Source: a virus
DNA: 64,000 bases
Direction: 5' to 3' (one strand)
Virus record (IMG/VR): IMGVR_UViG_3300030104_005063
Location: 1 to 64,000 of that record
Shown here: positions 1-64,000 of the stretch, in pieces
Layout of the letters: each line of letters starts with the position of its first letter
Numbering within the stretch: position 1 is the stretch's first letter
The notes under the pieces: model-generated
What the model saw: the letters and a program-made list of their open reading frames with translations, nothing else
Databases searched by the model: none
What the model was told of the DNA's origin: nothing
Program-made: the position numbers and the translations under genes

Positions 1-614
1 TGAGTTTAAAATTAGAAGAGTTAGTAGGAAAGGTTCTCACAGAAGAACAATTTGATGAAGCTGCAGGTAAGAAGGATGCTTGTTACCACAAGGTAAAGGC
101 TCGTTACGATGTATGGCCATCTGCTTATGCTAGTGGTGCTTTGGTAAAGTGTCGTAAAGTTGGTGCAAAAAATTGGGGTAACAAGAGTAAAAAGAAAGAA
201 GGTGTTAATGAAGCTAGAGGAACTTGTTGGGTAGGATATCAACAAGTCGGTATGAAAAAGAAAGGCGATAAGATGGTGCCTAATTGTGTGAAAGAAATAT
301 ACTACGAAGAAAATGGTAAGGGTTATGGTTATACATTTGAATTTGGAGCTATTGAAGAGGCTGAATATCAAGGTCGTAAGGTAAAACTCAACAAGATTAT
401 GCAAGGTGACAAAAAGAAATTTAAAGTATATGTAAAAAATCCAAAGGGTAATGTCGTAAAGGTAAACTTCGGACAAGGTGGTGATGCCAAAGGTGGGACA
501 ATGAGAATCAGAAAATCTAATCCTGAGGCTCGTAAATCATTTAGGGCAAGGCACAATTGTGATAATCCAGGACCTAAACATAAAGCTCGTTATTGGAGTT
601 GTAGAAAGTGGTAA
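1..614 (+). CDS. Conserved phage protein, DUF5872-like N-terminus and FRARHNC...YWSC C-terminus (5' edge)
   Basis: The reading frame is open from the first base. The window begins TGAGTTTAAA, so an A just outside the window would give ATG, Ser, Leu, Lys; if so the protein is 204 residues and only one base is missing. Residues about 28-55 carry a YDVWPSAYASGALVKCRK segment typical of a small domain (DUF5872-like) of phage and giant-virus proteins. Residues about 180-204 end in an Arg/Cys-rich motif (FRARHNCDNPGP followed by ARYWSCRKW) shared by structural or head-associated proteins of marine T4-like phages. The protein is very basic. Its place just upstream of tail genes suggests a virion or assembly role, but no enzymatic function can be assigned. 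Confidence 0.7.
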   Translation, partial: SLKLEELVGKVLTEEQFDEAAGKKDACYHKVKARYDVWPSAYASGALVKCRKVGAKNWGNKSKKKEGVNEARGTCWVGYQQVGMKKKGDKMVPNCVKEIYYEENGKGYGYTFEFGAIEEAEYQGRKVKLNKIMQGDKKKFKVYVKNPKGNVVKVNFGQGGDAKGGTMRIRKSNPEARKSFRARHNCDNPGPKHKARYWSCRKW

Positions 615-618
615 AATT

Positions 619-951
619 ATGGCTGTTCAACTACTAGATAAAACTCTTGTGATGAAACCTCGTAGGTCACATCATGTAAAACCTGTTAGGGTAGAAGAAG
701 TGGTTGATGAGACTATTGAGAATGTATATGGAGAACCAAAAGCCGATAGGTTCGATGAAATAATAGACTTACTGAAACAAGGTAATATTCATGGAGAGAA
801 GGAGAACATAACTTTAGGAGTGGTTGATGTTCCTATTGAGAAACAAATATCAATAGATAAAGTTTCAACTAAAGGATTAAAATCTGAAGAGTACGCTAAC
901 AACACAGAAAGTAAGTTAGATAAACTAAGGAAACTACGCCGTGGCAATTAA
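619..951 (+). CDS. Hypothetical protein upstream of gp15-like gene
   Basis: I chose the ATG four bases after the preceding stop, giving 110 residues (MAVQLLDKTL...); the longer open frame starting at 559 would overlap the upstream gene by 56 bases. The protein is charged and without cysteines, membrane segments or a recognisable domain; its C-terminus is a Lys/Arg-rich helix (SKLDKLRKLRRGN). The last 11 bases overlap the GTG start of the next gene, which implies translational coupling. By position between a structural-type gene and a gp15-like gene it may be a neck or tail-completion accessory, but that is only context. Confidence 0.6.
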   Translation: MAVQLLDKTLVMKPRRSHHVKPVRVEEVVDETIENVYGEPKADRFDEIIDLLKQGNIHGEKENITLGVVDVPIEKQISIDKVSTKGLKSEEYANNTESKLDKLRKLRRGN

Positions 952-1783
952 ACCAATAACAAATGATAATGCTAATTATGAGTCTAATGTAAATCGTGAG
1001 TCACAAACAAGCATTAGAAGTGAGAAAGGTAATCCTAAAGTAGTTATCAAAAAACCAGGTGGTCAAAATGCTGGTAAGGGATTCTCTATTGGTGTAAAAG
1101 AAATTGATACGGCAGTTATCAAACACATCCGAAACATAATGAAACCAAAGATAAAGGAGCAAAATGAGATTATTTCTGTGCCCGTTCTTTATGGTAATGA
1201 AGAAAGATGGAAGTCTATAAAAGATAGAGGAACACTAAGAGATAAAAACGGCGTGATAATTTTACCGATAATCGTAATTAAAAGAACATCTTTGGCGATG
1301 AATGACCAATTACCATTTTCATTTGATAACGATGTAAAAGGTAAGTTCATAAATGTTGTTCGTTCAAGTAGTGGTTGGAGTAAAAACAATAGGTATGATA
1401 GGTTTGCTGTTTTGACAGGTCAACAACCTGTACAAGAGTTTGTAAAGACAGGCATGCCTGATTTTGTGATTTGTAGTTATAGTGTAGTTATGATGACATC
1501 TTTTATAGAACAGATGAACGACCTAAATAATCTTTGGATAGAACACTTAGAAACTTATTTTGGTGACCAAACTAGTTATCGTTTTCTATCATCTCTTTCT
1601 GGTGATATATCAAATGAAGTAGAAATGGAATCACAAGGTGAGAGAATGATACGAAATGAATTAACTATTGAGATAAAAGGATATATGATACCTGAGTTTA
1701 CCGATACGGTATTTGGTAAAACTGCTGAATTGAGTAGAGCTTATACACCAAAAAAAGTCAGTTTTTCTGAAAAACTTTTATAA
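941..1783 (+). CDS. gp15-like tail terminator / sheath stabiliser
   Basis: This 280-residue protein starts at GTG, overlapping the previous gene by 11 bases. It has the layout I recall for T4 gp15 (272 residues): an early segment 'VPVLYGNEERW', then a stretch reading ILPIIVIKRTSLAMND, a central YDRFAVLTGQQPVQEF/ICSYSVVMMTSFIEQMNDL region, and a late IRNELTIEIKGYMIPEF strand matching the gp15 'FEVNGWMYPP' region. gp15 caps the tail tube and sheath and joins tail to neck. The N-terminal 60 residues are polar and probably disordered. Gene order (before sheath and tube) agrees. The assignment rests on remembered motif spacing, so an alternative neck protein is possible. Confidence 0.6.
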   Translation: MAIKPITNDNANYESNVNRESQTSIRSEKGNPKVVIKKPGGQNAGKGFSIGVKEIDTAVIKHIRNIMKPKIKEQNEIISVPVLYGNEERWKSIKDRGTLRDKNGVIILPIIVIKRTSLAMNDQLPFSFDNDVKGKFINVVRSSSGWSKNNRYDRFAVLTGQQPVQEFVKTGMPDFVICSYSVVMMTSFIEQMNDLNNLWIEHLETYFGDQTSYRFLSSLSGDISNEVEMESQGERMIRNELTIEIKGYMIPEFTDTVFGKTAELSRAYTPKKVSFSEKLL

Positions 1784-1801
1784 TTATATATGTATATAAT
1801 T
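1782..1801. repeat. Perfect AT palindrome in the gap before a small gene
   Basis: AATTATATA, a two-base TG spacer, then TATATAATT form a perfect 9-bp inverted repeat directly after the gp15-like stop codon and 29 bases before the next start. It could be an operator or part of a promoter; there is no T tract, so a terminator is unlikely. Confidence 0.4.
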
Positions 1802-1830
1802 GTTATAACAAAATAAACAAGAGGTTTTAA

Positions 1831-2130
1831 ATGTCAGAAATTAAATTTACAGATGATGAACTAAAATCAATTCAAGAAATTAGTAATAAGAATAATGCGA
1901 TTACTAATCGTTTTGGTCAATTAGCAATTGCTAAAATTAATTTAGAAAAACAATCTGAACAAGTAGAAGAAGAAGAGTTTAAACTTCATGAAGAGTTAGA
2001 AGCCCTTAGAAAAGAAGAACAAGAAACTCTTAATAGTATCACAGAGAAGTATGGTCCTGGTACTTTAGATCCTACAACAGGTGTTTATACACCAACAACT
2101 GAAATTCAAACACCAGAATCGGAAAAATAG
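1831..2130 (+). CDS. Small coiled-coil structural-region protein
   Basis: A 99-residue acidic protein with ATG preceded by a GAGG ribosome site. Residues about 40-70 (Leu/Glu/Lys-rich) are predicted by eye to be a coiled coil, and the C-terminal 25 residues are Thr/Pro-rich and flexible. Similar short helical proteins often accompany tail genes in marine T4-like phages, but I cannot name its role. It lies between the gp15-like and sheath genes, separated from both by short AT-rich gaps, the first of which holds a perfect palindrome. Confidence 0.65.
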   Translation: MSEIKFTDDELKSIQEISNKNNAITNRFGQLAIAKINLEKQSEQVEEEEFKLHEELEALRKEEQETLNSITEKYGPGTLDPTTGVYTPTTEIQTPESEK

Positions 2131-2160
2131 AATAACTTTTTCAGTCTTTCAAAAAATCAG

Positions 2161-2175
2161 TAATATTTATATATG
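2161..2175 (+). promoter_or_regulatory. ATATTTAT motif, candidate late promoter of the sheath gene
   Basis: TAATATTTATATATG lies 42 bases upstream of the sheath ATG in an 86-base gap. The same core recurs in most other sizeable gaps of the window, always in this orientation. Confidence 0.4.
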
Positions 2176-2216
2176 AATAATTATATTTAAATCTTACCTA
2201 AATTTGGAGACAGCAA

Positions 2217-4121
2217 ATGGCTGAAAAAATTGTATCACCAGGTGTATTTACAAATGAAATAGACCAATCATTTTTACCTGCAACTGCCGGTCCAATTGGA
2301 GCAGCTGTTGTCGGTCCAACAGTAAAAGGTCCTGTATTAGAACCAACGGTTGTAACTTCTTACAGTGAGTTTGTCAATATTTTCGGAGAGTTAGTAGAAA
2401 GTGGTAGTGACAAATATCAGTTTTTAACATCACACACCGCTAAAGAATATTTAAGACAAGGTGGTCCTTTAACAGTTGTTAGGGTTGCTGAACCAGAAGG
2501 TAACACAGCAAAAGCTACTGCACAAATTAATAGTGGTTCAACTTCAAATGAGTTATTTACACTTGAAGCTTTAGGTGACGGACCTCAATTTAATAATTTT
2601 GTAGGAACAGGTTCAAATTTTGGAACTAACGGCACACTACCAGTAAGAACTCACTCTGTTTCTAACAATCAACTTTTGTCTGGTAGTTATGGGGGAAGAG
2701 CTGATAATTTTAGATTTGAAATATCATCTAGGAATCTTGCTAAAGGTACTTTTACTTTAGTACTTCGTCAAGGTAATGATTCAAATAATAAAAAAGTAAT
2801 TATTGAAACTCATGAAAATTTATCACTTGATCCAGCATCTACAGATTATATTTTAAAAAGAATAGGAAATCAAACATCAACTGTTGTTGTTGAAGATGGA
2901 CTTGCTTATGTTAGACCAAGTGGAGAGTATCCAAATCGTTCAAATTTTGTTCGTGTCAGTAGTCTTCCAGATAACAGAAAGACACCAAATTATTTAGATG
3001 AAAATGGTGATGTAACTTCTGCATATTCTTCTAACTCGGGCTCTTTCTTTCCATTACTTGGTAGTGGAAGTTATGGTGGTGCTTTTGGAGCTGGTACAGA
3101 TATAGCTGGTAATGCTCTAGTGGGTACACAGACCGGACAAACTGCCGGTTCAAATGGTGACCAAAATCAACAACACCCATTTGGTTTTTACGAGAATATT
3201 TCTGCGACAAATAGTCAAGGTATTGATATGGCTACTTCTGCTGCAAGACCATCTGGTACAACACCAAATGGTGGATATGCTACGGCTTTAAGTATCTTAT
3301 CTAACAAAGACGAGTACGATATAAACTTACTTTTCCTACCTGGTGTAATTGACCAATTGGCAAATCACTCTGCTATTATAGGACAAGCTATTGAAGTGTG
3401 TGAGGATAGAGGTGACTGTTTCTTAGTATATGACAATACCGCTTTGACCTCTAATGTGGCTACTGCAAAAGCAAACACAGAAGCTCGTAATTCTAGTTAT
3501 GCTGCTGTCTACTATCCTTGGATACAAATTCAAGATGCTACTGCTGTAGTAAATAGATATGTACCACCATCAGTTGTTATTGCTGGTGTTTATCACTTCA
3601 ATGATACTGTAGGACAACCTTGGTTTGCTCCTGCTGGTTTAAATAGAGGTGGGATAGATAGTGCCGTACAGGCATATAGAAAATTAACACAAAGTAATAG
3701 AGATGACCTTTATGAATCAAATGTCAATCCTATTGCTACCTTTCCTGGTCAAGGTGTTACTGTCTTTGGACAGAAAACAACACAGAAGAAAGCTTCTGCT
3801 CTTGACCGAGTAAATGTAAGAAGATTATTAATCAATCTTAAGAAGTTCGTTGCTAACTCTTCAAGAACTCTTGTTTTTGAACAAAATACAAGTGATTTAC
3901 GAAATCAGTTCTTGAATGTGGTGAACCCATATATGGAACAAGTACAGGCAAATCAAGGTCTGAATGCTTTCAGAGTGGTAATGGATGATTCTAATAATAC
4001 ACCAGAGACTATAGACAGAAATCAGTTGATTGGTCAGATATTTATTCAACCAGCCAGAACTGCTGAATTCATTGTATTAGACTTTGTTGTTCAACCAACC
4101 GGAGCTGCTTTTCCTGAGTAA
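2217..4121 (+). CDS. Tail sheath protein, gp18-like
   Basis: The 634-residue product matches T4-type contractile sheath proteins (T4 gp18 is about 660). The N-terminus (MAEKIVSPGVFTNEIDQSF) is the diagnostic sheath opening; the phrase AAVVGPTVKGP follows, then the TVVTSYSEFVNIFG segment. The C-terminal third (ASALDRVNVRRLLINLKKF) and the final IVLDFVVQPTGA strand form the conserved core that contracts around the tube. The middle (about residues 90-300) is Gly/Ser/Asn-rich and corresponds to the variable surface-exposed insertion. An ATATTTAT motif precedes it and a GGAGA ribosome site lies upstream of ATG. It acts in the virion tail. Confidence 0.95.
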   Translation: MAEKIVSPGVFTNEIDQSFLPATAGPIGAAVVGPTVKGPVLEPTVVTSYSEFVNIFGELVESGSDKYQFLTSHTAKEYLRQGGPLTVVRVAEPEGNTAKATAQINSGSTSNELFTLEALGDGPQFNNFVGTGSNFGTNGTLPVRTHSVSNNQLLSGSYGGRADNFRFEISSRNLAKGTFTLVLRQGNDSNNKKVIIETHENLSLDPASTDYILKRIGNQTSTVVVEDGLAYVRPSGEYPNRSNFVRVSSLPDNRKTPNYLDENGDVTSAYSSNSGSFFPLLGSGSYGGAFGAGTDIAGNALVGTQTGQTAGSNGDQNQQHPFGFYENISATNSQGIDMATSAARPSGTTPNGGYATALSILSNKDEYDINLLFLPGVIDQLANHSAIIGQAIEVCEDRGDCFLVYDNTALTSNVATAKANTEARNSSYAAVYYPWIQIQDATAVVNRYVPPSVVIAGVYHFNDTVGQPWFAPAGLNRGGIDSAVQAYRKLTQSNRDDLYESNVNPIATFPGQGVTVFGQKTTQKKASALDRVNVRRLLINLKKFVANSSRTLVFEQNTSDLRNQFLNVVNPYMEQVQANQGLNAFRVVMDDSNNTPETIDRNQLIGQIFIQPARTAEFIVLDFVVQPTGAAFPE

Positions 4122-4134
4122 TTTTTAGGAAAAG
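4108..4134 (+). other. Stem-loop spanning the sheath stop codon
   Basis: CTTTTCCT and AGGAAAAG form a perfect 8-bp stem around an 11-base loop that contains the sheath stop codon. No T tract follows; it may stabilise the highly expressed sheath mRNA or partly attenuate read-through into the tube gene. Confidence 0.4.
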
Positions 4135-4136
4135 AG

Positions 4137-4150
4137 ATATTTATTACTAA
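4137..4150 (+). promoter_or_regulatory. ATATTTAT motif before the tail tube gene
   Basis: ATATTTATTACTAA lies between the sheath stem-loop and the AGGAG ribosome site of the tube gene, about 20 bases before ATG. It resembles the motif upstream of the sheath gene. Confidence 0.35.
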
Positions 4151-4163
4151 TAGGAGATAAATA

Positions 4164-4652
4164 ATGGCCGAATTACTAGAAGCGAATAAGATATTTTATA
4201 CACCATATGAACCTAAGTTAAAAAATAGGTTTATTATGGAAATATCGGGTATTCCAGCCTTTACAATCAAAACAGCACAAAGACCACAAATAACTTTTGA
4301 TGAAGTTGTTTTGGAACACATGAATATTACAAGGTATGTAAAGGGTAAAGGTAGATGGCAAACTCTACAAATTACATTATACGATCCTATTGTTCCATCT
4401 GCAGCTTCTGCTGTTATAGAATGGATAAGATTACACCACGAAAGTGCTACTGGTCGTGATGGATACGCAGATTTTTATAAAAAGAACATCACTTTTCAAG
4501 TATTAGGACCTGTAGGAGATATAATTGAGAAATGGACATTGAACGGTGCTTATATCTCAGACGCTGCTTTTGGTGATTTAGATTTTAGTGATTCCAATCC
4601 TGTTGAAATCACATTAACCTTAAGATACGACTACGCTATATTGGAGTTCTAA
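4164..4652 (+). CDS. Tail tube protein, gp19-like
   Basis: A 162-residue protein of the T4 gp19 tail tube family (T4 gp19 is 163). Visible family features are the early 'KNRFIMEISGIPAF' strand, 'WQTLQITLYDPI' and the terminal ISDAAFGDLDFSDSN then EITLTLRYDYAILEF, which are the beta strands of the hexameric inner tube. It lies directly after the sheath gene as in T4, has its own AGGAG ribosome site, and its stop overlaps the next start (TAATG). It forms the rigid inner tube through which DNA passes. Confidence 0.95.
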   Translation: MAELLEANKIFYTPYEPKLKNRFIMEISGIPAFTIKTAQRPQITFDEVVLEHMNITRYVKGKGRWQTLQITLYDPIVPSAASAVIEWIRLHHESATGRDGYADFYKKNITFQVLGPVGDIIEKWTLNGAYISDAAFGDLDFSDSNPVEITLTLRYDYAILEF

Positions 4653-4846
4653 TGAAAAACATACTTAAATTAATACTTTCTGCTTTTATTCTTTTCGGTG
4701 CTGTACCAACAGTAAATGCTATGGACATGAACATGGCTGGTATGGAAGAAATTAAAAAGAAGAAAAAGAAGAAAGGTAAGAAGATTGGTAAAAAAGGAAA
4801 GAAATCTAAGAAAGGTTTCTTTTCAAAAATCTTCGGTTCAAAGTAG
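4652..4846 (+). CDS. Exported lysine-rich small peptide
   Basis: A 64-residue protein whose ATG overlaps the tube stop codon. Residues 1-23 look like a signal peptide (MKN, then a hydrophobic stretch, then VNA at the likely cleavage site). The mature part is short, Met-rich (MDMNMAGMEE) and then strongly cationic: 17 of its last 32 residues are Lys, including seven in a row, ending in GFFSKIFGSK, which looks like an amphipathic membrane-active tail. I recognise no family. It may act on the envelope or bind nucleic acid or polyanions in the periplasm. Placement inside the tail operon between tube and gp26-like genes is unusual. Confidence 0.7.
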   Translation: MKNILKLILSAFILFGAVPTVNAMDMNMAGMEEIKKKKKKKGKKIGKKGKKSKKGFFSKIFGSK

Positions 4847-4876
4847 TAAATAGTTACATAACACTAAGGAGTTATA

Positions 4877-5629
4877 ATGTCAGAACATAAGTTCCCTACG
4901 GAAGTTATTGATTTACCGTCTGGTGGAAAAGTATATTCAAAAGACTCACCACTTGCTGATGGTAAAATCGAATTAAAATATATGACCACAAAAGAAGAAG
5001 ACATTCTCATGTCTGAAAACCTTATAAAAAAAGGTGTGGTTATTGATAAATTATTAGATAGTCTTATCGTTACCAAAGGTGTCAAACAAGAACATTTGGT
5101 TTTAGGTGATAAGAATGCTGTATTGGTTGCTGCTCGTATTCTTGCTTATGGTCCCGAATATACTGCAGAAGTAACTAATCCAAAAAATATTGAACAAACA
5201 GTAGAACATACCTTTGACCTTACTGAATGTCCGTTCAAAGAAGCAGTCGATGGAGTAGATTATAGTGGTAATTCCTTTGACTTTGAAACACCAATTGGAA
5301 AAAACAAAATAAAGTTTAAATTACTCACAGGTGTTGAAGAAAAATTAATTGAAAAAGATTTAGACCAATCAAAAAAATATGGTTATAATACTGAAATATC
5401 AACACGACTTCGTTACACTATCATCGAAGTTGATGGTGATAATAAACCAGAAACAATAACTGCCTTTTCACAAAATATGTTGGCTCGTGACTCTGTGGCA
5501 TTGAGAAATTACATTCAAGAAATTTCTCCCGATATTGATTTGACATCGGAAATTGAGATAGGAGGTGAAGCTGTGAGTGTGTCAATTCCACTTACAGTTG
5601 AGTTTTTTTGGCCTAAGTCCATCCAATAA
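4877..5629 (+). CDS. gp26-like baseplate hub / tail assembly protein
   Basis: The 250-residue product opens FPTEVIDLPSGGKVY, continues with LKYMTTKEEDILMSENLI and IDKLLDSLI, and has DKNAVLVAARILAYG near residue 85, all hallmarks of the T4 baseplate protein family that includes gp26 and its longer marine relatives. Such proteins act in baseplate hub or tail-tube assembly. ATG is preceded by AAGGAG. The 3' end overlaps the next gene by 53 bases in another frame, an arrangement recalling paired tail assembly chaperones. Confidence 0.75.
   Translation: MSEHKFPTEVIDLPSGGKVYSKDSPLADGKIELKYMTTKEEDILMSENLIKKGVVIDKLLDSLIVTKGVKQEHLVLGDKNAVLVAARILAYGPEYTAEVTNPKNIEQTVEHTFDLTECPFKEAVDGVDYSGNSFDFETPIGKNKIKFKLLTGVEEKLIEKDLDQSKKYGYNTEISTRLRYTIIEVDGDNKPETITAFSQNMLARDSVALRNYIQEISPDIDLTSEIEIGGEAVSVSIPLTVEFFWPKSIQ
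5560..5568 (+). promoter_or_regulatory. Full-length Shine-Dalgarno inside the gp26-like gene
   Basis: AGGAGGTGA, a full match to the anti-SD, lies inside the gp26-like coding sequence, 8 bases before a GTG in the +1 frame at 5577. A stop (TGA at 5574) in that frame just upstream fixes 5577 as the first usable start, so the downstream protein is probably made by internal initiation rather than frameshifting. Confidence 0.6.
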
Positions 5630-5831
5630 ATTAGACATACATCAATCTATTTTTTATTTTATATATGGGACACCTGGATTTACATTTAGTGATGTCTATA
5701 ATATGCCTGTTCATTTAAAAAACTTTTATCTACGAGAGTTTATGGATTTTAAAAAGAAAGAAAAAGAGCAAATAGATAACGCACAACCAAAACAACAGTC
5801 AACAATCCCTCGTAGATTTTCCCCTAAATAA
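5577..5831 (+). CDS. Small tail/baseplate assembly protein (gp51-like position)
   Basis: An 84-residue protein beginning at GTG inside the gp26-like gene, in the +1 frame, behind a perfect Shine-Dalgarno. The segment GFTFSDVYNMPVHLKNFYLREF resembles the 'helix, NMP, helix' core of T4 gp51 and of second members of tail assembly chaperone pairs; the C-terminus is Lys/Gln-rich and probably flexible. T4 gp51 is a baseplate hub assembly catalyst not found in virions. A run of seven T residues in the overlap could also allow slippage, so a fusion product cannot be excluded. Confidence 0.65.
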   Translation: MCQFHLQLSFFGLSPSNKLDIHQSIFYFIYGTPGFTFSDVYNMPVHLKNFYLREFMDFKKKEKEQIDNAQPKQQSTIPRRFSPK

Positions 5832-5840
5832 CTCTTTTCT

Positions 5841-5861
5841 TTATATTTATTAATGTATATA
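5841..5861 (+). promoter_or_regulatory. ATATTTAT motif before the tape-measure unit
   Basis: TTATATTTATTAATGTATAT lies just before the AGGAGA ribosome site of the 73-residue gene, in a 43-base gap. It matches the copy before ssb closely (ATATTTAT, then an ATGTA element). Confidence 0.4.
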
Positions 5862-5874
5862 GGAGAACTGTATC

Positions 5875-6096
5875 ATGTCGTTTATGAGTAATAAAGCAAT
5901 ATTGAAAGAAGGTATAATTGATTCAATTGTAAAAAAACTTTTTTTAAATAGAGCATTGAAAAAAGATAAAGGGTTTCAAAAACAAGTCAAAAAATTAAAT
6001 AAGGCTCTATCTGATTTTGAGAAAGCAGCTAATGCTGAAATGAAACTTATGGATCCAAACGCAAAACCAATAAAAGTAGACAAGTATAAAATTTAG
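5875..6096 (+). CDS. Small basic protein before tape measure
   Basis: A 73-residue Lys-rich, helical protein (MSFMSNKAILKEGIIDSIVKK...), with ATG 12 bases after AGGAGA. Residues about 15-55 look like one amphipathic helix with 'LNKALSDFEKA'. No family recognised. It is separated by two bases from the tape-measure gene, so it is probably translated together with it and may be a tail-assembly or tape-measure accessory. Confidence 0.65.
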   Translation: MSFMSNKAILKEGIIDSIVKKLFLNRALKKDKGFQKQVKKLNKALSDFEKAANAEMKLMDPNAKPIKVDKYKI

Positions 6097-6098
6097 AT

Positions 6099-8000
6099 AT
6101 GGCTGAAGATCCAAAAAAATTAGCAGAAGCTCAAAGAATTGCCAATAAGGCGATGGAAGAGGGTGTTGGAATTCAAAGGAATTTTGGTGAACTTTTAAAT
6201 CAAAACATTAAGACTTCTGGTAAACTTAATAGTATCATAAAAAACCGTCTTGAGACTATGAAGGCTATTGATGGTAGTCTTAAAGACCAATCTAAAAGTA
6301 TACTCGATAGCACCAAGTTAGAATCTCAATTACAATCTATATCTAAAAAACTTGCCGATAGTCGTAATAAAAGTGGTCAATTTCAAAAAGGTTATAATAA
6401 TCTTACTATAGCTGCTCTAAAAACTGATAAAGAGGGATTAAAAGCTGGTATAGAAAGAGTAAAGGCAATGAAAGAACTCAACGATGTTACAGGAGGGTTA
6501 GTTGAAAAAGCAGAAAATTTTGTAAAGGCAATTAGTGTTGGTGCAATATTTGCATCTTTAGTTGCAGCAGCAAAAAAGTTTGGTGCAACATTAGATACTA
6601 TCGGTCAACAATTTGGAAGTTTAGATGTTTTAGGAAAACCTGTCACCGATAATTTATTAAATTCACAGATAGAAGCTATTAAACTTGGTGGAAGTATACA
6701 AGATGTAGCCAGCATAACAAATACATTAGCATCAAACTTTGGAATGTCTTTAGAAGAGGCCAGTAAACTATCTGGTAAGGTTTTTGATACGAGTAAAGCT
6801 TTAGGATTATCTGCCGATGAAAGTGCAAATTTATTTGGTGCTCTAACACAAGTTGCTAATTTATCGGCTGAACAAGCTGAGTCACTTGCTGAAGGAGCTT
6901 TTCAATTAGCCAGACAAAGAGGAGTTGCTCCATCTGCTGTTCTTAGAGATATAAGTGGTTCAGCTGAAGAAATTGCTTTGTTTACAAAAGGTGGTGGTGA
7001 CAACATAGCAGAGGCAGCCGTTCAAGCAAGAAGTTTGGGGATGTCATTATCACAGACCGCGAAAATTGCTGAAGGATTATTAGATTTTGAAAGTTCTATA
7101 ACGAAAGAGGTTGAAGCTTCTGTATTAATAGGTAGACAAATTAATCTTCAGAAGGCAAGAGAGGCTGCCCTTAGTGGTGATATTGCCGGTGCCATGGAAG
7201 AGGTTGTAAAACAAGTTGGTTCGGAACAAGACTTTTTAAATTTAAATCTTATACAAAGAAAAGCTCTTGCTGACTCCATTGGGGTTTCAGTAAACGAGAT
7301 GGCAAAGTTAGTTGGACAAAGTGACAAACTATCCCTAAGTGGTGCTATGGCAGCTGGTAGTTTTGAAGATTTATTGGGTGAGGAAGGTATATCAACCATA
7401 AGTCAATTAACAAATACTATAAAGTCATTAGGTGCTTCACTAGTGAATAGTTTAGGTCCTGCTTTGATGGCAGTAACATCAGTTTTATTACCTTTCGTAA
7501 ATATGGCGGGTAGTTTAGTTAAAACTTTAAGTGAAATGGGAGCAATACTACCTATTGTTGCTGCTGGTCTTGCTTATATGGCTACTCAATCAGCAATTGG
7601 AACGGCAAAATCTATTAGGAATGCATACGCTAAAATGGCTGAGAATTCTTTTAAACTACCATTTCCAGCAAGTTTAGCAGCTGGTATTGCAGGTGCTGCA
7701 GCTATTGCTGCAATTGTTGCTCAATCAAGAAATGTAGATGACTTCACATCTAGTCCTGGTGGTATCACAACAATGATGGGACCTGCTGGTGTATTTAGTT
7801 TGAACCCAAGAGACTCTGTATTGGCAACAACCAATCCAATACCTGTAAATGATTTAAGGTCTTTTCCAGCAAGCACACAACAAGTTGCTACTAATGGTGG
7901 TGGAGAATATGTGCTCCGAGCTGAAGGAAATGACTTAGTAGCAAGAATTGCTTTAGGTGCGAATTTTGGTGGTGGTAGTCCTAGTGAGGGTATGGCATAA
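6099..8000 (+). CDS. Tail tape measure-like protein
   Basis: A 633-residue protein with a long helical, Ala/Leu/Ser-rich body and no cysteines. Residues about 1-135 are helical and coiled-coil-like; residues about 140-165 are hydrophobic (ISVGAIFASLVAAAKKFG); the centre has repeated Ala/Gly-rich helices (LSADESANLFGALTQVANLS and similar), typical of tape-measure proteins; residues about 445-500 and 525-550 are hydrophobic and could insert into the membrane. The size is close to T4 gp29 (590), which fixes tail length. Position after tube and baseplate assembly genes and before baseplate genes supports this. Its stop overlaps the next ATG (TAATG). Confidence 0.7.
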   Translation: MAEDPKKLAEAQRIANKAMEEGVGIQRNFGELLNQNIKTSGKLNSIIKNRLETMKAIDGSLKDQSKSILDSTKLESQLQSISKKLADSRNKSGQFQKGYNNLTIAALKTDKEGLKAGIERVKAMKELNDVTGGLVEKAENFVKAISVGAIFASLVAAAKKFGATLDTIGQQFGSLDVLGKPVTDNLLNSQIEAIKLGGSIQDVASITNTLASNFGMSLEEASKLSGKVFDTSKALGLSADESANLFGALTQVANLSAEQAESLAEGAFQLARQRGVAPSAVLRDISGSAEEIALFTKGGGDNIAEAAVQARSLGMSLSQTAKIAEGLLDFESSITKEVEASVLIGRQINLQKAREAALSGDIAGAMEEVVKQVGSEQDFLNLNLIQRKALADSIGVSVNEMAKLVGQSDKLSLSGAMAAGSFEDLLGEEGISTISQLTNTIKSLGASLVNSLGPALMAVTSVLLPFVNMAGSLVKTLSEMGAILPIVAAGLAYMATQSAIGTAKSIRNAYAKMAENSFKLPFPASLAAGIAGAAAIAAIVAQSRNVDDFTSSPGGITTMMGPAGVFSLNPRDSVLATTNPIPVNDLRSFPASTQQVATNGGGEYVLRAEGNDLVARIALGANFGGGSPSEGMA

Positions 8001-9664
8001 TGGCATTAGAAAATTTAAAAGATATATTTGAACAAGCTGGATTTGGTGGGGGTATTCAAACAAATGATCCTACTCCGGCACAACAACAATCACCTAATAT
8101 AGATAAAAATCTATTTGAAAGTAAATTGACAAGTGAATTAATTCTTGGTAATCCAAACACAACTACTTACGAGTTGGGTACAGGAACATATAGTGGTGCT
8201 GACACATTTAAAGAGTTAGATGGAGAAAATATAAAGAAAAGAACTTTTAGTGAAAATTTTATAATAGGTCAAAATCAAAGATTAGGTGAGAATAATTTTA
8301 AATTAGAAACACTTTATAATGTAAATCAAACTGCAAACACGAATAGAACAATTATTGATACTGGTGTAAAAGATCCAAATTCTGATGTAGGTGGTAACAT
8401 AGAGATTAACACAGGTAGAGCTGGTATAGGTTCTTTGGGTAATTTAGATATAAAAGGATACTCAAGTGGTTTTAGAACAAGTTTATTAGGACCTGAACCT
8501 TATGTGGTTAATGACATAGGAAGCAAAACAAATTCAATTGGAAATGATAGAGATTTGATTCCTTTTACTGCTGCTCTTGAAGATACATCAAGATTAGCAA
8601 AATTCTATACTTCACCAGCTGGTTTAGCTTTTGTAGCAAAAGAAAATATTATTAATTTTGCCATAGGTGACGGTGTTCCAATAGACAATCCACTTTCTGC
8701 AATTATGGCACCGCCTGTTCCTATACCAAATACAGGTTTCTTAAATTTTGTTCAACAATCTGTACAAGGTGCTTCACTTATACCTGGTGGTGGTACTATA
8801 AGAAAACCGTTTAGAATACAGTATAGTGATAGAACTAACTTTGGTGGATTTCCATTTAAAAATTTAGGTGATAAACCAGTAGGTTTAGGTGCTTTATCAA
8901 GAATAAAATTACCACAAGGTAGTAGTAAATTAGCCAGTTTAGGAAGGAAAATTTTAAAACCTATTAGAGATGCGGGACTCAGAGAGTTAACAAGAGTAGC
9001 ACAGATTCCAAAAGTAGAAAGACCAACTCCTTTTATAGATTTAAGTGGTGGTCCTAAAGATACAAGATACATTGATTTGTTTTCTTTAAATCCTGAAATT
9101 GACGAAAATGATGTAGATATTTTTGAATCTAACATTAAAAAAGGTGATTTTTATGTTAAAATAAAAGATTTAAGGACAAATCAATTTTTATATTTTAGAG
9201 GTTATGTTACAGGTATAACCGAAAATGTTAGTCCGTCATTTTCATCAGTCAATTACATTGGTAGAAGTGAACCTGTTTATTTATATGAAAGAGCCGATAG
9301 AGATTTATCTTTTAATTTAAAAGTATATCCTGCTAACTTTACAGAGCAAGATTCCATGTATAAAAAATTAGAACACCTAACAAGTTTGGCTTATCCTGAG
9401 TATATGGACGACAAGGGACTAACAAGAATGAAACCACCCTTTACAGAGCTTTTTATGGCTCATATAGGGACGAGAAAAAAAGGTCAATTTGGATTTATAA
9501 AATCTATAACTTATAATGTAAATGAACAAGGAGATTGGGATTCTGAGCGTATGTTACCAAGATTATTTGATATTGCTATTTCTTATCAGATATTAAGTAA
9601 ACGACCACCGTCACTTAGAGATGACCATAAATTTTATGGTGGAGAAAACGGAGTTTATGGGTAA
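8000..9664 (+). CDS. gp48/gp54-like baseplate tube-initiator protein
   Basis: A 554-residue structural protein. The first 350 residues are Gly/Asn/Thr-rich without a clear domain. Residues about 370-545 read like a tail-tube-fold domain: FYVKIKDLRTNQFLYFRGYV, ITENVSP, YLYERADRDLSFNLKVYP, PPFTELFMAHIGT, GFIKSITYNVNEQGDW, LPRLFDIAISYQIL. This order matches the C-terminal part of T4-type gp48 and gp54, which sit on the hub and nucleate tube and sheath polymerisation. TAATG overlaps join it to the tape measure upstream and the gp53-like gene downstream. The exact T4 equivalent (gp48 or gp54) is uncertain. Confidence 0.6.
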   Translation: MALENLKDIFEQAGFGGGIQTNDPTPAQQQSPNIDKNLFESKLTSELILGNPNTTTYELGTGTYSGADTFKELDGENIKKRTFSENFIIGQNQRLGENNFKLETLYNVNQTANTNRTIIDTGVKDPNSDVGGNIEINTGRAGIGSLGNLDIKGYSSGFRTSLLGPEPYVVNDIGSKTNSIGNDRDLIPFTAALEDTSRLAKFYTSPAGLAFVAKENIINFAIGDGVPIDNPLSAIMAPPVPIPNTGFLNFVQQSVQGASLIPGGGTIRKPFRIQYSDRTNFGGFPFKNLGDKPVGLGALSRIKLPQGSSKLASLGRKILKPIRDAGLRELTRVAQIPKVERPTPFIDLSGGPKDTRYIDLFSLNPEIDENDVDIFESNIKKGDFYVKIKDLRTNQFLYFRGYVTGITENVSPSFSSVNYIGRSEPVYLYERADRDLSFNLKVYPANFTEQDSMYKKLEHLTSLAYPEYMDDKGLTRMKPPFTELFMAHIGTRKKGQFGFIKSITYNVNEQGDWDSERMLPRLFDIAISYQILSKRPPSLRDDHKFYGGENGVYG

Positions 9665-9933
9665 TGAGTAGATATGACAACATAACAAAAATTCAAAATA
9701 AAAAATTTACATCAGTAGGTACATCTTATCTTCCAAAGTTTGAGGAGAGTAATTCAGATGTGCTTCTTATTGCTACAGAGGGTGATAGGTGTGATTTGAT
9801 ATCACAAGAGTATTATGGTACACCCGACCTTTGGTGGTATATTGCTTCTGTAAATAATTTAAAATCCAATAACATTGAGGCTGGAACTCAATTGAGGGTG
9901 CCGGTTTCAATAGAAAATGCAATTCTAAAATAA
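9664..9933 (+). CDS. LysM/gp53-like baseplate wedge protein
   Basis: An 89-residue protein with a LysM-type fold signature: GDRCDLISQEYYGTPDLWWY followed by IASVNNL and EAGTQLRVPV, the pattern of T4 gp53 and of small tail LysM proteins such as P2 gpX. gp53 connects wedge to hub; LysM-like domains here are structural rather than peptidoglycan-degrading. It is half the size of T4 gp53 (196), so only the LysM-like core is present. It overlaps the previous stop (TAATG) and ends one base before the next gene. Confidence 0.7.
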   Translation: MSRYDNITKIQNKKFTSVGTSYLPKFEESNSDVLLIATEGDRCDLISQEYYGTPDLWWYIASVNNLKSNNIEAGTQLRVPVSIENAILK

Positions 9934-9934
9934 A

Positions 9935-12900
9935 ATGGATTTATCAAAAAAAATTTTTGGTACGAATGTTGATAAAGAAATTCGTGATTACTTTAAATAC
10001 TTACAAGAAGGTACTTTTGACGCAGAACCAGGACAACCGATTGGTTTTAGTTTCAAACGAGCAGGTCCTCTAGGTGCAGCAACTGTTGGACAAAGTTATC
10101 TTGGGGATAGAACACCTTATGCTAGAATGTGGGTTGCTGTTAATGCTTATGAGGCTAAATACGACTCTGAAGATAAAAAGTATAAGAGGATAGGAGCGGG
10201 TAAAGTTAACATATACACAATAAACGAAAACTTAAATGACTCATATAGTGAATTAGATTCAGTATCAAATCAAAAATATCAACCAGAACTTCAAGATAAT
10301 CCTTATTTTAAACCAACAGCAGGTATAACCTCAGTAAATTCTAAATCAGAGGGTGCAGTTGGTGCTTTAAGAAGAACGACTGTAAATTTTACTGTTCATA
10401 ATAAACATGATTTTGACAACATATTTTTACCCTTTTTTCTAAAACCAGGTGCTACTGTATTTGTTGACTTTGGTTGGTCTGATAAAGCTTTGTCATTGTA
10501 CGATCCAAATAGTATTGTTAAAACTACAAATTTATCCATGAGTAAATTTTATGAAAGAATATACTCTAAAAACAATGATATAAAAAAAGGTCTTATGTCT
10601 ACACTTAGTGGTCAAGTAACAAAATATGATGTTAATGTTGATGAAAAAGGTTCATTTAATTGTAGTTTAGAATTTGTATCGTCTAATTATTCTTTGTTAG
10701 ATAAAACGATTAGTGATGATAATAATTTAAAATTTATATTTGATAATTCGATGGAAGAATTATTGATGGGATACTTATTAGCATTTTCTGGCATTCAAGT
10801 AGATGTTGATGCTCTTATTGCTGGTAGTAATAGACTTACAGCAAAACAAAGAAAGTCTTTAATAAAAGACTTTTTTGATGATGACGAAAGGAAAAACCAA
10901 AACAGAATAGATCAATCATTAGGAATGATTGATTTGGTTTCACGAAAATCAGGAATATATTATCAAAATGTAATACATGGTGATTCGGAAGAAGACAAAT
11001 TAGGTGACAAAGAAGCTGTTTACATCTCGTATGGTTTATTTGAAGATAAGTTTTTAAATCAGTTCATTTCTTTTTGGCAATATTTTGACGATGAGGGAAA
11101 TGATACTACAAAAATAGAAGAAAAAACAAACCCGTTTACAAATAGTTTTAGTAGTAAAGACTCTTGGGCTAGATTTGATGCTGATTTATTAAGTTTACAA
11201 AAACAAAAATTCTATAGTGATGACGATAGACTTTCCTTTTTATATCCAGAGACTTGGAACGATACATATAACAAATTAAAACCAAGTGATTGGACAACTG
11301 TAGATGATGACATAGAAAAAAGAAGAATACCATTAAGAGATTTATTTATATCTGTGCCCACCATATCTGAAGCATTTAAAAAAAGTCAAAATGTAAACGA
11401 TGCACTTGAATTTATTTTTGACCAAATATATGAAGACTCTGGCAATATCATTAACATCAAAATGATTTCTAATAATGACGCACAAGTATCATTAACTTTT
11501 ACTGATGTCAATGTTACAGCAGAATTGTTTGATGATGAAGTATTAATGTTTGATACCACATCAGGAAACACAGTAGTTCTTGATTCAGATTTGAAGTTTG
11601 AGACTCCAAAAGCTGGATTATCAAGTATGATTGCTATAGGAAACTTATCAGAACCACAATATTTTGATGAATTAGAATTGATGAAATTTAATTTTTTAAA
11701 TTCTATTATAGTTGATCCTAAAGCAACAAATAAAAAATATCAAATAAAACATTTACCAGACTATGGAGATCCTCCAAAAAGATACAAAGCTTTGACTGTA
11801 AATATGAATGATATAATAGCAAAAGAAACTGATGTCAGAGGTTCTTTCATAGGTCCTCCACAAAATTATAACACAAATGATTTAGTTAACGATGATTATC
11901 AAAGTTATTTACAACAGAAAAAAGACCTTTTAGATCCTGGTTTTTGGGAAAAAATATTTGGAAAGTCATCTGATGATGAACCTGAAACAGATGATGTGGT
12001 AAATGTAGAGGCTGAATTAGAAACAGAGATGCCTGATGGTACACCAATTCTTTACGCTAAAAGTAATAGAGATTTAAAATTATTAGATGCAAAAAGAAAT
12101 AATTTTATGAGTCCAAAAAATAATACTATTTCACCTGTTTTACCTGTTAATTTAACATTAAAAATATATGGAAACAATTTTTTAGGTATTGGTGATTTTT
12201 TCACGATTAATTTTTTACCAAAACATTATCAAGAAAGAGTTTATTTTCAAATAGTGGGGATTGACCATAGCATTGGAACTTCGATGTGGGACACGACTTA
12301 CACTACTGTAATGAGGTTAAAGCCTAATGAAAAACAAAAAACATTTAGTGATGATAAAAATCAAAATTTACCAGTAGTTAAACTACATCCACTTTATGAA
12401 GAAAAAATAGCAGAAGACTTGAGTAAACAAATTGGTAGTGTACAGTATGATAAAAAGGATGTAAAAACTACTAAATTAACTGTAAAAAATGTAAAAAAAG
12501 ATATAGAGGTTATTAAAACTACTGCTCCTAGTAATGATAGAGCAAATCTATCATATGATGATATACCTAACCTTAGTTGGGCAAGGTCATTTTTTATTTG
12601 GGACTCTGAAAATAAAAAAGAAAAACAAAAAAAAGCTGGTATAGGTAAACGGTCTAACAAATTAATAAATGGAGTTCAAATACCAGAGACGATAGATTCT
12701 GGAGAATTAGCTTGGTGGATTGCTATGACAAATGCTTTAATAGGTGATGATTTTATAGATTGGTCACTTTTAAAAGCTAAAGGAACACCTTTTTCATTAT
12801 TCAATACTAATAAACAAGCAAATGTGGTTGGAAAAGCAAAACCAGGAGTTTTTGTATCACAAAGACCATTTGACGATGGTATTATAGATAACTTTGACCA

Positions 12901-13294
12901 ACCAGGAGCATCTTGGGGGCTAGATGATTTTCAAGAGTCATTGTTAGAAAAACTTGGCTCTTTTAAAAATAAACAAAAAGTTTCAGCGTTTTTAGAACAG
13001 TATTTATTTTTTAGTAAAGATTTAAATTTACTATATGGAATATATTGGGATGTCTCTACAGAAACTTTTCTCTACAACACAAATGAGCAACTAGAAGGGG
13101 TAGGGGTTCATTTTTATGAGATTAGTGTAAATGGTCACTCAGATACTTCTATTTTTCCATCTTTTGTCATACCAAGACAATTGTACAAACCACAAGGTTT
13201 AAAAGATTTGGCAAATAAAGTTTGGAATGATTACTGCACGATAAAAGCAGATTTAAAAGTAATTTTTGAATCTGATAAAAGAGAGATGGAATAA
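9935..13294 (+). CDS. Giant baseplate/hub structural protein
   Basis: At 1119 residues this is the largest protein in the window. Residues about 115-245 contain a segment typical of large marine myophage baseplate proteins: GAVGALRRTTVNFTVHNK, then IFLPFFLKPGATVFVDFGWSD, and LSGQVTKYDVNVDEKGSFNC. Residues about 735-800 (VNLTLKIYGNNFLGIGDFFTI and QIVGIDHSIGTSMWDTTY) resemble the C-terminal beta domain of phage hub proteins of the gp27/gpD type. The last 200 residues (ETIDSGELAWWIAMTNALIG) may be a separate domain. I infer a baseplate hub or central wedge component; no peptidoglycan hydrolase motif is obvious. It lies last in the tail operon. Confidence 0.6.
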   Translation: MDLSKKIFGTNVDKEIRDYFKYLQEGTFDAEPGQPIGFSFKRAGPLGAATVGQSYLGDRTPYARMWVAVNAYEAKYDSEDKKYKRIGAGKVNIYTINENLNDSYSELDSVSNQKYQPELQDNPYFKPTAGITSVNSKSEGAVGALRRTTVNFTVHNKHDFDNIFLPFFLKPGATVFVDFGWSDKALSLYDPNSIVKTTNLSMSKFYERIYSKNNDIKKGLMSTLSGQVTKYDVNVDEKGSFNCSLEFVSSNYSLLDKTISDDNNLKFIFDNSMEELLMGYLLAFSGIQVDVDALIAGSNRLTAKQRKSLIKDFFDDDERKNQNRIDQSLGMIDLVSRKSGIYYQNVIHGDSEEDKLGDKEAVYISYGLFEDKFLNQFISFWQYFDDEGNDTTKIEEKTNPFTNSFSSKDSWARFDADLLSLQKQKFYSDDDRLSFLYPETWNDTYNKLKPSDWTTVDDDIEKRRIPLRDLFISVPTISEAFKKSQNVNDALEFIFDQIYEDSGNIINIKMISNNDAQVSLTFTDVNVTAELFDDEVLMFDTTSGNTVVLDSDLKFETPKAGLSSMIAIGNLSEPQYFDELELMKFNFLNSIIVDPKATNKKYQIKHLPDYGDPPKRYKALTVNMNDIIAKETDVRGSFIGPPQNYNTNDLVNDDYQSYLQQKKDLLDPGFWEKIFGKSSDDEPETDDVVNVEAELETEMPDGTPILYAKSNRDLKLLDAKRNNFMSPKNNTISPVLPVNLTLKIYGNNFLGIGDFFTINFLPKHYQERVYFQIVGIDHSIGTSMWDTTYTTVMRLKPNEKQKTFSDDKNQNLPVVKLHPLYEEKIAEDLSKQIGSVQYDKKDVKTTKLTVKNVKKDIEVIKTTAPSNDRANLSYDDIPNLSWARSFFIWDSENKKEKQKKAGIGKRSNKLINGVQIPETIDSGELAWWIAMTNALIGDDFIDWSLLKAKGTPFSLFNTNKQANVVGKAKPGVFVSQRPFDDGIIDNFDQPGASWGLDDFQESLLEKLGSFKNKQKVSAFLEQYLFFSKDLNLLYGIYWDVSTETFLYNTNEQLEGVGVHFYEISVNGHSDTSIFPSFVIPRQLYKPQGLKDLANKVWNDYCTIKADLKVIFESDKREME

Positions 13295-13297
13295 TAC

Positions 13298-13326
13298 TTG
13301 ACATTTCACTAAATTATATGTAACTT
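13298..13326 (+). promoter_or_regulatory. Sigma70-like promoter reaching the PolA-like ATG
   Basis: TTGACA (13298), a 17-base spacer and TAACTT (13321) form a sigma70-type promoter whose expected start point (about 13332) is the ATG of the next gene. No Shine-Dalgarno is present, so the mRNA would be leaderless. Confidence 0.5.
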
Positions 13327-13331
13327 AACAT

Positions 13332-14528
13332 ATGATTAAATTGGTTATCTCTAAACCTAACTGGTCTAAATCTCACCCGTTAAATGACTTAGTTTTAGCT
13401 TACGATGCTATAAAACATAAGTTAGTTTATGCTAATCATTATGAGAAGATGACTATTGGTATAGATTATCCAGCAAACGAGGCGATGTTGATTGATAATT
13501 GGAAAGCTGGATATTCTTATGATTTTGCTGGTCGTAAACAATGTTGCGCTGATATTCTAAATTATTGGATGACCAACAAACCACTCAACCATATTCAATG
13601 GGATAATTTTTACGACCAAGATGATTTCACATATTATTATCCATTAGATAAAATGATAGAACAACTATGTGAAGATGTTCCACATTATAAAGATATGACA
13701 GATTTCAATAAGTTAGATAAATTTCACGATGACTTTATAAATGCTTTCGGTGAGTTAGAATCAAATGGTATCGGAGTCAATACAGACTTTACAAAGATAT
13801 TCGGTGACCATATGTTAAAGTATATCCACAAAAAGAAGATATATCAGAACTATAACTTTTTCACAACCACATCAAGACCATCTAACTCTATTCATAATCT
13901 TAACTTTGCTGCTCTTACACAAGAACAAAGAAAGGCATTTTCGCCACTTAATGATGTATTCGTAGAATTTGATTTTGAGTCTTATCACCCAAGGTTGATT
14001 GCCAAACTAATTGACTATGACTTTGGGAATAAATCAGTCTATGGTAAGTTAGCAGAAGACTTAGGTGTGACAGAGGGAGAAGCAAAAACACTAACATTCC
14101 AAAACCTATATGGTGGTGTCAGAAAAGATATTGCTAAGATGAGTGAGTTCTTCAGAGGTGTAGAGGATTTAGTGAAAGTTTTATATGACGAATATATGAC
14201 TCGGAATGGAATCTTAACACATATTTATAAACGACCAATGAAAAGAGCTAATTTAGGTGATTTAAATGCTCAAAAGTTATTTAATTATTACATACAGGCG
14301 TATGAAACTGAAAGGAATGTTACTATCTTAAATAAACTACACACATATTTATTAGAGAGAAAGACTAACATAGTTCATTACAACTATGATAGTTTTTTAT
14401 TTGATTATGCTAAAGAAGATGGGAAAGAAACAATACATGACATCCAAAAAATATTACGACAAGATGATTTTATTATACATAGCAAAGTCGGTAACACTTA
14501 TGGGACATTAAAAAATTATGAGTTTTGA
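13332..14528 (+). CDS. Compact family A DNA polymerase-like protein
   Basis: A 398-residue protein with family A polymerase motifs. Motif A is near residues 213-225 (EFDFESYHPRLIAKL, compare DYSQIELRIMA of Pol I) with a candidate catalytic Asp; motif B near 249-262 (AKTLTFQNLYGG) keeps the O-helix Lys, Phe and Tyr-Gly but has Glu where Pol I has Arg754; motif C near 348-356 (HYNYDSFLF) keeps an Asp, with Tyr and Ser replacing the His and Glu of HDE. TTSRPSNSIHNLNF upstream resembles the 'RLSSSNPNLQNIP' segment. About 150-180 N-terminal residues lack exonuclease motifs. It coexists with a complete family B replicase (28.3 kb), so it may serve repair or a special synthesis step. The start is fixed only by frame and a promoter. 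Confidence 0.6.
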   Translation: MIKLVISKPNWSKSHPLNDLVLAYDAIKHKLVYANHYEKMTIGIDYPANEAMLIDNWKAGYSYDFAGRKQCCADILNYWMTNKPLNHIQWDNFYDQDDFTYYYPLDKMIEQLCEDVPHYKDMTDFNKLDKFHDDFINAFGELESNGIGVNTDFTKIFGDHMLKYIHKKKIYQNYNFFTTTSRPSNSIHNLNFAALTQEQRKAFSPLNDVFVEFDFESYHPRLIAKLIDYDFGNKSVYGKLAEDLGVTEGEAKTLTFQNLYGGVRKDIAKMSEFFRGVEDLVKVLYDEYMTRNGILTHIYKRPMKRANLGDLNAQKLFNYYIQAYETERNVTILNKLHTYLLERKTNIVHYNYDSFLFDYAKEDGKETIHDIQKILRQDDFIIHSKVGNTYGTLKNYEF

Positions 14529-16404
14529 TTTAGGAAAACTTTTTTTAGATTGGAGACGAATTGTTCCAAATGGTGTACCAAATCCAAATAATGATTATCA
14601 TTTAGTTCTACTAAAAGAAATTTGTTTAGCAAGAGGTATTGATAAAAATGTGGTTGATAATGTTATTTTAACATTGGAACAAGACGATAAAGTTAAGTGG
14701 AAAGATAAAGACGGTAAAGATAGAGAAACATCTTTAGATACAATCAAACAATATGCCAGTGATATAAAGAAGGGTGACTCAGACAAAAACAAAAAACTTG
14801 CTGTAACGGCTGCTGGTTTAGACGACAAAGAAAAAGGTGGTGAAGAAGATAAAAAAGAAAAAGAAAAACAGAGTATAGATTTTTCTACTGATACTTATTC
14901 TGATTCTCTGTCAAGTAAGAAAGATGACGACATCGATGATAGTGATACTGAGACACAGTCTCAAATAAATAAAGATGAAAAAATTGATTATTGGTCTGAA
15001 CTAGAAAAGTTGGGAGATGAAGAAAGGGAAATAAGAAAAGCTGAATATTTAGAACAACAACTTGATTTTATAGCTGTTGAGAGTTCTATTCCAGCAGGTA
15101 AAGGTAGATTTAGATTATCCAAAAAGGATGTTGATGATTATAGAAAATATTTAAACGACCTATCTACACCTGAAAAAAGAGACAGGTGGATGGAAAAACA
15201 AAGGAAAGAACAAGAGAGAAGGATAAAAGAGTTTGGTGAAATATCAGATGAAGATGTAGATGATTTCATAGAGGTTCTAAGAGATAAATTAGGTGGTAAG
15301 GAATTTACTAGAATTAGAAATAGTATAATGAAAAAGGGAGATCCACCAAAAGACTTAGTTAATGACGAAAGGTTTAGAGCAGTTGTAAAAGCTTACATTC
15401 AAACTGGTGGCATTAGTCCGATAACTGGTGAAAGAGTTCCTTTTTCTGAAACACAATTAGACCATATTATTTCATTAGGAAATGGTGGTAAAGATGAGCC
15501 TTCTAATTGGATGTTTTTAGAGGAAAGGTTTAATCAGTATAAAGGTAAAAAAACTGATGAGGATGTTAGAGCTCTGCTAGAGAGAGATGGATACAAAACT
15601 CCGTCTGAGTATGATGCTGAGGTCGAATCTGATGAGTTTGAGAATTCAATAATTGCTGAAAATAGAGCTTTTTGGGAAAATCAATTTAAAAAGTTTGGAA
15701 GTGACATTCATTTAACTGAAAATATGCTTGAGTCAATGAGTGCTGACCAAATTAATGATTTAGTTAAAGCACATAATGATGTTTATCCAGATGACCAAAT
15801 TGCAAGATATCCAAGTAGAAGTCAAAAATTTACTTTAGATAATGGTGAAGAGGTTGATTTGCCATTGAATAGAGATGGTTTTTTAAGACCAATAAAAGAT
15901 AAACCAGAAACTTGGGGTTTAAAAATAAATTATGAAACTGGTGAAATAGAGAAAACTGATGTTGACACCTATGAAAAAGCTTATGACGATTTTAAAAAGG
16001 GTGCGAGAACAGGTGGTGGGGGTAAGAAAAAGAAACCTGATTTTATAAAAGATTTGATTGATAAAGGTTTAGTAGTCACAAAAGAGATAGGTGAGGGCAT
16101 TAATACTGAGATTGAAGCTTTATCTAAAGATTACGAAAGTGGTCAAGTTAAAAGAAAACAAGATATCAAAAATGCTATCAAAAAAGCTAAAGAGTCGCCA
16201 GGTTCAATGAAACAAAAAGAAGATATAGTAAATTCTAAAATGAAACAATGGGATTCTGAAAATCCTGAACCTGAATCAGTTGCTGGATTATCAAAGAAAG
16301 CAAAAGAAATGAATGATGAATATTTAAAATGGAAAGAGATGAGGGATATTGCTAGGTTTAACGCTTGGAGAGAATTTGATCCTTATTCAAAATTGGAACA
16401 ATAA
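14518..16404 (+). CDS. HNH endonuclease-domain protein, 628 residues
   Basis: ATG overlaps the preceding gene by 11 bases. Residues about 1-55 (LGKLFLDWRRIVPNGVPNPN, then YHLVLLKEICLARGI) form a small domain seen at the N-terminus of marine phage proteins. Residues about 90-150 are extremely acidic/lysine-rich and disordered. Residues about 300-345 hold an HNH nuclease: ITGERVPF, LDHIISLGNGGKDEPSNW and FNQYKGKKT, with the metal-binding Asp-His, Asn and Asn/Lys positions. The C-terminal 280 residues are charged and helical. The large flanks differ from typical free-standing homing endonucleases, so a virion- or packaging-associated nuclease is possible. Confidence 0.65.
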   Translation: MSFDLGKLFLDWRRIVPNGVPNPNNDYHLVLLKEICLARGIDKNVVDNVILTLEQDDKVKWKDKDGKDRETSLDTIKQYASDIKKGDSDKNKKLAVTAAGLDDKEKGGEEDKKEKEKQSIDFSTDTYSDSLSSKKDDDIDDSDTETQSQINKDEKIDYWSELEKLGDEEREIRKAEYLEQQLDFIAVESSIPAGKGRFRLSKKDVDDYRKYLNDLSTPEKRDRWMEKQRKEQERRIKEFGEISDEDVDDFIEVLRDKLGGKEFTRIRNSIMKKGDPPKDLVNDERFRAVVKAYIQTGGISPITGERVPFSETQLDHIISLGNGGKDEPSNWMFLEERFNQYKGKKTDEDVRALLERDGYKTPSEYDAEVESDEFENSIIAENRAFWENQFKKFGSDIHLTENMLESMSADQINDLVKAHNDVYPDDQIARYPSRSQKFTLDNGEEVDLPLNRDGFLRPIKDKPETWGLKINYETGEIEKTDVDTYEKAYDDFKKGARTGGGGKKKKPDFIKDLIDKGLVVTKEIGEGINTEIEALSKDYESGQVKRKQDIKNAIKKAKESPGSMKQKEDIVNSKMKQWDSENPEPESVAGLSKKAKEMNDEYLKWKEMRDIARFNAWREFDPYSKLEQ

Positions 16405-16800
16405 ATGAAAACACAATTACTTTGCACATTCACGACTCAACATAATCTTGAACAATCCATTCGTGACATCACGAAGAACTTCAAGGTCGTGTTTGAAAAG
16501 ATTTATGTATTACAAAATGAGGACAAACCAAAAGAATTAATTTGTACTTATAATGTCAATCAAGAAGATGATATAGATTTTAATGCTGTAAAGAATACAA
16601 TATCTTTACATCGTAAAAAGATAACCAATACACTATATACGATAAATGCCCTAAACGAACTGATAAAATTAATAAATAACGGAGTGTTAGATACTAATTA
16701 TCAAGTCGAATGGGATACATATAAGAATATGATTTTGATATCGAATAAAGAAGGTTTACAGAAAATACCGACAAGGATACTTAAAATAATCGAGTTATAA
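16405..16800 (+). CDS. Conserved T4-like phage hypothetical protein
   Basis: A 131-residue protein (MKTQLLCTFTTQHNLEQSI...) starting at the base after the preceding stop and overlapping the next gene by one base. The pattern of short beta strands and helices (FEKIYVLQNED, ELICTYNV, INALNELIKLIN, NMILISNKEGLQKIPT) is familiar from uncharacterised proteins common in marine T4-like phages, but I know no function. No cysteine pair, membrane segment or nucleotide motif. Confidence 0.6.
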   Translation: MKTQLLCTFTTQHNLEQSIRDITKNFKVVFEKIYVLQNEDKPKELICTYNVNQEDDIDFNAVKNTISLHRKKITNTLYTINALNELIKLINNGVLDTNYQVEWDTYKNMILISNKEGLQKIPTRILKIIEL

Positions 16801-17342
16801 TGGCGTCACCAATATATTTTTTCACCAGAAGTGGATGTGTCTGGTGTCAGAAAATGAAGCCATCAATAGATGAAATAAATGAAACTCTGAATGACGAACA
16901 AAAGATTCAGATTCATTCTATTGATGAAGAAAAATCTAAAGTAACATATGATAGTATTGTTCGTATGAATAAGTTACAAAGTGTTGTTCCACTTATGTAC
17001 AATTCAAATATAGGTACGACTCTTTTAGGTTATAAAGATAAAAGAGACATACAGAAGTTCTTACGAGCAGAACCGAGTGAACAAGTAAGACCACTTAAAT
17101 CTATCCCAAAAATAGACATTCCAAACTCTACAAAAAAAGACTTGGATAATTGGAAAAAAGATGTTATATTATGGTACGAGGAGAATAAAAGTAATCTTCC
17201 GTCAAATGTAATACCTAAAGATAGGATGATAGATATGGTTTACAAACAATATATGGCATACAAAACTAAACCTACTACTGTAGAAGATAGGTTGTCTGCC
17301 TTAGAAGAGAAAGTTGATAATATTCTTGAAAAATTATCTTGA
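16800..17342 (+). CDS. Glutaredoxin/thioredoxin-like protein with C-terminal extension
   Basis: A 180-residue protein whose first 85 residues form a thioredoxin-fold domain: YFFTRSGCVWCQKM with the redox pair Cys-Val-Trp-Cys, and VVPLMY with the cis-proline. The C-terminal 90 residues are a linker and a helix (VEDRLSALEEKVDNILEKL) that looks like an oligomerising coiled coil. Phage glutaredoxins commonly reduce ribonucleotide reductase; the class II reductase at 22.9 kb is a plausible client because it has a C-terminal Cys pair needing reduction. The start overlaps the previous stop (TAATG). Confidence 0.75.
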   Translation: MASPIYFFTRSGCVWCQKMKPSIDEINETLNDEQKIQIHSIDEEKSKVTYDSIVRMNKLQSVVPLMYNSNIGTTLLGYKDKRDIQKFLRAEPSEQVRPLKSIPKIDIPNSTKKDLDNWKKDVILWYEENKSNLPSNVIPKDRMIDMVYKQYMAYKTKPTTVEDRLSALEEKVDNILEKLS

Positions 17343-17367
17343 CTCTTTCATCAAAAGTTTGTATATT
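17339..17367 (+). promoter_or_regulatory. Sigma70-like promoter of ssb
   Basis: TTGACT (17339), a 17-base spacer and TATATT (17362) precede ssb. The predicted 5' leader is about 78 bases and includes an ATATTTAT motif at 17401, so ssb may have both an early and a second promoter. Confidence 0.6.
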
Positions 17368-17400
17368 ATATAAATTGGTTATCTACAAATTTTACTTTAG

Positions 17401-17417
17401 TAATATTTATAGATGTA
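17401..17417 (+). promoter_or_regulatory. ATATTTAT motif before ssb
   Basis: TAATATTTATAGATGTA lies 35 bases upstream of the ssb ATG and downstream of a sigma70-like promoter, consistent with a second promoter used at another stage. Confidence 0.4.
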
Positions 17418-17451
17418 ACAATAATAATAAACATAAACTAGGAGAATAATA

Positions 17452-18195
17452 ATGGACTTAGATGCTATAAAAAGCCGTCTTAATCAGTTACAGAACACAC
17501 AAACAAATGCGTTTTGGAAACCTCAACCTGGAAAATCTCAAATCAGAATTGTACCTTATAAGCACGACAAGAACAACCCGTTTAGTGAGTTGTTCTTTCA
17601 TTACAGTTTAGTTCCAAATAAAACTGTATTGTCACCACTTTCATATGGTCGTCCTGATCCTGTTCAACAATTTGCCGATAAGTTGAAATCAACTGGCAAC
17701 AAAGATGAGTGGATTCAAGGTAAGAGAATCGAACCAAAAATGAGAACTTTTGTTCCTGTAGTGGTTCGTGGTGAAGAAAACGAAGGTGTTAAGTTTTGGG
17801 GATTTGGTAAAACTGTTTATCAAGAACTTCTTGGTATCATAGCCGATCCAGACTATGGTGATATATCCGATGCTACAACAGGTCGTGATATTGTTGTTGA
17901 AAGACAAACACCTGCTGAAGCTGGTAACCAATATGGTAAGACCACCATTCGTGTCAAACCAAATGTTACAGCACTTTCCGATGATTCTAACTCACTTACC
18001 AAGTTGTTAGATGAACAACCAGACATCAAAGAGTTGTATAATGAACCAACTTTTGATGAGTTGAAAGAACATCTTAGTAACTTTCTGAATCCATCAGATT
18101 CTACAGAAGAAACAACAGAAAAAGAACCAGAAATGGTTACTACTGAAGCTTCTTCAAATGTAGAAGACGATTTCGATAAGTTATTTAATTCATAA
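17452..18195 (+). CDS. Single-stranded DNA-binding protein, gp32-like
   Basis: A 247-residue gp32-type SSB. The N-terminal basic segment (DAIKSRLNQLQN, then FWKPQPGKSQIRIVPY) is the cooperative and OB-fold entry; SPLSYGRPDPVQQFA and FVPVVVRGEENEGVKFWGFG are conserved in T4-like SSBs. The C-terminal tail is acidic (EPEMVTTEASSNVEDDFDKL), the usual docking peptide for replication and recombination partners. T4 gp32 is longer (301). ATG has a strong AGGAG site. It coats ssDNA at the fork and loads UvsX and helicase. A strong hairpin terminator follows directly. Confidence 0.9.
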   Translation: MDLDAIKSRLNQLQNTQTNAFWKPQPGKSQIRIVPYKHDKNNPFSELFFHYSLVPNKTVLSPLSYGRPDPVQQFADKLKSTGNKDEWIQGKRIEPKMRTFVPVVVRGEENEGVKFWGFGKTVYQELLGIIADPDYGDISDATTGRDIVVERQTPAEAGNQYGKTTIRVKPNVTALSDDSNSLTKLLDEQPDIKELYNEPTFDELKEHLSNFLNPSDSTEETTEKEPEMVTTEASSNVEDDFDKLFNS

Positions 18196-18206
18196 ACCGT
18201 GCGGTG

Positions 18207-18250
18207 GGGTGAGCTGGTTTCCTCCTTTTTCCGGCTCACCCAAATTTTTA
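18207..18250 (+). terminator. Rho-independent terminator/attenuator between ssb and uvsX
   Basis: GGGTGAGCTGG (18207-18217) pairs with CCGGCTCACCC (18231-18241), an 11-bp stem with one T-G wobble and a 13-base loop, followed by AAATTTTTA. The T tract abuts the uvsX ribosome site, so partial termination would set the SSB to UvsX ratio. Confidence 0.85.
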
Positions 18251-18260
18251 GGAGAAACAA

Positions 18261-19358
18261 ATGTCTAATAGAGATGAATTAGCGGATATAATTGCGGGTG
18301 AACTAAACAAACAATTCAAATCAAATCAAGTTGCTTATTTCTTGGATGGTGTTCAAGAAACTCCAACTGATGTTACTGATTGGGTTGGTACAGGTTCAAC
18401 CTTGTTAGATTTGGCAATATCAAACAGACCACACGGTGGTTTAGCTGCTGGTAGGATTACAGAAATCAATGGATTAGAGGGAAGTGGTAAATCACTTATC
18501 GGTGCTCACGCTCTTGCTTCTACCCAAAGAAAAGATGGTCTGGCAGTATACATTGATACTGAATCTGCTGTTTCAAGTGAGTTCTTACAGGCTATTGGTG
18601 TGAATACTGATAGTATGTTATATGTTCACTTAGAAACAATCGAGGATATATTTGATACAATCGAAACAATAGTTACAAAAATTCGTGAATCAAGTAAAGA
18701 TAAATTGGTTACAATATTAGTCGATAGTTTGGCTGCTGCTTCTACTAAAGTAGAGATGGATGCTGACTTTGACAAAGATGGTTGGGCTACAAGTAAAGCC
18801 ATCGTTCTGTCTAAAGCTATGAGAAAGATTACACAAATGATTGCTAGACAAAAAGTTTGTTTAATCTTTACCAATCAGTTAAGACAAAAATTAGGTGTGA
18901 TGTTTGGAGATCCTTGGACTACTTCTGGTGGTAAGGCTCTTCCTTTTCATGCATCAACTCGTATTCGGTTAAAGAATATGGGACAAATCAAAGATACCAA
19001 AAAAGATACTATTGGTATCAAGATAAGAGCTCAAGTAATCAAGAACCGATTAGGTCCACCTTTGAGAAGTGCTGAGTTTCCACTTTTCTTTGATAAAGGT
19101 ATTGATGATTATGGGAGTTGGTTAACTGTAATGAAAGACCACAAGTTGGTAAAACAAGCTGGTGCTTGGTATACTTTCGTTGACCAAAATGGAGAAGAAC
19201 ACAAGTTCCAATCCAAAGACTTCGGTGCTCTTATATCCGATGTAGAAACTCAAAAATACATCTATGACTCTATCTGTGAAAAACTAATACTAAAGTATGA
19301 CTCTGCTCAACTTGGTATTGACGATGTAACTACAGAACAAGAGTTTGTTGATGAGTAG
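18261..19358 (+). CDS. uvsX: UvsX/RecA-like recombinase
   Basis: A 365-residue RecA-superfamily protein. Walker A is NGLEGSGKSL near residues 70-79; Walker B is KLVTILVDSLAAAST near 150-165; 'FTNQLRQKLGVMFGDPWTTS' near 207-226 includes the DNA-binding loop. It forms filaments on ssDNA and drives recombination-dependent replication and repair, together with SSB encoded immediately upstream. ATG follows TTTTTAGGAGA, which doubles as the tail of the ssb terminator. Its stop overlaps the next gene's ATG. Confidence 0.93.
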   Translation: MSNRDELADIIAGELNKQFKSNQVAYFLDGVQETPTDVTDWVGTGSTLLDLAISNRPHGGLAAGRITEINGLEGSGKSLIGAHALASTQRKDGLAVYIDTESAVSSEFLQAIGVNTDSMLYVHLETIEDIFDTIETIVTKIRESSKDKLVTILVDSLAAASTKVEMDADFDKDGWATSKAIVLSKAMRKITQMIARQKVCLIFTNQLRQKLGVMFGDPWTTSGGKALPFHASTRIRLKNMGQIKDTKKDTIGIKIRAQVIKNRLGPPLRSAEFPLFFDKGIDDYGSWLTVMKDHKLVKQAGAWYTFVDQNGEEHKFQSKDFGALISDVETQKYIYDSICEKLILKYDSAQLGIDDVTTEQEFVDE

Positions 19359-20409
19359 TGCCAACAAGAATCTATTAAATAAAAGATTCTATGAGTTTAA
19401 GGATGAGATTGATGTAAATCCTGAAACTAAAAACTTAAACGACCATGTTCTATTGGTCGATGGTTTCAATACATTTATTCGTAGTTTCAGTGTCAATCCA
19501 TCCTTAAATGAAGATGGTGCTCATGTTGGTGGTTTGGTAGGGTTTTTAAAATCGATAAGATATACAATTAACAAGTTTAAACCAACTCGTTGTATTATTG
19601 TATTTGACGGTAAGAACTCCTCCAAACCACGACAAAAGATATATCCCCAATATAAAGCAGGTCGTAAAATTAGAAGTCGTTTGAATCGTCTTGTTGATTG
19701 GGGTGGAGGTCCTCATGATGAACGAGAAAGTATGGCTCTCCAACTTAAGAGACTTGTTGAGTATTTGGAATGTCTTCCACTAACGATTGTATCAATAGAC
19801 AACTTAGAGGCTGATGATATAATGAGTTATATCCCAAGTGTTGTTCTTAAAGATAGTAAGTTTACAATTATGTCAGCTGATAAAGACTTCTATCAGTTGG
19901 TAGATGATAGAGTGAAACTTTATTCACCTACTAAAAAAATACTCTATGATAGAGAATTAGTAAAAAAAGAGTTTGGAGTTTACCCACAAAATGTGTTAAC
20001 TTGTAGAGTGGTAGATGGAGATAAATCAGACGATATACCTGGTGTAAGAGGCATAGGTGTTAAAACCTTAATAAAAGAGTTTCCACTTTTAGTAGAGGAT
20101 AGAGAGTTTAATACCAAAGACCTTATAGACATGGCAAAATCACGAAACACAAGAATATCAAAGATGATACAGGATAATGAGTTGATAATAAAGAGGAACT
20201 ATCTTCTTATGCAGTTAGGAGATCCTGATATCAAAAATCAGACAAAACTAAAAATCGGAGATTCGGTCAGAGGAATGGCGCCAAAATTAGTAAAATATCA
20301 GTTGCAAACTTTGTTCGTAAAGGATAAATTATGGGGACAAATACCTAATTTTGACAACTGGTTAACAGAGTTTAATATCCTTGACCACTATTGGAAGAAC
20401 AAAAAATGA
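19351..20409 (+). CDS. 5'-3' exonuclease / RNase H, FEN family
   Basis: I chose the ATG at 19351, overlapping the uvsX stop by 8 bases, over the two TTG codons before it; this gives 352 residues. The protein has the FEN/T4 RNase H metal sites: HVLLVDGFNTFIRSF, IIVFDGKNSSKPR, NLEADDIMSYI, IMSADKDFYQLV and a helix-hairpin-helix DGDKSDDIPGVRGIGVKTL. It would remove RNA primers and 5' flaps during lagging-strand synthesis. The stop overlaps the helicase ATG (ATGA). Confidence 0.9.
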   Translation: MSSANKNLLNKRFYEFKDEIDVNPETKNLNDHVLLVDGFNTFIRSFSVNPSLNEDGAHVGGLVGFLKSIRYTINKFKPTRCIIVFDGKNSSKPRQKIYPQYKAGRKIRSRLNRLVDWGGGPHDERESMALQLKRLVEYLECLPLTIVSIDNLEADDIMSYIPSVVLKDSKFTIMSADKDFYQLVDDRVKLYSPTKKILYDRELVKKEFGVYPQNVLTCRVVDGDKSDDIPGVRGIGVKTLIKEFPLLVEDREFNTKDLIDMAKSRNTRISKMIQDNELIIKRNYLLMQLGDPDIKNQTKLKIGDSVRGMAPKLVKYQLQTLFVKDKLWGQIPNFDNWLTEFNILDHYWKNKK

Positions 20410-21767
20410 GTAAGACAAAAAATATATCAGAGTTTGGATATAATTTTCAAGTAAAGTTTGTCGTATGTTTAATTAGTGATAAACTTTTTTTAGAGCAAAT
20501 TGTAGACATCTTAGATGAAAAGTATATAACTAATGATGGTTTCAAGTGGATTGTAAAAGCTATTCGTGAGTATTATCAAGAATACAAAACAAACATCACG
20601 ATGGAAGTATTTAAGATAAAGATACAAGAGATTGATTCAGATTTACTACAAGTAAATGTAAAGGACTCTTTGAAAGAAGTCTACAAACATATGGAAGCCG
20701 AAGACTTGGAATATATCAAAGATAAGGCATTAGACTTCCACAAAACACAAGTTTTAAAAGATGCTGTTATTCAATCTGCTAAGATATTAGAGGTTGATGG
20801 TAATACTGATGAAATAAAATCCCTTATCGACTCTGCTATGCAAGCTGGTGTTGAGAGAAACTTAGGACACGACTACTTACAAGATATAGAACAAAGATAT
20901 GAGGAGTCTGCTCGTGTAACATCACCAACACCTTGGGATATTATGAACGAACTGATGCAAGGTGGTTTGGGTGGTGGAGAACTTGGTGTTGTTGTGGCAC
21001 CTGCTGGTATTGGTAAGTCTTGGGTGTTAAGTGCTATGGGTGCTTATGCTTTATCACAAGGACTAAATGTAGTTCATTATACTTTGGAGTTAAACGAGGC
21101 CTATGTCGGATTAAGATATGATAGTATCTTTAGTGGTGTGGAAAGTCAGAATCTAAAATATCACAAAGAAGAAGTGATGGAAAAACTGTTCAACCTAAAA
21201 GGTAACTTGACTATTAAATACTATCCAACCAAATCTTGTACTGTTAATACACTTTCTGCTCATCTGAAAAAAGTGGTTACATTTGGTCAAAAAGTTGATA
21301 TGGTTTTAGTAGATTATGCTGATATTATGAGAGATGTTCATAAGTCAAGTGAGATGAGACATGCTCTTGGAAATATTTACGAAGACTTACGAGGTTTGGC
21401 TGGTGAGTTACAAGTTCCAATATGGACAGCAAGTCAGGCAAACAGAAGTGCTTTAGATGAAGATGTGATTGAGGCCACTAAAGTAGCTGAATCTTATGCA
21501 AAAGTAATGACAGCAGATTTCGTAATGTCGTTAAGTCGTAAGATAGAAGATAAGATAGGTAATACTGGTCGTTTTCATGTGATAAAGAACAGATTTGGTC
21601 CTGATGGATTAACTTATCCAGCTCGTATTAATACAAACATCGGTAAGATAGAGATTTTTGAAAGTAGTTCTGTTCAAGGTAAGGATGTTCAGCATAAAAT
21701 CAATAATAGAGACAACCAAACCAAACAAATGTTGTCTGCTCGTTATGAGGATTTGATGAGTGAATAG
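20406..21767 (+). CDS. Replicative DNA helicase, DnaB/gp41-like
   Basis: Start chosen at ATG 20406, in an ATGA overlap with the previous stop; an upstream TTG in frame is unlikely. The 453-residue protein has a short N-terminal helical domain (EFGYNFQVKFVVCLISDK) and a RecA-type ATPase: Walker A APAGIGKS at residues 198-205, Walker B VDMVLVDYADIM, and the 'QVPIWTASQANRSAL' sensor helix. It is the hexameric 5'-3' helicase of the replisome, sandwiched between FEN and a methyltransferase gene. No primase is visible in the window. Confidence 0.9.
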   Translation: MSKTKNISEFGYNFQVKFVVCLISDKLFLEQIVDILDEKYITNDGFKWIVKAIREYYQEYKTNITMEVFKIKIQEIDSDLLQVNVKDSLKEVYKHMEAEDLEYIKDKALDFHKTQVLKDAVIQSAKILEVDGNTDEIKSLIDSAMQAGVERNLGHDYLQDIEQRYEESARVTSPTPWDIMNELMQGGLGGGELGVVVAPAGIGKSWVLSAMGAYALSQGLNVVHYTLELNEAYVGLRYDSIFSGVESQNLKYHKEEVMEKLFNLKGNLTIKYYPTKSCTVNTLSAHLKKVVTFGQKVDMVLVDYADIMRDVHKSSEMRHALGNIYEDLRGLAGELQVPIWTASQANRSALDEDVIEATKVAESYAKVMTADFVMSLSRKIEDKIGNTGRFHVIKNRFGPDGLTYPARINTNIGKIEIFESSSVQGKDVQHKINNRDNQTKQMLSARYEDLMSE

Positions 21768-22824
21768 TAATTCTGATATATTAACAAGTGTTTTTGGATA
21801 TGATGAGAGGGATGTTGAGTTTGAGAGAATTGTAAACCATCTTGAGGTTTATGATATAGAGCACGGCATAGAAGTTATCTTTGATTACTACAGAAGACAT
21901 GGTTTTCCACATTATACAATTCGTGAAGATGAAAAACATGACCATATGAGAAAATTACAAAAATTTGATACAGACACCATCTTCATTGACAATCAAATAA
22001 TACAAACTATGCATGCTTTGCGTATGGCATGGACTTACTTTCCACATTTTTGGGAAATTAAGTGTGGTAATGCTAAAAGAACACCTATGGAAACATTTTT
22101 AGATGATGATAAGTTTAAATCGGTCATTAGAAAATGTTGGAATTGGTGTTTGAAACATGAAGATGGGGATAAAAGTATTTTTCATGAAAATAGACTAAGA
22201 CAATCCCTAAAAATCTATACCGGTACACAAGCCGTCAGTAACTTTAGACCAACTGCTGCTAAACTAATATACGAGAAGTTTGGTGGTGATGTAATTTGGG
22301 ATATGTCTTGTGGATGGGGTGGAAGACTAATAGGTTTTCTGGCAAGCTCACGAAAAAAGTATATTGGGACAGAACCATCGAGTTTGACATTCGAGGGACT
22401 ACAAAAAATAAAAAAAGATTTTTTTTACTTGAAAAAGTCAGTAGAATTATATAGATTAGGCAGTGAAGAGTTTATACCAGATAGAAACTCTTTGGATTTA
22501 TGTTTTACATCGCCTCCTTATTTTGATACGGAAAAGTATAGTGACGAAGACACACAAAGTTACATAAAGTTTCCGACAAAAGAAGAGTGGGTGAATGGTT
22601 TTTTAAGAAAAACAATAGAGAACTGTTACAGAGGTTTAAAAGATGGCAAATATATGTTAATTAATATTGCTAACACACCGAAGTATAAGTTCATAGAGGA
22701 AGAGACTCAGAGGATAGCAAAGGAACTTGGGTTTGTTCAAAATGATACACTACAACTAACATTATCAAGTGTGATGGGTGCGGGATATAAATATGAACCA
22801 ATTTTTGTATTTAAAAAGAATTAA
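21760..22824 (+). CDS. DNA methyltransferase (N6-A or N4-C type)
   Basis: A 354-residue protein beginning at GTG, overlapping the helicase stop by 8 bases. Motif I (IWDMSCGWGGRLIG, near residue 180) binds S-adenosylmethionine and motif IV is LCFTSPPYFD near residue 248, the catalytic (D/N/S)PPY loop of amino-methyltransferases. ISNP-like FRPTAAKLI precedes motif I, so motif order is X-I-IV. The N-terminal 150 residues are helical and could hold target recognition. Without a restriction partner it may protect or mark phage DNA, or regulate. Position inside the replication operon supports co-expression with replication. Confidence 0.75.
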   Translation: MNSNSDILTSVFGYDERDVEFERIVNHLEVYDIEHGIEVIFDYYRRHGFPHYTIREDEKHDHMRKLQKFDTDTIFIDNQIIQTMHALRMAWTYFPHFWEIKCGNAKRTPMETFLDDDKFKSVIRKCWNWCLKHEDGDKSIFHENRLRQSLKIYTGTQAVSNFRPTAAKLIYEKFGGDVIWDMSCGWGGRLIGFLASSRKKYIGTEPSSLTFEGLQKIKKDFFYLKKSVELYRLGSEEFIPDRNSLDLCFTSPPYFDTEKYSDEDTQSYIKFPTKEEWVNGFLRKTIENCYRGLKDGKYMLINIANTPKYKFIEEETQRIAKELGFVQNDTLQLTLSSVMGAGYKYEPIFVFKKN

Positions 22825-22835
22825 GAGATGATTGT

Positions 22836-22850
22836 TAATATTTATGAATG
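22836..22850 (+). promoter_or_regulatory. ATATTTAT motif before the ribonucleotide reductase gene
   Basis: TAATATTTATGAATG lies 34 bases before ATG in a 60-base gap. It is the only promoter-like element seen for the reductase and TonB receptor pair. Confidence 0.35.
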
Positions 22851-22884
22851 TGTCCACACAAAAAAGTTAACATAGGGAAAGTTT

Positions 22885-24897
22885 ATGATTAAAAAGTTTG
22901 TTCTATCGGAGAATTTCATCAACAAGTATAAAAGAAGAAAAGCTCCTTTCGGTTTTAATGGATTAGGTGAATTAGTTTACATGAGAACCTATTCAAGAAT
23001 CAAAGAAAATGGTAAAAATGAAAGATGGTGGGAAACCGTACAGCGTGTTGTAGAGGGAACTTACAATATGCAAATGAATTGGATTGAATCACATCAATTA
23101 GGGTGGAATGCGTGGCAAGCTCAAAAGTCGGCTCAAGATATGTATGACCGAATTTTCAACATGAAGTTCTTGCCTCCTGGACGCGGTCTGTGGGCTATGG
23201 GTACACCTATCACAGAGAAAAAGGGTTTATATGCCGCCCTAAACAATTGTGCTTTCGTATCAACAAAAACACTCAAAGAAGATTATGCTAAACCTTTCTG
23301 TTTCCTTATGGATGCAAGTATGTTGGGTGTTGGAGTTGGATTTGATACGAAAGGTGCTGGAGAGATAGTAATAAAAGGTATAGATGAAAAAAGAGACGAA
23401 CAAGTCTATGAAATACCTGATACGCGTGAAGGTTGGGTTGAGTCGTTAAAATTACTATTGGAAAGTTACTTTCATGGTCAAGCACCGATGGAATTTGACT
23501 ATAGAAAGATAAGACCAGCAGGAGAACCTATAGCTGGTTTCGGTGGTGTATCAAGTGGGCATGAACCTTTAGAAGAAGTACACGAAGATATTAGAAAGGT
23601 ATTAGAAAAAAATAGTGGAGAACCAATCACTATCACGACCATCGTAGACATCATGAACTTAATTGGTAAATGCGTCGTAGCTGGTAATGTAAGAAGAACC
23701 GCAGAGATTGTATTTGGAGATTCCCATTCAGAAGAGTATTTAGATTTAAAAAATTATAAAGTAAACCCACACAGAGAAACTTATGGATGGACAAGTAATA
23801 ATAGTATATTTGCAGAATTGGGTATGGATTATACAGAGGCTGCCAAACGAATCGTGGATAATGGTGAGCCTGGATTTGCGTGGTTGGATAATATGAGAAA
23901 ATATTCTCGTATGAAAAATGGTGGAGATAATAAAGACCATAGAGCTATGGGTGGTAACCCTTGTTTAGAACAAACTCTTGAGTCATATGAGTTGTGTTGT
24001 TTAGTAGAAACATTTCCAAACAATCACGATTCATTTGAAGATTATGCTAAAACCCTTAAATATGCTTATCTATATGCCAAAACAGTAACACTTGGTAGAA
24101 CACATTGGAGTGATACAAACAGAGTTATGTTAAGAAACAGAAGAATTGGATGTAGTGTAAGTGGAGTTGCTCAGTTTGTTACCAATAGAGGATTAGATGA
24201 GTTCAAGGAATGGTTAAATAATGGCTACGATGTCATCCAAAAATGGGATAAACAATATTCAGATTGGATGGCAGTTCCAAGAAGTATCAAAACCACTTCA
24301 GTTAAACCAAGTGGAACTGTATCTTTACTTGCTGGTGCTACACCAGGTCTTCACTATCCTGAATCAAGATTTTATATAAGAAGAATTAGGTTATCAAAAC
24401 ACTCAGAATTAATAGAACCATTAGAAAAAGCTGGATATAAATTAGAACCAGCATTTGGTTCTGAAGACACTACTATGGTTGTCGATGTGCCCGTAGATGT
24501 AGGGGAAGGTATCAGAACTGCTTCTGAACTATCCATATGGGAACAATTCTCGTTAGCTGCGTTTTTACAACGACATTGGGCTGACAACCAAGTAAGTTGT
24601 ACGGTTACATTCAATCCTGAAACAGAGGCAAATCAGATTGCTCCTTGTTTAAACTATTATCAGTATCATCTAAAGGGTATTAGTTTATTACCAAGACATG
24701 ATTGGGGAGCATATCCACAAATGCCATATGAAGCGATTGATGAAGAAACTTACAACAAAGAAGTTGCAAAACTTGGTAAGTTATCATTTGGTGTGATAAA
24801 GAACGAAGAGGCTGATGTCGATAAGTTCTGTAACAACGATAGTTGTGAAATTCCACCTATGCATGGTGACAATGACGACCAAGAGTATGCTAACTAA
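22885..24897 (+). CDS. Adenosylcobalamin-dependent ribonucleotide reductase, class II (RTPR-like)
   Basis: A 670-residue monomeric-type class II reductase that makes dNTPs from ribonucleotides through a B12 radical. FLPPGRGLWAMGTP is typical of the Lactobacillus RTPR group. Cys122 (NNC), Cys360 and Glu362 (NPCLE), and Cys371 (LCC) match the catalytic set, with the same 11-residue spacing as Cys408 and Cys419 of the L. leichmannii enzyme. KPSGTVSLLAGATPGLH is the phosphate-binding segment. C649-N-N-D-S-C654 near the end matches the Cys-x4-Cys swinging redox pair. The gene ends TAATGA and is followed by the TonB receptor. Confidence 0.9.
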   Translation: MIKKFVLSENFINKYKRRKAPFGFNGLGELVYMRTYSRIKENGKNERWWETVQRVVEGTYNMQMNWIESHQLGWNAWQAQKSAQDMYDRIFNMKFLPPGRGLWAMGTPITEKKGLYAALNNCAFVSTKTLKEDYAKPFCFLMDASMLGVGVGFDTKGAGEIVIKGIDEKRDEQVYEIPDTREGWVESLKLLLESYFHGQAPMEFDYRKIRPAGEPIAGFGGVSSGHEPLEEVHEDIRKVLEKNSGEPITITTIVDIMNLIGKCVVAGNVRRTAEIVFGDSHSEEYLDLKNYKVNPHRETYGWTSNNSIFAELGMDYTEAAKRIVDNGEPGFAWLDNMRKYSRMKNGGDNKDHRAMGGNPCLEQTLESYELCCLVETFPNNHDSFEDYAKTLKYAYLYAKTVTLGRTHWSDTNRVMLRNRRIGCSVSGVAQFVTNRGLDEFKEWLNNGYDVIQKWDKQYSDWMAVPRSIKTTSVKPSGTVSLLAGATPGLHYPESRFYIRRIRLSKHSELIEPLEKAGYKLEPAFGSEDTTMVVDVPVDVGEGIRTASELSIWEQFSLAAFLQRHWADNQVSCTVTFNPETEANQIAPCLNYYQYHLKGISLLPRHDWGAYPQMPYEAIDEETYNKEVAKLGKLSFGVIKNEEADVDKFCNNDSCEIPPMHGDNDDQEYAN

Positions 24898-24907
24898 TGA
24901 AATGCGG

Positions 24908-24943
24908 ACAGGCAGACGACACACCTGTGAATAAAAATGTGTC
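24908..24943 (+). other. Possible H-type pseudoknot in the reductase-TonB gap
   Basis: ACAGG (24908) can pair with CCTGT (24924), and GACACA inside that loop (24918) with TGTGTC (24938). The two stems interlock as in an H-type pseudoknot. Stems are short (5 and 6 bp), so this may be chance. Confidence 0.25.
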
Positions 24944-24972
24944 TTAACAATAACAAAGCTAGGAGACAGATT

Positions 24973-27705
24973 ATGAATTATCGTAATCTCATCTCTGTTC
25001 TGATGATGTCAGTTGGTCTTGTCTTTGGACAAGCTGTTACTGGTTTTGTTGGAAACGGAGAAGAACCACTTGTTGGAGCAAATCTTGTGGTTGAAGGAAC
25101 TGAGCTTGGTGGCGTAACTGATTCCGAAGGAAAGTTCGTCATCGAAACAGGTACAGGTACTTTCGACTTAACTGCTTCATACATCGGTTATGTATCCCAA
25201 ACCAAAAGTGTAAGGGTTGGGGACATAGTTGGGAGTGTTAGTTTCGACTTAGAAACTGATGTTGTTGCTCTCACAGCACTTGAAGTTTTGGCTTCTCGTG
25301 CCGATGAAACAACACCCGTAGCCTACACTAATGTTAGTAAAGAGGAAATGGAAGTTCGTCTTGGTTCTCAAGACATTCCAATGATTCTTAACACAACACC
25401 AAGTGTATATGCTACTCAACAAGGTGGCGGTGCGGGAGATGCCCGTATCAATGTTCGTGGATTCAATCAGAGAAATGTTGCTGTCATGATAAACGGTGTT
25501 CCCCAAAATGATATGGAGAACGGATGGGTTTATTGGTCTAATTGGGATGGGGTAGGTGATGCTACTTCCTCAATTCAGATGCAAAGAGGTCTATCAGCCG
25601 TCAATCTAGCAACACCATCTATTGGTGGAACTATGAACATTATCACCGATCCTGCTGCCCAAGAAAAGGGTGGAAAGTTCAAACAGGAAGTCGGTGAGGG
25701 TGGATTTCTAAAATCTACCTTGAATTATAACTCAGGTCTAATCAATGATAAACTGGCAGTAAGTGGAACGATTGTTCGTAAAACCGGTGATGGTTTTATA
25801 GACGGAACATGGACAGACGCTTGGGCTTATTATCTTGGTACATCTTATGCTGTATCAGACAAACAGAGGTTTGAGTTATACGCAATAGGTGCACCACAAA
25901 GACATGGTCAGAACCTATACAAACAGAACATAGCAACCTACTCTCAAGAGTTGGCTGGAAGTATCGATGGATATAATGATTCAGCTTATGTTGAAGGGGA
26001 GAAGTTTGAACATGAAGCTGGTAGGTTCTTCAACCAAAATTGGGCTCCAGTATCTTCGGATTACAAAGGACAACAATATTGGTATATGTATGGCGCCAGA
26101 ACAACAGATAGGTACAATCCTAATCTGTTGAATGAAAGAGAAAACTTCTTTCATAAACCACTTGTAAATCTAAACCATTTTTATGATATCAATGATGAGA
26201 TGAGATTATCTTCGGTATTATATTGGAGTGGTGGTTCTGGTGGTGGTACTGGTACTTATGGAAGTGTCAGTAGAAAACCAGCTATTGAAGGAAACCAATG
26301 GTGGGCTAGTTCACCTTGGATGTGGGATTGGGATGCTGAGATTGAACAGAACTCTGCTAATGTAGACTCTGCTTGGTCTGATACAGAAAATCGTTCCACA
26401 GGTATCCTAAGAAACTCAATCAATAGACAGAATACTTATGGTTTGATTTCTAAATTAAACTATGATGTATCAGATGAACTTGAAGTTCAAGTTGGTATTG
26501 ATTGGAGAACTGCTGGTATTGAACATGCTAGAGAAGTTCGTGACTTACTTGGTGGAGATTACTATGTAGACTTTGCTGATGACAATTTTGCTGATGGTAA
26601 GAAAGTTGGGTTAGGTGATATAATTGCTTATCACAACGAAACCACAGTAGATTGGTTTGGTGCTTTCTTACAAGGTCAATACGATACAGAGAAGATTAAT
26701 CTTTATGGTATGGGTGGTATTTCAACCATCGAGTATACTTACAAAGACTTTTTCTCTGTTGAGAAAGAACTTGTAGAAGCTCCATCTATTACAACCTTTC
26801 AAGTAAAAGGTGGTGGTAGATATAATCTTGACGACAGACTTTCGGCATTTGCTAATGTCGGATATGTTCAGAAACCACCAATTCTTGATAATGTAATTGA
26901 CTATGATGGAAATGTATCTACAAATCCAGACAATGAGAAATTTACATCTTTTGAAATCGGTGGTGAGTATGGAAGTGAGTTAGTTGCTATCAAAGGTAGT
27001 TATTACAACACCCAATGGAAAGATAGGAACTTAACTAAATCTGTAACCACAGGTCAAGGTGACTCAGGTGACACAGACATCATTTATTTAACAGGTGTGA
27101 ATCAATCACATTCTGGTGTAGAGGTTGAATCTAAGATTGCTCTACACGAAATGGTGGACTTAGATGTTGCTGTTAGTATCGGTGATTGGTATTTTGATGG
27201 AGATGCGAAGGGTGATTATACTGAGATGGAATACAACGATGATAACCAAATCATTGGACAAACATCTACAGAATATCAGTATGCTTTAAGTAATCTTAAA
27301 GTTGGTGACATGCCACAAACTGCTTATGTTGGTGGATTAACATTAAAACCAATTAAAGGATTGAGTGTACAAGGACTTTACAGATGGTATGACAATCATT
27401 ATGCTGATTGGAGTCCTGATGCTCGTGAGGTTGACGAAGATGGTGCTGATAGGGCACAAGTATGGAAAACACCATCCTATGGTAAGTTAGACATACATGC
27501 TTCTTATAAGTTACCAGAAGTTGCTGGTTTAGACATGACATTAAGTGCTCATTTATTCAATGCACTTGATGATGTTTATATCCAAGATGCAACAGATAAC
27601 AGTAAGTATAATGGGTACGGTGATAAACTTCACTTGGCTCATAACGCTGAAGTATTCTTGGGAACACCAAGAAGTTTTAATTTAGGACTTTCTGTTAATT
27701 TCTAA
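24973..27705 (+). CDS. TonB-dependent outer-membrane receptor
   Basis: Start placed at ATG 24973, behind AGGAG, because it gives a clean signal peptide (MNYRNLISVLMMSVGLVFGQ); the upstream ATG at 24937 would prefix 12 polar residues. The 910-residue protein then has a carboxypeptidase-regulatory-like domain (about 22-95, EPLVGANLVVEGTELGGVTD), a plug domain (about 125-225, INVRGFNQRNVAVMINGVPQ and GGTMNII), and a 22-strand-type barrel ending in the aromatic residue of SFNLGLSVNF. It is full length with no frameshift. Such receptors import B12, siderophores or glycans using TonB energy. They are not a normal phage gene. Style suggests an FCB-group donor, perhaps Marinimicrobia. It follows the B12-dependent reductase by 75 bases and ends at a terminator. 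Confidence 0.92.
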   Translation: MNYRNLISVLMMSVGLVFGQAVTGFVGNGEEPLVGANLVVEGTELGGVTDSEGKFVIETGTGTFDLTASYIGYVSQTKSVRVGDIVGSVSFDLETDVVALTALEVLASRADETTPVAYTNVSKEEMEVRLGSQDIPMILNTTPSVYATQQGGGAGDARINVRGFNQRNVAVMINGVPQNDMENGWVYWSNWDGVGDATSSIQMQRGLSAVNLATPSIGGTMNIITDPAAQEKGGKFKQEVGEGGFLKSTLNYNSGLINDKLAVSGTIVRKTGDGFIDGTWTDAWAYYLGTSYAVSDKQRFELYAIGAPQRHGQNLYKQNIATYSQELAGSIDGYNDSAYVEGEKFEHEAGRFFNQNWAPVSSDYKGQQYWYMYGARTTDRYNPNLLNERENFFHKPLVNLNHFYDINDEMRLSSVLYWSGGSGGGTGTYGSVSRKPAIEGNQWWASSPWMWDWDAEIEQNSANVDSAWSDTENRSTGILRNSINRQNTYGLISKLNYDVSDELEVQVGIDWRTAGIEHAREVRDLLGGDYYVDFADDNFADGKKVGLGDIIAYHNETTVDWFGAFLQGQYDTEKINLYGMGGISTIEYTYKDFFSVEKELVEAPSITTFQVKGGGRYNLDDRLSAFANVGYVQKPPILDNVIDYDGNVSTNPDNEKFTSFEIGGEYGSELVAIKGSYYNTQWKDRNLTKSVTTGQGDSGDTDIIYLTGVNQSHSGVEVESKIALHEMVDLDVAVSIGDWYFDGDAKGDYTEMEYNDDNQIIGQTSTEYQYALSNLKVGDMPQTAYVGGLTLKPIKGLSVQGLYRWYDNHYADWSPDAREVDEDGADRAQVWKTPSYGKLDIHASYKLPEVAGLDMTLSAHLFNALDDVYIQDATDNSKYNGYGDKLHLAHNAEVFLGTPRSFNLGLSVNF

Positions 27706-27718
27706 AACGATAAATTTA

Positions 27719-27745
27719 GGGGGGTTGAAATATATCCCCCTTTTT
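27719..27745 (+). terminator. Rho-independent terminator after the TonB receptor
   Basis: A run of six G (27719-27724) and CCCCC (27736-27740) form the stem around an 11-base loop, followed by TTTTT. It closes the reductase-receptor unit. Confidence 0.85.
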
Positions 27746-27760
27746 ATCAAAGGTATTTAA

Positions 27761-28264
27761 ATGAAAAAGTTATTATTTTTATTATTATTATTATTTGGAT
27801 GTGACGATAGGATTGAAGAACCAAATAAATCAAATATTATAGTTACAATGCTAAGAATACCTAGAATAGAAATATTAGATAATATATGGATTACACCAGC
27901 TCCAATATGGGGACATTTAGAATCAGAAGATAGTATACCCGTTGAAAGAATGATTGTACATTGGTGGAGTAATATGTATTGGGATGAAGATGATTCAAGT
28001 GGACATTACAGATTGTTATCTAATCGTAGAAACAAAGCAATATGGTATGATAAATTTGGTAACAGAGATACTATGGATGTAGATGTAGATACATTAAGAT
28101 GGACTACAGATAGATACTCTGAAGTAGATAGTTTAGGATATTTTTTTAATACACTAAGACCTACAAGAGTAATGCAAAATAAAGGTTCGGGTAGTTATAT
28201 GAAATTGTATTGGAGTATTGAAAATACACTAATAGATTCACAAGAAGTTTTTTTAATGGATTAA
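27761..28264 (+). CDS. Predicted lipoprotein
   Basis: A 167-residue protein with a type II signal peptide: MKKL, a Leu/Phe-rich core and the lipobox LFGC, so Cys14 would be lipidated. The mature part is rich in Trp, Tyr and Asp and in short beta strands (MIVHWWSNMYWDEDD, YMKLYWSIENTL), perhaps an Ig-like domain, but I recognise no family. It starts 16 bases after the TonB receptor terminator with AAAGG upstream. It is cellular in style and may have travelled with the receptor gene, for example as a surface partner or an exclusion lipoprotein; both are inference. Confidence 0.75.
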   Translation: MKKLLFLLLLLFGCDDRIEEPNKSNIIVTMLRIPRIEILDNIWITPAPIWGHLESEDSIPVERMIVHWWSNMYWDEDDSSGHYRLLSNRRNKAIWYDKFGNRDTMDVDVDTLRWTTDRYSEVDSLGYFFNTLRPTRVMQNKGSGSYMKLYWSIENTLIDSQEVFLMD

Positions 28265-28272
28265 AAAAACAC

Positions 28273-28302
28273 TTGACTTGTATATGGTTTTGTTGTTATA
28301 TT
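28273..28302 (+). promoter_or_regulatory. Sigma70-like promoter of the DNA polymerase gene
   Basis: TTGACT (28273), then TTATAT at 17 or TATATT at 18 bases' spacing. The predicted start near 28309 gives a 26-base leader with only a weak ribosome site (GGGGAT). Confidence 0.6.
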
Positions 28303-28334
28303 TACATATCGAAAATGGGGATTTTATAATCTAA

Positions 28335-30860
28335 ATGTATCAGAATATTTGGTGTGAAAAAAGAGGTGGTAATCAAGTAGAAGTTCATCTTTGGGATGAT
28401 GTTGCTGGTTATCAAAACTTTATATTTAAAAATTATGCTTATGTCCGAGATGGTGGTGGGCAATATCGTTCTATTTATGGGGATAAGTTGAAGAAAGTTA
28501 CATATTGGACAGAACAAGATTTTAAAACTGGTCGAGTCTTTGAATCAGATATTCCATTGGAAACTCGTATCTTATTAGATAGATATGAGGATTCAGATGA
28601 GCCGTCCAAAGACCACAGAGAATTATTTTTTGATATAGAGGTGGAAGTCACAGATGGTTTTCCTGAACCATCAAAAGCACAAAACAAGGTGACTTCGGTT
28701 GCCATGTATACCAAACACGATGGTAAATATCGTGTTTATGTTTTAGGAGAAGGACAAGATAATTTAAAAGACGAAGTTGATATTCGTTTTTATTCTACAG
28801 AGAATGAGTTACTCAAAGAGTTTTTAAGATATTGGATAGATGTGAAACCAACAGTTGTTACTGGTTGGAACACTAATGGTTTTGATATTCCTTACTTATA
28901 TAATCGTCTATCAAAAGTTTTAGGTGAAGAGTTTGCTAATGCTTTGTCACCGATACAAATTGTAAAATATAATCCAAACAAAAAGATGTATAGAATCGCT
29001 GGTGTTAGTTCTTTGGATTATATGGATTTATATAGAAAATTTACATACACACAACAATCAAGTTATCGTCTAGACCATATCGGAACAATAGAGGTAGGGT
29101 TAGGTAAGGTCGAGTATGAGGGAACATTAGATGACTTATATAGAGATGACATTGATAAGTTTATTGAATACAACCTAAACGATGTTGAGATAGTTAAGGC
29201 ACTTGACCAAAAGTTCAAACTCTTGGATTTGGCTCGTGCTGTATCTCACTTGGGTAGAATACCTTACGAAGAGGTATATTTTAGTTCTCGATATATTGAG
29301 GGTGCTATGTTGGTGTATCTTCGTAGTTTAGGTTTAGTTGCTCCAAGTAAAGGAGCTAATGTGACATATGATGGTTCAGAGGGTAGATTTAGTGGTGCTT
29401 ATGTTAAGTCACCGACACCAGGTCGTTATGATTGGGTATTTGATTTAGATTTAACATCTATGTATCCAAGTATCATTATGTCTTTGAATATGTCACCAGA
29501 AACTAAAATAGGTAAGATAAATGGTTGGGATGCGGAAGAATTTATTAGAGGGGAAGAAAAACACTATTCTGTAGAAAAGGATGGTAAAACTATTAGAACC
29601 TTTACGAGTGGACAACTCAAAGATTTTTTTAACAAAAATGAAATATCCATTTCATCAAATGGTGTATTGTATGACCTTACCCAAAAGGGTGTCATACCGG
29701 CAATACTTGAGAAATGGTTTAATGAAAGAGTAGAGTATAGAAAACTGGCAAAGAAGTATGGTGAAGAAGGGAATGACGAACTACATGGTTATTTTGATAG
29801 ACGACAATTGGTACAGAAGATTCTTCTAAATAGTCTGTATGGAGTTTTGGGTTTGACGGTGTTTCGATTTTATGATATTGACAATGCTGAAGGTACGACA
29901 ACGACAGGTCAAAAGCTGATTCAGTTTACAGAGAAGATTGCTAACAATTACTACAATAACATATTAGGAACGAAAGAGGATTATTGTATTTACACAGATA
30001 CAGACTCAGTTTTCTACTCTGCTCTTCCACTTGTTCAAAACAGACATCCAAATGCCGATGTCAAGGATGACAAGTTCATGACCGAACAGATTCTTGAGAT
30101 TGCTGGTGAGGTACAAGATTACATTAACAAATCTTACAATTACTTCAGTAGTAAGTTTCTAAACATCAGAGGTGACCATCGTTTTGAGATTAAACAAGAA
30201 ATGATTGCTAAGTCTGCTTTTTGGGTGACTAAGAAAAGATATGGTCAATGGATTATCAACGATGGTGGTTTGGAAGTAGAGAAACTTGATGTTAAAGGTT
30301 TGGATATTGTTCGTAGTTCATTCCCACCAGCATTTCGTGACTTCATGACTAAGGTTCTAAAAGCTATCCTTGCTAAAGTTCCAAAAGAAAAGATTGATGA
30401 GTTTATTTTGAACTTCAAGAACAATCTACAGAATGAAGAGTTAGATAAGATTGCTCTTCCAACAGGTGTCAAGGGATTGAATAAATACATTGATAAATCA
30501 AAGGGTGGTTTTCAAAGTAAAACTATGTTTACATCAATGAAGAAAGGTGCACCTGTTCACACAAAAGCCTCAGTTATCTATAATGACTTATTGAGACATT
30601 TTAAAGCTATGAATCACGAACCTATTTCAAATGGTAATAAAGTTCGTTGGGTATACCTAAAACAAAATCCCTTTAATATTGATGGGATTGCTTACAAAGG
30701 TTATGATGATCCTAAACAAATCATAGATTTCATTAATCAGTACATTGACCGAGATAAATTATTTGATAAAGCTCTTAATAAAAAGATAAAGATGTTTTAT
30801 GATGCGATGTCTTGGGATATGCCAGTAGAGAAGAAAAATACAATTGAAAAGTTTTTTTAA
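28335..30860 (+). CDS. Family B replicative DNA polymerase, gp43-like
   Basis: An 841-residue proofreading polymerase. Exonuclease motifs: LFFDIEVEV (Exo I), VVTGWNTNGFDIPYLYNRL (Exo II) and YNLNDVEIV (Exo III). Polymerase motifs: DLDLTSMYPSI at residues 370-380 (motif A), KILLNSLYGVLG (motif B) and YTDTDSVF at 553-560 (motif C) with both catalytic Asp. The C-terminus (about 750-841) ends in a helix with PVEKKNTIEKFF, consistent with the clamp-binding tail of T4-like polymerases. It is slightly shorter than T4 gp43 (898). Clamp and clamp-loader genes follow directly. Confidence 0.95.
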   Translation: MYQNIWCEKRGGNQVEVHLWDDVAGYQNFIFKNYAYVRDGGGQYRSIYGDKLKKVTYWTEQDFKTGRVFESDIPLETRILLDRYEDSDEPSKDHRELFFDIEVEVTDGFPEPSKAQNKVTSVAMYTKHDGKYRVYVLGEGQDNLKDEVDIRFYSTENELLKEFLRYWIDVKPTVVTGWNTNGFDIPYLYNRLSKVLGEEFANALSPIQIVKYNPNKKMYRIAGVSSLDYMDLYRKFTYTQQSSYRLDHIGTIEVGLGKVEYEGTLDDLYRDDIDKFIEYNLNDVEIVKALDQKFKLLDLARAVSHLGRIPYEEVYFSSRYIEGAMLVYLRSLGLVAPSKGANVTYDGSEGRFSGAYVKSPTPGRYDWVFDLDLTSMYPSIIMSLNMSPETKIGKINGWDAEEFIRGEEKHYSVEKDGKTIRTFTSGQLKDFFNKNEISISSNGVLYDLTQKGVIPAILEKWFNERVEYRKLAKKYGEEGNDELHGYFDRRQLVQKILLNSLYGVLGLTVFRFYDIDNAEGTTTTGQKLIQFTEKIANNYYNNILGTKEDYCIYTDTDSVFYSALPLVQNRHPNADVKDDKFMTEQILEIAGEVQDYINKSYNYFSSKFLNIRGDHRFEIKQEMIAKSAFWVTKKRYGQWIINDGGLEVEKLDVKGLDIVRSSFPPAFRDFMTKVLKAILAKVPKEKIDEFILNFKNNLQNEELDKIALPTGVKGLNKYIDKSKGGFQSKTMFTSMKKGAPVHTKASVIYNDLLRHFKAMNHEPISNGNKVRWVYLKQNPFNIDGIAYKGYDDPKQIIDFINQYIDRDKLFDKALNKKIKMFYDAMSWDMPVEKKNTIEKFF

Positions 30861-30861
30861 C

Positions 30862-30890
30862 TTGACATTTAGTCAAATATTTAGTAAATT
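30862..30890 (+). promoter_or_regulatory. Sigma70-like promoter of the clamp operon with inverted repeat
   Basis: TTGACA (30862), 17 bases, TAAATT (30885). The -35 box is also the left arm of TTGAC-ATTTA-GTCAA (30862-30876), which could be an operator. Confidence 0.6.
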
Positions 30891-30916
30891 AAATAATAAT
30901 ATGGAGAATAATAATA

Positions 30917-31639
30917 ATGAATAAAATCACATTAGATACCTTTATCCAAAAGTACAATCTTGGTGGTAGTATAAATTCAGTAAAGTGGGAGTCAAATGGT
31001 GACACACTTTCTACTCGTTTTATATCACCAGATAAAAGTCTTTTGGGTGAGTTATCACTTAGTAAACAATCACTTCCTAACTTTGAGGTAGGTGTTTATG
31101 ACACACCACTTCTATCTAAGATGTTAGGTACTCTTGCTGATAAGATTGATTTCAATGTAATAAAATCACCATCAGATGAAGAACAACCTGTAGCATTCGG
31201 ATTTTCAGATGGTAAGATATCTGTTAGTTATGTTCTTGCTGCTCTTGGTGTTATTCCTGATGTGCCAGAACTAAAGAATGTACCTGAGTTTGATACTCTT
31301 ATCAATATTGATACTCAGTTCATCAACTCTTTTATTCGTGGTAAAGGTGCTCTTGCAGATGTTGAACATTTTTCTATTCAACCAGTAAATGGTGGTGTGG
31401 AGTTCGTCATTGGTTTTAGTGATATTAATTCCAATCGTATTAGTATTAAAGTTCAAAGTGGTGCAGTAAAACTAACTGAACCAATCGTCTTTAATGCCAA
31501 CTTATTCAAGGAAGTTCTAAATGCGAACAAAGAATGTTCTAAGGCAGTTCTTCAAGTAAGTTCTGGTGGTCTTGCTCACATCGAGTTTAAGATAGACGAC
31601 TTCAATGTTAAATATTACTTAGTATCACAGCAGGTATAA
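30917..31639 (+). CDS. Sliding clamp, gp45-like
   Basis: A 240-residue DNA polymerase processivity factor (T4 gp45 is 228). The strand order and segments such as FSDGKISVSYVLAALG, VEFVIGFSDINSNRI and VLQVSSGGLAHIEFKIDDF, ending in VKYYLVSQQV, match T4-like clamps; two repeated half-domains are visible. It encircles DNA as a trimer and also couples replication to late transcription in T4. The promoter and a GGAG site lie upstream, and gp44 starts two bases after its stop. Confidence 0.88.
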   Translation: MNKITLDTFIQKYNLGGSINSVKWESNGDTLSTRFISPDKSLLGELSLSKQSLPNFEVGVYDTPLLSKMLGTLADKIDFNVIKSPSDEEQPVAFGFSDGKISVSYVLAALGVIPDVPELKNVPEFDTLINIDTQFINSFIRGKGALADVEHFSIQPVNGGVEFVIGFSDINSNRISIKVQSGAVKLTEPIVFNANLFKEVLNANKECSKAVLQVSSGGLAHIEFKIDDFNVKYYLVSQQV

Positions 31640-31640
31640 T

Positions 31641-32552
31641 ATGAGTTCACATGGATTATGGGTGGAGCGTTATCGTCCATCGACATTAGACACTTATGTT
31701 GGTAATGAAACTCTCAAAACAAAGGTCGAGAGGTTCATAGAGGAGCAAAATGTTCCACACCTATTATTATATGGTAGAGCCGGTGGGGGTAAAACAACCC
31801 TTGCCAAGATTATCGTAAATGCTATCGAATGTGACTATCTCTATATTAATGCTTCGGATGAACGAAACATAGACTTGGTTAGGGACAAACTTAAGAACTT
31901 TGCTTCTTCTGTTGGTTTTAAACCAAACAAAATCGTAATCTTGGATGAGGCTGATTATCTTAATGTTAATTCAGCCCAACCGGCTCTTCGTAATCTTATG
32001 GAGACTTTCTCTGCTCATTGTAGATTTATCTTGACTTGTAACTATGTTGAAAAGATAATCGATCCGATTCAGAGTAGATGTCAGACCTATAAGATTATTC
32101 CACCATCAAAGAAAGATGTGGCAGTTCACGCTAAGTATATCTTGGAAGAAGAGAATATCTCTTTTGATTTAGATGACTTGGCTCTCGTGGTAACTGCTGG
32201 TTATCCTGACTTGAGAAAGGTTATCAATGACTTACAGAGACAGGCGATTGATGGTCAGTTAAAGATAGATAAAGATGGAATGTTACATAACGAGTTCAAA
32301 CTTCAGTTCTTGGATATGATAAAACAAGGTGTTGATTTGAGAACCATTCGTAAGTTTGTAGCTGATAGTAACTTTACAGATTACACAGAGCTGTATCGTT
32401 TTCTATATGATGAGGTAGAGAATATTTCTGTGGAGAAACTACCAGAGATTATCATTGATATATCAAATGGTTCTTATCAAGATGTGTTGGTCGTGGATAA
32501 AGAGATAAATTTTATGGCTACCATCTCTAACATACTTAGGAGATTACAATGA
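31641..32552 (+). CDS. Clamp loader ATPase subunit, gp44-like
   Basis: A 303-residue AAA+ protein. LWVERYRPSTLDTYVGNE opens it; Walker A is LLYGRAGGGKTTLAK near residues 44-58, Walker B ILDEADYLN near 102, and the arginine-finger SRC motif is DPIQSRCQTY. It forms, with the gp62-like subunit encoded 0.2 kb downstream, the loader that places the clamp at primer ends. The stop overlaps the next ATG. Confidence 0.93.
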   Translation: MSSHGLWVERYRPSTLDTYVGNETLKTKVERFIEEQNVPHLLLYGRAGGGKTTLAKIIVNAIECDYLYINASDERNIDLVRDKLKNFASSVGFKPNKIVILDEADYLNVNSAQPALRNLMETFSAHCRFILTCNYVEKIIDPIQSRCQTYKIIPPSKKDVAVHAKYILEEENISFDLDDLALVVTAGYPDLRKVINDLQRQAIDGQLKIDKDGMLHNEFKLQFLDMIKQGVDLRTIRKFVADSNFTDYTELYRFLYDEVENISVEKLPEIIIDISNGSYQDVLVVDKEINFMATISNILRRLQ

Positions 32553-32788
32553 ACATGAAACCACAAAAACCATTACCACAACAACAAGTTCAAATAGACT
32601 TGAGTGATGCAGATACAATGAAATGTCAGAAGTGTGAAAATAGTATTTTCATACAAGGATATGTTATAAAGAAAATATCTGCTATCGTATCGCCTACAGG
32701 TAAAGAAGTTATCGCTCCAATTCAAGTTTTCAATTGTGGAAATTGTGGAGAGATGTTACCACTACAGGAATTAGATGAACTTATTTAA
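32549..32788 (+). CDS. Small zinc-ribbon protein
   Basis: A 79-residue protein with two Cys pairs, MKCQKC and FNCGNCGEM, spaced like a zinc ribbon. It sits between the gp44- and gp62-like genes, overlapping both (ATG inside the gp44 stop region). No T4 counterpart lies at this place. It may bind DNA or a replisome partner. Confidence 0.65.
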   Translation: MNMKPQKPLPQQQVQIDLSDADTMKCQKCENSIFIQGYVIKKISAIVSPTGKEVIAPIQVFNCGNCGEMLPLQELDELI

Positions 32789-33194
32789 GTGGATAGATGA
32801 ACTATTCACTAAGAAAAGACCTTGGGATAGTTTTTCAGAAGAAGAACAAAAGAAGTTTAGTCCGTTTATGGTAAATCGTTATTTAAGTATGAATAATGAT
32901 TTCTTACCTATTGTTAATCACTTTCAGAAGTTGACCATTGAGGTAATGCCACATTCTGCTGTCTATAAATTCTATTGTTCCTTACTCCCAAACAAGAAAA
33001 CTTTTTTAAGGTATCTTAGTGGTAAAAAAACAAAGGTCAACGAAAAAGTTGTTCCTTTTATTCAAGAATACTTCGAGGTTAGTAAGATACAAGCTGGTGA
33101 ATATTATCAGTTGATGAATAAAGACGAATTGAAGTCTTTACTAACCAAGTATGGTAAAACAGAAAAGGAAATAAAAAAGATGGGTGTTAAATGA
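32775..33194 (+). CDS. Clamp loader small subunit, gp62-like
   Basis: A 139-residue helical protein. WDSFSEEEQKKFSPFMVNRYLSMN, the FYCSLLPNKKTFLRYL segment and IQEYFEVSKIQAGEYYQLM parallel the 'FMINKGLS', 'DFLLNSIRKRKRF' and 'VKEYYGYSNEKA' segments of T4 gp62 (187 residues). gp62 completes the gp44 ring without ATPase motifs of its own. Adjacent to gp44 as in T4. It is shorter, lacking part of the N-terminus. Confidence 0.75.
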   Translation: MNLFKWIDELFTKKRPWDSFSEEEQKKFSPFMVNRYLSMNNDFLPIVNHFQKLTIEVMPHSAVYKFYCSLLPNKKTFLRYLSGKKTKVNEKVVPFIQEYFEVSKIQAGEYYQLMNKDELKSLLTKYGKTEKEIKKMGVK

Positions 33195-33535
33195 ATAAGT
33201 TACTCATGGCTATGTCTATATCATTAGTAGGGCATGTTATTGCATGGTTTCATATGCAAGGTCAATTCAAATATGAATGGGCAAAAAGTTTATGGTGGAT
33301 AGTTCTTGGTGGGATACCTATAAGTTTTTGTTTTTTCTATGGAACAAAGTGGTATTATGATTATTTCCAAAATTATTGGTATGTTAGACCAATAGGATTT
33401 GGTATGGCAACGCTAACTATGGGTGTTTTAACTTGGTTGGTTTTGAATGAAGTGCCAGATACAAGAACTATCATATCGTTAGTTTTATCAGTTGTTATTA
33501 TAGCAATACAGTTATCACATTTAATTATAAAATAG
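33191..33535 (+). CDS. Small multi-spanning membrane protein
   Basis: A 114-residue hydrophobic protein with about four membrane segments: residues 3-20, 35-52, 66-85 and 93-112 (SLVLSVVIIAIQLSHLIIK). The overall appearance recalls small DMT/SMR-type membrane proteins, but no signature residue is diagnostic. It overlaps the gp62-like stop by 4 bases (ATGA). A transport, holin-like or host-membrane role is possible; I cannot choose. Confidence 0.65.
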   Translation: MNKLLMAMSISLVGHVIAWFHMQGQFKYEWAKSLWWIVLGGIPISFCFFYGTKWYYDYFQNYWYVRPIGFGMATLTMGVLTWLVLNEVPDTRTIISLVLSVVIIAIQLSHLIIK

Positions 33536-33542
33536 AGGTTAT

Positions 33543-33920
33543 ATGAAAATAAAAGAAAGAGAACTTAATAAGTCAAGTGACACTCATCCAGTTGTAGAAC
33601 AAATGGAAAAAGAATGGCCACAGATGACTAGAGAGTTTAAGAGATTACAGAGAGAACAATATGAATTGTTTTGTAGAAAACAACATGATTATGGTCCTGG
33701 TAATATTTCAGTTGGAACTATGTTACAGACCGATGATGAAGTTCACTTATCACTTACAGGTTTGTGGTTTAGAATGAATGATAAAATTCAGAGGTTAAAG
33801 ACTTTGATTATGACCGGCAGAGAATCTGCTGTAGACGAACCATTAGAGGATGCTTATTTAGATGTATCTAACTATGGTATTATGGCAACAATCGTTAAAA
33901 ATGGTAAATGGGGTAAATAA
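33543..33920 (+). CDS. DUF1599/Nmad1-like helical protein
   Basis: A 125-residue helical protein. The core CRKQHDYGPGNIS, LWFRMNDKIQRLKTLI and EPLEDAYLDVSNYGIMA matches a family (DUF1599, called nucleotide-modification-associated domain 1) seen in phages near nucleotide enzymes, with MazG-like helices. Conserved Asp, Glu and Lys in these helices may bind metal or a nucleotide. It overlaps the next ATG by one base (TAATG). Confidence 0.65.
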   Translation: MKIKERELNKSSDTHPVVEQMEKEWPQMTREFKRLQREQYELFCRKQHDYGPGNISVGTMLQTDDEVHLSLTGLWFRMNDKIQRLKTLIMTGRESAVDEPLEDAYLDVSNYGIMATIVKNGKWGK

Positions 33921-34519
33921 TGGAAAGACATTGGGGTGAGAAACAAAAACCAACGCCAAGAAAAGCTGGTGCTGAGGCTACTGAAAAACACATTTCAGTA
34001 CAAGATAACAAGATATATTTTTACTCTGGTGTGAGTAGAAACGCTTGTAGTGAATTAAACAAAAAAATAAGTGAGTTAGAATCTAAGGCTATAACTTTGT
34101 CCAATAGTCTCTCCATTGAACCACCACCTATTAAACTTTTCATTAATTCTGGCGGTGGAACTATCGTGAGTGGTATCGCTTCTATGGATACCATTATTAG
34201 AAGTCAAGTGCCTGTTTGGACTTATGTTGATGGTTTTTCCGCTAGTGCAGCTACATTTATGACAGTTGTTGGTAATCGTAGATTTATGAGTAGAAATTCT
34301 TACATGTTAGTTCATCAACTGTCCACCACATTTTGGGGAACATACTCTAATTTTGAAGATGAAAAACAAAATTTAGATTTGATGATGAAGAACATAAAAA
34401 ATATCTACAAGCAATATACTAAGATTCCTATGAAGAAACTTAACGAAATACTAAAACACGACTTGATGTGGGATGCTAAAACTTGTTTGGAATATGGAAT
34501 GATTGACGAGATTATATAA
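33920..34519 (+). CDS. ClpP-like serine protease
   Basis: A 199-residue ClpP-fold protein. INSGGGTIVSGIASMDTI is the oxyanion region; the nucleophile is Ser109 in GFSASAAT, the base His132 in MLVHQLS and the acid probably Asp181 in HDLMWD, before CLEYGMIDEII. The triad is complete. Phage ClpP-type proteases can process head proteins or, with a host ClpX, degrade proteins; no ATPase partner lies nearby. It joins a compact run of accessory genes after the replisome. Confidence 0.85.
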   Translation: MERHWGEKQKPTPRKAGAEATEKHISVQDNKIYFYSGVSRNACSELNKKISELESKAITLSNSLSIEPPPIKLFINSGGGTIVSGIASMDTIIRSQVPVWTYVDGFSASAATFMTVVGNRRFMSRNSYMLVHQLSTTFWGTYSNFEDEKQNLDLMMKNIKNIYKQYTKIPMKKLNEILKHDLMWDAKTCLEYGMIDEII

Positions 34520-35382
34520 TGGCTCATGTCTCACATAGTCAATTTACCACTTATAACGATTGTAACCTTAAATGGAAACTTCGTTATATAGATAAGTTAG
34601 GTACTTTTGTTGGTAACATACATACTCTTTTTGGGACAGCGATGCACACCGTAATACAAGAGTATCTATCGGTGATGTATAATAAATCTATTGTTGCTGC
34701 TGATAAACTTAATATGGAGTCTCGACTAAAAGAAGAGATGGTTACTGAGTTTACCAAGATAAAAGAAAGTCAGAATGTTTTACCTTGCACCCAAGATGAG
34801 ATGATGGAGTTCTATCAAGATGGTATTGCCATCTTACAACATTTCAGAAAGTATCGTAATAAATACTTCATGAAACAGAATTGGGAGTTAGTTGGTATAG
34901 AAGTTCCAATCGTGAAAGGCGTGCAAGAAGGTGTTGATGTAATGGGATACTTAGATGTTGTTTTAAGAAATAAAATATCTGGTAGAGTGGTCATTATCGA
35001 CCTTAAAACTGCTACTCGTGGTTGGACAGATTTTCAGAAGAAGGACTTTAATAAAAAGTCTCAGTTGTTAATTTACAAAAAGTTTTACTCTGAATTGTTT
35101 GATGTATCGTTAGACAAGATTGATGTTTACTTTTTAATACTGAAAAGAAAGATAGCAAAAAATCCTGACTTTCCTATAACAAGACTACAGAAGTTTGAAC
35201 CGGCAAACGGAGTTCCAAGTATCAATAAGGTTATGACTAAGTTTGATGAGTTTAGAAAAGGTGTCTTTGATGATAAGGGTAAATATCTATTAGAAAGAAC
35301 TTACGCTGCGAAACCAGGTAAGGCATGTAAATTTTGTGAATTTTATGATACGGAGCATTGTGAATGGGGGAAAATCCTTTAA
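34519..35382 (+). CDS. Cas4/RecB-like PD-(D/E)XK nuclease with Cys cluster
   Basis: A 287-residue nuclease. SHSQFTTYNDCNLKWKLRYID has the first Cys, FGTAMHTVIQEYL the conserved His, MGYLDVVLRN and VIIDLKTATRGW the catalytic Asp and DxK, and QLLIYKKFYS the conserved Gln and Tyr of RecB-type motifs. CKFCEFYDTEHCEW supplies three more Cys, matching the Fe-S cluster of Cas4-like exonucleases. No Cas1/Cas2 or CRISPR array is present, so recombination or DNA processing is likely. Its stop lies inside the next gene. Confidence 0.85.
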   Translation: MAHVSHSQFTTYNDCNLKWKLRYIDKLGTFVGNIHTLFGTAMHTVIQEYLSVMYNKSIVAADKLNMESRLKEEMVTEFTKIKESQNVLPCTQDEMMEFYQDGIAILQHFRKYRNKYFMKQNWELVGIEVPIVKGVQEGVDVMGYLDVVLRNKISGRVVIIDLKTATRGWTDFQKKDFNKKSQLLIYKKFYSELFDVSLDKIDVYFLILKRKIAKNPDFPITRLQKFEPANGVPSINKVMTKFDEFRKGVFDDKGKYLLERTYAAKPGKACKFCEFYDTEHCEWGKIL

Positions 35383-35780
35383 AGGTAGGAATTGTCGGTA
35401 GTCGTGAATACGAAAACCGAAAGAAGATAAAAGAATTTATTTTTAAATTAAAAAAGGAAAAAGGCGCTGACACTATCATCGTAAGTGGTGGTTGTCCGAA
35501 AGGAGCTGATTTTTATGCTAAAAAATATGCTCTTGAATTGGGATTACAATATGAAGAGTATCCACCAGCACATCAGGCACATAATTTATACTGTCCTTTA
35601 CATGAAAGAAATTATGGTAAACCATATAGTGTGAAAAACTTTTTTGCTCGTAATAAACAGATTGCTATTCATTCAGAGTATGTTGTGGCATTTATTCCAA
35701 GAGGAGTTGAATCACCAGGTTCTGTATCAACCATAAATTATGCTAAAAAATTTGGAAAAAAAACACTCGTTATTAATTAA
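35364..35780 (+). CDS. SLOG-domain (YspA/DprA-like) protein
   Basis: A 138-residue Rossmann-like SLOG protein: KVGIVGSREYENR, IIVSGGCPKGADFYAKKYA, NFFARNKQIAIHSEYVVAF and SPGSVSTINYAKKFGKKTLV match the family (DUF2493-like) that binds nucleotide-derived ligands or DNA. ATG overlaps the nuclease by 19 bases. The function in phages is not known; members occur near nucleases and defence genes. Confidence 0.75.
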   Translation: MGENPLKVGIVGSREYENRKKIKEFIFKLKKEKGADTIIVSGGCPKGADFYAKKYALELGLQYEEYPPAHQAHNLYCPLHERNYGKPYSVKNFFARNKQIAIHSEYVVAFIPRGVESPGSVSTINYAKKFGKKTLVIN

Positions 35781-35784
35781 ATCG

Positions 35785-35800
35785 TATATTTATATATATA
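35785..35800 (+). promoter_or_regulatory. ATATTTAT motif before the RHH gene
   Basis: TATATTTATATATATA lies in a 46-base gap, 27 bases before ATG. It is the last promoter-like element before the sugar island, so it may drive part of it. Confidence 0.4.
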
Positions 35801-35826
35801 GTTATTAACTTAACAAGGAATTGGTT

Positions 35827-36024
35827 ATGAAGCATGAGACAAAATTAACATCTGTTAAAATTTTAAGAAGTTTATATGAACGATTTAAATTTAAAACAGT
35901 TAATTCTTCTATGAACTTACAAAAATTGGTTAATCGTTCTATTGATCAATACATACATGATAATGTAATACAAGAACAAATGGAAACTTATGACCGACTA
36001 CATATAAGTGGGAGTCAGTTTTGA
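35827..36024 (+). CDS. Ribbon-helix-helix-type small protein
   Basis: Start chosen at ATG 35827 with AAGGA 7 bases upstream, rather than the TTG six bases earlier; 65 residues. The N-terminus KLTSVKILRSLYERFKFKTV, then MNLQKLVNRSIDQYI, fits a ribbon-helix-helix DNA-binding fold (one strand, two helices). It could be a transcriptional regulator of the genes that follow. Its stop overlaps the next ATG. Confidence 0.6.
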   Translation: MKHETKLTSVKILRSLYERFKFKTVNSSMNLQKLVNRSIDQYIHDNVIQEQMETYDRLHISGSQF

Positions 36025-36266
36025 TGAGAGAAGAATTAATTAAAGCTAGTAAAATGCATTTTGAAGCACATATAGAAAAACATCGTGTAAATGTAGAAAA
36101 CATTTTACATAATTCAGTTGGTGTAGCTGAACACTCGGATATAATTGACACTATAGAAAAAGAGTTAGAAGTTATTGCCGAGTACGATGATAAACTTAAT
36201 GTTTTAAAAAAATATTTTCCTAATGATTATCAAGGAGACGATGTGAGGAAGTTAATAAATGGCTAA
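36024..36266 (+). CDS. Small helical phage protein
   Basis: An 80-residue all-helical protein beginning at ATG 36024 in TGATG overlap. HIEKHRVNVENILHNSVGVA and IIDTIEKELEVIAEYDDKLNVL resemble a small conserved protein frequent in marine T4-like phages. Function unknown. It overlaps the first glycosyltransferase gene by 8 bases. Confidence 0.6.
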   Translation: MREELIKASKMHFEAHIEKHRVNVENILHNSVGVAEHSDIIDTIEKELEVIAEYDDKLNVLKKYFPNDYQGDDVRKLING

Positions 36267-37620
36267 GAAAAAAATATTATTAATGTCAGATGATTTAAGA
36301 ATGCATAGTGGAGTGGCTACCGTATCTAAAGATATTGTATTTGAGACATTGAATGAATATGATTGGGTACAAATCGGTGGTGCTATAAAACATCCTGAGG
36401 TCGGTAAAATTATTGATATGTCTCAAGGTCTTAATGAATTTGGTATCAAAGATGGTTATTTAAAAATATATCCTGTAGATGGATATGGTAATGAGGATAT
36501 ACTTAGAGAGGTAATGGAAATAGAAAAACCAGATGCTATACTTCACTATACAGATCCTCGTTTTTGGATTTGGTTTTATAATATGGAGTCTGAAATTCGT
36601 AGAGAGATTCCAATATTTTACTATAACATTTGGGATGACTTACCAGATCCACAATACAATACTAACTACTATAAAAGTTGTGATTTGTTGATGGGTATAT
36701 CAAAACAAACTTATGGTATTAATAAAAGACTTCTACCAGAATATGAAGATTGGCAAGTAACTTATGTTCCACATGGAATATCTGAAAGAAGATTTAATAA
36801 AGTTGAAGATGATAATACCTCGCTATTAGATTTTGAAGCTAAACACAACATAGGTGATAAGAAGTTTAAGATACTTTACAGTAATAGGAACATTAGAAGA
36901 AAACAACCTAATGATTTAATTTTAGCGTACAAGTATTTTATGGATGAACTAACACCAGAACAAAGAAAAGAATGTGTGTTGATTTTTCATTGTAATCCAA
37001 CCGATGAAAATGGAACAGATTTACCAAGAGTTCACAAACATTTAATTCCTGAATATGATATTTGTTTTACATACGATACAGATGGTAGACCTTTCAATGA
37101 CCAAGAAATGAATCTATTATTCAATTCAGCTGATGTTTATGTCAATATGGCTTCCAATGAAGGATTTGGATTGGGTAGTGCTGAAGCACTTACAGTAGGC
37201 ACACCAATAATTGTAAATGTTACAGGTGGTCTGCAAGACCAATGTGGATTTAGAAATGATGGTGGTGATTTTTTAATACCTGAAGATTATGTCGAATTAG
37301 GAACTAATCATAGAGGTCGATATAAAACTCATGGTGATTGGGTAAAACCTGTTTATCCAACTTCAATATCATTACAAGGTTCTCCAATGACACCTTACAT
37401 ATGGGATGACAGATGTCAGCCAGAAGATGTTGCTAAAAATTTAAGAGAATTTTATGATATGGGTAGAGAAGAAAGAAAAAGACTTGGTTTACTAGGAACA
37501 GAGTTCTGTAAAGAAAATCAAATGACATCAAAAGCTATGGGACAAAATTTTATTGATTCTATGAATGGTGCTTTTGAAAATTGGAAACCACAACCTAAAT
37601 ATCATATGGAGGCAGTATGA
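36259..37620 (+). CDS. GT4-type glycosyltransferase
   Basis: A 453-residue GT-B fold enzyme. The N-terminal domain opens KKKILLMSDDLRMHSGVATV; the C-terminal donor-binding domain has ILYSNRNIRRKQPNDLILAY and the E-x7-E motif region NEGFGLGSAEALTVGTPII. It transfers a sugar from a nucleotide-activated donor; the acceptor is unknown. First gene of the carbohydrate island and overlapping its neighbour by 4 bases. A second GT4 follows, of similar length but diverged. Confidence 0.85.
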   Translation: MAKKKILLMSDDLRMHSGVATVSKDIVFETLNEYDWVQIGGAIKHPEVGKIIDMSQGLNEFGIKDGYLKIYPVDGYGNEDILREVMEIEKPDAILHYTDPRFWIWFYNMESEIRREIPIFYYNIWDDLPDPQYNTNYYKSCDLLMGISKQTYGINKRLLPEYEDWQVTYVPHGISERRFNKVEDDNTSLLDFEAKHNIGDKKFKILYSNRNIRRKQPNDLILAYKYFMDELTPEQRKECVLIFHCNPTDENGTDLPRVHKHLIPEYDICFTYDTDGRPFNDQEMNLLFNSADVYVNMASNEGFGLGSAEALTVGTPIIVNVTGGLQDQCGFRNDGGDFLIPEDYVELGTNHRGRYKTHGDWVKPVYPTSISLQGSPMTPYIWDDRCQPEDVAKNLREFYDMGREERKRLGLLGTEFCKENQMTSKAMGQNFIDSMNGAFENWKPQPKYHMEAV

Positions 37621-38972
37621 AACGAAATGTGTTGATGATTGCACCTTTCAATACTCGTAGTGGTTACGGTGACCACGCTCGTTCAATATATTATTCTATT
37701 ATGGATAGAGAAGATTTGGATATAAAGTGTATTGATGTTAAGTGGGGAAATACACCACGAAATCATCTTAAATCAGAAATCCCTAGACATAAAAAGTTGT
37801 TAGACAGTTTTATTGCACATGATAAAGTACAAGGACAACCAGATGTTCTTATTGACATAAGAATACCAAATGAGTTTGCTACTGGCGCTAAACTTAATAT
37901 TGGTATAACCGCTGGTGTTGAAACTGATGTTGTCTCACCTGAATTTTTAGATGGGATGAATCGTATGAACTTTAATATCGTACCATCTCGTTTTACAGCA
38001 GACACATTTAATCGTTGTACTTATGACCGAATGGAAGATTTACCTAATGGTCAAAAAAGAAAGTCTGGTGAAGTTAGAAACGAAAAACCAATTCATGTTT
38101 TGTTTGAAGGAGTGGATACCGATGTATATTATCCTAAACAAAAACATCAGTTAGAGAAAAAATTGTGTAGTGAACTAGATGAACTTATCAAAGAAGATTT
38201 TGCTTATCTTCATGTTGGACAATGGGGACAAGCTAGTTTTGGAGAAGACAGAAAAAACATTGGAATCTTGATAAAGTCTTTCTTAAAGGCATTTGCTAAT
38301 ATTCCTAACCCACCAGCACTTGTTTTAAAAACTAATGGTGCTAATTTTAGTATTCTTGATAGACAAGAGATTAAGAAAAGAATAAATCATGTTAAAGATA
38401 TGTTTGATGGTGTTAATTTACCAAACATTTATTTAATACATGGTGATTTTACTATTGAAGAAATGTCAACACTTTACAACCATCCAAAAATTGGTGCTTT
38501 TATTACTTGTACTCATGGTGAGGGTTATGGCAGACCGATGGCTGAAGCTACTTGTTGTGATTTACCTGTTATTGCCACTAAATGGAGTGGACACATGGAC
38601 TTTCTCACAGACTCAGAATCTATGTTAATTGATGGTTTTTTACAACCTGTACCTAAATCTTCTATTTGGAAGCCGATTATTGTAGAACCATCAAGGTGGT
38701 TTAATGTAAATGAAGCTGATGTGGTTAGAAAGATTAGAACTTTTCATAAGAAAAGAAAACTAATACAAAAGAAAGCCACTCGTTTGGGTAAGAAGAATAG
38801 ACGAGAGAAGTCTTTGAAAGCTATGAAAATTCAATTTAATAAAATATTAGATGAAGCACTAAAATCAATTCCGCAAGCTGTTGGTTTAAAACTGCCTAAA
38901 TTGAAAAAAGTTGGTGGAGACACTTCTAAACCTGCAAAGTTAAAGTTACCTAAATTAAAAAAAGTAACATAA
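37617..38972 (+). CDS. GT4-type glycosyltransferase with Lys-rich C-terminal repeats
   Basis: A 451-residue GT-B enzyme: APFNTRSGYGDHARSIYYSI at the N-terminus and THGEGYGRPMAEATCCDLPVI in the donor domain. The last 60 residues are strongly basic (KKRKLIQKKATRLGKKNRRE) and end in two copies of KLPKLKKV separated by about 15 residues, suggesting an add-on for nucleic acid, membrane or partner binding. Adjacent GT4 upstream is a distant paralogue. Confidence 0.8.
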   Translation: MKRNVLMIAPFNTRSGYGDHARSIYYSIMDREDLDIKCIDVKWGNTPRNHLKSEIPRHKKLLDSFIAHDKVQGQPDVLIDIRIPNEFATGAKLNIGITAGVETDVVSPEFLDGMNRMNFNIVPSRFTADTFNRCTYDRMEDLPNGQKRKSGEVRNEKPIHVLFEGVDTDVYYPKQKHQLEKKLCSELDELIKEDFAYLHVGQWGQASFGEDRKNIGILIKSFLKAFANIPNPPALVLKTNGANFSILDRQEIKKRINHVKDMFDGVNLPNIYLIHGDFTIEEMSTLYNHPKIGAFITCTHGEGYGRPMAEATCCDLPVIATKWSGHMDFLTDSESMLIDGFLQPVPKSSIWKPIIVEPSRWFNVNEADVVRKIRTFHKKRKLIQKKATRLGKKNRREKSLKAMKIQFNKILDEALKSIPQAVGLKLPKLKKVGGDTSKPAKLKLPKLKKVT

Positions 38973-39385
38973 TGGAAGATTTCATCCTAAGAGTAAAATG
39001 TCCTATCTGCCTACAAGAAGACGGAGAGAAAAATACATCAGACACTCTTGTATTACTTGGTGATGATGAACAAAATATGCAATGTTTAGGTTGTGGGTAT
39101 GGTTCTAATAACAAAATGAAAACTCATATTCAACCTTTACCTGAAGACTTTAAGGATGTTTGTGTTACGACTGGTGAAGATAGATTTTGGGCACCATCTG
39201 TGTTTACAACAGAAAATTATCAAGTAGTTCCTATGGTTAATAAAAAAGAATTGAAATGGAGAGTGTTTGCTCACACTGATCCTGAGACAGAGGTGGTAGT
39301 TCCGACTTTTGGTGATGCTTTTAAAATGGTAGAGAAAATGGAGAATTTAATTGGCAAGACGATACAACAACAGACGGATAATTAA
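38972..39385 (+). CDS. Zinc-finger-like hypothetical protein
   Basis: A 137-residue protein with KCPICLQ and QCLGCGYGS, two Cys pairs typical of a zinc ribbon, in the first 45 residues; the rest is a mixed alpha/beta region (EDRFWAPSVFTTENYQVVPM). No function known; it is phage-like rather than sugar-related and overlaps both neighbours. Confidence 0.6.
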   Translation: MEDFILRVKCPICLQEDGEKNTSDTLVLLGDDEQNMQCLGCGYGSNNKMKTHIQPLPEDFKDVCVTTGEDRFWAPSVFTTENYQVVPMVNKKELKWRVFAHTDPETEVVVPTFGDAFKMVEKMENLIGKTIQQQTDN

Positions 39386-39809
39386 GTCGATTCAAACAGT
39401 CCCATCTCGTAGGCTAATACCTGGTATGATAGTCACATTTAACTATTCTGAACAAGGTGTTATGGATCCTCGTCCTATTTTACTTTTTTTACATGAAGAC
39501 AGTAAGACAAAAAATATTGAAGGTTTAAATTTAAATTATCTTAACCCAACTAAGTTAAAAAAATTATTCCAAGTAATGGATTTCAAAAAAACTAAGTTGG
39601 ATGAAGTCGAAAATCTAATTAATTTGACTGATGAGTATTTTAGGATTCAGATTTCTAACCCAAAGAAAAGATCTGCAATGTCCACCAAAAGATTTTATAG
39701 TGATGTAATATTATCTGATAAATTTTTTAAAGAAGCATATAGAGCTTATAAAATAGGTAAATTGACCTCACTAAAAGTTACACAAATAAATACTCAATTT
39801 ATTCAATGA
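39351..39809 (+). CDS. Conserved phage hypothetical protein, TTG start
   Basis: A 152-residue basic protein. The only good start is TTG at 39351 with GGAG about 8 bases upstream; it overlaps the preceding gene by 35 bases. RRLIPGMIVTFNYSE, then RPILLFLHEDS and IEGLNLNYLNPTKLKKL, recall small proteins conserved in marine T4-like phages, in which PGM and GLNLNYL are invariant. Function unknown; a nucleic acid or structural role is likely from its charge. Confidence 0.6.
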   Translation: MARRYNNRRIIKSIQTVPSRRLIPGMIVTFNYSEQGVMDPRPILLFLHEDSKTKNIEGLNLNYLNPTKLKKLFQVMDFKKTKLDEVENLINLTDEYFRIQISNPKKRSAMSTKRFYSDVILSDKFFKEAYRAYKIGKLTSLKVTQINTQFIQ

Positions 39810-40429
39810 AAATTAGTTACTCAATGTTGGTTCATAATGAAACCGACACTCTTGAAAAATTATTAGAATTTTTAGTAAAGTATAAACAACCACGAGATGA
39901 AATTGTTATATTAGATGATTATTCTGATAACGAAAAGACTAAAATTATATTAGATTATTATTCTTCAGCAGAGGGTGTCGTACTTGAACAAAGAAATCTT
40001 CTAGGTGACTTTGCTACTCAAAAAAACTATCTTAAGAATATGTGTTCTGGTGATTATAGTTTTAATTTAGATGCTGATGAGATAGTAACACATTGGTTTA
40101 TGAAAGATATTCATGAAATATTAAATGGTAATGAGGTTGATTTAATTTTTGTGCCTAGAATAAATACAGTAGAGGGAATTACAGAACAACACATAAGGGG
40201 TTGGGGTTGGCAAGTAAATGAAAAAGGTTGGATAAATTATCCTGATTGGCAAGGTCGTATTTTTCGTAATAGACCAAACATTCGTTGGGAAAAACCAGTT
40301 CATGAACAGCTCATAGGATTTCAAACTTATGCTCACTTACCAATGGAACAAAAATATTCTATTATTCATCCAAAGACCATAGATAGACAAGTGAAACAAA
40401 ATCAAAAATATTCAGAAATTTTAAGATGA
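39806..40429 (+). CDS. GT2 glycosyltransferase
   Basis: A 207-residue GT-A enzyme. SMLVHNETDTLEKLLEFL and EIVILDDYSDN are the nucleotide-binding N-terminus, NLDADEI the metal-binding DxD; WGWQ, WQGRIFRNRPNIRWEKPVHE is the acceptor-side loop found in WaaE-like beta-glucosyltransferases. It overlaps both neighbours by 4 bases. Confidence 0.85.
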   Translation: MKISYSMLVHNETDTLEKLLEFLVKYKQPRDEIVILDDYSDNEKTKIILDYYSSAEGVVLEQRNLLGDFATQKNYLKNMCSGDYSFNLDADEIVTHWFMKDIHEILNGNEVDLIFVPRINTVEGITEQHIRGWGWQVNEKGWINYPDWQGRIFRNRPNIRWEKPVHEQLIGFQTYAHLPMEQKYSIIHPKTIDRQVKQNQKYSEILR

Positions 40430-41442
40430 TAAAAATTAAATTACTAGAACTAGACAAACACAGAAATGAAACTACATTTAGACCTTTTCTTTTTGCCGCA
40501 GAATTGTTTAAAGAAGTAGGTATAGAATTTACAAATTCTGATGATTGTGACTACGCGTTTGTAGGTCAAGCTAGTATCATAGATAAAAAGAAACCTTTAA
40601 AAGAATCAATAAATGATGGCTTAGATTTTGTTTCTAAAATTAGTGGAGATTATTTCATAGTTGATGGACAAGACTCTACCACTTTGATAGGAACAATTGA
40701 TGTTTTTCGTGAGTCAAATGCTAAACTATTTTTAAAAAATACATACTTAAAAGATTTTAATTTGTACAAACAAGGTTGGGCTAATGGTAGAATGTATTGG
40801 GGAGAGGGTAATTATTCTGTACCAGACATACACGATTTAGAGCCTAATATGGAGTTAACAGGTTGTAATTGGTTACACACTCTGCAACCAAATTGGTATG
40901 ATTATAATCAAGATAAACCATATGATTTGTCTTGTATGTTTAGTTATCCAACAAAAGAACCAGTTTATGAACATGATTTATGTCAGACAGATTATTATGA
41001 TCCTCACAGAAAAAATTTAATGGACATCTTAGGTGATAAATATAATGTAGCTAAATTAGTAGATGGTGTAAGATTACCACCACAAGAGTATTATAAAAAA
41101 ATGTTCAACTCTAAGATTATTTTAGCACCAATTGGTTATGGTGAAATGGCACCTAGAGACTTAGAATCTGCTATGTTTGGTTCAGTATTGATGAAGCCTG
41201 ATATGAGTTATATTGATTCCAAACCTTTTATATATGAAGATGATGAGACATATATTGCTGTAAATTATGATTGGTCTAATCTTGAAGAGAAGATAGACTA
41301 TGTGTTATCAGATTATAGTAACATTAGAGAAAAACTCGTCCAAAATATGAGAAAAAAATATCATGAGAAGTATGATTTAAAAAATTTAGTGTTGCATATT
41401 TATGATATTTTTAGTAGATTAGATGAGGTAGAAACATCATGA
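40426..41442 (+). CDS. GT-B glycosyltransferase-like protein
   Basis: A 338-residue protein whose C-terminal half reads like a GT1/GT4-type donor domain: NSKIILAPIGYGEMAPRDLE then FGSVLMKPDMSYIDSKPF and a terminal capping region. GDYFIVDGQDSTTLIGTIDV in the N-terminal half is shared with the protein at 58.2 kb, a clear paralogue of the same length (337). Substrate unknown. Confidence 0.7.
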   Translation: MIKIKLLELDKHRNETTFRPFLFAAELFKEVGIEFTNSDDCDYAFVGQASIIDKKKPLKESINDGLDFVSKISGDYFIVDGQDSTTLIGTIDVFRESNAKLFLKNTYLKDFNLYKQGWANGRMYWGEGNYSVPDIHDLEPNMELTGCNWLHTLQPNWYDYNQDKPYDLSCMFSYPTKEPVYEHDLCQTDYYDPHRKNLMDILGDKYNVAKLVDGVRLPPQEYYKKMFNSKIILAPIGYGEMAPRDLESAMFGSVLMKPDMSYIDSKPFIYEDDETYIAVNYDWSNLEEKIDYVLSDYSNIREKLVQNMRKKYHEKYDLKNLVLHIYDIFSRLDEVETS

Positions 41443-42449
41443 AATTTGGTTTAATAACAGACGACACAGCAATAAATTCTTATTACATAAAAGATGGAAC
41501 TGCTTTTGGTTATCATAATGATGAACCATACATTTACCACCATGCTTTTTCACCTGAGTGTTTTGTTGCTATGATGAACTTACCATTTTTATTTGATTTT
41601 GGGTGTTATATAAATTGGATAGAGTGGCAAGACAAAGAGCTACCAGATTATGATTTGGATTTAATACTTTATGACAATGGAAAAATTGGACTTGAAGAGA
41701 AATATTATGATGACTACAAAGTAGATATATTGAGAGAAAAATACCCTAATGCTAAAATAATGGGTTGGATAAAAGAGGTAAATGTAAAAACACACAGACT
41801 TGAAAACAGAGTTAAGTTTTTAAATGATTGCGACTCTGTGATAACATCAGGTATATCAGATAATTTTAAGAATTTGGATATGTTTAAATATTTGAAATCA
41901 GTTGTTGATAAAGATTTTTATTTTATATCACAACCTGTAAATGTAAATTATTTATTTGATAATTTTTATTCCGAAGAAAAAGAAAATGTTATTTGGGCAT
42001 ATTTACCTAATCCAATGTATAGGAGAGGTAGAACTTATGAGTTTACAAATTATCTTGGTGAAAAATATGGTGTTGAAGTTAGAAGAAAACCACTTCAACC
42101 AGGTCAAAAGTTTGACCATATTAGTCAATGGGATTTTATAGAAATGTGGTCAAAATGTGCTTATCATTTTAACATGGATCCTTCTGATATTCATCCAGGT
42201 AATCAAGTTATGCAAACCGCTGCTGTAGGGTGTATAAATTTTGGTGGATTTAATGAATCTCATAGTATATTATATCCGAAAACAGCAACTTGTGATGAAA
42301 AAATTTTAGAAGAAAAATTTGTAGAATATTTAAATAATGAAAATAAAAGATTTGAAGCAATACAGTACGCTTGGGATAAAGTAAATGAGGTGTATGGTTT
42401 TAAATCAGTTGTAAATCAAATAAATCAAATATATGGAGAACTTGGATGA
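41439..42449 (+). CDS. GT-B glycosyltransferase-like protein
   Basis: A 336-residue protein without a textbook motif but with a GT-B-like plan: a Rossmann N-half (DLDLILYDNGKIGL, NAKIMGWIKEVNV) and a C-half (FISQPVNVNYLF, IWAYLPNPMYRRGRTYEF, GNQVMQTAAVGCINFGG) resembling the donor-binding fold. Placed between a GT-B paralogue and a sugar epimerase. Could be a non-catalytic relative. Confidence 0.55.
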   Translation: MKFGLITDDTAINSYYIKDGTAFGYHNDEPYIYHHAFSPECFVAMMNLPFLFDFGCYINWIEWQDKELPDYDLDLILYDNGKIGLEEKYYDDYKVDILREKYPNAKIMGWIKEVNVKTHRLENRVKFLNDCDSVITSGISDNFKNLDMFKYLKSVVDKDFYFISQPVNVNYLFDNFYSEEKENVIWAYLPNPMYRRGRTYEFTNYLGEKYGVEVRRKPLQPGQKFDHISQWDFIEMWSKCAYHFNMDPSDIHPGNQVMQTAAVGCINFGGFNESHSILYPKTATCDEKILEEKFVEYLNNENKRFEAIQYAWDKVNEVYGFKSVVNQINQIYGELG

Positions 42450-43324
42450 AAGTTTTAGTAACAGGTGGTGTTGGGTTTATAGGCACTAATTTAATAAAAA
42501 GATTATTAGACGATGGACATAAAGTTGTTAGCTTAGATAACTATTCCACAGGAATAAAAGAAAATGAGTTACAACAAAAAGGAGTTCAGTACTTTGATGT
42601 TGATTTAAGATATGTACATGATTATGATTTTTTTATGGATAAACCTGACATTATTTTTCATATCGCTGCACTTGCTAGAATACAACCATCAATGGAAGAT
42701 CCGACAACATCTATTCAAAATAATTTTGATAGTACACTTAACATATTAGAGTGGGCTAGAGCTAAAAAATGTCCTGTTATTTTTGCTGGTTCAAGTTCTT
42801 TTCATCAAGGGTTGTGGGACAGTCCTTACGCGTGGTCTAAATTTGCTGGAGAACAACTTTGTGAACTATATAATAAAGTGTATGATTTACCAACCACCGT
42901 TTGTAGGTTTTATAATGTATACGGTCCACATCAAATAGAAGGTGGTGATTATGCTGCTGTAATTGGTATTTTTGAAAGACAATATAAAAACAATGAATCA
43001 CTAACCATTACAGGTGATGGGGAACAGAGAAGAGATTTTACTCATGTGGATGATATTGTCGATGGTTTAGTCAAGTGCGGTGAAATGATTGTTACAGATC
43101 GTGGTTATGAAATTAGTGGTGAGGAGTTTGAACTCGGAAGAGGAATTAACTTTTCAATTAATGAAATAGCAAATATGTTTGGGGAGGACTATTCAAAGGA
43201 ATATATCGATGCTAGACCTGGAGAATATGAAATGACATTATGTACTGATGATAAAGCTAAAAAATTATTAAATTGGGATGCAAAAATTAACATTGATGAT
43301 TACATCGAGGGAGTTATAAAATGA
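42446..43324 (+). CDS. NAD-dependent nucleotide-sugar epimerase/dehydratase
   Basis: A 292-residue extended SDR. GGVGFIGTNL binds NAD, FAGSSSFHQG and YAWSKFAGE hold the Ser and Tyr-x3-Lys catalytic residues, and RFYNVYGPHQ and GDGEQRRDFTHVDD are typical of UDP-glucose 4-epimerase-like enzymes. It would epimerise or oxidise a UDP- or GDP-sugar. Slightly short (usual 310-340). It precedes the thiamine enzyme pair. Confidence 0.8.
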   Translation: MKVLVTGGVGFIGTNLIKRLLDDGHKVVSLDNYSTGIKENELQQKGVQYFDVDLRYVHDYDFFMDKPDIIFHIAALARIQPSMEDPTTSIQNNFDSTLNILEWARAKKCPVIFAGSSSFHQGLWDSPYAWSKFAGEQLCELYNKVYDLPTTVCRFYNVYGPHQIEGGDYAAVIGIFERQYKNNESLTITGDGEQRRDFTHVDDIVDGLVKCGEMIVTDRGYEISGEEFELGRGINFSINEIANMFGEDYSKEYIDARPGEYEMTLCTDDKAKKLLNWDAKINIDDYIEGVIK

Positions 43325-43953
43325 GTGTTAGAATACCAAAACATCTTGAGAAAAAAAGAGATGTTACAATTACAAAAGAAGAGCTCATTGAGTTTGAAAC
43401 TGAAGTGAAAAATAGATATGAAGCTGGAGAGGTAAAAGCACCAATTCATTTAGCAAAAGATAATGAAGATGAACTCATCGAAATTTTTCAGTACATAGGT
43501 TTAAACGATTGGGTGTTTCAGGCTTGGAGAAATCATTACCATGCTTTACTACATGGTTTTGATAGACAACAATTAATGGACGACATTGTTGAAGGTAGAA
43601 GTATGGCTACAAGTAGTAATGTTAACAAGTTTTATTCTTCTGCAATAGTAGGAGGTGTAATACCAATTGCTCTCGGTGCTGCCATGGCATTGAAGAGAAA
43701 CAATTCAGATGATAAGGTTTGGTGTTTTGTTGGGGATATGACTTTTGAAACTGGTGTTTTTTACGAATCATATAAATATGCCCAAAACTTTGAATTACCA
43801 ATTCAGTTTGTAGTTGAGGATAATAATTTAAGTGTCCACACACCAACTGATGCTGCTTGGGGTATCAGACAAGAAGTGCCAGATGATGTTGTGTACTATA
43901 GATATGAAAATGGATATCCACACCACGGTACTGGTGCTTGGGTTAACTTTTAA
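43321..43953 (+). CDS. Thiamine-dependent dehydrogenase E1 alpha-like subunit (minimal)
   Basis: A 210-residue protein with the thiamine diphosphate motif: GDM at residues 138-140, then 27 residues and NN (VVEDNNLSVHTP). YSSAIVGGVIPIALGAAMAL and SYKYAQNFELPIQFV are typical of pyruvate/acetoin dehydrogenase E1 alpha, which is usually 320-370 residues; only the core domain is present. The matching pyrimidine-domain protein follows 9 bases later, so they probably assemble as alpha2beta2. No E2 or E3 gene is present. Confidence 0.8.
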   Translation: MSVRIPKHLEKKRDVTITKEELIEFETEVKNRYEAGEVKAPIHLAKDNEDELIEIFQYIGLNDWVFQAWRNHYHALLHGFDRQQLMDDIVEGRSMATSSNVNKFYSSAIVGGVIPIALGAAMALKRNNSDDKVWCFVGDMTFETGVFYESYKYAQNFELPIQFVVEDNNLSVHTPTDAAWGIRQEVPDDVVYYRYENGYPHHGTGAWVNF

Positions 43954-43962
43954 GGGGTTATC

Positions 43963-44493
43963 ATGAAATATAAAGATGAATTAATTAGGTCAATGAAATG
44001 GCTTGGTGAAAAAGAAAACACATTATTTTTAGGTCAAGCTACAGCATTTAGTGGTCACGCTATTTCTGGTACTTTAACTGAAGTTCCTAAAGACAGACTA
44101 ATTGAGTTACCTGTAATGGAAGAAGTTCAAATGGGTATGTGTGCTGGTCTTTCACTTGAAGGGTATGTACCAATATCAATATATCCAAGATTTAACTTTA
44201 TGATGTTAGCAATAAATCAGTTAGTTAATCATATTGATAAAATGAAAAAAATGAGTAAGAACATGTTAGTTCCGAAAGTGATTGTTAGAGTTGCCGTTGG
44301 TGCTAGAAAACCATTAGATGGTGGAGAACAACACACTCAAGATTTTACTAAATCAATAGAATGTATGTTAACCGATACAACTTTAGTTGAGTTAACGGAG
44401 CCAGAACAAGTATTTGACACTTTTGTTGATGCTTATAATAGAAATGGCTCTACTGTAATTGTTGAGTGGGGAGATTTTTATAGTGAAAAATAA
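43963..44493 (+). CDS. Thiamine-dependent E1 beta-like subunit, pyrimidine domain only
   Basis: A 176-residue protein matching the N-terminal half of E1 beta. LPVMEEVQMGMCAGLSLEG carries the Glu that activates the aminopyrimidine, and ISIYPRFNFMMLAINQLVNH matches the 'FDFMQRAFDQIVN' segment. The usual C-terminal transketolase domain (about 140 residues) is absent. A GGGGTTATC ribosome site precedes ATG. With the E1 alpha-like gene and the ColD-like gene it suggests two-carbon addition to a keto-sugar. Confidence 0.8.
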   Translation: MKYKDELIRSMKWLGEKENTLFLGQATAFSGHAISGTLTEVPKDRLIELPVMEEVQMGMCAGLSLEGYVPISIYPRFNFMMLAINQLVNHIDKMKKMSKNMLVPKVIVRVAVGARKPLDGGEQHTQDFTKSIECMLTDTTLVELTEPEQVFDTFVDAYNRNGSTVIVEWGDFYSEK

Positions 44494-45652
44494 GTTCAAG
44501 TGGCAACTGATAAATGATAGTATCACAGATGGTGACAAAAAAGCATTAACAGATTTTATCAATACACCCAATCAAAGGTTTACAAATGGTCCTAAGGTTA
44601 AAGAGTTTGAAAAAGCTTGGTCTGAATATGTGGGATGTGATTTTAGTGTATTTGTAAACTCAGGTGCCTCAGCTAACTATGTTATGGCTTCAATCATGAA
44701 AGAAGAGAAGGGAGTTGGTGAGGTTATTGTGTCTCCATTGGGATGGGTTTCTGATGTATCTCCGTTAGTTAACTTGGGATTTACTCCTGTATTTGTTGAT
44801 GTCAGTATGGAGAATATGTCTATAACTCTTGATAATATCAAGGCTGCCGTTACAGATAAAACAGTTGGTGTTTCTTTAGTTCATGTTCTTGGGTTTGCTG
44901 CTGTTACAGACGAGATGGTAAAGTTCTGTGAAGATAACGATTTATTTTTTATAGAGGACTGTTGTGAATCTCATGGTGCTACTTACAAGGGAACAAAAGT
45001 TGGTAACTTTGGTAATGTATCTAACTTTTCTTTTTATTTTGGTCATCATATCACTACAATTGAGGGTGGTATGGTTTGTACAAATGATGAAAAGTTATAT
45101 GATTATGCTAAATTGTTTAGGTCACATGGAATGACGAGAGAAGCGTCAAGTCAAGTCCAAGAGCAATATGAAAGAACCAGACCTGATTTAAATCCATTAT
45201 TTACTTTTGCTGTTCCTGGTTACAACATGAGAAACCAAGAGTTAAACGCTGTCTTAGGATTAGAACAATTAAAAAGACTTAACTATAATTGTGATAAAAG
45301 ACGAGACAACTTTAAGACTTGGGTTGAGTCATTAGATTCAGATAAATTTTTCATTGACTTTCATCAAAATGGAAATAGTAATTTTGCATTACCATTAGTT
45401 TTAAAAGAAAAAGACTTGGAATTGTTTGAAAGATGTTGTATATTATTGAATAACGAAAAAGTAGAATATCGCATTGGAACTGCAGGTGGTGGTAATCAGG
45501 CAAGACAACCTTACTTGGACAAGTATGATTTCGTCAAACATGACTTATCAAATGTAGACCACATACATGATTTTGGGTTATATATTGGCAATCATCCAGA
45601 GTTAGTAGAAAAAGATATTATTAATTTATGTGAGGAATTAAATAGGTTATGA
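44483..45652 (+). CDS. ColD-like PLP/PMP-dependent sugar 3-dehydratase (DegT family)
   Basis: Start at GTG 44483 with GGGGAG upstream gives 389 residues and an 11-base overlap; a longer frame from 44459 overlaps more. DegT/DnrJ fold: FVNSGASANYVMASIM, VIVSPLGWVSDVSPLVNLG, FFIEDCCESHGATY. The usual catalytic Lys is replaced by His188 in FYFGHHITTIEGG, as in ColD and RfbH, which remove the C3 hydroxyl of 4-keto-6-deoxysugars. The Cys cluster of RfbH-type enzymes is absent, so it is ColD-like. Substrate is probably the product of the GDP-mannose 4,6-dehydratase at 57.2 kb. Confidence 0.8.
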   Translation: MKNKFKWQLINDSITDGDKKALTDFINTPNQRFTNGPKVKEFEKAWSEYVGCDFSVFVNSGASANYVMASIMKEEKGVGEVIVSPLGWVSDVSPLVNLGFTPVFVDVSMENMSITLDNIKAAVTDKTVGVSLVHVLGFAAVTDEMVKFCEDNDLFFIEDCCESHGATYKGTKVGNFGNVSNFSFYFGHHITTIEGGMVCTNDEKLYDYAKLFRSHGMTREASSQVQEQYERTRPDLNPLFTFAVPGYNMRNQELNAVLGLEQLKRLNYNCDKRRDNFKTWVESLDSDKFFIDFHQNGNSNFALPLVLKEKDLELFERCCILLNNEKVEYRIGTAGGGNQARQPYLDKYDFVKHDLSNVDHIHDFGLYIGNHPELVEKDIINLCEELNRL

Positions 45653-46557
45653 TTGATTTAAACAATAAAAACATATTAGTTACTGGAGCCAATGGGATGA
45701 TTGGTAAAGAACTAGTTAGAATATTAAAGAAAGAGTATCAGCCAAGATACATAAGTGAAGTTGATTTACCAGAGTACGATTTAAGAGAACGAATTGATTG
45801 TGAAACCATATGTGACGGTCAAGAAATAGTTTTTCATTTAGCTGGTATAAAAGGTTCACCTCAGAGGTGTATGGAGGCACCAGCCTCATTTAGTGTTCCT
45901 ATGATTCAGTTCAACGCCAACATGATTGAAGCATCATACAATGCAGGTGTAGATTGGTTTCTTTACACTAGTTCGGTTGGAGTATATCATCCAGCAGAAG
46001 TATTTGTGGAAGACCATGTATGGGGTACACTTCCAAGTGAAAACGATTGGTATGCGGGTTGGGCAAAAAGAATCGGTGAAATGAATGTTGAAGCTTATAT
46101 GAAACAATATGATTGGAATAAATGCTCAATAGTAAGACCAGCAAATGTATATGGTCCTAATGATAATTTTGGTAAGTGGTCAATGGTCGTACCATCATTA
46201 ATTAAAAAAGCCATGGAGAATGATACTTTATCAGTATGGGGTGATGGTTCACCGATAAGAGATTTAATATATGCTGAAGATGTTGCTCGTGGTATGATAC
46301 ACATGGTAGAAAACCAAGTTACCCAACCAGTTAATCTTGGTAGTGGTACAGGAGTTACTGTAAAAGAAGTAGCAGACATTGTAGCTGGATATTTTAACAA
46401 AAAAATAGAATGGGATACTAGTAAACCTATGGGTGATATGAAAAGATTGATGAGTACGAAGAGAGCAGAGAGTCATGGTTTTACACCTAAAGTTAGTTTA
46501 GAACAAGGTATAATAAAAACAATACAATGGTACAAGGAGAATAAAGATGTTTTATAA
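45649..46557 (+). CDS. GDP-fucose synthase-like SDR with shifted Tyr
   Basis: A 302-residue SDR. TGANGMIGKELV binds NAD(P); RPANVYGPNDNFGKWSMVVP, VWGDGSPIRDLIYAEDVA and the closing GIIKTIQWYKEN match GDP-L-fucose synthase and ColC. The catalytic Tyr-x3-Lys is altered: the sequence is Tyr135-Ala-Gly-Trp-Ala-Lys140, so Tyr is one residue further from Lys than normal. It could reduce a 4-keto-3,6-dideoxysugar or a branched product. It overlaps the ColD-like stop by 4 bases. Confidence 0.75.
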   Translation: MIDLNNKNILVTGANGMIGKELVRILKKEYQPRYISEVDLPEYDLRERIDCETICDGQEIVFHLAGIKGSPQRCMEAPASFSVPMIQFNANMIEASYNAGVDWFLYTSSVGVYHPAEVFVEDHVWGTLPSENDWYAGWAKRIGEMNVEAYMKQYDWNKCSIVRPANVYGPNDNFGKWSMVVPSLIKKAMENDTLSVWGDGSPIRDLIYAEDVARGMIHMVENQVTQPVNLGSGTGVTVKEVADIVAGYFNKKIEWDTSKPMGDMKRLMSTKRAESHGFTPKVSLEQGIIKTIQWYKENKDVL

Positions 46558-47494
46558 AAATAAAAAAGTGTTAGTAACTGGTGCTGGTGGTTTACTTGGT
46601 TCACAAGTAGCAAAGATGTTAGTTGAACAAGGTGCTATTGTTAGAGCTAGTTACAGAGGTAGAGAAGTTCCGAGTTGGGTTGGAGATGTTGAGTCTGTAA
46701 AGGCAGACTTTATGAACATTGAAGATGTTAAGAAGTGTGTTAAAGATATGGATATAGTTTTTGTTTGTTCTGCTAACACATCAGGTGCTGGAGTTATGGC
46801 TCATGATCCACTACAACATGTAACACCTAATTTGATTATGAACTCTACATTAATGGAAGAGTCTTACAGAGCTGGAGTAGAGAGATTTTTCTTTGTTAGT
46901 AGTGCAACAACCTATCCACCAGCGGACTACCCAATAAAAGAGGACGAAGTTTATAATGGAGAACCTTACAAAACTTATTTTGGTGTTGGTTGGATGAAAA
47001 GATACACCGAGATACTTGGTCAATTTTATCAAAGAAACGAAATGATGAAAATAGCCACAGTTAGACCAGCGAATATATACGGTATTCAAGGTGACTTTAC
47101 TGATGAGACTGGTCATGTCTTACCTGCTTTAATAAGAAGAGCTCTAGAAAAACAAACACCTTACATGGTTTGGGGTAATCCAGATGTAGTTAGAGACTTC
47201 ACACACTCAGTAGATATGGCTCGTGCTTGTTTGGATGTGGTTGAACACTACGCTGTTTGTGATCCTATCAATATCGCTTCTGGTAATTTAGTTACTATAG
47301 GAGAGAGTGTTGATTTGATATTAAAGTGTGCAGGTCATGATGTCACACCAGAGTATGATGAAAGTAAACCTGTCACCATTCAATATAGAGCATTAGATAC
47401 TACAAAAGCTAAAGAGGTGATTGGTTATGAGCCAACCATACCTTTTGAAGATGGTATACAAGAAACTGTAAATTGGATTAGGGAGAATATGTAG
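46547..47494 (+). CDS. SDR nucleotide-sugar enzyme lacking the canonical Tyr
   Basis: A 315-residue SDR paralogous to its upstream neighbour (TGAGGLLGSQVA; TVRPANIYG; VWGNPDVVRDFTHSVD). At the catalytic site it reads Tyr144-Phe-Gly-Val-Gly-Trp-Met-Lys151, so the position four before Lys is Val, not Tyr. It may use another residue, bind without catalysis or form a heterodimer with its neighbour. ATG follows AGGAG and overlaps the preceding gene by 11 bases. Confidence 0.75.
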   Translation: MFYKNKKVLVTGAGGLLGSQVAKMLVEQGAIVRASYRGREVPSWVGDVESVKADFMNIEDVKKCVKDMDIVFVCSANTSGAGVMAHDPLQHVTPNLIMNSTLMEESYRAGVERFFFVSSATTYPPADYPIKEDEVYNGEPYKTYFGVGWMKRYTEILGQFYQRNEMMKIATVRPANIYGIQGDFTDETGHVLPALIRRALEKQTPYMVWGNPDVVRDFTHSVDMARACLDVVEHYAVCDPINIASGNLVTIGESVDLILKCAGHDVTPEYDESKPVTIQYRALDTTKAKEVIGYEPTIPFEDGIQETVNWIRENM

Positions 47495-49176
47495 TGTGGC
47501 CACCGAGGCATACTTCACAGTTAGAAATAACTGTTAACATCGCACACAAGGGTTGTGCTGTAGCTTGTATAGTTTGCCCACAAGACAAGTTATCTAAGAC
47601 CTACAACTTATATCCAGAAAATAAATTAATTAGAGACTTATCATTTGATACATTTAAAACTGCTATTGATAAAGTTCCACTTACTACTCGTATTGATTTT
47701 TCAGGATATACAGAACCTTATCTAAATAAAGATTGTTCTAAAATGATAAAGTATGTTCATGATAGAGGACATACTGTTTCAGTTTACACAACTTTAGTCG
47801 GTGCTACTGAAAGTGATGTGGATTTGCTGCTAGATATATGTCAACATCCAACTAGACCTTTTTCGGCGTTTGACCAAGAAAATCCATTGTGTATACACTT
47901 ACCTGATGAGGGTGGTGTTATGCCAGTAAAAATAACTAAAAAATATAAAAGAGTACTAAAGTATTTAATAACTAAAGCTCAAAGTCTTAGGTTGGGACTA
48001 GGAACTCACATTAGAATGATGACAATGGATAAAAATGGCAAATTAAGTAAGAAAATTTTGGATGTTTTTCCTGTTGACAAAATACCTTTCCAATTTAAAG
48101 CAATATCTCGTGCTTCAAATTTAGATGATGACGGTGTTAAAAGAAAAGCACCAACTATGACAAATTATGAGGGTGGTGTTGGTATGAAAACTGGTAAAAT
48201 TATTTGTAAGTCTAATAGTTTACATAATAATGTTTTAATACCTAACGGAGATGTACATTTGTGTTGTATGGATTATGGTTTGGAAGCAAAGGTTGGAAAT
48301 TTGTTGGAGAATGATTATGATTACCTCCACAATGGTGAGGGGATGAAGTATATTACCGATAGGATGACAGACGATTCATTAGATGGTGATATAATTTGTA
48401 GGAGATGTGAAAATGCTGATTATGAATTTAACGAGGATTTTGTAATGAAAACTATAGATATGCAGGACACTTTAAATTACTTGTATGAAAAATTAGATTC
48501 GGAGAGTAAAGTTTATTATAGTCGTTTTGGTGATGGGGATTTTGAAATAATGAAAGGTAAAAGGGAAATGATGCATAGATATTCACCAGAGTTAGCAGAA
48601 GAGTTAAGAGAATCTTTTGGTATATTAGATAATAATTACATCAGAGGAACAATGTTTAATGAACCAACCTACAATGGAAGGGAATTAGTTCATCAATCTC
48701 CTGATAACTTTAAAGATTTGTTTGGATTTATACAAAATAACTATGAAAATTTTAACGACTTTATTTTGTATTCGCATGTTTTACTAACTTACATTTTTAT
48801 ACATGAACAAGACATTTTTTTAGATTTTATGAATAATTTTATCAGACCAAAGAGAAAACTCTTTATAGGATCTATAAAAAAATCATCAATAGAAAAATTA
48901 GTTGGTGAAGTTCATTATCATGTAGAAACACCGTCAAGAGATGCTTATTACAACATAGACGAGTGGTGGCCAAAAGTTTTAGAATGTGTTGATGATGTTG
49001 ATTTAGTCTTACCAGCAGCTGGTATGGCTGGTAGAGTTGTTCAAAAAAGATTATGGAAACTAGATAAGAATGTTCATAGTATTGAGTTAGGCTCTATGGT
49101 CGATACTGTAGATGATTTAAATACAAGAAGTTGGATGGTTAATAAAAAAGAAATTATTGATAGGATTTTAATATGA
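47494..49176 (+). CDS. Radical SAM protein fused to a GT-D glycosyltransferase
   Basis: A 560-residue fusion starting at GTG overlapping the previous stop. Residues 21-28 hold the Cys-x3-Cys-x2-Cys cluster motif (CAVACIVC); the mid region LIPNGDVHLCCMDYG and IICRRCENADYE supply SPASM-like auxiliary cysteines. Residues about 340-560 form a separate domain starting RFGDGDFEIMKG (residues 344-355), the GT-D (DUF1792) signature, with later SVHSIELG-like strands. The fusion couples radical chemistry to sugar transfer. Substrates unknown. Confidence 0.75.
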   Translation: MWPPRHTSQLEITVNIAHKGCAVACIVCPQDKLSKTYNLYPENKLIRDLSFDTFKTAIDKVPLTTRIDFSGYTEPYLNKDCSKMIKYVHDRGHTVSVYTTLVGATESDVDLLLDICQHPTRPFSAFDQENPLCIHLPDEGGVMPVKITKKYKRVLKYLITKAQSLRLGLGTHIRMMTMDKNGKLSKKILDVFPVDKIPFQFKAISRASNLDDDGVKRKAPTMTNYEGGVGMKTGKIICKSNSLHNNVLIPNGDVHLCCMDYGLEAKVGNLLENDYDYLHNGEGMKYITDRMTDDSLDGDIICRRCENADYEFNEDFVMKTIDMQDTLNYLYEKLDSESKVYYSRFGDGDFEIMKGKREMMHRYSPELAEELRESFGILDNNYIRGTMFNEPTYNGRELVHQSPDNFKDLFGFIQNNYENFNDFILYSHVLLTYIFIHEQDIFLDFMNNFIRPKRKLFIGSIKKSSIEKLVGEVHYHVETPSRDAYYNIDEWWPKVLECVDDVDLVLPAAGMAGRVVQKRLWKLDKNVHSIELGSMVDTVDDLNTRSWMVNKKEIIDRILI

Positions 49177-50141
49177 ACATATTAATAACGGGTGGTACAG
49201 GTTTTGTAGGTAGTCACATGATTGACTACATTTTAAAGTATGCTATAAAACCGAATCAAAAATTATATTGTACAAAACGATGGATGGAAGATACTAAGAA
49301 TGTCGACCATATTAATGATGATAGATTTGAGTTCATTGATTGTGATTTACTAGACGCTAATAGTATACGAAGGGCAGTAGAAATTTCTAAACCAGAAAAG
49401 GTATTTCATTTTGCTGCTCAAAGTTTTCCTGAAGTTAGTTTTAAAATACCAATCATAACACTACAGACAAACACGATTGGTACAACACATTTATTAGAAG
49501 CAATAAAAGAGTCGGAATACGATCCTGTAATTGTTAGTGTTTCAACAAGTGAGGTTTATGGTATGCCAAAAGAAGATGAAGTTCCGATTAAAGAGACAAA
49601 CCCTATCAGAGCTGCTAATCCATACTCGATATCAAAGGTTGGTCATGATTTGATGTCTCAGTATTATTACAAAGCATACGGTATGAAAATTATCATAACT
49701 CGTATGTTTAGTCATGAGGGTGCTCGTAGGGGTAAACAATTTGCTCTATCTTCTTTTGCGTATCAGATTGCTAAAGCTGAAAAACTTGTGGGTGAACAAT
49801 TTATATATCATGGTAATTTAGAATCAACGAGAACCTATGCTCACATCGATGATGCGATAAGTGCTTATTGGGTATGTTCTAGTAGTAATAAATTTGGAGA
49901 GGTTTACAATATCGGTGGGAGTGAAACTTGTACAGTTGGTGATGCTTTAGATAAATTAATTAGTATGTCCACAAAAAAAGATTTGAAAAAGAAATTAGAT
50001 GAGGATAGAGTAAGACCTACTGATATTACACTACAGATACCAGATACCACAAAGTTCAGACATGAATTTGCTTGGACACCAATGAAAAATCTAACAAATG
50101 TATGTGAGGATTTATTAAACTATTGGAGAGGTGTTTTATGA
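49173..50141 (+). CDS. GDP-mannose 4,6-dehydratase-like SDR
   Basis: A 322-residue extended SDR: TGGTGFVGSHMIDYIL, FHFAAQSFPEVSFK, SVSTSEVYGMPKEDE and YSISKVGHDLMSQYYY with Ser/Thr, Tyr and Lys in place; HEGARRGKQFALSSFAYQIA is typical of the GMD group. It probably dehydrates or epimerises a GDP- or CDP-hexose. The better GMD match is at 57.2 kb, so the substrates may differ. Confidence 0.8.
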   Translation: MNILITGGTGFVGSHMIDYILKYAIKPNQKLYCTKRWMEDTKNVDHINDDRFEFIDCDLLDANSIRRAVEISKPEKVFHFAAQSFPEVSFKIPIITLQTNTIGTTHLLEAIKESEYDPVIVSVSTSEVYGMPKEDEVPIKETNPIRAANPYSISKVGHDLMSQYYYKAYGMKIIITRMFSHEGARRGKQFALSSFAYQIAKAEKLVGEQFIYHGNLESTRTYAHIDDAISAYWVCSSSNKFGEVYNIGGSETCTVGDALDKLISMSTKKDLKKKLDEDRVRPTDITLQIPDTTKFRHEFAWTPMKNLTNVCEDLLNYWRGVL

Positions 50142-50611
50142 TAAACGGTGTGGTAATCAGAGAACAAGATACTTTTACTGATTATAGAGGTGACCTTTAT
50201 ACTATTTGGAAAGATGGTGATTTTAATTTAGAATTTAATCATGATAAAGTTTCTACATCAAGAAAAAATGTTTTGCGTGGTATACACGGTGACCATAAAT
50301 CTTGGAAATTGGTAACTTGTCTTCATGGAGAAATATATTTTGTTATTGTAGACAATAGAGAATCTTCAGATACATTTACAGAATGGGAATCTATGCTACT
50401 AAGTGATAGAAACAACAAACAAGTTTTGTTACCTCCAGGTGTTGGTAATGGTTTTTTAGTGATGAGTGATACTTCAGTTTTTCATTATAAGTGGTCCTAT
50501 GAAGGAGAGTATCCAGATGTAGATAAACAATTCACAATAAAATGGAATGATCCAATAATAGGAATAGATTGGCCGATACAAAATCCTATTCTATCGAGGA
50601 GAGATAAATGA
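50138..50611 (+). CDS. RmlC-like sugar 3,5-epimerase
   Basis: Start at ATG 50138 (ATGA overlap), giving 157 residues; an upstream TTG is less likely. Cupin fold typical of dTDP-4-keto-sugar 3,5-epimerases: NVLRGIHGDHKSWKLV with the catalytic His, CLHGEIYFVIVDNR, VLLPPGVGNGFLV and FHYKWSYEGEYP with the Tyr. It inverts C3/C5 of a 4-keto-6-deoxy sugar made by one of the neighbouring dehydratases. Confidence 0.8.
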   Translation: MINGVVIREQDTFTDYRGDLYTIWKDGDFNLEFNHDKVSTSRKNVLRGIHGDHKSWKLVTCLHGEIYFVIVDNRESSDTFTEWESMLLSDRNNKQVLLPPGVGNGFLVMSDTSVFHYKWSYEGEYPDVDKQFTIKWNDPIIGIDWPIQNPILSRRDK

Positions 50612-51387
50612 AAATTAGCATAATGTGGATGACTAGAAAAAGATCACACGAACTAATTTATTCTTTATCATCTTTTATCATGAGAGCAAAAGATAATTCT
50701 AATGTGGAATACATAGTTATTTCAGATCCTGATGATGAAGAGACATATGAAGCTGTTGACAAAGTAAGTAGAATGTGTTTCGTTGATGATGCTAATATAG
50801 AAAATCTAGTTTCTGATAAAAGATATGGATATGAAGAATTAGAACAGTATCAAAATATTGTTGGTGAAGTGTTTACGGGTGATTGCTTGTTTATAATGAA
50901 TGATGATGTTGTTTGTTTAAATGAAGGATGGGATGAAGAAATAAGAAATATATTAAAACCACATGTTGAAGATGCAAGATGGATAGGTTTGGCTGGTGTG
51001 AATGAAAATTGGAAAGGTTCTACGACTTTTGTGGGTATTAATCGAAAGTGGTATGAGGTAACAAATAGAGTTTCAGGAAACAGAGCTACAGATGGTTACA
51101 TAATGGCACTTGGTAAAAAGTTAGGAATAAATCCACTAAGACCTAAAGTAGAAATGGTTCACTTACAAAGAGGTAGAGAAACTGTTACATTTGAGCGAAA
51201 CAACAAGCGATATATTACTGGTGGATTGCCAGACGATGGTTTAGGTGGATATCCAACTAAAAGTCCAAAACCACCAAAATATTATCACGATTCTAATGAG
51301 TTCACCAACAACTACACCGATTTTGTAGAGGGTAAAAAAAGATTTGATAACGACTTTAAAAAATTGAAGGAACACTATGCAGAATAG
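50608..51387 (+). CDS. GT2-like glycosyltransferase
   Basis: A 259-residue GT-A protein: SIMWMTRKRSHELIYSLSSF at the start, EYIVISDPDD, then LFIMNDDVVCLNEGWDEE with the metal-binding Asp-Asp-Val. The C-terminal third is Lys/Asn-rich. Four-base overlaps on the 5' side and 11 bases on the 3' side place it in the operon. Donor and acceptor unknown. Confidence 0.75.
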   Translation: MKISIMWMTRKRSHELIYSLSSFIMRAKDNSNVEYIVISDPDDEETYEAVDKVSRMCFVDDANIENLVSDKRYGYEELEQYQNIVGEVFTGDCLFIMNDDVVCLNEGWDEEIRNILKPHVEDARWIGLAGVNENWKGSTTFVGINRKWYEVTNRVSGNRATDGYIMALGKKLGINPLRPKVEMVHLQRGRETVTFERNNKRYITGGLPDDGLGGYPTKSPKPPKYYHDSNEFTNNYTDFVEGKKRFDNDFKKLKEHYAE

Positions 51388-51766
51388 AAAATACTTACCA
51401 ACAGTAGCAGAGTTGATAGATAGGCTTTCTATCATTCAATTAAAAGAGGTTTTTATTACAGAACATAAGGAAGAGTATGCTAAAGAAATCAAAGACATAG
51501 TTCACGATTTGTCAGAGTTGGGTTTGAACGGTGAGATGATAAGAGCAACCATAGTATTGGCTCAAATGAATCTACACATTTGGCATAACGAGACAAAATA
51601 CAGAGCTGGGGATGGTGATGGTAATCTTGGTTTGACTCATGGACTAAATGGTATTAGAAATACAGCAAAAAACATCATACAAGACCATGTTGATGATAAC
51701 AGTAGAAAAGATTATAAGATAGATTGTATTGCTGCTGAGTTTAAAGATTGGGAAGTGAGCTGGTAA
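51377..51766 (+). CDS. DUF4254-like helical protein
   Basis: A 129-residue all-helical protein: TVAELIDRLSIIQLKEVF, LAQMNLHIWHNETKYR and GLNGIRNTAKNII recall the DUF4254 family found among polysaccharide genes. It ends in the overlap with the next start (TAATG). Its role is unknown, perhaps a regulatory or chaperone subunit of a glycosyltransferase. Confidence 0.6.
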   Translation: MQNRKYLPTVAELIDRLSIIQLKEVFITEHKEEYAKEIKDIVHDLSELGLNGEMIRATIVLAQMNLHIWHNETKYRAGDGDGNLGLTHGLNGIRNTAKNIIQDHVDDNSRKDYKIDCIAAEFKDWEVSW

Positions 51767-52212
51767 TGTTACAACATGGTAAAATAAAAACACCAGTTAA
51801 TATGGAGAGTTGTCACATCCCAAAGGGTTGGGGTGAAGAGATAATAATAGAAAACAATGAAATGTATTGTGGGAAGATATTGGTATTCAAGGCTGGTTGT
51901 AAGTTTTCAATGCACTACCATATGAAAAAAGATGAGACTTGGTGGGTTGAGGAGGGTGAGTTTAAATATACATTTATTGATACTGAAAATGCCTTACAAA
52001 CCACACTAAAATTAGAACCTGGTTGGGTGGTCAGACAATATCCTGGTCAACCACATCAATTAGAAGCTTTAACAGATGGTAGAATATTCGAGGTGTCAAC
52101 TCACCATGAGGATTCGGATTCATACAGAGTGTTGCCAGGAGACAGTCAAGCAGAAGTTTGGAAGAGTGTAGAAGAATTTAAAAGAGACAAAGGATTGGGA
52201 GACAAAAAATGA
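51766..52212 (+). CDS. Cupin protein, sugar isomerase-like
   Basis: Start at ATG 51766 overlapping the previous stop, 148 residues. FKAGCKFSMHYHMKKDETWW has the His-x-His and Glu/Trp metal site of cupins, and RQYPGQPHQLEAL the second His. The overall motif GWGEEIIIENNEMYCGKILV resembles mannose-6-phosphate isomerase type II cupin domains or similar sugar-binding cupins. It directly precedes the heptose-kinase-like gene. Confidence 0.7.
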   Translation: MLQHGKIKTPVNMESCHIPKGWGEEIIIENNEMYCGKILVFKAGCKFSMHYHMKKDETWWVEEGEFKYTFIDTENALQTTLKLEPGWVVRQYPGQPHQLEALTDGRIFEVSTHHEDSDSYRVLPGDSQAEVWKSVEEFKRDKGLGDKK

Positions 52213-52976
52213 AAGTATTGATAATAGGAGATAGTTGTAAAGATATTTTTATTTATGGTAAAGTTAAGAGGTTAACACCAGAAGCACCAGTGCCTGTATT
52301 TAATCCAACTAAAGAAAAATCCAATGATGGGATGGCAAAAAATGTTACCAATAACATTGAAGCATTGGGTGTTAGTATATTTACGATAACTAATAGAAAT
52401 AGTATTAAGAAAATTCGTTATGTAGATGATAAGTCAAATCAATTAGTGATAAGAGTTGACGAACATGATTACTGTGATAGAATAGATTGGGCTTTGCTTC
52501 ATAGAATTCAAAAAAATGAATGTAATTTACCAATGAATGGTGTAGTTGAAGTTGATGCTATTGTTATTTCTGATTATGACAAAGGTTTTTTAGAAGAATA
52601 TGATATCAAATGGATTTGTGAGAATAACAAAAATGTTTTTATTGATACTAAAAAGAAAATGGGTGATTGGATACTAGATGCTGATTTTTTAAAAATAAAT
52701 GATTTAGAATTTGAACAAAATAAAGAATTTTTTGAATCATCAAAAGTTATGTTAGACAAAACAATAATAACTAGAGGTAGAGAGGGTTGTATATACAAAG
52801 GTAAGGTCTATCCAACCGATGATGTGCCAGTCAAAGATATATCTGGCGCAGGTGATACTTTTCTTGCTGGGTTAGTGGTAGAGTATGTAAGGAGTGGTGA
52901 CATAGAAAAGGCAATAGATTTTGCTCAAGATTGTACGAAAATAGTTGTACAAAAACATGGAGTTTCCACTATTTAG
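52209..52976 (+). CDS. PfkB sugar kinase, HldE/RfaE N-domain-like
   Basis: A 255-residue ribokinase-family kinase. VKRLTPEAPVPVFNP is the signature of D-glycero-D-manno-heptose-7-phosphate kinases; ISGAGDTFLAGLVVEY is the catalytic GAGD motif. It is shorter than HldE (477) and lacks the C-terminal nucleotidyltransferase. It likely phosphorylates a sugar phosphate for activation. No heptose isomerase or GmhB is visible, so the exact sugar is uncertain. Confidence 0.8.
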   Translation: MKVLIIGDSCKDIFIYGKVKRLTPEAPVPVFNPTKEKSNDGMAKNVTNNIEALGVSIFTITNRNSIKKIRYVDDKSNQLVIRVDEHDYCDRIDWALLHRIQKNECNLPMNGVVEVDAIVISDYDKGFLEEYDIKWICENNKNVFIDTKKKMGDWILDADFLKINDLEFEQNKEFFESSKVMLDKTIITRGREGCIYKGKVYPTDDVPVKDISGAGDTFLAGLVVEYVRSGDIEKAIDFAQDCTKIVVQKHGVSTI

Positions 52977-52978
52977 TT

Positions 52979-52996
52979 TATATTTATATATATATA
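52979..52996 (+). promoter_or_regulatory. ATATTTAT motif inside the sugar island
   Basis: TATATTTATATATATATA followed by AAAGG lies between the kinase stop and the deacetylase ATG, the only sizeable gap in the island, and probably starts a new transcript. Confidence 0.4.
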
Positions 52997-53006
52997 AAGG
53001 TTATGA

Positions 53007-53612
53007 ATGTATAAAAAAGTTTTAGCACTAGCACCACATACGGATGATGTTGAATTAGGTTGTGGCGGATTTTTATCTAAATTGACAAAAGAAAAAGTTA
53101 TCGTAGATGTTGTCTCTTTCTCTGAGGCACAACCCTTGTCTATTGGAGATCCTGTTCAAGAATTTAAAGATGCTATGAAAATAATAGGAATTGACAAGAC
53201 AGATTTTTTAGGTTATAAACCAAGATATTTTCACGAGAGAAGACAAGAAATACTAGATTACCTTTGGAACAGAAACAAAAATGTTAAGTATGACTTGGTT
53301 CTATGTCCGTCATCTTATGATCATCATCAAGACCACCAAGTAATATACGAAGAATGCTTTCGTGCATTTAAAAAGACAAGTATATTTGGTTATGAAATGC
53401 CTTGGAATAATAGAACTTTTTCAACAGACATTTTCATAAAACTAACAAAAGAAAATTTAAATGAAAAATTTAAAATGTTAGATTGTTATAAGACTCAAGG
53501 TGAAAGAGCCTTTATGAACAAAGATTACATCTTTGATATGGCTAGAACAAGAGGTTTACAAATAGGTTCTGAGTTTGCAGAATGTTATGAGGCAATAAGG
53601 GTAGTCATATGA
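53007..53612 (+). CDS. PIG-L/LmbE-like deacetylase
   Basis: A 201-residue zinc-dependent N-acetylsugar deacetylase. LALAPHTDDVELGCGG is the His-x-Asp-Asp motif (Thr replaces the usual Pro), and SYDHHQDHQVIYEE supplies the third metal ligand region. It would remove an N-acetyl group from a sugar such as GlcNAc. It follows the sole promoter-like gap inside the island. Confidence 0.85.
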   Translation: MYKKVLALAPHTDDVELGCGGFLSKLTKEKVIVDVVSFSEAQPLSIGDPVQEFKDAMKIIGIDKTDFLGYKPRYFHERRQEILDYLWNRNKNVKYDLVLCPSSYDHHQDHQVIYEECFRAFKKTSIFGYEMPWNNRTFSTDIFIKLTKENLNEKFKMLDCYKTQGERAFMNKDYIFDMARTRGLQIGSEFAECYEAIRVVI

Positions 53613-54949
53613 GTAAAAATGTAGTTTTTTGGGTTGGGGTGAAGAACGAAAAGTATTCGGAGAAATATGGTGGATGGGAATGGATGGATATTAGTCGTAA
53701 GACTTGGGAGTATTGGTGTAAAAAACACGATGTAATATTCTTTCCTTTTGAAGAACCAATTAATGATGATTTAGTAAACTATAGAATTAACTGGCAAAAA
53801 TCAATATATTGTTTTGATTTGTTGGACGAGGCTGGTATTGATTATGACCAAATATTTTTAGCAGATGCCACTTGTATGGTCAAATGGGACATGCCAAATA
53901 TATTTGAATTAACAGATAACAAGTTTACTGCTTGGAGAGAAACAGATAATTTAAATTGGGTTTACGATAGTGTAAAGGGTTACGAAGAATTCTTTTCTTA
54001 TAAACTAAATAAACACAACTATTTTAGTTCTGGTGTAATTATTTTTAACAAATCACATAAGGATATATTTTTAGATTTTAAAGATTTGTATCTTAACAAC
54101 ACCGAAGAGTTTGTAGAGTTGCAAGATAAAATTGTTCGTAAGGGTACAGAGCAAACACCTTTAAATTATTGGGTTCAGAAAAATAATGTAGAACTTAATT
54201 TAGATTTACCTTTCAGTTATAAGTTAACTCACATACATCGTAAAGATATGTTTAAACCTAACTGGCAACTAAATGAAGATTCGACACCGTTTTTTATTAA
54301 ATATGGTTACAATTGGGTTTTTAATGGCATACCAAAAAATCAAAGAACTGAAGTGATGTCTCAAACTTGGGGGTTTGTAAAAGATAACTATGATGAGAAT
54401 TATTTTCTTAATAGAGTTGTCCATAAAGATAAGTGGTGTAAAACAACATCAAGAAAATTCAAAGAAGATGTGCTTAGAATTTTTAGAGATAGAAAAATGG
54501 ACAATTGTATAGAAATAGGCTCGTGTAGAGGTGATACTACAAGAGTGTTGTCTGAGTGTTTCAAAAAAGTATATTCATTTGAACAATCATCGGATAACAT
54601 AACTTACATAAAAGAAAGGTGTTCTGATGTAGACAATGTAGAAATAAGTCAAGCTGATGTGTATGACTCAAACTTTGAAATACCAGATGTTAGTGTAGCA
54701 TTTATTGACGCTGGTCATTCAACTGAATTAGTAAAAAAAGATATCAGTAGATTTCTAAACAAAAATCCAAATATGGTTTTAGTATTTGATGATTATGGAC
54801 AAAAAGATGAATCTATAAAGAAAGCTATTCTTGAGACTGGTGTAAAGATAAGTAGACATATTGGTGAATATAATGGATTTAAGTTTAACAGAATTAACGG
54901 AGAAGAAGTTACCATGATGGGTAGAGAAGGAGTTATTTGTAACTTATGA
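53609..54949 (+). CDS. Fusion: degenerate GT8-like domain and SAM methyltransferase
   Basis: A 446-residue fusion. Residues about 1-260 match its downstream neighbour (TWEYWCKKHD versus AWKKWCDKND; PNIFELTDNKF versus PNVFEMSDRKF), but the metal-binding DxD is Asp86-Ala-Thr88, so the donor site is altered. Residues about 290-440 form a class I methyltransferase: NCIEIGSCRGDTTRVLSECF, VYSFEQSSDN and VAFIDAGHSTELV. It may methylate a glycan while its GT-like part recognises sugar. Confidence 0.75.
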   Translation: MSKNVVFWVGVKNEKYSEKYGGWEWMDISRKTWEYWCKKHDVIFFPFEEPINDDLVNYRINWQKSIYCFDLLDEAGIDYDQIFLADATCMVKWDMPNIFELTDNKFTAWRETDNLNWVYDSVKGYEEFFSYKLNKHNYFSSGVIIFNKSHKDIFLDFKDLYLNNTEEFVELQDKIVRKGTEQTPLNYWVQKNNVELNLDLPFSYKLTHIHRKDMFKPNWQLNEDSTPFFIKYGYNWVFNGIPKNQRTEVMSQTWGFVKDNYDENYFLNRVVHKDKWCKTTSRKFKEDVLRIFRDRKMDNCIEIGSCRGDTTRVLSECFKKVYSFEQSSDNITYIKERCSDVDNVEISQADVYDSNFEIPDVSVAFIDAGHSTELVKKDISRFLNKNPNMVLVFDDYGQKDESIKKAILETGVKISRHIGEYNGFKFNRINGEEVTMMGREGVICNL

Positions 54950-55725
54950 AGAATGTAGTTTTTATAGTAGACATAACTTTAAAAGGTTCACAAAGAGAGG
55001 TTGGTAGATGGGCTGAAACTCGTAGTGATCCTTATGTGTTTTGTACGAAAGCTTGGAAGAAATGGTGCGATAAAAATGATTGTGAGTTATTTGTTTTGAA
55101 TGAAGAAGTCTTATCACACAGCACGATGCCTGTTTCTTGGCAAAGATATTATGTTTTTGATTTATTAGAAGCTAGTGGTATTGAGTATGACCAAATTTTA
55201 TATGTTGATGCTGATACTATTCCACATCCTGATTGTCCTAATGTATTTGAGATGAGTGATAGGAAGTTCTGCTTCGTTCACAATGAAGGTAGTTATGATT
55301 GGATTTTGAGAAGTATTGAGAATTATGGTAAATATTTTTTTGATGGATATATGATACCTTGGACAGACTATTTTGATTCTGGTATGTTAATATTCAATAA
55401 ACAACACAAACAATTTTTTCAAAAAATAATAGAGTTTTTTCATGATAATAGAGAAAACTTGTTAAAGGTAGAGAGTGAGTGGCATGCCGGTACAGACCAA
55501 ACTCCTGTTAATTTTTTGACTCATATCTTAAACATTGACTACAAGAGGTTACCATATGAATTCAATATGTGTGATATGTTCAGAAAAGAAATATTAAATA
55601 ATGATATGACTTTTACAAAATGGGGTTGGATATATCAGTATAATAGCATTCCAAACAATGTAGACGACAGGTTAACTTTTCATTGGATGGAAAAAACTTA
55701 TAATCATTTGTGGAAAGGTATATAA
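54946..55725 (+). CDS. GT8-like glycosyltransferase
   Basis: A 259-residue GT-A protein with an intact Asp88-Ala-Asp90 (YVDADTIPHPD). CTKAWKKWCDKND, VSWQRYYVFDLLEASGIEYD and YFDSGMLIFNKQHKQFF resemble GT8-type enzymes; TDQTPVNFLTH is the C-terminal substrate loop. It is the active paralogue of the N-half of the preceding gene, overlapping it by 4 bases. Confidence 0.75.
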   Translation: MKNVVFIVDITLKGSQREVGRWAETRSDPYVFCTKAWKKWCDKNDCELFVLNEEVLSHSTMPVSWQRYYVFDLLEASGIEYDQILYVDADTIPHPDCPNVFEMSDRKFCFVHNEGSYDWILRSIENYGKYFFDGYMIPWTDYFDSGMLIFNKQHKQFFQKIIEFFHDNRENLLKVESEWHAGTDQTPVNFLTHILNIDYKRLPYEFNMCDMFRKEILNNDMTFTKWGWIYQYNSIPNNVDDRLTFHWMEKTYNHLWKGI

Positions 55726-56237
55726 TGGCTGAAGGCATAACAATAAACAAAAATTGTGTAAACTTAATAAAAAAATTATTACCAGATGGTGGGACTATAT
55801 TAGAGTTTGGTAGTGGTGAGGGAACAACTTGGTTGTCTGATGCTGGATATACAATGTTCTCCGTAGAAAATCAAGAGGAGTGGATGGATAAGTTTCCAAA
55901 TCATACTACATATATAAATTGTAGGATAAAATATTATGATTCAGAATATGTGGCTCCTGACAACATATTTGACCAAACAGGTTGGTATCATCCTGATGAT
56001 TTATTTTCTAACTTACCTAATGATTATGATTTGATTTTAATTGATGGTCCTGGTGGTAGGTGGGGAAGAGCCGGTTTTTTCAAACACATAGATAAGTTTA
56101 ATACTGATGTTCCTATGATTTTTGATGACATACATAGAACTCAAGATTCTGATGTAATGGAAAGTGTGTCCGAATATGTTGGTAGAGAATACGATGTAAT
56201 AGACATTTATACTGGAGTAATATATGGTAAATCTTAG
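55725..56237 (+). CDS. Class I SAM-dependent methyltransferase
   Basis: Start at ATG 55725 in TAATG overlap; 170 residues. GGTILEFGSGEGTTWLSDAG is the S-adenosylmethionine loop, YDLILIDGPGG motif post-II, and PMIFDDIHRTQD follows. It probably modifies sugar hydroxyls. It overlaps the next gene by 14 bases. Confidence 0.8.
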   Translation: MAEGITINKNCVNLIKKLLPDGGTILEFGSGEGTTWLSDAGYTMFSVENQEEWMDKFPNHTTYINCRIKYYDSEYVAPDNIFDQTGWYHPDDLFSNLPNDYDLILIDGPGGRWGRAGFFKHIDKFNTDVPMIFDDIHRTQDSDVMESVSEYVGREYDVIDIYTGVIYGKS

Positions 56238-57225
56238 TAAAACATATGTGATTGGCACTCATGTTATGTGGTTTGAGATAGAGATGTATGCTGACTTTAT
56301 CGATGGTATGGTTAATTTATTGGAAACTGTCGATAATACAGAGAATGTAACCATAGATTTATGTTTTAATATGTTACAGCATTTTGAAGAGGTTGATTAT
56401 GATAAGATAAAGAAACATGAGTTGGTAATTAAATTTAAAAAGGGTGTGGCCATATTGGAGTCTATGGGATTTATTGTCAATCAAGAGATTAAAGATGGTG
56501 ATGAGTTTTACTTTCATGCTGACTACAGAAGAGATTTAAACTACAACTATTGTAAGAAAGTGGACTATGTGATGTGGGGTGAAACAGATAGTTTCTTTCC
56601 ACGAGAAGCATTTCAGGTGGTAGAGGCATTATCAAAGTACACCGATGAACAAAATATACATAGATATTTACTTAGTTTTTCTGATAGAAAGATGTGGGAT
56701 GCTAGCTGGGATGCTTTAGTTCATAATGATTATGTTAACTTAGAATTTGTAGACGATGATGAAGGTCACTTAAATCCAAATCAAGCTAAATCACCGATGT
56801 CTATAGAAAAAATGAACGAGATAAATTCTAAAGCTGAAGAGTTCGATTTTTCTTATATACAGTATCCAAAGATAAGTGGTGCTTGTTTGGTGTTGTCATC
56901 TGATTTAATAAAGTCTGGAGTAAACATACCACCTTGTTTACTGTATAATGATGATGAGGGTTTATCAATAATGTCACATAAGTTACTTGGGGATAAATAT
57001 ATTCAGTTTGTGGTTAAAAATGTCTTACATGTTCATGCTAGAAGACACCCTCAAAAGAGAATGTATGTTAAAGGTGAAGATAATCCTTATTCTTTTATCG
57101 GTGACAAAAATGATAATTTTCAAAAGTTTTTAAGTATGTCAAAACAAAATATACAAACTCTTGCTACAGAGCAAGGTAAATTTAAAGAGTATAATGATTT
57201 AAAAAATATATTGGAGTCAAAATGA
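56224..57225 (+). CDS. GT-A glycosyltransferase-like protein
   Basis: A 333-residue protein starting at ATG 56224. VIGTHVMWFEIEMYADFI is the N-terminal strand-helix; DYVMWGETDSFFPREAF contains a Glu-Thr-Asp at the usual metal site; SGACLVLSSDLIKSG and the final basic region follow. The family is not clear, but size and context fit a GT2-type glycosyltransferase. It precedes the GDP-mannose dehydratase gene by a 4-base overlap. Confidence 0.6.
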   Translation: MVNLSKTYVIGTHVMWFEIEMYADFIDGMVNLLETVDNTENVTIDLCFNMLQHFEEVDYDKIKKHELVIKFKKGVAILESMGFIVNQEIKDGDEFYFHADYRRDLNYNYCKKVDYVMWGETDSFFPREAFQVVEALSKYTDEQNIHRYLLSFSDRKMWDASWDALVHNDYVNLEFVDDDEGHLNPNQAKSPMSIEKMNEINSKAEEFDFSYIQYPKISGACLVLSSDLIKSGVNIPPCLLYNDDEGLSIMSHKLLGDKYIQFVVKNVLHVHARRHPQKRMYVKGEDNPYSFIGDKNDNFQKFLSMSKQNIQTLATEQGKFKEYNDLKNILESK

Positions 57226-58181
57226 AAAGAGTATTAATCACAGGTATTAACGGTATGGATGGAAGTCACCTTGCAGATTTTCTTTTAGAGAAAGGATACG
57301 AGGTGTATGGGATGGAAAGAAGAACATCGAGTCCAAATAGAACTAACACTAAACATCTTGAAGGTCAGATAACATTTGTTAATGGTGATTTAACAGATCA
57401 AAACTCGTTAGTAAGGTGTTTGAGAGAGTCAAATCCAGACGAGGTTTATAATCTTGCTGCACAATCATTTGTGGGAGAAAGTTGGAACACGCCTGAACAA
57501 ACAGGTGATGTCACAGGTCTCGGTGCTTTGAGAATGTTAGAGGCAATAAGAGAGTATGGAAAAGAAATTAGATTTTATCAAGCATCAACTTCAGAGCTTT
57601 ATGGTAGAATGATTGAAAATCCAGCGAATGAAAACACACCATTCTATCCTCGTTCACCATATGGAGTTGCTAAATTATATGGTCATTGGATTACGAAAAA
57701 CTACAGAGAGTCTTATGACATGTTCAATGTAAGTGGTATATTATTTAATCACGAATCCGAGAGAAGAGGTGTTGAATTTGTAACTCGTAAGATTACTGAT
57801 GGTGTTGCTCGTATTCACTTAGGGTTAGAAGATTATATTACTTTGGGTAATTTAGATTCAAAGAGAGATTGGGGATATTCTCCAGATTATGTTAAGTCAA
57901 TGTGGATGATGTTGCAACAAGATGAGCCAGATGATTATGTTATTGCTACAGGAGTTGAACACTCTATAAGAGATTTTTTAGATTGTGCTTTTCAACACAT
58001 CGGTGTTACTGAATGGTCTAAATATGTTTTACAAGATGAGAGATATATGCGACCAGCAGAAGTCGCTGTATTATGCGGAGACTCATCAAAAGCTCGTCAA
58101 GTTATAGGATGGGAGCCAGAAACATCCTTTAAACAGATGGTTTCTAACATGGTGGACAATGATATACAATTGTTATCATGA
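57222..58181 (+). CDS. gmd: GDP-mannose 4,6-dehydratase
   Basis: A 319-residue Gmd: TGINGMDGSHLADFLL, YGMERRTSSPNRTNT, VYNLAAQSFVGESW, ASTSELYGRM and YPRSPYGVAKLYGHW with Ser/Thr, Tyr and Lys; FNHESERRGVEFVTRKI and NLDSKRDWGYSPDYV are diagnostic. It converts GDP-mannose into GDP-4-keto-6-deoxymannose, the precursor of GDP-fucose, GDP-rhamnose, perosamine and colitose. It feeds the ColD-like 3-dehydratase and the GDP-fucose synthase-like enzymes. Confidence 0.92.
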   Translation: MKRVLITGINGMDGSHLADFLLEKGYEVYGMERRTSSPNRTNTKHLEGQITFVNGDLTDQNSLVRCLRESNPDEVYNLAAQSFVGESWNTPEQTGDVTGLGALRMLEAIREYGKEIRFYQASTSELYGRMIENPANENTPFYPRSPYGVAKLYGHWITKNYRESYDMFNVSGILFNHESERRGVEFVTRKITDGVARIHLGLEDYITLGNLDSKRDWGYSPDYVKSMWMMLQQDEPDDYVIATGVEHSIRDFLDCAFQHIGVTEWSKYVLQDERYMRPAEVAVLCGDSSKARQVIGWEPETSFKQMVSNMVDNDIQLLS

Positions 58182-59191
58182 TAAAAGTAAAATTAACAGA
58201 CTCAAGTAATATGAAATGTTTTAGTGGGTTGATTCACACTAAAGATTTATTAAGAGATTACAGCATAGATATAACCGACTCGGATGATTATGACTACGAG
58301 TTTGTTCATGCTGATGAGTTTGTTAATTTGTCTTTACCACTACAAGAAAGCATAGATAGAGGTATAGATAACTTAAGTAAAAAGTCTGGAGATTACTTTT
58401 TGTTTCACGGTGGAGATTCCACCTCTATAATGGGAGCATATGAAGTGTTCATAGAATCTGAAGCTAAATTTCTTTTTAAAAAACAACTTCTATCTCAAGA
58501 TGACTATAAGAATAAAACTACCATAAATAAATGGTTCTTCGGAAACGATTCAGATTTAGATAAAGGTTATGATATATCAGATGATGTTTATGATAGGATG
58601 AAACTTACTGGTTATAATGTTGCTCATAACTGGCCTCATTTACAACAGATGCAAGTTGGTAACATAAATAGAGATGTAGATGTTTGTGCTATATATCAAG
58701 GTATATTAGATAATGGTAATATGGATCACGAGTTGAGAACTGATGTGTTGTATACTAAACATAGAAAAACAGCTTGGGATATACTTGATAATTTGAATGA
58801 TAAATATAATGTGGTAAAAGGTCAATCAACTCCACAACAATTTGTTGAAGTGATGAAAAGGTCAAAAGTAGGATTATCTCCATTTGGTATGGGAGAGTTA
58901 TGTTACAGAGACTTAGAGTTAATTCAATGGGGTTGTTTGTTAGTCAAACCTGATATGAGTAAGGTTATAACAGAGCCAGACTTTTTTAAACCAATGGAAA
59001 CCTATGTGCCAGTAAAAGCAGATTGGTCAGATTTAAATGAAACGATAGAAAAAGTTCTTGCTAATTTTAAAGATTATCAGTATATTATAGACAACTCTAG
59101 AAAGAAAGTAGTGGAAATGTATAGTTATGAAAATGTTTGTATGTATTGGTATAAATTTTTTTCCAATTTAAGTGGGGTAGGTAATGCATAA
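58178..59191 (+). CDS. GT-B glycosyltransferase-like protein
   Basis: A 337-residue paralogue of the protein at 40.4 kb: SGDYFLFHGGDSTSIMGAYE, then MKRSKVGLSPFGMGELCYRD and WGCLLVKPDMSKVI align with matching segments there. The C-terminal half is a donor-binding domain. Divergence suggests different sugars for each paralogue. Four-base overlap with gmd. Confidence 0.7.
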   Translation: MIKVKLTDSSNMKCFSGLIHTKDLLRDYSIDITDSDDYDYEFVHADEFVNLSLPLQESIDRGIDNLSKKSGDYFLFHGGDSTSIMGAYEVFIESEAKFLFKKQLLSQDDYKNKTTINKWFFGNDSDLDKGYDISDDVYDRMKLTGYNVAHNWPHLQQMQVGNINRDVDVCAIYQGILDNGNMDHELRTDVLYTKHRKTAWDILDNLNDKYNVVKGQSTPQQFVEVMKRSKVGLSPFGMGELCYRDLELIQWGCLLVKPDMSKVITEPDFFKPMETYVPVKADWSDLNETIEKVLANFKDYQYIIDNSRKKVVEMYSYENVCMYWYKFFSNLSGVGNA

Positions 59192-60092
59192 AATAACATC
59201 GGTGATTCCGACTTACAACAATTTACCATTTTTAAAATTAACTGTCACATCGGTTAGACAGAATTGTTATTATAACGATATGCCGATTGTTATATTTGCT
59301 GAAAATTGTACCGATGGTACAAACGATTGGCTACATAATCATGCTGACGAGCTTGGTATTGAATACTACATAGAAGATGGAAAGGATAGAGAAGACCAGC
59401 GAGGTATCGGTGGTGGTATTGATTATTGCGTTAGTAAGGTTAAAACAGAATTTGTCAATATATTACACTCAGACTTTTGGGTTGGTCCTAATCAAGATAT
59501 CGAGTTACTAAAGTTATATGATGACATAGAATTAAATGAAAGATTGATTGCTTCTTCATTCAGAGTTCAACCGAACATATTTCCTAATGATCCTCCTTAT
59601 AGACCTGGTACTATCTTTGTTGACTTTGATGAATTTGGTGCTCACGATACAGATTTTGATGGTGATTATTTTGACCAATGGTCTAATGAATTTACAAAAG
59701 ACAACGACATTTATGTCAGAAAAGGTGGTGGTGCTGGTTATTTCTGTAGAGTAGAAGACCATATTTACATAGGTGGTAATGATCCTAGATTTGAACCAAT
59801 GTATTGGGAAGATAAAGATTTATTTATGAGAATGCAAATGGAGGGGTATAAATTTATAATGACAAGTAAATCTCTTATCTGGCATTTTACATCAAGGACA
59901 TCAAGATTTCCTGATGGTACAAAGGTGTTGGATAATAATAAAAGACCAGCACATTTAGTTCATTGGGAACAAAGAGCAACACAAAGATTCATAGAAAAAT
60001 GGGGTAGGCTTCCAAATGAAGATAGTGAGTCGTTTGTTGTTCCGATTGAAGGAACAAATAACCCAAATAGAATAGAGTGGCCTTTCGTATGA
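59184..60092 (+). CDS. GT2 glycosyltransferase
   Basis: A 302-residue GT-A enzyme: TSVIPTYNNLPFLKLTVTSV and VIFAENCTDGTNDW form the nucleotide site, FVNILHSDFWVG the metal region (Ser-Asp-Phe), and WEDKDLFMRMQMEGYKF the catalytic ED-like motif. WHFTSRTSRFPDGTKV is shared with the larger enzyme at 62.4 kb, so they are paralogues. Overlaps both neighbours. Confidence 0.85.
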   Translation: MHKITSVIPTYNNLPFLKLTVTSVRQNCYYNDMPIVIFAENCTDGTNDWLHNHADELGIEYYIEDGKDREDQRGIGGGIDYCVSKVKTEFVNILHSDFWVGPNQDIELLKLYDDIELNERLIASSFRVQPNIFPNDPPYRPGTIFVDFDEFGAHDTDFDGDYFDQWSNEFTKDNDIYVRKGGGAGYFCRVEDHIYIGGNDPRFEPMYWEDKDLFMRMQMEGYKFIMTSKSLIWHFTSRTSRFPDGTKVLDNNKRPAHLVHWEQRATQRFIEKWGRLPNEDSESFVVPIEGTNNPNRIEWPFV

Positions 60093-60967
60093 AATTAAAA
60101 CAAAAAATAGGTGTTGTAGGAAATGGTTTTGTAGGTGGAGCTGTCAAGTTTGGTTTTTCACCACAAGTTGGTTGTGATGCTGAAGTTAGGGTTTATGACA
60201 AAAACCCAAACAAATCAACACATACACTAGAAGAGACAGTTAATGAATCTGATTTCATATTTTTATCAGTACCAACACCGTCAAATGAAGATGGTTCTAT
60301 TAACATTGACACATTAAACGATGCTTTAAATGATATTAATGAAGTTCACAATGGTAAACATAATATAATATTAATTAGGTCAACTGTAATACCTGGAACT
60401 ACTTGGGCTTTACAAAAAAAGTATCCTGAGTTAAAAATATTATTTAATCCAGAATTCTTGACTGAAAGGTCTGCTAATTTTGATTTTATAAATCAATCTC
60501 GTTTCATAATAGGACATAATGGAAATCAATTAAGTATGATGCACTCTGAAAGCTTTTCTGATTTGATTAGAGATAGATTTGGTGATTGTGTTGCAATATT
60601 AGAAACTAATTATGAAACGGCTGAACTTATTAAATATATGAGTAATTGTTTTTTTGCCACTAAAGTATCTTTTATGAATGAGATGTATCAAATAGCAGAG
60701 AAAATAGACGCTGATTGGGACGCAGCAGTTGATGGTTTTGTGGGTGATGGTAGGATAGGACACTCACATTTAGGGGTGCCAGGACATGATGGTAAGTTTG
60801 GATTTGGTGGTAGTTGTTTCCCTAAAGATATACAGGCGATGATTGAATTTGCTGAAATGTTTGGAATTGAACCAAGTGTCTTAAAAGGTGTTTGGAAAAA
60901 GAATTTAGATGTGAGGCCGGAACAAGATTGGAAAAAACTAAAGGGGAGAGCTGTTGTAGATGAGTAA
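60089..60967 (+). CDS. UDP-glucose/GDP-mannose dehydrogenase, C-terminally truncated
   Basis: ATG 60089 (ATGA overlap) gives 292 residues. IGVVGNGFVGGAVK binds NAD, ILIRSTVIPGTTWAL and FNPEFLTERSANFDFI are conserved, and Cys243 in GFGGSCFPKDI is the catalytic thiol that oxidises C6 to the acid. The usual enzymes are 390-440 residues; the C-terminal UDP-binding domain is missing here, as in some short homologues. It may make a uronic acid or be a non-standard variant. Confidence 0.8.
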   Translation: MKLKQKIGVVGNGFVGGAVKFGFSPQVGCDAEVRVYDKNPNKSTHTLEETVNESDFIFLSVPTPSNEDGSINIDTLNDALNDINEVHNGKHNIILIRSTVIPGTTWALQKKYPELKILFNPEFLTERSANFDFINQSRFIIGHNGNQLSMMHSESFSDLIRDRFGDCVAILETNYETAELIKYMSNCFFATKVSFMNEMYQIAEKIDADWDAAVDGFVGDGRIGHSHLGVPGHDGKFGFGGSCFPKDIQAMIEFAEMFGIEPSVLKGVWKKNLDVRPEQDWKKLKGRAVVDE

Positions 60968-61793
60968 AATATTATTAGTTGTAACAACTTATAATCAATC
61001 TGAATATACTAAGTTGTGTTTTGATTCTTTAAAAAAACTAGATGACAACTTTGATGTGTTAGTGGTTGACGATTATAGTACAGATAATACTGTTGAACTT
61101 TGTAATGAATATGGGTATGAGGTCATGACAAAAAGTGAGGGTAAAGGTTTAACTCACTCTTGGAATTTAGGGTATCAGAGATTTAAGAAACATTGGTTTT
61201 ATAATTCAAGTGGCATGGATGACCAATATGAGTATTTAATTATAGCTAATAATGATGTATTAATTCCAAATGGAGCTATGAATCAATTACTTGAATCATT
61301 TTATCAATGGCCTTATTCATTGATAGTTCCATTATCTACAACTTATGGTGCTGGTTCTAATGCTCAATTTCAATCAATTGAAAATTATTATCAAGGTATG
61401 GCGCCATCTTGTAATGATCCTAAATACTATCAAGAGATACAAGACAAAATACTTGATGTAAAAGAACAGACAAGAAAATCCAATAATCTATACATGCTGG
61501 ATACTTGTAGAATGAAGATGTTTAATGGTTTTTTCTTCATGATGAACAGGAATATAATTAATTATGAACACGATAATGATATTCTATTTAATCCTGATTT
61601 CAATATGACCAAGAATGAAGATGAATTTAATTGGAGTAAGTTAATACCTAACAATGATTTTCCAGCAGTTTGTAAAACATCTTTTATTTTTCACTATAAG
61701 GGTGTGTCCACATTTGAAGTTTTTGATAACTATGGTAAAATATCAAATGATGTTTCAGAATGGAAACGACAAAGGGAATTAAAAGGTGGATAA
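60960..61793 (+). CDS. GT2 glycosyltransferase
   Basis: A 277-residue GT-A enzyme: LLVVTTYNQSEYTKLCFDSL, DVLVVDDYSTDNTVEL and YLIIANNDVLIPNGAMNQLL with the Asn-Asn-Asp-Val metal site, and FNGFFFMMNRNI downstream, as in rhamnosyltransferase-type GT2 proteins. It overlaps both neighbours by 8 bases. Confidence 0.85.
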   Translation: MSKILLVVTTYNQSEYTKLCFDSLKKLDDNFDVLVVDDYSTDNTVELCNEYGYEVMTKSEGKGLTHSWNLGYQRFKKHWFYNSSGMDDQYEYLIIANNDVLIPNGAMNQLLESFYQWPYSLIVPLSTTYGAGSNAQFQSIENYYQGMAPSCNDPKYYQEIQDKILDVKEQTRKSNNLYMLDTCRMKMFNGFFFMMNRNIINYEHDNDILFNPDFNMTKNEDEFNWSKLIPNNDFPAVCKTSFIFHYKGVSTFEVFDNYGKISNDVSEWKRQRELKGG

Positions 61794-62448
61794 AATAAAT
61801 TATATCACAGACACTTATCCTTTCAGAGAAATTGTAGAGTGTTGGTTTTGGGATGAATCCATATTACCGCTAAGTGGTATTTCAAATTTACATCTTGAGA
61901 AAACTTATGATTTATTTGAAAGAAAAAATGACCAGTCAACAATATGGCATAAATGTTTTTATAAAGAAATTAGAGAGGATGATTCGTTTAACGACATCTA
62001 TTTAAAATTTTTAGAAGATATAATTAAACCAAGATTTGGTGAAAAAATAGTATATCAAAAAATACCAACATTTAGAGTTCATTTGCCAGGTAATGTATCT
62101 GTTGGTGAGTTTCATAAAGACAGACATTATAGGGATGAAGAATGGGCTAATAAGGTTCAAGAATTGAATTACTTTGTGCCATTAACTAAAGCTTATGGGA
62201 CTAACACGATATGGGCAGAAACAGAGGAAGACTTGAGTGATTTTAAAGAGATAAGAGCAAATTACGGTGAGTGTGTAGAGTGGAATGCTAGTAAGTTGAC
62301 TCATGGTAATAAACAAAATATGACTAGAGTGACAAGAGTAAGTTTTGATTTCAGAGTGATACCAAAATCGAGATATGTAAATAGTGAGCATTTAACAATT
62401 AACACCAATGTGCCTTTTGAAATTGGTGGATATTATGGGGTTTTATAG
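61786..62448 (+). CDS. 2-oxoglutarate/Fe(II) oxygenase-like protein (StrG-like)
   Basis: A 220-residue protein starting at GTG. VSVGEFHKDRHYRDEE has the His-x-Asp pair, KLTHGNKQNMTRVTRVSFDF the distal His and Arg, which is the facial triad of Fe(II)/2-oxoglutarate oxygenases; the set resembles StrG-type proteins of streptomycin-like sugar pathways. It may hydroxylate a sugar or lipid of the glycan. The family assignment is by motif only. Confidence 0.65.
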   Translation: MDKINYITDTYPFREIVECWFWDESILPLSGISNLHLEKTYDLFERKNDQSTIWHKCFYKEIREDDSFNDIYLKFLEDIIKPRFGEKIVYQKIPTFRVHLPGNVSVGEFHKDRHYRDEEWANKVQELNYFVPLTKAYGTNTIWAETEEDLSDFKEIRANYGECVEWNASKLTHGNKQNMTRVTRVSFDFRVIPKSRYVNSEHLTINTNVPFEIGGYYGVL

Positions 62449-63701
62449 TGAATGAAGTTATAAGTTTTATACAACCAAGTAGAAACAATTTAAAGTATCT
62501 GAAGTGGTCTTATGACAGCATCAGAAAGAACTTAGGATACCGACACGAAATATGTTGGGCTGATGATTTCTCTGATGATGGGACTTGGGAGTGGATGCAA
62601 GAGATTGCTGAAAAAGATAAGAATGTTAAAATACATCGTAATGAAGGTCCTACAAGATTAGGTCATACGATACTTTATGATACATTAATTAATGACTATG
62701 CTACAAACGACATCGTAATGATTTATCATGCTGATATGTATGCCTGTCCTAAAATGGATGAGGAAGTTCTAAAACATTTAGAACGAGGTAAGGTAGTCAG
62801 TGCAACTCGTATAGAACCACCACTACATCCTGATGGACCAGAAAAGATACTCAAAGACTTTGGTATAGAACCTGAAGAATTTGATGAGATGGGACTAATG
62901 AACTTTCTTAAATTTGCTAGGGAACAAAGAGAAGTAAATAAAAATAATGGAGAAGGAAAGACTACCAATGGTATATTTGCACCTTGGGCTATATACAAAG
63001 ATGACTTTACCAGTATTGGTGGACATGATCCGTTATATGCTCCACAATCTAAAGAAGACTCTGATATATTCAATCGATTCAAGTTAGCTGGGTATGAGTT
63101 TATTCAAACCTGGCAAGGATTCGTATATCATATGACTTGTAGAGGTAGTAGATTCAAAGATGGAGCTATGAGGAATCCAGCAGGTCAAGTCTTCATGAAA
63201 AATAGAGAATCATCAGAGTGGTTAGCTCAAAATCTTAGGTCAACTCGTAATTTCATTCGTAAGTGGGGACATATGGTAAAACATGATGAGTATTTGAAAC
63301 CGATAGTGCCACCAAAATACAAAGTGTATTTCAAAGCATATAACTGTAATCTTCAGTTGTTACATGAGTTAGAACCGTGGTGTGACTCCATATATTTAGA
63401 TTATGGCTCTGTTGGAAAGTATTCTCATGAGTATAGAAAAAAAGAACAACCAAATACTCAATTCAACTTAGACGAGAGAATATGGATGTATGGAAATAGC
63501 AAGATAACAGATAAAGATGGTGTCGTTGTAGAGTTTGATTGTAATAAATTAACACCAACTAACTTTCAAATAATAGTAAATTTGTCAGAAATAGTTCAAG
63601 AAAGCGGAGAGTTGGGTGAAATGGAACTCGACATATTTAAATTTTATATTAATTCGTTAGAGACTTACGAAAAAAACTTAATCGTTTGTAAGACTAACTA
63701 A
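62448..63701 (+). CDS. Long GT2 glycosyltransferase with C-terminal extension
   Basis: A 417-residue protein starting at GTG (TAGTG overlap). ISFIQPSRNNLKYLKW, ICWADDFSDDGTWEW and IVMIYHADMYACPKM (with His-Ala-Asp) form the GT-A core; FKLAGYEFIQTWQGFVYHMT and FIRKWGH align with the enzyme at 59.2 kb. Residues about 290-417 are an extra alpha/beta domain, FNCGSVGKY-like, without clear match. It is the last glycosyltransferase of the island. Confidence 0.8.
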   Translation: MNEVISFIQPSRNNLKYLKWSYDSIRKNLGYRHEICWADDFSDDGTWEWMQEIAEKDKNVKIHRNEGPTRLGHTILYDTLINDYATNDIVMIYHADMYACPKMDEEVLKHLERGKVVSATRIEPPLHPDGPEKILKDFGIEPEEFDEMGLMNFLKFAREQREVNKNNGEGKTTNGIFAPWAIYKDDFTSIGGHDPLYAPQSKEDSDIFNRFKLAGYEFIQTWQGFVYHMTCRGSRFKDGAMRNPAGQVFMKNRESSEWLAQNLRSTRNFIRKWGHMVKHDEYLKPIVPPKYKVYFKAYNCNLQLLHELEPWCDSIYLDYGSVGKYSHEYRKKEQPNTQFNLDERIWMYGNSKITDKDGVVVEFDCNKLTPTNFQIIVNLSEIVQESGELGEMELDIFKFYINSLETYEKNLIVCKTN

Positions 63702-63719
63702 CTATTTATAAGTGTAATA
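63702..63719 (+). promoter_or_regulatory. TATTTATA motif before the final unit
   Basis: CTATTTATAAGTGTAATA lies 11 bases before ATG, followed by GAGG. The core is one base off the other copies. Confidence 0.3.
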
Positions 63720-63729
63720 AGAGGTTATA

Positions 63730-63957
63730 ATGGAAAATAAATTAGGTTCTTACATCAATAATTTGATGACCACCATAGTAGATAAAGAAGAAAGATTTTT
63801 CGTCAGAAAGTTAGCTTTTAGTGAACTAACTAAATTAAAGACAGACATCACAGATTTTATATTTGAGTATATAGATGAGATGGAAGATGGTCCTTGGAAA
63901 GACGAAGATAAAAACCAAACTGAACTTAAATTTGGAGATAAAAATGAAAATAAGTAA
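63730..63957 (+). CDS. Small hypothetical protein after the sugar island
   Basis: A 75-residue acidic, helical protein (MENKLGSYINNLMTTIVDKE...), with GAGG before ATG and a motif-bearing gap upstream. No recognisable domain. It probably begins a new phage operon; its stop lies inside the next gene. Confidence 0.6.
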   Translation: MENKLGSYINNLMTTIVDKEERFFVRKLAFSELTKLKTDITDFIFEYIDEMEDGPWKDEDKNQTELKFGDKNENK

Positions 63958-64000
63958 TGAAGTCGTTGTGGAGTTAAAAAAAGTTAGAGCTGCACTTGAC
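63944..64000 (+). CDS. Partial gene at the right window edge
   Basis: ATG at 63944, behind a GGAG site, opens a frame that runs 19 codons to the window edge (MKISNEVVVELKKVRAALD). It overlaps the previous gene by 14 bases, as is usual here. Too short to identify. Confidence 0.5.
   Translation, partial: MKISNEVVVELKKVRAALD

Follow-up and report, generated by a model that had tools for sequence, protein, structure and literature searches.

Auxiliary genes carried by phages mostly encode cytoplasmic enzymes or parts of photosystems. TonB-dependent receptors are already known from marine phages: a SusC-like receptor of the megaphage Mar_Mega_1 has been proposed as an auxiliary metabolic gene, with neither a reductase pairing nor a leader mentioned in the portion of that article consulted (PMC9723777), and BFVD entry A0A8D9FQQ5 is a distant member with 12% identity to the present receptor in a structural alignment. 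Class II reductases of the Lactobacillus leichmannii type, the class to which the reductase described here belongs, are known from virioplankton phages encoding ribonucleoside-triphosphate reductase (RTPR), in a paper where TonB, BtuB and Marinimicrobia go unmentioned (PMC10547690). The closest described RNA element is the gene 32 operator of T4, T2 and RB69, an H-type pseudoknot lying about 65 nt before the start codon, with an A/U-rich stretch and then the ribosome-binding site between them, and perhaps the sole viral pseudoknot used for translational autoregulation according to a 2010 review (PMC3014915). In the open-licence PMC literature, no report was found of the present receptor family, its association with RTPR, its descent from Marinimicrobia, its dedicated pseudoknot or a phage TonB-dependent receptor associated with cobalamin; the first four appear unreported there.

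The reductase-receptor locus

The source is an IMG/VR record of 100,504 bp (G000), and the window is its positions 1 to 64,000. The first-pass annotation placed a class II ribonucleotide reductase (RNR), a 75-base gap, a complete TonB receptor (signal peptide, regulatory domain, plug and barrel) and a terminator in this order, an arrangement borne out by profile matches, the alignment of relatives and an AlphaFold2 model. Its label of T4-like phage is reasonable, with phrog_23 tail sheath, gp32-like single-stranded DNA-binding protein (SSB), UvsX, DnaB-type helicase, PolB and clamp loader all encoded. The features of the locus are as follows.

17452–18195, + strand: gp32-like SSB (phrog_1192, E 1.1e-18), a candidate binder of the pseudoknot
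22885–24897, + strand: monomeric class II (adenosylcobalamin-dependent) ribonucleoside-triphosphate reductase, 670 aa (TIGR02505, phrog_367, PDB 1l1l)
24908–24943, + strand: H-type RNA pseudoknot, leader of the receptor gene (covariation in 46 distinct sequences; model R1, 58.6 bits)
24961–24966, + strand: receptor Shine-Dalgarno sequence AGGAGA, 17 nt past the pseudoknot
24973–27705, + strand: TonB-dependent outer-membrane receptor, 910 aa (Pfam Plug and CarbopepD_reg, AlphaFold2 model, Foldseek against PDB, 325 relatives)
24973–25032, + strand: receptor signal peptide region (MNYRNLISVLMMSVGLVFGQ), assigned by eye, its start aligned in 27 phage copies
25054–25275, + strand: CarboxypepD_reg-like N-terminal extension (PF13715, 52.2 bits)
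25270–25302, + strand: TonB-box-like segment LTALEVLASRA, nearly invariant from phage copies through host orthologues
25306–25632, + strand: receptor plug domain (PF07715, 53.1 bits)
27718–27741, + strand: intrinsic terminator after the receptor gene, AGGGGGGTTGAAATATATCCCCCT-TTTT, conserved in relatives
27761–28264, + strand: small lipoprotein (MKKLLFLLLLLFGC lipobox) after the receptor terminator, an ORF with versions in several relatives (for example, L024, L007 and L010)

The reductase exceeds the equivalog cut-off of NCBIfam TIGR02505 (AdoCbl-dependent RTPR; 371.7 versus 340.05 bits), and matches phrog_367 (454 bits) and the L. leichmannii RTPR structure 1L1L (E 1.9e-99); its dN/dS is 0.04–0.08. 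The receptor ORF is open from 24937, and ATG 24973 is the likeliest start because relatives align there, a Shine-Dalgarno sequence lies 6 nt upstream and the preceding stretch is a conserved RNA element rather than protein. The receptor model combines a plug with a barrel (pLDDT 85.9, pTM 0.81); phage sequences alone gave pLDDT 51.7, and cellular orthologues were added for the model used. Foldseek searches with this model matched TonB-dependent receptor structures with E-values down to 2.5e-39. Together with the signal peptide and a TonB box before the plug, these features place the protein among TonB-dependent receptors. The ALEVLASRA motif is nearly invariant in phage and cellular copies, and at 66% of plug positions phage and Marinimicrobia copies share one fixed residue. 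Receptor dN/dS is 0.06–0.14, indicating purifying selection. Because ORFs are intact in 65 distinct loci at this dN/dS, and the TonB box and plug are kept, the phage copies look functional as TonB-dependent receptors, and expression at the cell surface and active transport would be expected of them.

Two further regions of the record stand apart from this locus. A long run of ORFs at 36259–63701, some matching glycosyltransferase families (phrog_2170, phrog_841), looks like a surface-modification module that is large for a T4-like phage. Beyond the window, a cluster of ThyX, phosphoribosyltransferase, PhoH and PNP_UDP_1-family genes (G000 70239–72858; L392:6239-8858) suggests phage nucleobase and nucleoside salvage.

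Ancestry, spread and loss of the receptor

The closest cellular proteins are from Candidatus Neomarinimicrobiota (57–66% identity), and in a FastTree phylogeny the phage receptors form a clade nested within Fidelibacterota (Marinimicrobia/SAR406). Because of this nesting, the host of the phage family is probably an uncultured member of the Marinimicrobia. Orthologues scoring above 1000 bits occur in about one-third of 199 sampled Fidelibacterota genomes. Phage copies share domain order (CarbopepD_reg, plug and barrel), TonB box, plug and most fixed residues with the FCB/Fidelibacterota receptor family, whose orthologues are 44–68% identical, but differ from it in having the pseudoknot leader, the terminator and a neighbourhood of replication genes. 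In the nearest Marinimicrobia, the orthologue stands alone amid housekeeping genes (SRAP upstream, a DnaG-like region downstream); synteny in these genomes was dropped as a ligand clue, the neighbours being uninformative. One 4,266-bp contig binned as Neomarinimicrobiota (L232, JAFMFP010000048.1) carries a receptor within the phage clade without the pseudoknot, which would mean either a transfer from phage to host or a viral contig placed in the wrong bin.

Relatives of the receptor are encoded by 325 viral-contig stretches in IMG/VR, where some contigs are present under several locus identifiers, such that counts refer to loci and not to independent phages. The same gene pair was found in related phage contigs, the RNR nearly always preceding the receptor. 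Among the best 80 of the 325 receptor loci, the RNR lies directly upstream, or with one gene between, wherever there is upstream room; conversely, searches from the RNR recovered the receptor in 63/71 loci with room, and searches from the leader element placed the RNR upstream in at least 64 receptor loci and recorded its absence in at least 5. Five contigs with a relocated receptor (G214–G218) are fragments of 19.7–57 kb that correspond to the accessory region of the phage described here, and a PF02867 search of these fragments detected no RNR, whatever the class. A 280-aa predicted membrane protein is encoded immediately before the relocated receptor in five contigs (L413:1188-2033 and relatives). 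Two kinds of gene also occur as insertions: a glutamine synthetase gene lies between the RNR, receptor and polymerase genes at L046:10883-11866 and about 14 other loci, and an AhpC/TSA-family peroxiredoxin gene lies between RNR and receptor at L030:1497-2063, L032, L089 and L090.

Eighteen RNR loci have no receptor. Two without an intact receptor retain the last receptor codons and the terminator (L180, L119), and three retain the leader element and the first ~12 receptor codons (L210, L215, L220); RNR-only phages are thus deletions in several cases. Relatives often match the window at ~90% identity in RNR and receptor, against ~53% in the flanking helicase and polymerase; the pair has therefore been co-inherited or swapped as a block. 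Given 325 relatives and the low dN/dS, the presence of the receptor is not due to chance.

The pseudoknot leader

The sequence from RNR stop to receptor start (GCGGACAGGCAGACGACACACCTGTGAATAAAAATGTGTC) contains an H-type pseudoknot, in which stem S1 pairs ACAGG (24908–24912) with CCTGT (24924–24928), stem S2 pairs GACACA (24918–24923) with TGTGTC (24938–24943), and the third loop is A-rich. Among 46 distinct leaders, 99.0% of cells are paired and 6 of the 11 pairs are changed on both sides, with 26 two-sided-change cells observed versus 3.9 after shuffling (reached by 0/500 shuffles). Covariation collapses when the partner strand is slid, and the result was repeated with a trimmed set that includes one relocated locus. 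Both helices covary, as in H-type pseudoknots: two-sided changes affect 3/5 pairs in one and 3/6 in the other, where 97.8% and 100% of cells, respectively, are paired.

This element belongs to the receptor gene alone. It is present at 92/93 distinct receptor starts (87 matched a strict pattern, and 5 close variants were recognized by eye), lies 13–21 nt from GGAG in 101/107 junctions (mostly 17–20 nt), and stays with the receptor when glutamine synthetase or AhpC-like genes intervene or when the receptor relocates; in the AhpC-like insertion loci (L030, L032, L089 and L090) it overlaps the end of the inserted ORF. A covariance model also finds it in L210, L215 and L220 among the 18 receptor-less RNR loci. 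In the IMG/VR scan, it preceded no other gene among the matches listed (70 informative cases). It was found in 0/73 regions upstream of host orthologues and, under stricter filters without a positive control, in 0/149 host genomes. No Rfam family (preQ1, SAM-II, SAM-V, cobalamin and others) matched at gathering threshold, and the best E-value within positions 24860–25000 was 1.7, a chance-level match.

Leader layout fits the geometry of the gene 32 operator, but the minimum-free-energy fold puts some structure at the ribosome-binding site, which would be unstructured in an operator of that type. The window phage is likewise T4-like with a gp32-like SSB, which is a candidate binder; however, the two elements are unrelated in sequence, the present one precedes the receptor gene rather than gene 32, and no such pseudoknot was found in the leader of the phage's own gp32-like gene. 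The pseudoknot is most likely a translational operator or a metabolite-sensing element that would act at the ribosome-binding site 17–20 nt downstream. Two other modes of action were rejected. A switch that sequesters the Shine-Dalgarno sequence, taken from the minimum-free-energy fold of the window, did not generalize, since blocking the 3′ strand of S2 alters Shine-Dalgarno pairing in just 5/107 junctions. Readthrough or frameshifting at the end of the RNR was discarded because the spacing to the RNR stop varies and the pseudoknot stays with the receptor past inserted genes.

Candidate ligands and alternative roles

Gene neighbours provide the main clues to the ligand. An exported nucleotide pyrophosphatase/phosphodiesterase (NPP; PF01663, 320 bits), closest to ENPP1/4/5, is encoded directly downstream of the cellular orthologue in 18 loci from Bacteroidota, Ignavibacteriota, Calditrichota, Chlorobiota, Balneolota and KSB1, on the same strand and with gaps of 7–477 nt, whereas any other family follows the cellular orthologues in at most 2 loci. 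In phages, the interval holding the RNR, receptor and polymerase genes also takes genes for dUTPase, ThyA, ThyX, nucleoside 2-deoxyribosyltransferase, YfbR-like 5′-deoxynucleotidase, glutamine synthetase and an AhpC-like protein. The ThyX, phosphoribosyltransferase and PNP_UDP_1-family genes elsewhere in this phage fit the same context. Because NPP adjoins the cellular orthologues and the phage neighbours are nucleotide-metabolism genes, our best guess from these associations is that the ligand is a nucleotide, a nucleoside or another phosphodiester-type precursor. Against this reading, the nearest Marinimicrobia lack the NPP link, which is seen in 44–53%-identical orthologues of other phyla; the phage receptor loci examined yielded no NPP gene; and clusters of nucleotide-metabolism genes are common in phages without any receptor. 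Since NPP enzymes also use lipid-type phosphodiesters, a different phosphorus compound is also a possible ligand. A deoxynucleoside kinase gene (PF01712) lies directly downstream in two Marinimicrobia (L233, a close homologue, and one other; 2 of about 44) and was set aside as a general clue when it did not extend beyond these genomes; M16 peptidase genes after NPP and potassium-transport genes were judged unrelated.

The first-pass annotation proposed that the receptor boosts uptake of cobalamin, the cofactor of the neighbouring RNR. Uptake that aids dNTP synthesis stays plausible, given the nucleotide-metabolism locus and the ~90% block identity; cobalamin as the ligand is not supported by the sequence comparisons or the structural model, and is decidedly improbable. 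The RNR is of the AdoCbl type and adjoins the receptor in nearly all loci, the two are conserved together at ~90% identity while flanking genes are at ~53%, and no contig was found that combines the receptor with a class I RNR. However, the host itself depends on a B12-requiring RNR (NrdJ_Z over cut-off in 57/61 sampled host genomes) and has its own riboswitch-linked receptor. The cobalamin riboswitch (RF00174) occurs in 34/40 FCB genomes, where the gene after it is usually TonB-dependent receptor-like but of another clade: riboswitch-linked receptors of Marinimicrobia, the analogues of BtuB, score 15–24 bits or nothing against the phage-receptor HMM, versus about 900–1641 for orthologues. Riboswitches and the receptor orthologue lie on different contigs in FCB genomes, and an Rfam search of the 64,000-nt window found no RF00174, the riboswitch being absent from the phage gene and host orthologues alike; a B12 link through the riboswitch was therefore rejected for the phage receptor clade on the basis of the window and the 40 genomes. 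Searches of structure and HMM libraries for BtuB-like features came back negative, BtuB ranking only 24th by Foldseek, below PqqU, Fiu, FhuA and FecA, with no match to a BtuB-type NCBIfam model. E. coli BtuB shares the fold (TMt about 0.8) but has no sequence affinity with the phage receptor, which is longer, has an N-terminal extension and lacks riboswitch control. The cellular orthologues have NPP as a partner, with no BtuFCD or cob genes seen nearby; moreover, the receptor is missing from 18 RNR loci and lies away from the RNR in five contigs. Import of another nutrient, which the annotation had listed as an alternative, is the better-supported branch. In a rival to the nucleotide reading, that nutrient would be an iron chelate, a peptide, a sugar or a phosphorus compound other than a nucleotide, and the RNR neighbourhood would simply be a convenient early-gene site. 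Fold alone cannot reveal the ligand, as the top-ranked structures include receptors for PQQ, catecholates, hydroxamates and citrate, and assignment from Foldseek matches was dropped as too unspecific; the receptor's position away from the RNR in five contigs also suits this alternative. The cross-phylum NPP linkage and the recurrent nucleotide-metabolism context in phages argue against it, and it is rather unlikely, though a serious contender.

A role outside nutrition is conceivable, in which the phage receptor replaces, competes with or masks the host receptor of rival phages. Phage-encoded porins and lipoproteins with exclusion-type roles are known, and an FhuA–Llp complex is among the Foldseek matches. 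The lipoprotein encoded past the terminator in some relatives (27761–28264 in the window), which has no Pfam or PHROG match, could be a receptor partner or, by analogy with T5 Llp, a superinfection-exclusion lipoprotein. The phage also encodes, outside the window, a 104-aa TonB_C-domain protein with an N-terminal signal-like segment (PF03544, 49.5 bits versus a cut-off of 24.6; G000 91945–92259, L393:8945-9259), which could energise or interfere with TonB-dependent uptake and, in an exclusion role, may occupy TonB boxes. A mere decoy would need neither the plug, largely fixed and common to host copies, nor the TonB box, yet both are retained; in addition, the receptor gene sits in the replication region, and the TonB_C protein is found in only 9/27 related contigs, persisting in one that has lost the receptor. 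A role of this kind, by replacement or exclusion, is quite unlikely. Conservation of the RNR-receptor block could also reflect recombination instead of function, with the block hitch-hiking by homologous recombination. Deletions leaving 5′ remnants (L210, L215, L220) or 3′ remnants (L180, L119) are consistent with a gene of little function, but the low dN/dS, the 65 distinct intact copies and the conserved dedicated leader make this explanation very improbable.

The leading reading, held tentatively, is that the phage keeps a copy of a Marinimicrobia (FCB-group) receptor to hold or raise import of a replication-limiting nutrient, likeliest a nucleotide, nucleoside or phosphodiester and not cobalamin. 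This host-derived receptor would be expressed together with the phage replication genes and would keep or raise active import during infection. It may usually sit behind the class II RNR because the RNR locus is the nucleotide-supply locus of the phage, and would nevertheless form an independent module with its own pseudoknot leader, ORF and terminator. In a more ambitious version, possible but doubtful, a marine T4-like lineage captured a host importer, evolved a dedicated pseudoknot RNA for that gene alone (a new riboswitch class or an SSB-type operator) and carries a TonB_C protein, amounting to self-regulated, energised uptake of DNA precursors.

If the receptor actively transports, lytic phages would manage nutrient entry into infected cells, across hundreds of ocean contigs. 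Marinimicrobia/SAR406 are abundant and largely uncultured, and the receptor ties a large phage group to this likely host phylum. The pseudoknot is small and well defined, and its binder would reveal what the phage senses when switching the importer on.
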